From Smittium culicis (Eukaryota; Kickxellomycota; Harpellomycetes; Harpellales; Legeriomycetaceae): 30,307 nucleotides of DNA. This document shows positions 1 to 30,307 of the stretch, piece by piece (positions within the stretch are counted from its first letter, which is position 1; each line of letters opens with the position of its first letter). Where the stretch lies: positions 1 to 30,307 of the forward strand of contig LSSN01002585.1 of NCBI GenBank assembly GCA_001970855.1, read 5' to 3'. The translations under genes were made by a program, and so were the position numbers. The notes under the pieces were generated by a model. The model ran no database searches and was not told where the DNA came from. It was given only the letters and a program-made list of their open reading frames with translations.

Positions 1-174
1 ATTTTTTTTAATTGCATTATACTCAGTTTTTCATAAATAATTATCGATTTTAAGTTATTTTTTTTAATTGCATTATACTCAGTTTTTCATAAATAATTAT
101 CGATTTTAAGTTATTTTTTTTAATTGCATTATACTCAGTTTTTCATAAATAATTATCGATTTTAAGTTATTTTT
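1..174. repeat. 56-bp tandem repeat, about 3.1 copies
   Basis: Three near-identical 56-bp units start at 1, 57 and 113; each begins with A followed by eight T and contains TTGCATTATACTCAG and ATCGATTTTAAG. The array decays at about 169-174 and runs to the window edge, so the true copy number is unknown. No coding sequence is visible in it. It is a minisatellite of unknown role. Confidence 0.95.
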
Positions 175-1530
175 ATTATTAATATAGACTTATTCCTTTA
201 CTAGACAATTTTAAAGAACTTTTAATATATTTTTTGATGATTGAAGTTTTCATTTGCTTTCGTGGATTCACTAAAATTATCTATCAATAAATATAAGCTT
301 GGCTTATTTAATTTTTTTTTTAATGAAGCTATCGCCACGCGAGATTTAATTTTTCCCAGAGAAATTTATTTTGCATTTTAATCGTGTTTAAAAATTCAAA
401 GTAATTTACTGTGTAAAACCCATTAACGAAATCAGAACTATTTTTAGTTACTAGCTCTTTTTTTTTTTTTTTTGGCATAGGTATTCACGAACATTATTTA
501 TTTATTTTTTAAAAATAAATTTCTCATTTATTCTCAGATCGTCACTGTTTTTATCAATCATTATTTTCACAATAAGGATTTATCCTATAAGTATAAGTTT
601 TGGTTTTATTGTTATCAAGAATTTTAAACTTCATATTTGAATATTGGAATGATCACGATATTACCATTGAAGGTTCAGTATTAGCAAACCATCATAACCC
701 ATTTTTATTAGGTAAAAATTCTTTTGAAATAATTATTTGCGTCTTCAATAGAGTTAAAAAACAAGAATGACTTTCACAATTTTTATTGAACGTAAATGGT
801 GCGTTTTTGTGATCAATTTTTTTGGTAAATAGCACCACGACATTTTCTGAATTATTTTGGAATCTGCTTAGGTCAATTCGTAGATTTTCCCCTTTCACCA
901 AATTGCATAGTTACGGTAACCGATATTTTACACAAGGTTGATGTATAGAAGGGATTTAGTATACATACCCTTAATCGTGCACATTTTTAGCACCCATAAT
1001 AAGTTTTGGTAGATACCGGTGGATCACCCGTCTTGGACCATCGGTATATGAAGAACTTTTATTTAATAAATAGTCGATTTTAACTGGTCTATAAAAAATG
1101 AGATATTATCACAAAGAAATCGTGGCAGAGCAAATCATTTTGGCCACAGCTTTAATAAAAAAAAAACTATACTTTTGAGAGTTTATATATAATAAATACT
1201 CGTTTTGATACTAAAATTTAAAGGCATACAATAAAAGGATATACCATTTTAATAGTGATGCATTGCTAGCTTTTATTAATAGAACAGAGGTGTTATTGTA
1301 GCGGCTAAGATAAATGTTTTTTTAATGGTTATGTGCCTTTAGATAGCTACCTGCGTAAATGAGATTAGCTCATAAGTCGTCTGGAAAAGTTTCGGATAAA
1401 AAGAATTCACAGCTAAAATACCCCATTTAAAAAGATAGTGTTATATACTTACACGTTAATTAGTATAATCTATAAGCCTTTTAAACAATCAAAAAATTGA
1501 AAGCATTTAGGAATACGATTTGTTTTTTTG
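175..1530. other. gene-free AT-rich spacer
   Basis: No ORF with a recognisable product and no RNA gene is seen on either strand. The only structure noted is an imperfect inverted repeat, ATACCGGTGG at 1013-1022 and CCATCGGTAT at 1038-1047 (one mismatch, 15-nt spacer). Confidence 0.6.
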
Positions 1531-1726
1531 TTAACCCTTTTCCGTCCAACATTCTTAAATGGTTTAAATTAATGATTCGTTCGTGAATTTTAAGCATGTT
1601 TATTATTTGCTAATATTTTGCATCATACCAATAATTTTTAATGTTTCGGAATTAACTGATTTTAATTGAACACAGTTGGCTATATTTGGCGGTCCAAAAA
1701 TAGTCTACCGCGTGGGAAAGGGTTAA
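1531..1726 (+). mobile_element. TTAA-flanked MITE-like element, copy A
   Basis: The element starts TTAACCCTTTTCCGTCCAAC and ends GGGAAAGGGTTAA, so it has terminal inverted repeats of about 13 bp inside a TTAA at each end. It is 196 bp with no ORF. The interior (ATGATTCGTTC, ACCAATA, GTTGGCTATATTTGG, ATAGTCTACC) is shared with the copies at 25243, 29212 and 29578. TTAA target duplication with CCC-type ends is typical of piggyBac-superfamily DNA transposons, so this is probably a non-autonomous piggyBac-like MITE. The superfamily assignment is inference; no transposase is in the window. Confidence 0.75.
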
Positions 1727-2837
1727 AGCTATAAGAGAGCAAATTGCTTATTTTTTATTGCAAAGTTGATATTTGGTTTTCGAATTTTTATGCGCTTTAT
1801 TATTGTTTTTTTAGTTATTTGCGGGAAACTGTACTCCACTATGGCCTGATTTATATATTTATAAACGCTTTAAAGTTCAGGCGCCAATTGGCGGTCAAGA
1901 TAGTTGATTGTGGGAGGTTTAAGAGGGTATCCTATGTGGCGTGATTTGCTACTATCTTTCCTCCTGGTGTTTAGTTGATACTTATTGGGTGGAGCCGGTA
2001 ATACTGGAAGATGGTTTGCTGAGTATAGGGGAATTTGATTTTTAAAAAATAGCGCTTAATCAGTAAATATCAAGAACAATTGGCTTAAAAACATATTTGA
2101 TATCAAGTTACCCAATTATCTACAGCAGTGAATTTCATGATAAGATAAGCCAATAGTTAAAGGCTTAAACGTGATATAGATCAGTGTATTGGCCAAAGAT
2201 AATTTATAGGATAATCATAGCTTTAGTTGATGATTGAAAGGTAGAGATATGTTATCTTATTGACGAAACTAGGAATAATAATATAGAGCTATTGGTCTAA
2301 AATTTTTTTAGTAGTGTGATTAAATTAAGATCTAGATAGTTTGTCTTTTTTTTAGATAAATGGGTGGAGTTGAGTTTGGGTGCTGAGAGAGGGGCCAATG
2401 GGGGTGCAGGTGGGAGTCCAGTGGTGCAAAGTAATAACAGAAGGAATAACTGATTTTAGTTTTTTTCCTTTTAAACAGTTAGAATTCTAATCTTGTAAGT
2501 TTTTGACTTTTATATTCTTATTTTCTCTTAAGAGTGAATATCTAAAAATTCAATCAAGCTACAAACACTTAATTAAAAGGTAACTTTTCCCTATCCTCAC
2601 ACTTTAAACAACCTCAACACCAGATACTTTTAACACTGAAATTACTTAGCTATCTTCTTATCGGCTGCGATTTATATTTAACCCTCCATAAAATAATTGT
2701 CCTTCCGATCATCTTTTTCAAATCCATTAGCTATCTAAATCAAAATCAAGATCATTTTCTATAATCACTAAAATATCCATATTCTATTTTTATCATAAAG
2801 GTTCCCGCCCTTCCCCCTCCACGCGCAAGAAAAAAAG
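1727..2837. promoter_or_regulatory. COX5 upstream region with CCAAT boxes
   Basis: This spacer lies directly upstream of COX5. A CCAAT in a GC-rich setting (GGGGCCAATGGGG) sits at 2395-2399, about 440 bp before the ATG, and an ATTGG (reverse CCAAT) lies near 2188. CCAAT is the site of the Hap2/3/4/5 (NF-Y) activator that drives many fungal respiratory genes, so regulation by it is plausible but untested. The part from 1727 to about 1925 may be a badly decayed TTAA element (see findings). Confidence 0.35.
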
Positions 2838-3545
2838 ATGAACAGATTAATCGCCTCAAGAATCTCAAGAGTTGCTTTCACCAAAGCCGCTGTCAGACCT
2901 ATGACCACCGCTTCTGCTGCCCCAGTAATCTCTCAAATCGAAAACAGCTGGGTCAACATGGCCGAACAAGAAAAGGCCTCTGTTGTTGCTAAACTAGAAA
3001 CCGTCATGAAGAATGACTGGACCGCCGTCGATTTGAGCGACAAACGTGCCAGTAAGTTCCCTCTCCTCAAATTTTTTTTCTTCTTTCAACCTTTATCCCT
3101 CATATCTCCAAACCGCTTTATTTCTCTTATTCGTTTTATCTTATTATATAAAATCTTTGCAATTCTCAATTTTGCTTACAGTTACATTCATATTAAAAAA
3201 GTATAATGTCTATAACTTATTCAACTATCCTCTCAACTTTTCTCTTTTTTCTTTTCATATAAAAAAAAAACAGTCTACTACATCGATTACGGAAACTATG
3301 CCACCCGCGCACCTACTTCCAAGAAAGGTGATGGATTAAAGATCTTGGCTGGTACTTCACTAATTATCGGTGCCAGTATCTTCACCTCATACATGATTCA
3401 CTTGGCCTTCGGTTCAAGACCAGTTACCATGACTAAGGAATGGCAAGAAGAATCTAATAAGTACGCCATCGAACAAAACCAAAATCCTATCTCTGGTATC
3501 TCCTCAAAGGGCTACCAAGGTTCTGGCCACATTAGCAACTTGTAA
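2838..3545 (+). CDS. COX5: cytochrome c oxidase subunit 5 (mammalian subunit IV homologue), two exons
   Basis: Nuclear-encoded subunit of mitochondrial complex IV in the inner membrane. I join exon 2838-3051 to exon 3274-3545 across a 222-nt intron with a GTAAGT donor and an ACAG acceptor. The phase-1 junction restores KRA|IYYIDYG, giving 161 aa, close to family length. Residues 1-25 are rich in Arg, Ser and Ala and lack acidic residues, as in a mitochondrial presequence. One membrane segment lies at about 95-117 (LAGTSLIIGASIFTSYMIHL), followed by the conserved MTKEWQEESNKYA and NPISGISSKGY. The start is the first ATG of the open frame, in a purine-rich context. Codons are biased to C/G-ending forms (ATC, GCC, ACC, AAG), unlike the neighbours, which suggests high expression. 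It is convergent with the nucleoporin gene, 372 bp away. Frames that read through the intron are artefacts. Confidence 0.95.
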
Positions 3546-3917
3546 TTAGAATTGAAAAAAATGAAATATTTTTAGTACCATTCTTTATTATATAGTATAG
3601 TATGAATTTAAAAGCTAATAAGAATTTATATTTATCTCTTACTTTTTCAATTAATCTATCCATATTATTAATAATTTATTCTCAACTATTATCAGCTTTA
3701 CAGCCACTAAATATAACTAAATATAAATATTAATAAATTTGGCTAAAACTGTAGCATATTAATATTAAAGCATTGTTTGATTAAAATAATTATAATAATA
3801 ACTCCAAAAAATATTTAGAGAATTCATTGTTTTCTATATATTTTTTGGTTTTCTATAAGATAAGTAACACCAATTTTTTATGAAGCAATACATGCACACA
3901 TAACTATAAACATGTAT
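3546..3917. other. convergent intergenic region (3' ends of COX5 and NUP1)
   Basis: AT-rich spacer between two gene ends. It must hold both 3' UTRs and poly(A) signals. No further gene is seen. Confidence 0.6.
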
Positions 3918-6900
3918 TTATCGGATCTTTCTAGGTCTTGCTATTTTTCGTCCTGCCAGGTTTGATGGCATAGACCCAACTGAAAATCCACTCCCTACTC
4001 CGCTACTAGCTCCTAAATTTCCACCAGCAGCTCCACCACTACCGCCTGCCCCAAATGTAAAGCCTCCACTCCCTGCTCCTGTTGATGCCCCGAAATTGAA
4101 TTTCTGGCCTATTGTTGCTGGTGTTGCTGGCGAACCAACACTCGAGTTTGTCTGGCCAAATCCTAGTGTGTTGGGCTGGTTTCCTGAAGCCCCACCAAAT
4201 CCTTGCGTCTGACCGCTTGTCCCAAACATACTATTGCTACCGCTGCTTGCACTCATACCAGTTGAGCTCATTGCTGAGTTGGCCCCAAAGCTAAATGTTG
4301 AAGTTGGTTGCTGCTGTTGACTTTGGTTTGCCCCAAATCCACTTCCCAAAAATGAACCACTTGCTCCCCCAATTCCAGATGAACCAGTAGAATTGTTACC
4401 TGGAGCTCCAAAATTAGCTCCAAAACTAAATCCACCACTGCTCCCCGCACCAGTCGAAGGCGTATTTGTCGAAAATCCTGAAATGTTGCTGCTGCTAGAG
4501 GCTCCAAAAGCAAAAGGCTTTTTGGACAACGGCTCTTCTTGTGCGATCTCACGCTTGTTGTTGCCATTTGATAATGTTCCAAATGTACTTGATGGTTGTA
4601 CCTGAGACCCAAACGAAAATCCTCCCGAGGTTGTTGTGCTTGGCTGTGATCCCATATTACTTGTTGAGCTTTGGAACATATTCGAAGCTTGGTTAGTATT
4701 TAATGTCGAGTTGGTAGTACTGTTACTGTTAGCGGCCCCAAACAGGTTTGTATTTGAACCAAATCCAGTGCTATTTTGTGTAGATGAATTATTTCCAAAA
4801 ATCCCTGATGATCCACCAGCTATAGAGAATCCTGTATTTCCAGTTGTGCCAAAACCAGACCCTAGATTTCCTGTTCCAAAACTACTTCCCAAATTTGAAG
4901 TAGATGAAGTTGGATTTAAAGTAGAAGCCGTCAATAAAGGTGTGCTTGTATTACTGGTTGACCCAAATCCCTGTTGTTGGGTAGCATTAGTTGAGGAAGA
5001 GAGGTTAGATGATGATCCGAATAGTGATTTAACTGGATTTAATGAGCTTTTTTCTGCTGATCCTGGAGTAGAAAGTGAGTTTACATTTCCAAAGAGCCCG
5101 CTCCCTGTGGGATTTGCTGTTGAAGCTGAAAACATATTTGTACTTCCAACTGAAAATGGTTTTGATGTTTCAGAAGAGATGTTTCCAAGAGAGCTATCAG
5201 GTTTAGCTGTATCTGCATTAAACCCAACTCCAAAAGTACTGCCGATTCCAGATCCGCCAAACATAGATGAAGGTTTTAGCAATGAGCCAGACGCCGAGTT
5301 CGTAGCTGTTTTTGGACTTGAACTTTTAGTGTTCCCAAAGCTAAAAGTTGCTGTGGCTTTACTTTCTGATGTTTGGTTCGTAGTACTGGCATCTTTAATA
5401 GTGTTTCCGAAGATTCCTGTGCTAGTAGTGGACGATGGGTTACCAAACAAGTTGGTTTTTGGAGGATCAGCTGACGTAGTTTGTGAATTAGAGCTATTGT
5501 TATTAGCACCAAAGGAGAAACCTGATGGTTTACTGTTAATTATTCCTTGGCTATTTCCTGAAGCGCTATCCGTAGCCTTAGATCCAAAGCTAAAAATTCC
5601 AGTCGCTGGTTCCGGGCCACTAGCATTATTGGACGTCGATAGTATAGGAGCAGAGGATAAGGGATTAGTGTCAGATTTCGTACCAAAATTAAATAGATTA
5701 TTTTTTTGAGCCGGTAAGGCTGAGGCAGTGTCTGCTGGTTTTTGGTCTAAAGAGGTTTTATTAGGAATAGAGTTCCCAAATAATGAGCTTTTGACAGGCT
5801 CGCTGTCCTTATTTTTGGAATCGAAAATGTCTGCTGAGATTGTACTACCAGTAGAAGAGCCGAACAAACCAGTTGATTTGGTGGAATCATTAGTTAGCTT
5901 AGTAGTATCTGTAGTCGATCCAAACAAATTAGTTGGTTTAGCAGAGTCTGTTGATGAAGCAAATAGGCTAACTGGTTTAGCAGAATCGCTAGAAGCACCA
6001 AACAAATTAGTTGGCTTGTTAGTTTCTGCTGAAGAACCAAACAAGCTAGTTGGCTTGCTAGTTTCCGCTGAAGAACCAAACAGGCTAGTTGGCTTGCTAG
6101 ATTCTGCTGAAGAACCAAATAAGTTAGTTGGCTTGCTAGTTTCCGTTGAAGAACCAAATACGTTGGTTGGCTTGCTAGTTTCCGCTGAAGAGCCAAACAA
6201 ATTAGTTGGTTTACTGGATTCAGTTGAAGAGCTGAATAAATTAGATGACTTTGTGGCATCATTAGATGAGCTAAACAAATTTGATGTTTTGTTGCTTTGT
6301 TGGTTTGATAGCGAAATGTTTTGCTGGCTAGAAGTATCGTTTTTTCCAGAGGAATCAGAGGGATTAACAGATGGCGTGGAAGGTTTATTGAATGGAGGAA
6401 GGGATGTTGTTGAGTCAGTACCAGAGCCAAAGCTGAAAGTTGTATTTGGGGCTTGGGATGAGAGGTTTCCAAATATAGATTTACTTGAAGATTTGTCAGC
6501 GTCAGTATCTGATTTTAGCCCGAAAGCAGAGCTAGTAGTTTGTGAATTACAAGAAAGGGGTTTAGATTGATCAGAGTTGTTAGAAAAAATGCTTGACTTT
6601 GGTTCATCTGAATTTTTATTTGGTGCTGCCAAAGAGCTATCTCCAAGTCTACCAAAAACAGAGGATGTTTTAGTTGGCGAAGTTGAATTACCACTGAATG
6701 AATTGCTAGGTGCAGAAGATGGTGTTTTAGATTCAATTGATGAGCTGATGGCATTTGAGTTGCTGGAAGGTGATTTGGGCACATAAAAAGGCCTGTGTTT
6801 AGGTCCAGTTTGAGTTTCTAAAGAGGGTTTAACAGGCTCAGATTTTTTAGTGGAGAATAGAACTAGGTTTGATTTTTGGGGAACCTTAATCAAAGATTCG

Positions 6901-8727
6901 TCATCGCTAGAATTGAAAGACTCGTCAAGATCGTCAGCGTTATCACAAATAAATCTAGCGGAGAACCTCCAATTAACTTTTTGAGATTCATCATCAATTT
7001 GTTTTTTGCGACGTCTAATTTCAATTAGACGTTTTCTGTCAAGGTTGGTCTTTGAATGGTGTTTTTTACTTTTTAAAGGTTTAATAGGAGCAGGATGTTT
7101 ATTATTGTAGGTTGAGATACCATTCTCATCAACTCGCAGTTTTTTAGAATATTCGCGATCTGAAATAGTATAGATAAAAAAAATATGGGCGATTAAAATT
7201 TTATAAAAATAAATATATAAGATAAAGAATTTAATAAAATATAGCATACCTTCAAAGTCATTATTTTTTCTAGATCTTTGATTATCAGTGCTATGAGCTT
7301 GAGATTCAGAAATAAGTGAGTTTGAAGCTAGCGAGTTTGAAATAGGCATAGAATGATCGTTAGTCAAAAGCTCAGGGCGATTAAACCTTTGTAAAATACG
7401 CTTAGCTTGATTTTGCTGTTTAAAAAAATAAAAAGAAGAAAAGACTTTAGATTTAGGAGAGTAAGTAGAGCGGTTTTGAATTAAAAAAATTTTAAGACGC
7501 TATGGATATGATGGGGCGAAGAAATTTACTTGGATCATTTTAGCAAGGCTGTGAGCGGAAGATAACTGACCCGTTGAGGATACTCTTAACGATCTAATGG
7601 GGAGATTATGTGAATTGTTGACACCAATATTTGAGGTGCGAGAGGGAGAGTCTTTAAAAGTGATGCCTTCGTGGTTAGGTTTAGAGAGATTGCTTAATCT
7701 TGGAGTGCTCGTTGAGATGTAGCTCTAAAATTTAGAAATTTGAAAAAAGTATTTATAGTTATTAAAAGGGGAAAGCGATTTCGAAAATTTGTAGTTTATT
7801 GGATAACAGAGAGAGGATGTAGAATTACCTTTGATGTTTCATCGTTTTGGTCAGGGTTTTCGTGCTATGATAAAATAAAAAGAGATTGTTAAATGGAGAG
7901 GAAAAAAAAAATTGAGAAGGAATTGAAAAAAAATATTTTAAGAGAAGGGTAATAATACAGTGTCAATTTTATTGTATGATTCTAGAGAGTCGAGCAATCT
8001 TTGGGCATGAGCAGGAGACATCCATGCAGCTACTAGTATATTAAAGGAGATAAGTTACTTTATGGAGAAAAATGAAGATGGTTAAGTAGGTAAAATGGTA
8101 CATTTGCGAGAAGAGCCAGGGAGGGATGGTTTAGATAAGCTAGAGACAGCCTTGTTAGATAATGGGAGATTAGAAGGAGTTTTCAAACCCTAAAAAGAGA
8201 TAAATGAAAAAGCTTAGATTTGAGAATGAAATAGGGATATAAATGATAAGTAAAGATAAAGAAGAATACATTGGGGTATAGCTTCGAGGAGCTTGAGTGG
8301 ACAGGACTATTTGAATTGTTAGAGTGTGTATTTTTAGGGGTAGAGATGATGCTGGATATGTTTTGTTTAGGTAAAGAAGGAACAGATTGGGGAATACGGG
8401 GATATTCAGGGTTTAATTTGCTTGAAATCTGAGAAGAGATTTTTGAGGAAGCGGAGGGAGTTGTGGTAGTGGGAGAGGATTCAGTCCAAAATTTTGAGAT
8501 GATATTTTTAATATTCCCCATAAAGCCACTGTGAACAATCTAGATAAAAAAATAAATTAGAAAGTGTTGAATAGAAAAAAAAAAGTTAATGAGATATTTT
8601 ATAGGATAGGTACTTTTTTTTCAGGTCTACTGTAAGGAGAGCTGGTATTTCTCGTAGACCGTTTTGGGGTTCTTAAAACACCATTAAGGGCGGAGTTTTG
8701 TTGGAATGAGCTCGAGCTATCGTCCAT
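3918..8727 (-). CDS. NUP1: FG-repeat nucleoporin, Nup1-like, eight exons
   Basis: Nuclear pore basket nucleoporin that binds karyopherins. Proposed minus-strand exons: 8727-8614, 8539-8270, 8189-8102, 8029-7959 (or starting at 8032), 7864-7829, 7724-7530, 7415-7250 and 7159-3918. All junctions keep phase and give about 1393 aa. Introns are 72-114 nt with donors GTACCT, GTATTC, GTACCA, GTATTA, GTAATT, GTAAAT and GTATGC. Domains: a Ser-rich N-terminus with basic RTPKRSTR; a possible amphipathic helix GFMGNIKNIISKFW from about residue 43; SPAHAQRLLDSLE; a basic stretch with RKRLIEIRRRKK; then a long Ser/Asn/Thr-rich domain with many FSFG, LFG and FG repeats; and a basic C-terminus GRKIARPRKIR. 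That C-terminus resembles the importin-binding tail of Nup1, which separates it from Nup2 and Nup60. Residues 607-736 are a 13-aa tandem repeat. Large antisense frames inside the repeat region are shadows. The family is firm, Nup1 orthology likely, and exon 4 has two possible acceptors. Confidence 0.85.
5892..6281 (-). repeat. 39-bp tandem repeat coding ten LFG units in the nucleoporin
   Basis: Exactly ten 39-nt units (390 bp) encode 13-residue repeats of the form NLFGSSAETSKPT. The LFG core is intact in most units, while two early units and one late one have LFS or LFA. Units are similar at the DNA level, which points to recent in-frame expansion by slippage or unequal exchange. Copy number probably varies between strains. 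Confidence 0.9.
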
Positions 8728-9381
8728 TGTGAGCTAGTAAAAATATATTGAGATGAATAGGGGGGGAGGGGGAATATGGGTAGAGGGATGAACAAAAAAG
8801 AAATAAAAGAAGGATTTAAGGAGAACGAAGGAGTATCATGTAAGCTAGGTCGCAAGCGTACTAAGATACAAGAAAGTTGGCAAGTATTAAGGGGAATGTC
8901 GTCGTTTTAGTTGTAGTATGAAATAAAGGTGTTGTATATAAATCAAAGTAGTTTAGTAGTAGATAAACAGCTAAAAAGAAGAGAGAATCTATCAGCGAGA
9001 ATCAAGAAAGGTGAATTTGATAGTGAGTATCAGGTATGGGGGTAGTATGGTGAGAATCAGGTAAGGATATTGTATAGTGGGATTAAAGTGAAGGATACTA
9101 AAGAGATAAATAAGGATTATTTTGATTTCCGCAGATATTATTTAGTAAAGAAGATCGTCTCCTTTTTTGGCCAAACAATCAAAAAAAAATTTTTTTTTTA
9201 CTAAGCAATTAAACGTTTATGCCATTTCGCAACCCAAAAAATGGACAAATCAGAGTCTTTAATATCGTTAAAGCAAATGTAGCAATTCCCAGCAGATAAT
9301 GTAGACCAATGAAAATGACTCACTTCTAAAACCAGACGCGAAACCCAAAATTCAGCCATTTATGGCACACTTAATTGCAGT

Positions 9382-9451
9382 CCAATATCCTTCTCTACTA
9401 TACTTAGCCCAACAACCCAATATTCTTCTCTACTATGTTTAGCCCTACGAC
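9382..9451. repeat. 35-bp direct repeat, two copies
   Basis: Units at 9382-9416 and 9417-9451 share CCAATAT.CTTCTCTACTAT and TTAGCCC, with about five mismatches. No product is encoded. Confidence 0.85.
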
Positions 9452-9756
9452 TTATTATGTGCTAGCTTTTCCACACTATGGCACTGGGGCTACACAATTG
9501 TCAGATGGACGTTGTGCTTTAACCACCTGAGCGTTAATCGGAGTTTTTAGCGCCTTTGAATTAGCTTTTTAGTCTGCACAGGTCAGTTTTTCTCCAGGCG
9601 TAAATTGGCCAGGCACTTTTTAGCCTCGAGTTTATTAGCTCCAAGCTTTAATCACAGTTCCTATTGGCTCACTCCTGATTTCTGCTGTCGAATCTATACT
9701 CAGCAGTCATATCTATTAGTCTCTTCATATCAGCAAATTAATGGCTGAGCTCCGAT

Positions 9757-9779
9757 AGATGAGTGCCAATAGCTCATCT
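9757..9779. repeat. hairpin with 7-bp stem
   Basis: AGATGAG at 9757-9763 pairs with CTCATCT at 9773-9779 around the 9-nt loop TGCCAATAG. There is no T-run typical of a terminator, and the function is unknown. Confidence 0.5.
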
Positions 9780-9791
9780 CTCCTATCCAAG

Positions 9792-9839
9792 TATTGACTC
9801 AAATACGATTAAATCAAATTAACTATATTTGAGCCAATA
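9792..9839. repeat. imperfect inverted repeat with 14-bp arms
   Basis: TATTGACTCAAATA (9792-9805) is the reverse complement of TATTTGAGCCAATA (9826-9839) except for one base; the spacer is 20 nt. It lies 12 bp after the hairpin at 9757-9779, whose loop also holds GCCAATA. Together they may be the remnant of a small mobile element. Confidence 0.6.
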
Positions 9840-11971
9840 GGTGTGCAGTATAAGATTTAAGCTCTAACTCGCTTAAGGCTAATAATTCCAGCCAAGTTTG
9901 TGGATTTGATGAAATTGTCTATGGCTGGATATTTTACTAAGCAAAACTGCAAGACTAAATTGCCGCATACAAATGTATCTGTAAACAAGCCGCGCTAGAA
10001 AATGGAATTAAAATCATTAAAGGCAAAGGACTCAGCATCGCTACATCTAAATTGCAGCATTGCTACGGAAATTAATGCACATTCTTACCGCATTTACTCT
10101 TGTCGAGCTACTTTTTGCCTTTAACTATATCTGCTAGTAATTGTTATAAAAACCTTGATATTTCCAATTCTGTTTATCTTTAGATTTTATCTCCTCAAAC
10201 CCATTCATTTTCACTTTAGAATTTTATGATACAAAACTTGGTCTACTTTGGAGATATTAACGGTTCACAAGAATGAATATCTTTTAATACCCTTAGCTAC
10301 ATATACCATGATAAAAGTTACAACTAAAATGTAAAGAATAGAGTATATATAATAAAATATAACAATAACTAAAATTTAAGACGAAAATGTGGGTTTGCAT
10401 TTGAAAAATTGCAGTTTTAGTACAAATTAACCTCCAATCTCATACAAAATATTACAACTTTTATACTCCATTTATCCTTTGACGCACACATGGCTTGTTC
10501 CAAATCTATATCAGAATACATAAATATTTATATGTAACTATTCTTGTTATACTAAACTAGGAATTTTTAGAATTTCTATACACGTCTTTTATCTACTTCA
10601 TAGGTAAATAATACTGTATTTAAATTTTTAACAAGTCAAATTAATATTGAAAAATTAAAGCCATCCAGCCCTAATTATTAAAATCTTGATATACTATCAT
10701 TTCGCTTTAAAAAAAAGGACCAAACTTATGGCTTATTCTTTTCCAAACTCCCGAATTGCAAATATCACTAAATATTAGATTGTATATCCTTTTTCACTAG
10801 ATAAATATCAATGGTATCTACTGCACTAATTCTCTAATAAAACTTTTTTTACCTAATTATCACGCTGGGCTACAAACGTATATTATTTCAGACCCGGTTT
10901 TAAAACCATATTTATTAGCTCATGCACAATAATCTCGAATACACGCACTAATCCCAAATTAAGTATAACCATTTTCAAATTTAAAAACACACTAATTTTC
11001 TTAGTGCTACCCATTCTACTTTAGAATCAATTCTGATTCACTCAATAAATAAAAAAAGCAAAAATTCAAAGGCTTAAACACGCTATCATAGATACCAAAA
11101 AAAAAAAAAAAAAAAAACTGTGAAAATGCACCTTTTTGTGTCATCTTCCAATATTGAAATTTTGAAAAAGCTTAAATATTTTTAGGGCTTGGAAACATAC
11201 TGAGAGACTATAATATATTGTTTTTTAATACAGCAATTTATGTATACAACAAGTAATAGAAATGCGCTAGTAAGCTAAGCTTTTTTTTTTTTGTGCTAAA
11301 CAAAATATAAAAAAAACTAAATTTACACTTGAAAACAGTCAGTGTATATAAATCAAATTAAATAGTTGGCGGAATAAATAGTGTGTAAGATTCGGTGATA
11401 ATTATTATGAGGAGAAATAAACTTTATGATTAGCGCAAAAATAAAATAGTATTTTTAAATATCGATAAAATAAAAAAAAACGCTTCAAACTTCAGTACAT
11501 AAAAACTAAAACACGCTTTTACAGCAGCATTTCCTAATACATATATATTTATTTATATTACCTATACACTATTTCTATTTCCATTTTCTGATTATTGCCC
11601 AATACAAAAAAAAAAAAAAAAAAATTCCTACAAATAAGAATTGTTTTTCACTAGTATTTTCATCACTAGCAATAAATATTAGTTTGAACGGATCTGCATG
11701 AGAATCCTCCCCTTCCTTTCTATTATCGAACCGAGTTATAATTCTACACACTAAAAAAAAAAAAACTATAATTTAAAGCCATCATTTCGAAAAATAACAA
11801 ACTTCAACCTTTTTAGCCTTACGATTTATCCTGAATATAAATGCGTAAGATAATATATAAAATTAACAATTTCGATTTATAAATTTAATCTGATGGCGCA
11901 AAACGTATAGCTGTATTTGTAAACTAGTAAATATTAAGACAAAGTAAATTTTCTTCAGTATAAATAAAATA

Positions 11972-12991
11972 ATGGATTCAGGCAGCGCTGAAACAAAACC
12001 ATCAACGCCTACGAAACCTGCGCCTACTGACACGGCAGCAGTTTCGACACCAGCCGCAATTTCTACAGAAAAGCCAGGTGCTAAACTCGGAAAAGAGGCC
12101 AAGATGCCGCAGAAGGTGAAAGTGTCGAAGAAGGCGTTACGGCAGGCAGAACAGGAACTGCAGCGGCTAATGAACGAGCGCAGCTCCATATTCCTTGAGC
12201 TAGCGAATCTGGAGCGCGACATATACGATCAAGAGACGCAGTATTTGGCGTTCAATAACGCGAGTATAGTCACGGGGTTTAATAGCGGACTAGGCGGCGG
12301 AGTGGCGGCACCTTCGGCCGCAGCTGGCTTGGGCGATGCGTTTTTAGGCGGCGGAGGCGATATGCGCAAGAGTAGTGGCAACATGAGCGGCACAGGCTTG
12401 AGCGGTGCTGCCGTCAACAGCTCACACCGCATCTTCTCGAACTCATCGAAGAGTTTCCTCAAGAGCAAAGGCTTGCAGCTCGACGTTCTCAACAAGAAGA
12501 AGAAATCCGCTCCTGCTTTCAAAAAGGACAAGTCAGCTCTAGGCAGAGATAAAAGCTTGGTCAAAGCGACCACATTAAATTCGCGCAGTCTCGCCAACGA
12601 GTTTCTCATCAGTAGCGGGGCCGACGATACTCCTGGTACTAATAAGAAGCTGAAGAAACTGCGTTTTGATAACGACAATGATGACGAGGATAGCTTAGAA
12701 GAAAATCGCGCTGCTAGCGATATTGATAATCTTATTGATCAAGATGGCAACGAGGATGCACCTAACGTCGCCGAAATTAGCGACGAATTCAATATCCCCT
12801 CTGGCACAAACTATTCCTCAGACGAAGCAAACAATACATCTGTTAAATCATCTACACCTAACTTTAAAAAGAAATCTTACTTAACTGCCCATAATACTAG
12901 CGAAAAAAATCTCAAAAAAAGGGCAGGAAGCCAGCAAAATACCTCTTCTCAAAAGACCAAAAAAATCAAGTTGGCCATCGACCAGCTCTAA
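11972..12991 (+). CDS. EAF6: Eaf6-like subunit of histone acetyltransferase complexes, with long C-terminal extension
   Basis: Eaf6 is a small scaffold subunit of NuA4 (and NuA3) acetyltransferase complexes. This intronless frame codes 339 aa. Residues 1-50 are Pro/Thr/Ala-rich. A coiled coil at about 53-92 carries the family pattern (LQRLMNERSSIFLELANLE, then RDIYDQETQYL). It is followed by NASIVTGFNSG at about 96-106 and, after a Gly/Ala-rich loop, RIFSNSSKSFLKSK at 153-166; these three blocks in this order define Eaf6. Typical Eaf6 proteins are about 110-220 aa; the extra 170 residues here are basic (NKKKKSAPAFKKDK), then acidic (DNDNDDED), then end in Lys-rich nuclear-signal-like stretches (SQKTKKIK). 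The 5' half is unusually GC-rich for this window. It is convergent with RPN8, 132 bp away. Family assignment is confident; the role of the extension is unknown. Confidence 0.87.
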   Translation: MDSGSAETKPSTPTKPAPTDTAAVSTPAAISTEKPGAKLGKEAKMPQKVKVSKKALRQAEQELQRLMNERSSIFLELANLERDIYDQETQYLAFNNASIVTGFNSGLGGGVAAPSAAAGLGDAFLGGGGDMRKSSGNMSGTGLSGAAVNSSHRIFSNSSKSFLKSKGLQLDVLNKKKKSAPAFKKDKSALGRDKSLVKATTLNSRSLANEFLISSGADDTPGTNKKLKKLRFDNDNDDEDSLEENRAASDIDNLIDQDGNEDAPNVAEISDEFNIPSGTNYSSDEANNTSVKSSTPNFKKKSYLTAHNTSEKNLKKRAGSQQNTSSQKTKKIKLAIDQL

Positions 12992-13123
12992 TAATTTTTT
13001 TTATAACTATATTTTATTGTAATAGATTGCGTTTTTATTTTCTTAGTTTATTTTATTTGGGTTTAATATATATTGCAAAAATGTTGAATATTTTGTAACT
13101 AAAGAGTAAAAAATAGGCGTAAA

Positions 13124-14158
13124 TCATTGTTCTACAGTTAATGCTGGTTCTGCTGGTTGTTCGGCAGGCTTGGTTGGATTGTTAGCCTTTTCATTAGCAG
13201 CTTCTGCTTCTCTGTTTTCGATTTTGTTGTTGATCAAATCGTGAAGCGAAATAATCGAGCGGATGAGGTTGCTGATATAGATTAGCAAGTAGCTGTCGTT
13301 GGTGGCTCTAGTTATAACCAAATTCTGCTGTGGATCATTAACATGAGCAATGCTGCCACTATTGGACTGCTTTTCGGCCTGGCTGGCGAAAAGTTCAATG
13401 TCTGAACGGTTAACAAGCTTTGGTAGCAAGTTGAAAATCTTTTGTAAGTTCTGGATAATCTCAAAGTTTAGAGGCAAGCTATTGTCAATCACGTTGGTTA
13501 GGTATTGTTTGATCTTTGATAGTTTATCGCTAAGACTCTTTAGCGATTCGATTTGCATCGATAGGCGTTGGGTTAAAGAGCCTATTTCAGTACCCTTGAT
13601 GTCGCGGAGTAAATGTTCAACACCAATTTCTTCGGCTTCCTCAGCACCAATCTCGGAGCTTACATGCTCGAAATTCTTGGTAGTTGCAGTGCCGTCGTTG
13701 TGGATTCGCTCTACAGCAAAGTATGCCTTAGTCGGTAGACCGATTTTCTCTTGTGCTACATTAACAACCACCAAAACTGGATTGGTGACATACTTTTTAA
13801 AAAGTTCGTTGATCTCCAAATCAACAGATTGTAAGCTGGGGCCACTGTGGTACCATCCAATTAAATGCTCCTTGGTATTGACCTTTTTGAACATATCGCG
13901 CATGGTTTCGACATAGTTATGGTCCAAGAAAAATACAGTCGATTTTGTTGTTTTGTCAAACTCTTCCTCAAAAGGAACTGCAAAACTGTTTGCAACATTG
14001 ACTAAATTGCGGTTGACTTGACCTAGCAGCACACCGACCACTCGCTTCTTTGTATTTTTGGCTACACGGTTAAAATGATCTACTACTGACAGCAAAACTA
14101 GGGGATGTACAACGACTCGTGTCTTTTCCAAGTTTTCTACGATTAAATTTTGATCCAT
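13124..14158 (-). CDS. RPN8: 26S proteasome regulatory subunit Rpn8 (PSMD7, MPN domain)
   Basis: Non-ATPase subunit of the proteasome lid. It pairs with Rpn11 as an MPN-MPN heterodimer and lacks deubiquitinase activity itself. The 344-aa intronless product matches family length. Its MPN domain spans about 14-150 (VVVHPLVLLSVVDHFNR, VVGVLLGQ, FFLDHNYVETM, LIGWYHSGPSLQSVDLEINE). The HxH zinc ligands of the catalytic JAMM motif are absent, with WYHSGP in their place, as expected for Rpn8 rather than Rpn11. Downstream come the family blocks GAEEAEEIGVEHLLRDIK and LNFEIIQNLQKIFNLLP, helices for lid assembly, and a Glu/Ala/Pro-rich tail. It is divergent from CDK8 with 844 bp between starts. I saw no PACE-type site (GGTGGCAAA) upstream. 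Confidence 0.97.
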   Translation of the reverse strand: MDQNLIVENLEKTRVVVHPLVLLSVVDHFNRVAKNTKKRVVGVLLGQVNRNLVNVANSFAVPFEEEFDKTTKSTVFFLDHNYVETMRDMFKKVNTKEHLIGWYHSGPSLQSVDLEINELFKKYVTNPVLVVVNVAQEKIGLPTKAYFAVERIHNDGTATTKNFEHVSSEIGAEEAEEIGVEHLLRDIKGTEIGSLTQRLSMQIESLKSLSDKLSKIKQYLTNVIDNSLPLNFEIIQNLQKIFNLLPKLVNRSDIELFASQAEKQSNSGSIAHVNDPQQNLVITRATNDSYLLIYISNLIRSIISLHDLINNKIENREAEAANEKANNPTKPAEQPAEPALTVEQ

Positions 14159-15002
14159 TCTTTAAAAATCTGATTATTAAATATTATTAAATTTACTCAA
14201 TTATGCCAAATCCAAGCTTAAACGATGGAGCTAAATTTTGCTTTTTCGAGAAGAAATCGACTATTATTTAATATTAAAACTCCTGGGGAAGTATGTGAAT
14301 ATATTCTTTGCTATTAAATCGTAGTGTTTTAAAAATAATGGATAACAATTGATTAGTAAAAGCAAACACTGTTAGAATAAATACCTTTTGTTGTTCTTTT
14401 CAAATCTAAATATAAAAATTGCTGGCTTTATTACAACTTATAATTTCTCTTTTCTCACATTTTAATCCAATAATGTTTCGCCTTGCGTAATCCAACTAAA
14501 CACCAATCATGGCAATTCAATAAATTACATCCAATTATGATAAACATTTAGTTGAACTATTTCTGAGCCAATAAATATCAGTTATAGATATTTATTAATT
14601 TTTTATCCAATAATATACACAGCTTAAGCTTTTTTACTGTGTATAGGGAATTTTGGGCTCTTATTTGCTACTTGAAGAGCCAAAAAAAAAAACTAGCAAA
14701 TCGCCTAACAGAGCTTTGAAAATCTTTAAATATCGATGTAAAATTAGAATTTTAGCTTTATTTACTGTTCGATTTTTTACTTTGTACCAGTAAATCATTA
14801 ATTTACGAACTTAGACTTGATATCTTCATACTTTCGCTTTACTTTTATACTTATTGAATATTAGCTAAATTCAATAATTTTCATTTTATTCAGAATCGAA
14901 AATCTGAATATTATTTAAATAAAGAAAAAAAACTTGCTCTGATGAACCCTCTAGAAATAAAGTAATATACTTGAAAAATCATCCATTTTTGTATTTTTAG
15001 CA
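14159..15002. promoter_or_regulatory. divergent RPN8-CDK8 promoter region
   Basis: An 844-bp AT-rich spacer that must hold both promoters. No specific factor site could be supported. TATTTTTAGCA just before the kinase ATG could be the acceptor of a 5' UTR intron, but this is speculative. Confidence 0.4.
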
Positions 15003-16780
15003 ATGGAGGCTTACAATTTGAAAAGAGAAAAATCCAGGATCAAAGTTAATGATAAGTATGATTTTATCGGTTTTATAAGCGCAGGCACTTATGGGAAAGT
15101 ATACAAAGCGAGACTTAAAACACGGTTAGCTATAATTATCACTTTAATTAATAATGAAACCTATTTTTAAAAACATAGACTTTCTAGGTCACAATTTTTA
15201 TTTCTCTATTCTTCATCGCTCATACATTTTCAATTCATTTTTACACTATTCTGATATTCTATCTAATCAATCCATCAACTAAATTTGTAGAAATATAAAC
15301 GATCCCAAACATTCCCAAGAATTAGCAATTAAACAATTCAAACCAGAAATTGAAGGCCCCAAAAAATATTCCACTGGAATATCCCAATCAGCATGTAGAG
15401 AAATAGCTGTACTCAATCAAAAGAAATTCTATTAAAAATACTAAAAGATATAGAACTATTTTATTCGACAACAATATAATCCCTTAATTTTGCTATTAAT
15501 TAGATATGCAGAGAGTTAGACCATATCAATGTTGTTTTCTTGCAAGATGTAATGATCGAGAACAGACTATTACACATGATCATGAGCTATGCAGAATACG
15601 ATTTACAGGTAACAATTATACTATTATTTAATTTTTTTCTTTGTATTTTACCAAATCGTCAAAAAAATTTTATTTATTTATAAATAAACCCCTTTATATC
15701 AAACAGACTATTTTACATCACCACAAAAAAGCGCAGCTTGTACTCCCAGAGCTTCTAATAAAATCAATGCTTATGCAATTATTACAAGGAGTTAATTACC
15801 TCCACAAACTCGGTATTTTACATAGAGATTTAAAGCCCGCAAACTTACTAATTGATAAAAATGGCTTACTTAAAGTCGGCGATCTAGGACTAGCGAGATT
15901 TTACAGTAGACCTTTCCAGCCTTTTTATTCTGGCGATAAAGTTGTAGTAACTGTTTGGTATAGAGCCCCCGAACTAATTCTTGGTTCTAGACATTACACA
16001 ACAAGCATAGGTTACTTATAACTTTTCTTTTCACCATATTCATGATATATAAAATTTTCTTTTTCAATATAGACATGTGGGCTATTGGATGTATTTTTGG
16101 AGAAATGTTGACCCTCAGGCCGATGTTTAACGGCGAAGAACTCAAAATGGAACCAAAAAAACCTATACCTTTTCAAAAACCTCAAATGATAAAGATATTG
16201 GAAATATTAGGATCCCCCTCAGGTATCCTAATTAAACATATTTTTATTATTATATTTAACTTTAACAATTTTTATCTACTTTATGTATAAATATCCCTTT
16301 AACTTTTTCTTATCAAGTTTTATGCATTTGTGGTATTTAACTGAAATTAATAACTCTTAATTTTTCAATTCATCACAGTTAGCCAGTGGCCTGATTTGGA
16401 ATATATGCCAGAGCTTCCGAACTTCAAAAAAATCAAACACCATTTAATAAATTTTAGAACATGGTTCCAGAAATCTTGTATTAATTCTGACGATTGCTTT
16501 TCGTTAATTTCAAAAATGCTAGAATATGACCCATCCAAGCGAATTACTGCTGAAAATGCGCTAGTTCATTCTTTTTTCAAAGAAGAACCATATCCTGTTT
16601 ACAAGTAATTAATTAAATATCCGTCATATTTAAAATTATATCTTTAATTAGCTTATATTTTATTGTTTTTATTGATACACTTGTACACTTTGCGGATGAT
16701 TTAGCTGCTTGCAAAAATTGGGAATAAAATACCCCCAAAGAGTTTTGGTAAAAGATGAAAAATGCACAGCTGCCAGTTAG
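15003..16780 (+). CDS. SSN3: cyclin-dependent kinase 8 (Ssn3/Srb10), Mediator kinase module, seven exons
   Basis: Ser/Thr kinase of the Mediator CDK8 module, partner of cyclin C, acting on RNA polymerase II transcription. Proposed exons: 15003-15124, 15291-15408, 15504-15608, 15707-16010, 16073-16222, 16379-16604 and 16705-16780, giving 366 aa with all phases consistent. Motifs: [12 protein letters not shown] glycine loop (25-36), Lys55 in LAIKQF, the CDK8-specific SQSACREIA (72-80, Glu78), HRDLKPAN (Asp156), DLG in place of DFG (Asp174), [11 protein letters not shown] and [13 protein letters not shown]. The DLG and the lack of a phosphorylatable T-loop Thr are CDK8 traits. A stop at 16606-16608 would end the protein at PVYK. 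The GTAATT overlapping that codon is a donor to an exon coding GIKYPQRV, which matches the family's C-terminal I-x-YP-x-R block, so I prefer the longer end. Donors GTTAGC and GTTACT are non-standard but give exact family matches. Confidence 0.9.
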
Positions 16781-19479
16781 CCTTATCTTTTTTTTAAAAC
16801 ACCACCAGTAATGAAATATTTGAGTTTCTTGCTTTGTATTTTAAAACCTATCCAGGCTTTACCTCTCACTATTTTAACAATTACTCGGAACAACGCTATG
16901 AACAAGACAAAGAAGCAATAAATAAATCTCCAATCGAGATTATTCTAAATCATTTTCGCGTTCTCCCTGATTTATAAATATCTTTACTATTGATATCTTT
17001 TCATATGATGTATTTTACTAATATGAGAAACTATTAATTTACTTTTTAACATAGTTTTTTTTCTACCTGAAAATATATCTGCTAATAAACTGTATAGAAA
17101 TTACACTCAATCAGTCTCATGTGTTGCCACCATCATGCGCTATACCTTTGTTAAAAAAGAATTAGAAATCCTCAGTTGTGTATATTTATTAATGAAATAA
17201 AATAATATCACTCATCTACATAGGCGGAGGTTCTTTTGAGGAGCACTGCTATTTCTATTAAAGATTTTTTTTTGCCTTTATTTTCCTATAAATTTCTAAG
17301 CTCTATGAATAACCACAATATACTATATTTGCTAATTTATTCAATAAATACATCTGATTTTGACTAACTGGTAAATACTTTGAGAAAGAAAAAGGTCTGC
17401 CCTTACTAATAAACCTCGAGTAACTTATAATTTTAATAATGAGGTATATAAAAGAAATTGTATTTTTTTTCTGGCTTTTTTTTAAAAATTTTTTTGTTTC
17501 ATTAAAGTTTACACACGATATAATTTTAAGCATATTTTTTCGCAATAATTTATTTAAGTATCAGAATTTTCAAATAAAATTTTTAGTTTTTCTATTTAAT
17601 AAATTTTTTATAACGTAGGATAGCTTATTTTAGCTATTAAGTGTATCATAAAACCCAGATTAAATTATCAGCCCTATATACTATGAACAATGACAACATA
17701 TAGTTTTATGGGTAAATCTTGATAAAAGCTACAAGAGTTTTTTTCTTTTTATAAAAAAAAACTGATTTTATTTTTTCATGAATCTTTTGTGGTTCAGAAT
17801 ATTTTTAATCAATTATTAAATTAAGTATTTAAATATTACCTGATTCATGTTGATCAGTGGCTTGATATTTGTTCAATAGCTAAATTTAATTATTTACACC
17901 ATCTGATTTTTTTTTCTTGGTGATTTAATCATAATTTCAAAATATAATAGAGAATCTTGTAAAGTTAATTTACAGTAAAATCTCAACTATAGCACTGTTT
18001 TAAGATAAAACTCACTAAAAATAAAAATAAATCAGGTTTAAACTATAATATTTTCTTTTTTCAAATTATACTTTTATAATTTTTACATATTTAAAACTCA
18101 GATTTTATTAAATATAAAAAACAGATAAATTAAAAAAATAGAGTAATTAAATTTATACTTGAGACTCTGGCGGACTACCACCTGCGTACCATATTGGCAT
18201 TGCTTTGAGTGGGCTAATGCACGTATTTCAGTTTCATACAATATTAATCCTGGGCGCATTGAAAACGGTCAATTTGGCTTTATCTGTAGATATTCTGAAG
18301 TTGAATTATAAAAAAAGGAGTAAAAAAGTTTAATTTTTGGTTTTGCGAAAAGTTCATAACCAATCCCTTGGTTGTTTTCCTTTGACGAGAAACATGAAGA
18401 AAATTAGCGTGCGAAAAACAAATGCGCTCGTCATTATTGAATAAATAAGTATGCATTCCGCTCAAAAATAATAGTTTCCTCAATTTATTTATTATCGCTA
18501 CATTACTGATTAAATTAATTTTATGTTTTTTATTTTATTATTTTGCTACTGTAATAATAATAGATTTTTATTAATTAATACTCTTCTAAAAACTATTCTT
18601 AGATAAGCGTATTTGCACACAAATTATCAATAAAAAAGGTATAAAATCAGCCTTGATCGCTTTTAGTTCATCTTGTCTTTATAAATTTAAAAAAATCATA
18701 AAAAATAATTAAAAGGAATAAAATTCCAACTATAACAAATATATAAAAAACAATATTTATATTCAGTAACATAATAATTCTAAAATTGAAAAATTGGCTA
18801 AAGTATTAGGCAAATATTACGCCTTGAGATTACATAGATGTAACACCTTAAAGTAAACTTTTCCGCAGAGTCAAAGTTAAATTAGCCATTTTCGTTTGGC
18901 TCTAATATTTCCAATTATTTAACCAATGATAAAAAGAAAAATTTCCCTGTATTTGTGAATACATAAATCTAGTCTTTATATTTAAAGAGAACTTTTAATA
19001 TTAAACGTGTTACAAAGAAAGTTGTCTGTATTAACATTTTACAAAGAGTTTCATTTTTATTATTGTTTTACAAAGAGTTTAAATCTAATTAACACTTTAC
19101 AAGGATGATAAATTCTATCATATCTGCATGTACCAAGAGTATAAGGATATAATCATAGTATAAAATCATTTTATAATACTTAATTCATAGCTTATAAAAT
19201 TGTGTATCAGTTAAAGTATAACAGTCAATAATTAGAGACGAAAACATAAAAATAGCTGAATTTCCCCTTTTATTTAGATAGTTTAGATTTTTGGGCCAAA
19301 AATAAATATAATTACTTTTAAAACGATTAACTATTATTTTCTTTTATCCTTTTTTAAAATTTTCACAGAAAATTTGCTTCTAAATGCAAATCCTCAGATG
19401 CACAGACCTATAAAAAGTTTTAATTTATTGAATTCTACTGCCGAAGCAGGAAGGATTCAAAAAACTCGTCGTGGTCTTC
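16781..19479. other. gene-poor AT-rich spacer downstream of CDK8
   Basis: No gene can be supported. A 59-codon open frame without a good start lies at 16798-16977 (see findings). Short frames elsewhere (e.g. minus strand near 17303-17545 and 18280-18483) look like chance ORFs of Lys/Ile/Phe codons and match nothing I know. Confidence 0.5.
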
Positions 19480-19990
19480 AAACTTTCATTTTCTGACCAT
19501 TCTTGCCATTCTTCGTGATAGCTGGTTCCTATTTGATTCTGACTACTGCTATTTTATGTGCTCTGCCATTTTCATTTTTTGTGGTTTCGTTTCGGGTCTA
19601 ATCGTAGTTTCATCCGAGTTTGAAATCATTTATTTTTTCCATTATACAAACAAATTTTCGATCTGATTGGGCTCGGCACTTAATCCAAGTTTCTAATCGC
19701 TCGCCCAGTTAATATTTCCAATTAATCGTAGCTGGATTTCTTGGTATATCACATTTTTTTCAAGACTGATTCTATTTAGTTTAAATCCATCAAAATAGAT
19801 CAGCTTTTATTTTTTTTCTTCAAACGAAGGTATTCCGGCCGCGATAATTTTCTTTTTCAGAGTTTTTAGCTGCTAGATTTTGATGCTCTTTTTCGTGGTA
19901 TTCGGATATTTCGGTTCTGTTTTTTTTTTTTTCGATTCAATTTCGTATTTGATTTTTTCGACTAATTTGATATTTGAAGCTTTGCTGTTA
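19480..19990 (-). pseudogene. decayed coding relic, unidentified
   Basis: Local GC rises here, and the minus strand reads as broken but protein-like segments: EISEYHEKEHQNLAAKNSEK with NYRGRNTF after it in one frame, then IIAAGIPSFEEKK, KLIYFDGFKLNRISLEKN and IQLRLIGNINWASD in another, then SDETTIRPETKPQKMKM. Stops and at least one frameshift interrupt it. The charged composition differs from the Lys/Ile/Phe junk of the surrounding spacer. A retroelement gag or transposon relic is likely, but no family motif is seen. Confidence 0.35.
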
Positions 19991-22900
19991 TAAGTTATAC
20001 TTAGAAATTTTTTATAATTAGCAAGATATTATAAGATTTTTGATAGTATCATTGAAAAAATTTCATTTTTACATATCATTTAATAATTATCTATCATAAA
20101 ATGAGATCCTGAGTATCTAAATATTATTTTTACATAAAAATAAATTGCACGTTAGTCTCTATGAATTAAACTGAATCAAACATTTATTTCAGTTGACGTT
20201 AATGCTAATCTTATCCAAAATTTAGTATTTATTCAGCTTTATACCACTTTAACTGTGCTTAAATATATATAAATGTTTCGAAAAAGTTAAAATTTTTTCC
20301 AAAAATGTTTGTGTAATATTTTATATGGATATATACCGAAAGTTTATAAAAAATTAGTCACTATTTTTCAATCCTTGTATTTCAGTGCTCTTTAAATAAG
20401 AGCGGATTAATGATAAATATGCATTGTTAAATTTCCAACTTTTAATTGTTAATTTAAACGATTTATATTCCAAAATGATATATTTAATGCTATAAATTTA
20501 TTAATTTTATGTATTTTTTAGTATATTTTGAACTCTTTATCATTATAAATAAATTATGCAATAACAAGGCAAAAAATTTGACAAAAAAAATCATGTTTCA
20601 TAATGACCGAAATTAGGCTATATATTACTATTTTATTTTGGAATTAGAAATAATTAATTAACATGATATATTCGATTTAACTTTCGTTGTATCATTTATT
20701 CTTTGAAAATTGATCTTATACTAATATAAACAGAGATAAGTAACCTGTAAAATTTAACTCTGGGCTTATTAACTTTCTAAAAAATTCCCGATCATATTTT
20801 TAAAATATTTTTATAGCAGAATTTAACTGGATTAAAGGTTTGAGAAACGAATTTGTTTTATTTTTTCTTGTCTATCTTCATAAAAATCCTTTGATCTATG
20901 GGTAATTCTAAAAAATTTTATACCAGCTGCTAATTTACAAATCTCTAACTTTTAAACTCTTATGTGACCCGTATTTTTTTTATTATAAATGGTTAGTGAA
21001 ATTATTTATTTCCTGAACTGTATAAATATCTGAAATTATTATGCATATTCTGGGCTAAATATATAATTTGATGAAATAATCTAAATTTACGATTTATTGA
21101 AAGTTAACCTGAAAGTATATTTTTAAAGTTCTTAGTCGATAAAAATTGATAATTTTTTTACAAAGTTTTTCACAATGTTACAATAAACCTATTTTTGCTT
21201 TTAGAATGTGAAAATTCTCCGTAATTTGATTATTTTTTTAAGAATATTATTTATAGTGGCAATTATTGAGCTATATTAATTTCTAGAGATATCGATACTA
21301 TACTAGATTTATCATAGTCAGCTATATTTTTTCACCCAGAAACTTTTAATTGATAAGGATATTAAGATCCAAAGCGGTAAGTCTGTAATGAGCCAATCAC
21401 AATCGGCTTTCAATTATCCCTCGAATTTTATTTCAAAACCAAATTCCAGTATTTTTATTTATACAATTAAATTTTATTAAATTATAAAAACAGTCAGTTT
21501 AAAATTTTTATCAAGTTAATATTTTCAATTATTTATTATCTTGATAGTTTATAATACATTATTTACCTTGAAAACCCCTTAGCTTTGGTCCATTTCGGTG
21601 AATTAAAAAAAATTAAACTCTACCATAATTTTTTTTTCGTAATTCAGAGAAACTGCTTCTTATAATATTTTTTCTCGTTAAATTCGAACATAATAACGAC
21701 ATGAAAATTTTAAAAATCTTGGAATAGTGAAAAATTTTCCCCGTGCAGTTAAACTGTTTGAAGAATTTTCAAGATTCATCGGATAAAAAGCGTGGGTGAA
21801 TAGTAAGTAGTGTTAGATTTATTTTGTTAAACTGGAATATTATTGGAATACCAAATATTACTTACGTATATACAAACTAGGTTTTTTTTATTTAAAAAGC
21901 ACTTTTAAAATCTTTCAGGTATCTTGTAAAATTCTGGATAAGTAGCCCTTCTAGAGTTTATATTATAGGCATGTTAATTAGTATTTTTTTGAGTGTTTAG
22001 TAATAAATATTTAACAGTATTTAATTTATAGCTTATAGTACTGTGAAATTTTTTTATAGTTCATATGAACCTACGTATCTGATGGTCCATAATTTTGCAT
22101 ATAATTTGAATCTAAAAACTATTTGATATGAATTTTCTCTGTATTTCATAAAAATTTTCCTGCTCATATGTCTTAGGAATAAATTAAAGGCTAATGCAAT
22201 ATAGAAATTAATTGCTAAGAAATTTAGCATATTCATTATCAGCTCAGTCTTTATTATCATTTAAGTTCATAATTTTGTTTTCATAGGAACTTTTTTCTCC
22301 AGAAACTTGACCTTCGTAACATAAATTGTCATAGATAAATTGATCTTATAATTGTTAAGATTTTCCTATGAAACTAGTAAGAAATTTCAATATGCTTTTC
22401 AGCAGGTTTATAAGTTTTTTAGTTTTAATTTTGAGATGCCTTAATCTGAACTAAGGTGATTTTTTAATCAATTATCTCGAATTTATTATCCCTCAAAGAT
22501 AGGTTTATGACTGGTATGAATTTATTTTCAATTTTTTACTTAATTGTATAATTTTTGGATACTGTGGCCAAATCCTTCAATTCTTTTGAGCGTATGCTCA
22601 TAGGGCTCATGCTGATACTGGATGTGTTTTTGGTTAGAGTTTTATTTATATTTAATATAGCAATAAAGAGTTTAAAATTTAGTATAAAAGGTTTATTTGA
22701 CTATGTAAAGTGATGGTTTTATTAATAGTAAATCGACCAAAAAAAGTAAAGTTTTTAAATGAAATACTAAATTCTTCACTTTAGCCTTGTTTCCATTTTC
22801 CATTTTTCCTTTAACTTTTCCTATTTTTCGATGACGTTTCTTTGTCGTTTTGTGGTGGTTTTTATACCTTTTGATTTCATGTCAAATCTTATGGCATATA

Positions 22901-23002
22901 TTTTTTTATAATTATTATTATAAATTTAATTCGTTAAAGCAGTCATTAGTGTATCATTAAACTGTCATATTTAGTTTAACATCATTATTATATTCAATAA
23001 GG
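19991..23002. other. gene-free AT-rich region
   Basis: About 3 kb of very AT-rich sequence. The only ORF over 60 codons (minus strand, 22054-22260) has no recognisable domain. I see no RNA gene, ordered repeat or splice-linked exons. Confidence 0.5.
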
Positions 23003-23632
23003 TTAAATTTTAAAAGGCGATTTTTCAGAAAACACAAGAAAAATCATAAGTATAGATTCAGACTCCAAAGAGAATTCCTTGGGTGGTTCTACACTTCCAC
23101 TTATATTTTGTACTCTAGTTCCTATATTCAGGAGTAAATACTGGAGATTCTCACTTTTCATACCCGTATCGATTCTAATAAGATCAAGCGGTAATCTAGA
23201 TACGCTGAAATAAGTACTCCGACTGTTCTCTCCTATGAAAAATACGGTGGATTATTTTTTCAATTGCATGTGGGTTCACAGAGACAGCAATGATATGTTC
23301 TTCTTTTTAGGTTATATTATTTGAGTAAAAGCAGCTTTTTCTTTTCATTCGTTTATCAGTATATGTATAAAATTAAAATCTATGCTAAGTTCGCCATTTA
23401 ATATTTACAGCGGATAAAACAGAAAGAAATCGATATAGGTTCCATCTTTAATACTCTAAATTCATGTATTGGCTCATTTTAATTATATCTAGAACTGAAT
23501 TTATCACCATCTCTTGATCTGAATTACAAAAAATAACTGTAAAATTCAAGTTTTCATGGCTTGGATTTTTCGATTACGTTCTTTGGTAATATCTATGAGG
23601 ATTCCTAAGTAAATATGCATTTGAATCACATT
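23003..23632 (-). pseudogene. frameshifted coding relic, unidentified
   Basis: Four minus-strand segments with protein-like composition follow in order: 23629-23546 (contains HIYLGILIDITKERNRK), about 23530-23455 (SDQEMVINSVLDIIKMSQY), 23297-23196 (EEHIIAVSVNPHAIEKIIHR) and 23251-23003 (83 codons with the stop, including SRLPLDLIRIDTGMKSENLQ and SVEPPKEFSLESES). The last two overlap in different frames, so at least one frameshift is present. It may be a dead transposon protein or gene. No diagnostic domain is recognised. Confidence 0.4.
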
Positions 23633-23642
23633 TTATCTTTAC

Positions 23643-23855
23643 AATATTTTAAGAATTCGTTCTTACAATTATGACTCGAAAAAAATTATACAGTTTACAA
23701 TTAAAAATTCCAGTCAGCGAAGTTTTCGTAAATCATGTAAAAAAATCCAAATACTAGAAGAACATGAACTTGGTACTGAAGTTAGTTCAACTTTTGGAAT
23801 ACTTCAATTTTCCATTCAAAGGAAAATTAAGCCTTTTAATTTGGATAGTATCTAA
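23643..23855 (+). pseudogene. transposase-like helix-turn-helix relic
   Basis: A 71-codon plus-strand frame, including the stop at 23853-23855, contains SQRSFRKSCKKIQILEEHEL followed by GTEVSSTFGILQFSIQRKIK. The arrangement K-x-x-IL-EEHE-x-G-T-x-x-SS-x-FGI-x-x-S-IQR resembles the N-terminal psq/CENP-B type helix-turn-helix of pogo/Tc1-like and related DNA transposases, where S-x-x-FGI-x-x-S-I forms helices 2-3. No catalytic DDE part follows, so this is a fragment. The family call rests on motif resemblance only. Confidence 0.4.
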
Positions 23856-23979
23856 TAATTAGTATCTTTATTAGTATTATTTTGAAATCAATATTTTTAT
23901 TATTGTATATTAATTATCATCCCTAAATAATAATAAAATTAATTCCAGAACTAACAAATATGATGCTTTGGGTTTTATC

Positions 23980-24000
23980 CTAGCATGGTGGTCATGCTAG
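23980..24000. repeat. perfect 8-bp stem hairpin
   Basis: CTAGCATG (23980-23987) and CATGCTAG (23993-24000) are exact reverse complements around GTGGT. The stem is GC-balanced in a very AT-rich setting. The role is unknown; it may be part of the transposon relic just upstream. Confidence 0.6.
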
Positions 24001-24147
24001 CAACAGTTTTTAGAGCAGATATTCGCGAAAACTTTCAATTTGTTTATACTATAAAGCCTTATCATTTTTTAATTTATTCAATAGAGTATCTTTTACTTTT
24101 TCGTTGAAGTTTAGTTTCCACTTTTTTTTTTACTGGTCTAACCATGC

Positions 24148-24345
24148 TTAACCCTTTCCAGGGCCAACGCTCTTTAACTTTTTAAAAAACATAATTGGAT
24201 AAGCAATATATTATTGATTGATTATTTGGTAAATATAATTTACCAGCAAATAGTTTATTATTAACTTATATTAATTTATATGTTTGTTATTTGGTTGGAT
24301 AGTTTTAGTAGTTCAATAAAAGCCAACACCCCCTGAAAGGGTTAA
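24148..24345 (+). mobile_element. TTAA-flanked MITE-like element, copy B (variant)
   Basis: It begins TTAACCCTTTCCAGGGCCAA and ends CCCTGAAAGGGTTAA; 198 bp, no ORF. Ends and length match the other copies, and the left subterminal part (CCAACGCTCTTTAA) matches copy D, but the interior is clearly diverged. Both ends carry GCCAAC near the terminus, so this may be a distinct subfamily. Confidence 0.7.
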
Positions 24346-25242
24346 AGGATCAATAAGGTATGAAAACAAACAGGAAGTTAGTAATTGAGAGTGTCGAGAC
24401 CTTCTATTACACATAATACCTCTCCAGATAAAGCTCGACTTGCTCGGGTTGTCGCGATTGTATAATTCGCAGTTTGCACATGAGAAAAATGTTTTTTTTC
24501 TAGTGTTATTCTGTTTACAAACTGTTGGAGCCTCAGGATTGGCTTATGAATTCGAAAGATCTTCTCTAAACTCTTTCTAGAAATGATGATATTGAATTAT
24601 TTCCTGATCAATAGATGAAGCTTACTCTGACTCTATATTTTGGTAAGATCTTTCCTAGTGGTTCTATATCCTTATGCGCTTAATTTAGCTAATTCTGAGC
24701 GGCTGTGGTCCAAATTCCTGACAGGGATTTTCTTACTGATCCTACAAAAAAAGTGACTATATCACCAACTGTTATCTTTAGGATTTCCCGGATATAATAG
24801 TAGGTGTAGCTGAATATCGGCCTAACATAATGAGATAGTTCTATTAGGATCCCATTATAAACAAGAGTTGATTATCTTCGCTAAAATCAAATTATCCTTA
24901 GAAAGATTTTTTTGGAAAAACTTAAAGCCAGAGACGTTTCCTGTTCCCTTTGTTCAATTGTTTAATATAAAAATGAAGGAGTCATATTCAATTCAATAAG
25001 AACTTAATGAAGTCGTTAATAGACCACAAAATTGTTAGCTGATGTTCTTTCTGCTTGGAATGAATCTTTGATTTTAATGTTATGATATCTTTAGATAGCT
25101 GTTACAATCATAAAAGTTAGTATGTTACTCTTGCTCTGATTCATCAGCGTCTTGGCTAGTTTGGTGTAAATTTTTTTTGAGATACCGTTTTTTTAGATGC
25201 CTGATAACACATAATATGACGGCTCATTGAATCATAATACAT
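24346..25242. other. spacer with possible decayed element
   Basis: No gene supported. Short plus-strand stretches such as RNDDIELFPDQ, KLTLTLYFGKIFPSGS and DRDFLTDPTKKVTISPT (about 24580-24800) look protein-like but are separated by stops. An old transposon relic is possible. Confidence 0.3.
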
Positions 25243-25439
25243 TTAACCCTTTCACGGGTGGTAGACTATATTTGACCCTCTTGATATAGCCAACAGCGTT
25301 CAGTTAAAATGCTTTAATTCCAAGTCTTTAAGAAATATTGGTATATTGTAAATTAACAACTAATAATAGATTTGCTTATATATCATAAACGAATCATTAA
25401 ATTCAATTATTTCAAGAGTAATGGACGGGAAAGGGTTAA
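25243..25439 (-). mobile_element. TTAA-flanked MITE-like element, copy C
   Basis: Bounded by TTAACCCTTTCACGGG and GACGGGAAAGGGTTAA; 197 bp. In reverse complement it aligns along its whole length with copy D (AATTTAATGAATCG-like block, TATATAAG, ACCAATATTTCTTAAA, GAATTAAAGCATTTTAACTG, GTTGGCTATAT, ATAGTCTACCACC). It lies 400 bp upstream of the BARD1-like start and so may sit in its promoter. Confidence 0.8.
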
Positions 25440-25839
25440 ATGAATTTTTAGAGTTTTCCTCAGATCAGGTCAAATGAAGAATTGAAGAAATATTACGTTT
25501 TTATTATTGCATAGCTAGATCTATAATCTAGGAAATGTAGAAATATTATTGGTTCACATGGGAGTATTTTATACTTTTATAGCATTATTTGCTGTAATTC
25601 TAAAATTCGATCATTATTGGATAAAATAGTGATGTGAAAAGTTTTAAGCTGCTTCGATTATTAGTTCAAACTGATACATTAGTTAGTTTAAACATTATTT
25701 ATATCTATTTAAATCTACATTTAAAGTTTTTTCCAATACATAAAACCTTTACATATTGTTATTATTCCTAATAACACGCAAGCTTTTTTTTTCCTTTCCC
25801 GTTTGGCCGTTGCATCCAATCTATGATATCTACTCTTAT
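25440..25839. promoter_or_regulatory. upstream region of the BARD1-like gene
   Basis: About 400 bp between TTAA element copy C and the chosen ATG. The reading frame is open from 25756, but the 28 upstream codons are hydrophobic and non-conserved (MLLFLITRKLFFSF), so I treat them as 5' UTR. No specific regulatory site is supported. Confidence 0.4.
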
Positions 25840-28800
25840 ATGTCATTAAATCAAGATATACTGCGGCTTGAGAATATTCTCACTTGCGTGAATTGGTATT
25901 TTTACTTTTATCATAAACAAACAGAAAAGCCTTCCCTATGCATTTCCTAAAATCATTTGTTTTAATTACTAATATTTTATATTTATTTAGTGAAAACTCG
26001 CTGAGTCTGGTAGATGTTTATGATTGCGGACATTTGTATTGTAGGTAATTCAAATTCATTTATAAACGCATTTTAATTCATCTTATTTTTCAATGTTCAA
26101 TCTTGACTCTGTCATTAACTTCCCATTTGCCTCTTTTCTTTCTTCTTTTCTGATTCTTTCGAACTTTGTAGATCCTGTAATAATAAAAATGAAATCGTTT
26201 CAAAATGTATGATTTGCAATAACGAAAATACTCACACTAATCCTCAGAGTGTCATAAATTCACTCGATTTTTCTAAAATTAACGCTCTACTAGCTCAATT
26301 TAAAGACTTTGTCATTTCTTCCAACATTGGCTTAAGCCCAAGATTAATTGGTAACTATAATACATCATTTCTTTTTTCAAAAGCGATATCAGTTTACTCA
26401 GGCCAATAGTTTTGGATTAAAACTGCTAAATTAGAAGAATCTAATTTTTTCCCATTTGTATACTTTAATTTAGATTCATCTCCTCCAAATAAAAATAATT
26501 TCGATGATACAAGTGTATATAACGCAGATTTAAACTATGAACATTCGTCAAATCCTATCAATCCATCATTTAACTCTAAAATTCAACCGAATCCTTCAAA
26601 TAAATATGTAGCAAAAATTCAATATGATTCAGTGCTTGCGCAAGGAGATCAAAAAAACTGTGATCATTCTCCTTCCATCGACTCGTCTAGCAGTTCCTCA
26701 ATCATACCTTCTTCTGAAATGGCTATTTCCCAAATGTTTAAAAAAATTCCGAGCTCATCAAACGCCTCAAATCATACTAAGAATCTCTCGAACTCAAATT
26801 TTAGCGCTACGATAAATAATTCTAATTTTAAGGTTTATAACAATGAAGTTCAAGTACGTCAGTCTTCAGCTTCTAAAAATTCACTCGCATTTAATAAACA
26901 GAGTCCTGACGTTTCTCCTGTAGCTACTGATTATTTCAAAGTAAATGAACCTTCTTTTCACGTTAATAAAGATTCAGAGCTGCCTAAAAACACTTCTCAG
27001 TCAAATACTGTATCTACTATCGAAAGTAGCCATTTTTCCGAATCTCCCATCCATAATAATACTTCTTTCCACCACAAACCAAAAAGGATTATTTCATCTT
27101 TTGATAGCTATTCTATAACTCCTAACTCTTCCTCACCACCCCCTTCAAAACCTGATTTAGTTACACACAGTAATAGTAAGCCTGAAAACTATGTATTAGA
27201 AAAATTTGATACTGTTTCTAGAAACCACTCAATTGATAACATCAAAATAAAAAAGGATGAGTATACTTTTAACAAGTCATTTTCTAATAATTTAAAAAAC
27301 CAACTCCTGATTTCTACTCACAGCTCCATCAGCCCAAAATTCTCTTTATCTACTCTACCACTACAAAATAGAAATATTCGAAATAATTACAAACCAAATA
27401 ATGAAGATAGCCCAAATGAAAATAAGGAGGAAAAGTTAAAAACTCCATTGAAATCAACTGAAAGTATTAAAGAATTTTTGGCTAAACAAGTTGTACCAAA
27501 CAACGATAGTATATCTAATATTATTATTGATAAACCTTCAGAACCTTTTTCTATAAAATCATTTTCACAACAATCAAAAACTGTGGAAGTTATTATTGAA
27601 AGTAAATCCCAATCTTTTGAACATAATTCTTTAAAAATTAGTAGCTCTGGCTACTTTTCTGATAATATTAATTCGACTAATAAAAGAGTTTCATATTCAA
27701 ATTTTCGCACTGCTAGGCTTTTACCAAAATCCAAAAAGCTAAAAAAATCCGACTCATTATCAAGCTTCTCCTCCTTTTCAAGTATCCATGATTTTTCCTC
27801 CTTATCATCATTTACATCATCAGAATCTGATCTAGATTCAAAGCAAACAAATGAGACCTCTAGTTCTAAAAAAAATGAATCTTTAATTCTTTTTGCTACT
27901 GGTTTATCTTCACAAGAAATCAAAATTTTAACAAAGTTTATAAAAAAATTCAAAAATATTATGAACATAACCTTACTTGATGATTATTCCGCTTATTTAC
28001 CTCACCCCAATCTAATTAGCCATACATCTGCTCTGTCTCAAAAAGCGAAACCTGTACCATCTCTGGTTACGCACGTTATTTCTGGTACAGACGACAACAA
28101 CTTTGCAGCAAGGACAATAAAGTACATGTTGGGAATTCTTATGGGTGCTCAAATTGTTTCTATTGACTGGGTCAAAGATTCTCTAGCCTCTGATTTTCTT
28201 GTCGAAGAGTCGGAATATTATATAAAACATGACCGTTCTACTAGTCACTTTAAAGCTCACTGTGGACCGTATTCAGGTCGTCTATCTAAAGCAGGTCTTA
28301 TCGAAAAACTATTTAAAAATTATATATTCATATTTGTTTTGAATCCATACCATATTAGAAAATTTACCACGGACTCAAGCTTAAGCAAATGGAATGATCT
28401 TTTGATGCTTATTGAACTTGGAAAAGGTATTGTTGCACCATTTGATTTTATCGCTGTAGTATCAAAAAGATACTTTCCTTTACAAAAGATTTCTAGATTA
28501 TTCGAAAATTTCATCAATAAGAGCGTTGATTTTTCAGACAATAACTTCAATGCACAAGGTCAAAATAATATAAAGTATTTGGATTTGTTTATTGAAGAGC
28601 TTGAAAAGCATATTAAAAAACCTTACATCGACTTGAACAGTCATAATATAATATTTATTGTCGAAGATGATGTATATAATGAACATAAAACTAATGGGAA
28701 TTATAGCACAGCGGACGCTACTAAAAAACCTGCATTATCTGATAGAAAAGCTAAAAAATTAGATTCCAAGCCAAGTAGAGCAATAAATTCACTTCGGACG

Positions 28801-28908
28801 TCTCAAGAAAAAAACTTCTTTTTTTTACTGGCAAATTATCTGGGGTTTGAGATAAAGCCAATAAAATGGATTTATGACTCAATTTCAATTTATGAACCAA
28901 TAAAGTAG
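25840..28908 (+). CDS. BARD1/BRCA1-like RING and tandem-BRCT protein, four exons
   Basis: Probable nuclear E3 ubiquitin ligase subunit of DNA-damage signalling. Proposed exons 25840-25895, 25991-26044, 26172-26350 and 26435-28908 give 920 aa. The first two junctions rebuild a C3HC4 RING exactly: Cys16, Cys19 (split TG|T), Cys31, His33, Cys36, Cys39, Cys49, Cys52, with 11 residues between the first two pairs as in BRCA1. LRLENILTC before the RING and FSKINALLAQFKDFV after it resemble the BARD1 dimerisation helices. Residues about 110-575 are Ser/Asn-rich low complexity. BRCT1 (about 580-690) has ATGLSSQE, THVISGTDD, RTIKYMLGIL (Thr657 and Lys659 at the phosphopeptide pocket) and DWVKDSL. GPYSGRL with KLFKNYIF leads into BRCT2, which ends KWIYDS (Trp908). 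The GP..(S)RL linker and GLSS favour BARD1 over BRCA1. There are no ankyrin repeats or PHD finger. Unspliced, a TAG at 26407 interrupts the frame. Confidence 0.85.
26351..26434 (+). other. proposed 84-nt intron removing an in-frame TAG
   Basis: The donor is ATTG|GTAACT and the acceptor GCTAAATTAG|AA, and the length is 84 nt (a multiple of three), so the frame is the same with or without splicing. Splicing removes the TAG at 26407-26409 and joins ATT G|AA GAA. The CTAA close to the AG resembles the end of the first CDK8 intron (CAACTAAATTTGTAG). Alternatives are a nonsense mutation, stop readthrough or a sequence error. Confidence 0.6.
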
Positions 28909-29211
28909 ACTTTAATGTTATTACTCGCGCTTTTTTTTTTAATCCTATTAAAGGATTGATTTTCCTAATGAACTTGATACTTAAAAGAAATATTTGTTTT
29001 ATTCTTATTCATAATTTTTTTCCCAATCCAAAATCACTTTCATTTATATTCTTTTTTGTCCAAGTTGATTCTTTGAATGTTAACTTTTTAACTTATGTTC
29101 TTTGAAGGGTTTTATCATATCTAATAGCTTTATTTCAAATAAAAATTCACTAGTATAGTTTTATGAATATGGATATGTTGGCATTTCTGGTTTCATTGCA
29201 AAAATCCTAAT
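28909..29211. other. 3' flank of the BARD1-like gene
   Basis: AT-rich, no gene seen. Likely holds the 3' UTR. Confidence 0.5.
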
Positions 29212-29406
29212 TTAACCCTTTCCAGTCCAACGCTCTTTAAATAATTGAATTTAATGAATCGCTTATGATATATAAGAAAATCTATTATCAGTTTTTATTT
29301 TACAACATACCAATATTTCTTAAAATCTCGGAATTAAAGCATTTTAACTGAACTGTTGGCTATATTTTGTAGATCAAAAATAGTCTACCACCAAAGAAAG
29401 GATTAA
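29212..29406 (+). mobile_element. TTAA-flanked MITE-like element, copy D
   Basis: Left end TTAACCCTTTCCAGTCCAAC; right end decayed to AAAGAAAGGATTAA but still closing on TTAA; 195 bp. Internal blocks TATATAAG, ACCAATATTTCTTAAA, GAATTAAAGCATTTTAACTG, GTTGGCTATATTTT and ATAGTCTACCACC match copy C in the opposite orientation. Confidence 0.8.
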
Positions 29407-29577
29407 ATTTATAATTATACTCGATTCTTTTGAGAGCCATACAATTAATTTGATAGAAGAATTGGACTGAATGATAATCTGGTCCGATACAGCTCTTTCC
29501 TTTTGCTAAACAAATTATATTTTTAATCACAGAATTTTATTTGTTCGATAATATTACTAGAAATTATGTGGTATAGT

Positions 29578-29772
29578 TAACCCTTTCCCGGGCAGTAGAC
29601 TGTTTTTGATCTACAAAATATAGCCAACAGTGTTCAATTATACTAGTTTAACTCCGAAAAAGAAAAAAATATTGGTTTATTGTATTTCAACAGCAAATAA
29701 TGTAATTTCTTAAAAGCCGCTAGCGAATCATTAAACTCATTTTGATAAGAGTGTTGGACGGGAAAGGGTTAA
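29578..29772 (-). mobile_element. TTAA-flanked MITE-like element, copy E
   Basis: Bounded by TTAACCCTTTCCCGGGC and GACGGGAAAGGGTTAA; 195 bp. It holds AGTAGACTGTTTTTGATC, ATATAGCCAACAGTGTTC, AATATTGGT and AATCATTAAACTCA, which match copies A, C and D when reverse-complemented. Its terminal repeats are among the best preserved, so it may be the youngest copy. Confidence 0.82.
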
Positions 29773-30101
29773 GAGCGTTGGCCCCAGAAATGGCTAAACT
29801 TGCTCCAACAAAATCAAATTCTTAAATATTGAAAATAGTTTTTTTTTACCATCCAGGAATAAATGATTCCATTGGGTATAAATTATAAAACCTTCTAGTA
29901 TATAGTAGGATAAATAGTTATTGCCCAATAGCATCCGATTAATATAAAAAAAATCAGCCCAATTTTTTATCCTTCAAGCAAATGTTTTGTTTAATTTACC
30001 ATTACTAGAAAAGTTTCTTGACTTATTTTAGCCCCTTTGTCTATAAGATTTCCAATAAATTGTACATTATACTCCAAGAAATAATAACAAAAGAATAAGG
30101 C
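29773..30101. other. spacer with an element fragment at its left edge
   Basis: The first 26 bases (to about 29798) resemble a reversed TTAA-element end (see findings). The rest is AT-rich 5' flank of the gene starting at 30102; no site is supported. Confidence 0.4.
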
Positions 30102-30307
30102 ATGGATCTAAAAATCCTACATCAAATAGCTCAGCTACATCATCTGTACAATTCTATATATCCAAATAAAACTGAATTCGATATTAACGCGGAAGAAAAA
30201 GTATTCTTTTTTATTATTACTTTATTTTATTTAAAATTAAACAAATCTGGTTCAACCGTATAAATCCTAGTTTGTTTTTTATGTTTTTTTACTTTTTTTT
30301 TTTTTTT
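30102..30307 (+). CDS. probable first exon of an unidentified gene, cut by the window end
   Basis: ATG at 30102 opens 33 codons (MDLKILHQIAQLHHLYNSIY, then PNKTEFDINAEEK) up to 30200, followed by GTATTC, the same donor as nucleoporin intron 2. The next bases are T-rich and intron-like, with a possible acceptor ATCCTAG near 30268. The amino-acid composition is balanced and helical, unlike the spacers. I do not recognise the family; only the N-terminus is present. Confidence 0.45.

Follow-up and report, generated by a model that had tools for sequence, protein, structure and literature searches.

Background

The complex of BRCA1 and BARD1 has been described to ubiquitylate histone H2A at K125/127/129, the BRCT domains of BARD1 reading H2AK13/15ub and its ankyrin repeats H4K20me0 (PMC10639053, PMC11854596). 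In BRCA1, the E2-binding site is determined by Ile26 and the linchpin is Lys65, as stated in PMC9910797. With respect to fungi, BRCA1 was given in 2021 as not found in databases (PMC8483008), and in 2024 BRCA1 homologues were reported from the early-diverging fungi Mucor lusitanicus, Rhizopus delemar and L. transversale (PMC11061109). The accessible part of the main text of the 2024 report mentions neither Smittium nor Kickxello- or Zoopag- terms nor BARD1. The literature searched, in which few subscription journals were covered, yielded no paper on fungal BARD1 and none dealing with BRCA1 or BARD1 from Smittium, from chytrids or from "early-diverging fungi". The view taken in the initial annotation of the present locus, that BRCA1 and BARD1 are known from animals and plants, is outdated in the light of these fungal BRCA1 homologues (PMC11061109) and of the names that S. 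culicis proteins bear at NCBI.

The gene described here is located on the plus strand of a 30307-nucleotide stretch of Smittium culicis DNA (the window), where four exons at 25840-28908 are predicted to encode a spliced protein of 907 residues extending from a RING to tandem BRCT domains. It likely adds a new member from fungi to an already known family. Its product likely represents the BARD1-like, non-catalytic half of a ubiquitin ligase for DNA repair, an enzyme missing from model yeasts.

Gene structure

The coordinates proposed initially (25840..28908) were correct. Exon 1 (25840..25895) starts with the first in-frame ATG downstream of a stop before 25744 and codes for Met1, pre-RING residues, the zinc ligand Cys16 and bases 1-2 of Cys19, whose codon is divided (TG, then T) over the exon 1/2 junction. 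Exon 2 (25991..26044) contributes the remaining Cys19 base and the ligands Cys31, His33 and Cys36, exon 3 (26172..26350) the ligands Cys39, Cys49 and Cys52 together with a possible RING-flanking dimer helix at about 26251-26331, and exon 4 (26474..28908) the Ser/Asn-rich linker and the tandem BRCT domains including the stop codon. Predicted intron 1 (25896..25990, 95 nt, GTATTTTT..TTTAG, CTAAT at -22), predicted intron 2 (26045..26171, 127 nt, GTAATTCA..TGTAG, CTGAT at -22) and intron 3 (26351..26473, 123 nt, GTAACTAT..TTTAG) all possess GTA donors, TAG acceptors and a branch-like CTAAT/CTGAT 22-33 nt upstream of the acceptor. Excision of introns 1 and 2 is predicted to build the RING, as had been proposed from two short introns, but the whole gene has three, excision of the third connecting the RING to the BRCT exon.

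Inverted copies of a roughly 200-bp repeat (25231-25441 and 29210-29418) are located on both sides of the whole gene and are at most 90% complementary over 144 nt; additional copies of this MITE-like element are found at 1531-1734, 29572-29772 and C1325:3767-4339. Neighbouring frames were taken to code for an FG-repeat nucleoporin (3918-7499, minus strand), Eaf6 (11948-12991, plus strand), Rpn8 (13124-14161, minus strand) and a CDK-type kinase (15632-16021, plus strand).

Deposited models and overlapping contig

Two S. culicis proteins at NCBI, P0001 (the present gene) and P0002 (the copy in an apparent second strain, 87% identical in the BRCT part), already bear the names BRCA1-like and BARD1. 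P0001 agrees with the present model in intron 3, starts at Met50 (base 26209, within the last RING zinc pair) and includes ligand Cys52; neither deposited model begins upstream of Met50, and both lack the RING. Thus, the BRCT likeness is on record by name and the RING is absent from that record. The RING exons are located directly upstream of P0001, and its annotation should be extended. A protein search with the RING region retrieved P0001 as sole match, and a further one just the two S. culicis proteins. Between these two, BRCT1 is 91%, the inter-BRCT region with the start of BRCT2 94%, a BRCT2 strand 83% and the C-terminal 30 residues 100% identical; the linker (82%) and the inserts (71-73%) are less conserved.

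Window positions 25434-30307 recur in contig C1325 (1-4874). Of the 6 differences between them, one lies in intron 2; the other five are in exon 4 and lead to 2 amino-acid changes, both within the linker. The two are overlapping or allelic contigs rather than paralogues.

RING domain

The RING (residues 16-52; 25885..26217, plus strand, distributed over three exons) comprises the ligands C16, C19, C31, H33, C36, C39, C49 and C52 in the spacing C-x2-C-x11-C-x-H-x2-C-x2-C-x9-C-x2-C, all eight being invariant in an alignment with three BARD1 sequences, one plant BRCA1 and Rad18. This agrees with the eight ligands at BRCA1/BARD1-like spacing, one cysteine being split by a junction, that had been recognized initially. 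In Pfam, the RING is located below every cut-off, the best family being zf-C3HC4_3 (E 2.5e-5; 24.4 bits vs a 27-bit cut-off), and among PDB sequences CWC24 is nearest (E 0.002), followed by BRCA1 (0.07) and BARD1 (0.48). Against a BARD1 RING profile built without Smittium it reached 20.6 bits, the best of 200 shuffles 10.3. The RING of the genome's Rad18 scored higher (34.9 bits, the best among the sources scanned) and was also the best genome match to zf-RING_6, below the cut-off.

The claim that such a pattern is very unlikely by chance was borne out. When all GT[AG]..[CT]AG introns of 50-200 nt were allowed, up to two per sequence, the RING pattern behind an ATG was present in the real stretch 25640-26473 and in 0 of 1000 dinucleotide-preserving shuffles of it; among 168 real 834-nt genome tiles (13 sources, both strands) the single occurrence was the true Rad18 RING. 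The spliced RING used as genome query gave 6 matches up to E 10, all of them the gene's own three exons on the two overlapping contigs.

In the E2-contact column the Smittium protein has Asn (CVNC), BARD1 Arg and plant BRCA1 Ile (CPIC); in the linchpin column Smittium again has Asn (CMIC-N), BARD1 Tyr/Cys/His and plant BRCA1 Lys (CPVC-K). The BRCA1-type contact Ile and linchpin Lys/Arg are hence both missing, as in BARD1, and Asn in both columns leads to the prediction that the RING belongs to the non-catalytic half.

Linker and tandem BRCT domains

The long Ser/Asn-rich linker of the initial annotation covers residues 97-562 (26474..27870, plus strand), contains 22.5% Ser and 11.8% Asn at a pI of 9.0, and harbours a basic patch, PKSKKLKK, at 27724-27747. 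Neither an ankyrin repeat nor a PHD-like finger family was among 11 Pfam matches (E up to 10), in line with the lack of both stated at the outset. The reduced architecture deduced from this lack holds if the protein is BARD1, but not if it is BRCA1, whose layout likewise consists of RING and BRCT without ankyrin repeats.

BRCT1 (27871..28240, plus strand) carries A-T-G at residues 571-573 and R643-T-I-K646 (28111-28122) at BRCA1 phosphate-pocket positions, so that T572-G573 and R643-T-I-K646 match the phosphopeptide pocket S/T-G ... R-T-x-K; R643 is as in BRCA1, BARD1 having S in that column. The inter-BRCT segment (GPYSGRL..KLF) and a diverged BRCT2 with long inserts follow at 28241..28905 on the same strand, the C-terminal end being KWIYDSISIYEPIK. 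All C-terminal motifs noted before (GLSS, T-I-K-Y-MLGIL, WVK and GPYSGRL..EKLF) were found.

The BRCT part alone scored 23.5 bits with Pfam BRCT (cut-off 21.3), and 19.5 bits when scored as whole protein. Compared with PDB sequences, the pair matched BRCA1 at E 9.2e-8, BARD1 at 7.4e-4, MCPH1 at 0.011, MDC1 at 0.22 and Brc1 at 0.24; no Crb2, Rtt107 or Mdb1 chain was among the 33 PDB sequences listed up to E 10. Profiles built without Smittium gave 42 bits (BARD1) and 41 bits (plant BRCA1), compared to 12 bits for the highest-scoring other ORF among 26 scanned genome sources, other BRCT genes included, and 6.4 bits for the best of 200 shuffles. In a tree of 20 rows based on BRCT1, the BRCA1/BARD1 class stood apart from other Smittium BRCTs at 75/90. 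Assignment of the BRCT pair to the BRCA1/BARD1 class is well supported by its sequence, and the BRCT scores together with the eight RING ligands support the class proposed initially.

An AlphaFold model computed from 14 rows (8 of them animal BARD1) was weak (mean pLDDT 51.7) and displayed the strand/helix order of a tandem BRCT; Foldseek and VIA ranked BARD1 and BRCA1 tied first, with Crb2 at Foldseek rank 45. When, as a control, the model was built from just the two Smittium rows (pLDDT 40), no BRCT structure appeared among the 50 matches listed; the evidence from the fold is therefore not independent of the homology on which the sequence evidence rests.

Relation to BARD1 and BRCA1

In a tree of 21 rows, comprising 15 BARD1 sequences (those with a name being from rodents), 2 plant BRCA1 and 2 other rows and lacking animal BRCA1, Smittium grouped with the 15 BARD1 rows at 92/90, unstarred. 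Alternative unions with plant BRCA1 (p-AU 0.168), P0015 (0.076) and P0016 (0.186) were not rejected. This placement and the RING without E2-contact and linchpin residues lean towards BARD1, the identity of which, judged from sequence, is favoured over BRCA1 but not proven. Of the BARD1-like identity put forward initially, the class therefore stood, and the choice of side is left at an unstarred 92/90 and a plant BRCA1 union at p-AU 0.168.

Search for a partner and related genes

Screens of the own genome gave 8, 9 and 2 matches for the BRCT families PF00533, PF16589 and PF16770, respectively, and 5 and 73 (about 50 distinct places) for the RING families zf-RING_6 and zf-C3HC4_2; plant BRCA1 P0004 and BARD1 P0007 as queries gave 10 and 69 matches, the latter mostly ankyrin. 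No contig was common to the RING-family and the BRCT-family lists, and the second RING partner expected initially was not found by these screens. Those with PF00533, PF16589, zf-RING_6 and zf-C3HC4_2 miss the present gene too, PF16770 alone listing it (E 0.43), because its RING is cut by introns and its BRCT is weak. Being blind to an intron-split RING of this kind, the screens do not turn a missing partner into evidence of absence. No convincing BRCT was seen when 15 of the 73 zf-C3HC4_2 matches and C1323, a match of the plant BRCA1 query, were read with their surroundings, and a BRE search, which gave no match in S. culicis nor in any control genome, was uninformative.

The RING loci of Rad18, an Mpe1-like and an RFWD3-like protein were inspected separately, and L055, with an N-terminal RING, presumably resembles RNF10/Mag2. 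At L010 (C1206:32273) and L011 (C2040) a RING is followed by another frame, which we take to be RFWD3-like (WD40). The other BRCT genes were assumed to represent Dpb11/TopBP1 (L029, C327), Crb2/Rad9 (L025, C111), Rap1 (L017, C1656), Pescadillo (L019, C747), Chs5 (L031, C1453), FCP1 (L032, C423) and RFC1 (L030, C156). RFWD3 is part of the Fanconi set given in PMC11061109.

A BRCA2 OB1 domain was detected at L034 (C759:83351-83692; E 6.9e-25) within an open frame of 1879 aa. The genome's H2A (L060) reads ..SKTRSSRAGLQF.., with a KKSKK tail and a C-terminal SQEM. In addition to this canonical H2A, another H2A-like frame was noted on the minus strand (L061, C317:9700-10400), its N-terminus being diverged and its end reading ESQEF.

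Proposed function and alternative explanations

We propose, at a probability of about 0.55, that the protein encoded at 25840-28908 acts in homologous-recombination repair as the BARD1-like subunit, itself non-catalytic, of a ubiquitin ligase bound to chromatin. Its RING would fold around two zinc ions and, given Asn at the E2-contact and linchpin positions, would not engage an E2 by itself; the helices beside it may pair it with a separate catalytic RING. The flexible basic linker would allow the BRCT pair to sit on damaged chromatin, where the latter may read a phosphoserine/phosphothreonine peptide via T572/G573 and R643-T-x-K646 and/or, as in animal BARD1, ubiquitylated H2A, the partner's E2 thereby modifying the lysine-rich H2A tail. 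With no ankyrin match and an R-T-x-K pocket with Thr-Gly, a phosphopeptide appears the likelier ligand. Complex formation, ligand and substrate are all inferred.

The gene could instead be the BRCA1 orthologue and encode the catalytic subunit, its RING having diverged; BARD1 would then be located elsewhere or lost. A layout of RING and BRCT without ankyrin repeats, the R-T-x-K pocket, the better PDB match (E 9e-8 vs 7e-4 for BARD1), the non-rejected union with plant BRCA1 (p-AU 0.168) and the BRCA1 homologues reported from other early-diverging fungi (PMC11061109) are consistent with this possibility, which we nonetheless consider rather unlikely in view of the substituted E2-contact Ile and linchpin Lys, the grouping with BARD1 (92/90) and the BARD1-like GLSSQ and MLGIL. 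A further variant, in which a BARD1-type subunit acts without any BRCA1, appears doubtful: such an ankyrin-less, E2-silent protein would use its BRCA1-style pocket for damage marks and a borrowed RING (e.g., that of Rad18) would ubiquitylate chromatin, BRCA2 being kept.

Decay of the RING exons to a remnant, with the BRCT protein alone being made as in the deposited model, is improbable. Both P0001 and P0002 lack the RING, which moreover stays under the Pfam cut-offs, but none of its eight ligands is lost, the frame is open and the signals of all three introns are intact, and 0 of 6 contig differences affect exons 1-3, hardly a test with a near-identical contig. Membership in another fungal BRCT family (Brc1/Rtt107, Crb2, Mdb1), with independent gain of a RING, is very improbable. 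For it speak a weak match to Pfam RTT107_BRCT_5 (E 0.026, below the cut-off) and, in the BRCT1-based tree, a non-rejected union with the Smittium Crb2-like row (p-AU 0.414), a test of little power owing to that row's branch of 4.42. The poor Brc1 match (E 0.24), the absence of Crb2, Rtt107 and Mdb1 chains from the PDB sequences listed and the scores of at most 12 bits of the own-genome BRCT ORFs scanned with the BARD1 and plant BRCA1 profiles argue against it. S. culicis inhabits the guts of aquatic insect larvae, and close matches are S. culicis proteins only, which would fit horizontal transfer from the insect host's BARD1. The stem branch, very long at 2.26 changes per column in a tree without insect rows, and the lack of any insect among the named ones of 21 protein matches (5 without name) render such a transfer highly improbable.

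Should RNA data confirm the junctions, Smittium would possess the RING half of the BRCA1/BARD1 system, where deposited models show BRCT alone. The BARD1-like gene would then supplement the 2024 report on early-diverging fungi and place the loss seen in model yeasts later than the separation of those lineages. An ankyrin-less BARD1-like subunit would test H4K20 reading as a later addition, and S. culicis, which has BRCA2 but may have no second RING-BRCT gene, would provide a natural test of each half's role.

Comparison with known systems

Rad18 shares the RING with the Smittium protein but is a separate gene at C2447, presumably with a UBZ-like finger, and no BRCT was seen in L009. The BRCA1/FANCS homologues of early-diverging fungi, given under the BRCT family PF00533/IPR011364, agree in superfamily and in their provenance from early-diverging fungi (PMC11061109). 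Animal and plant BRCA1 have the RING, the tandem BRCT and the R-T-x-K phosphate pocket in common with the Smittium protein (PDB E 9e-8), which differs in having Asn for the E2-contact Ile and the linchpin Lys and no match to the PHD finger of the plant form. It departs from animal BARD1 in its lack of an ankyrin match, in R replacing S ahead of T-x-K, in long BRCT1/BRCT2 inserts and in a last ligand pair without CPxC. Shared by both are the N-terminal RING, in which the residue between ligands 1 and 2 is of a non-E2-contacting kind, and the tandem BRCT with GLSSQ, TxKxMLGIL, WVK and GP..RL..KLF, the two proteins grouping in the tree at 92/90.
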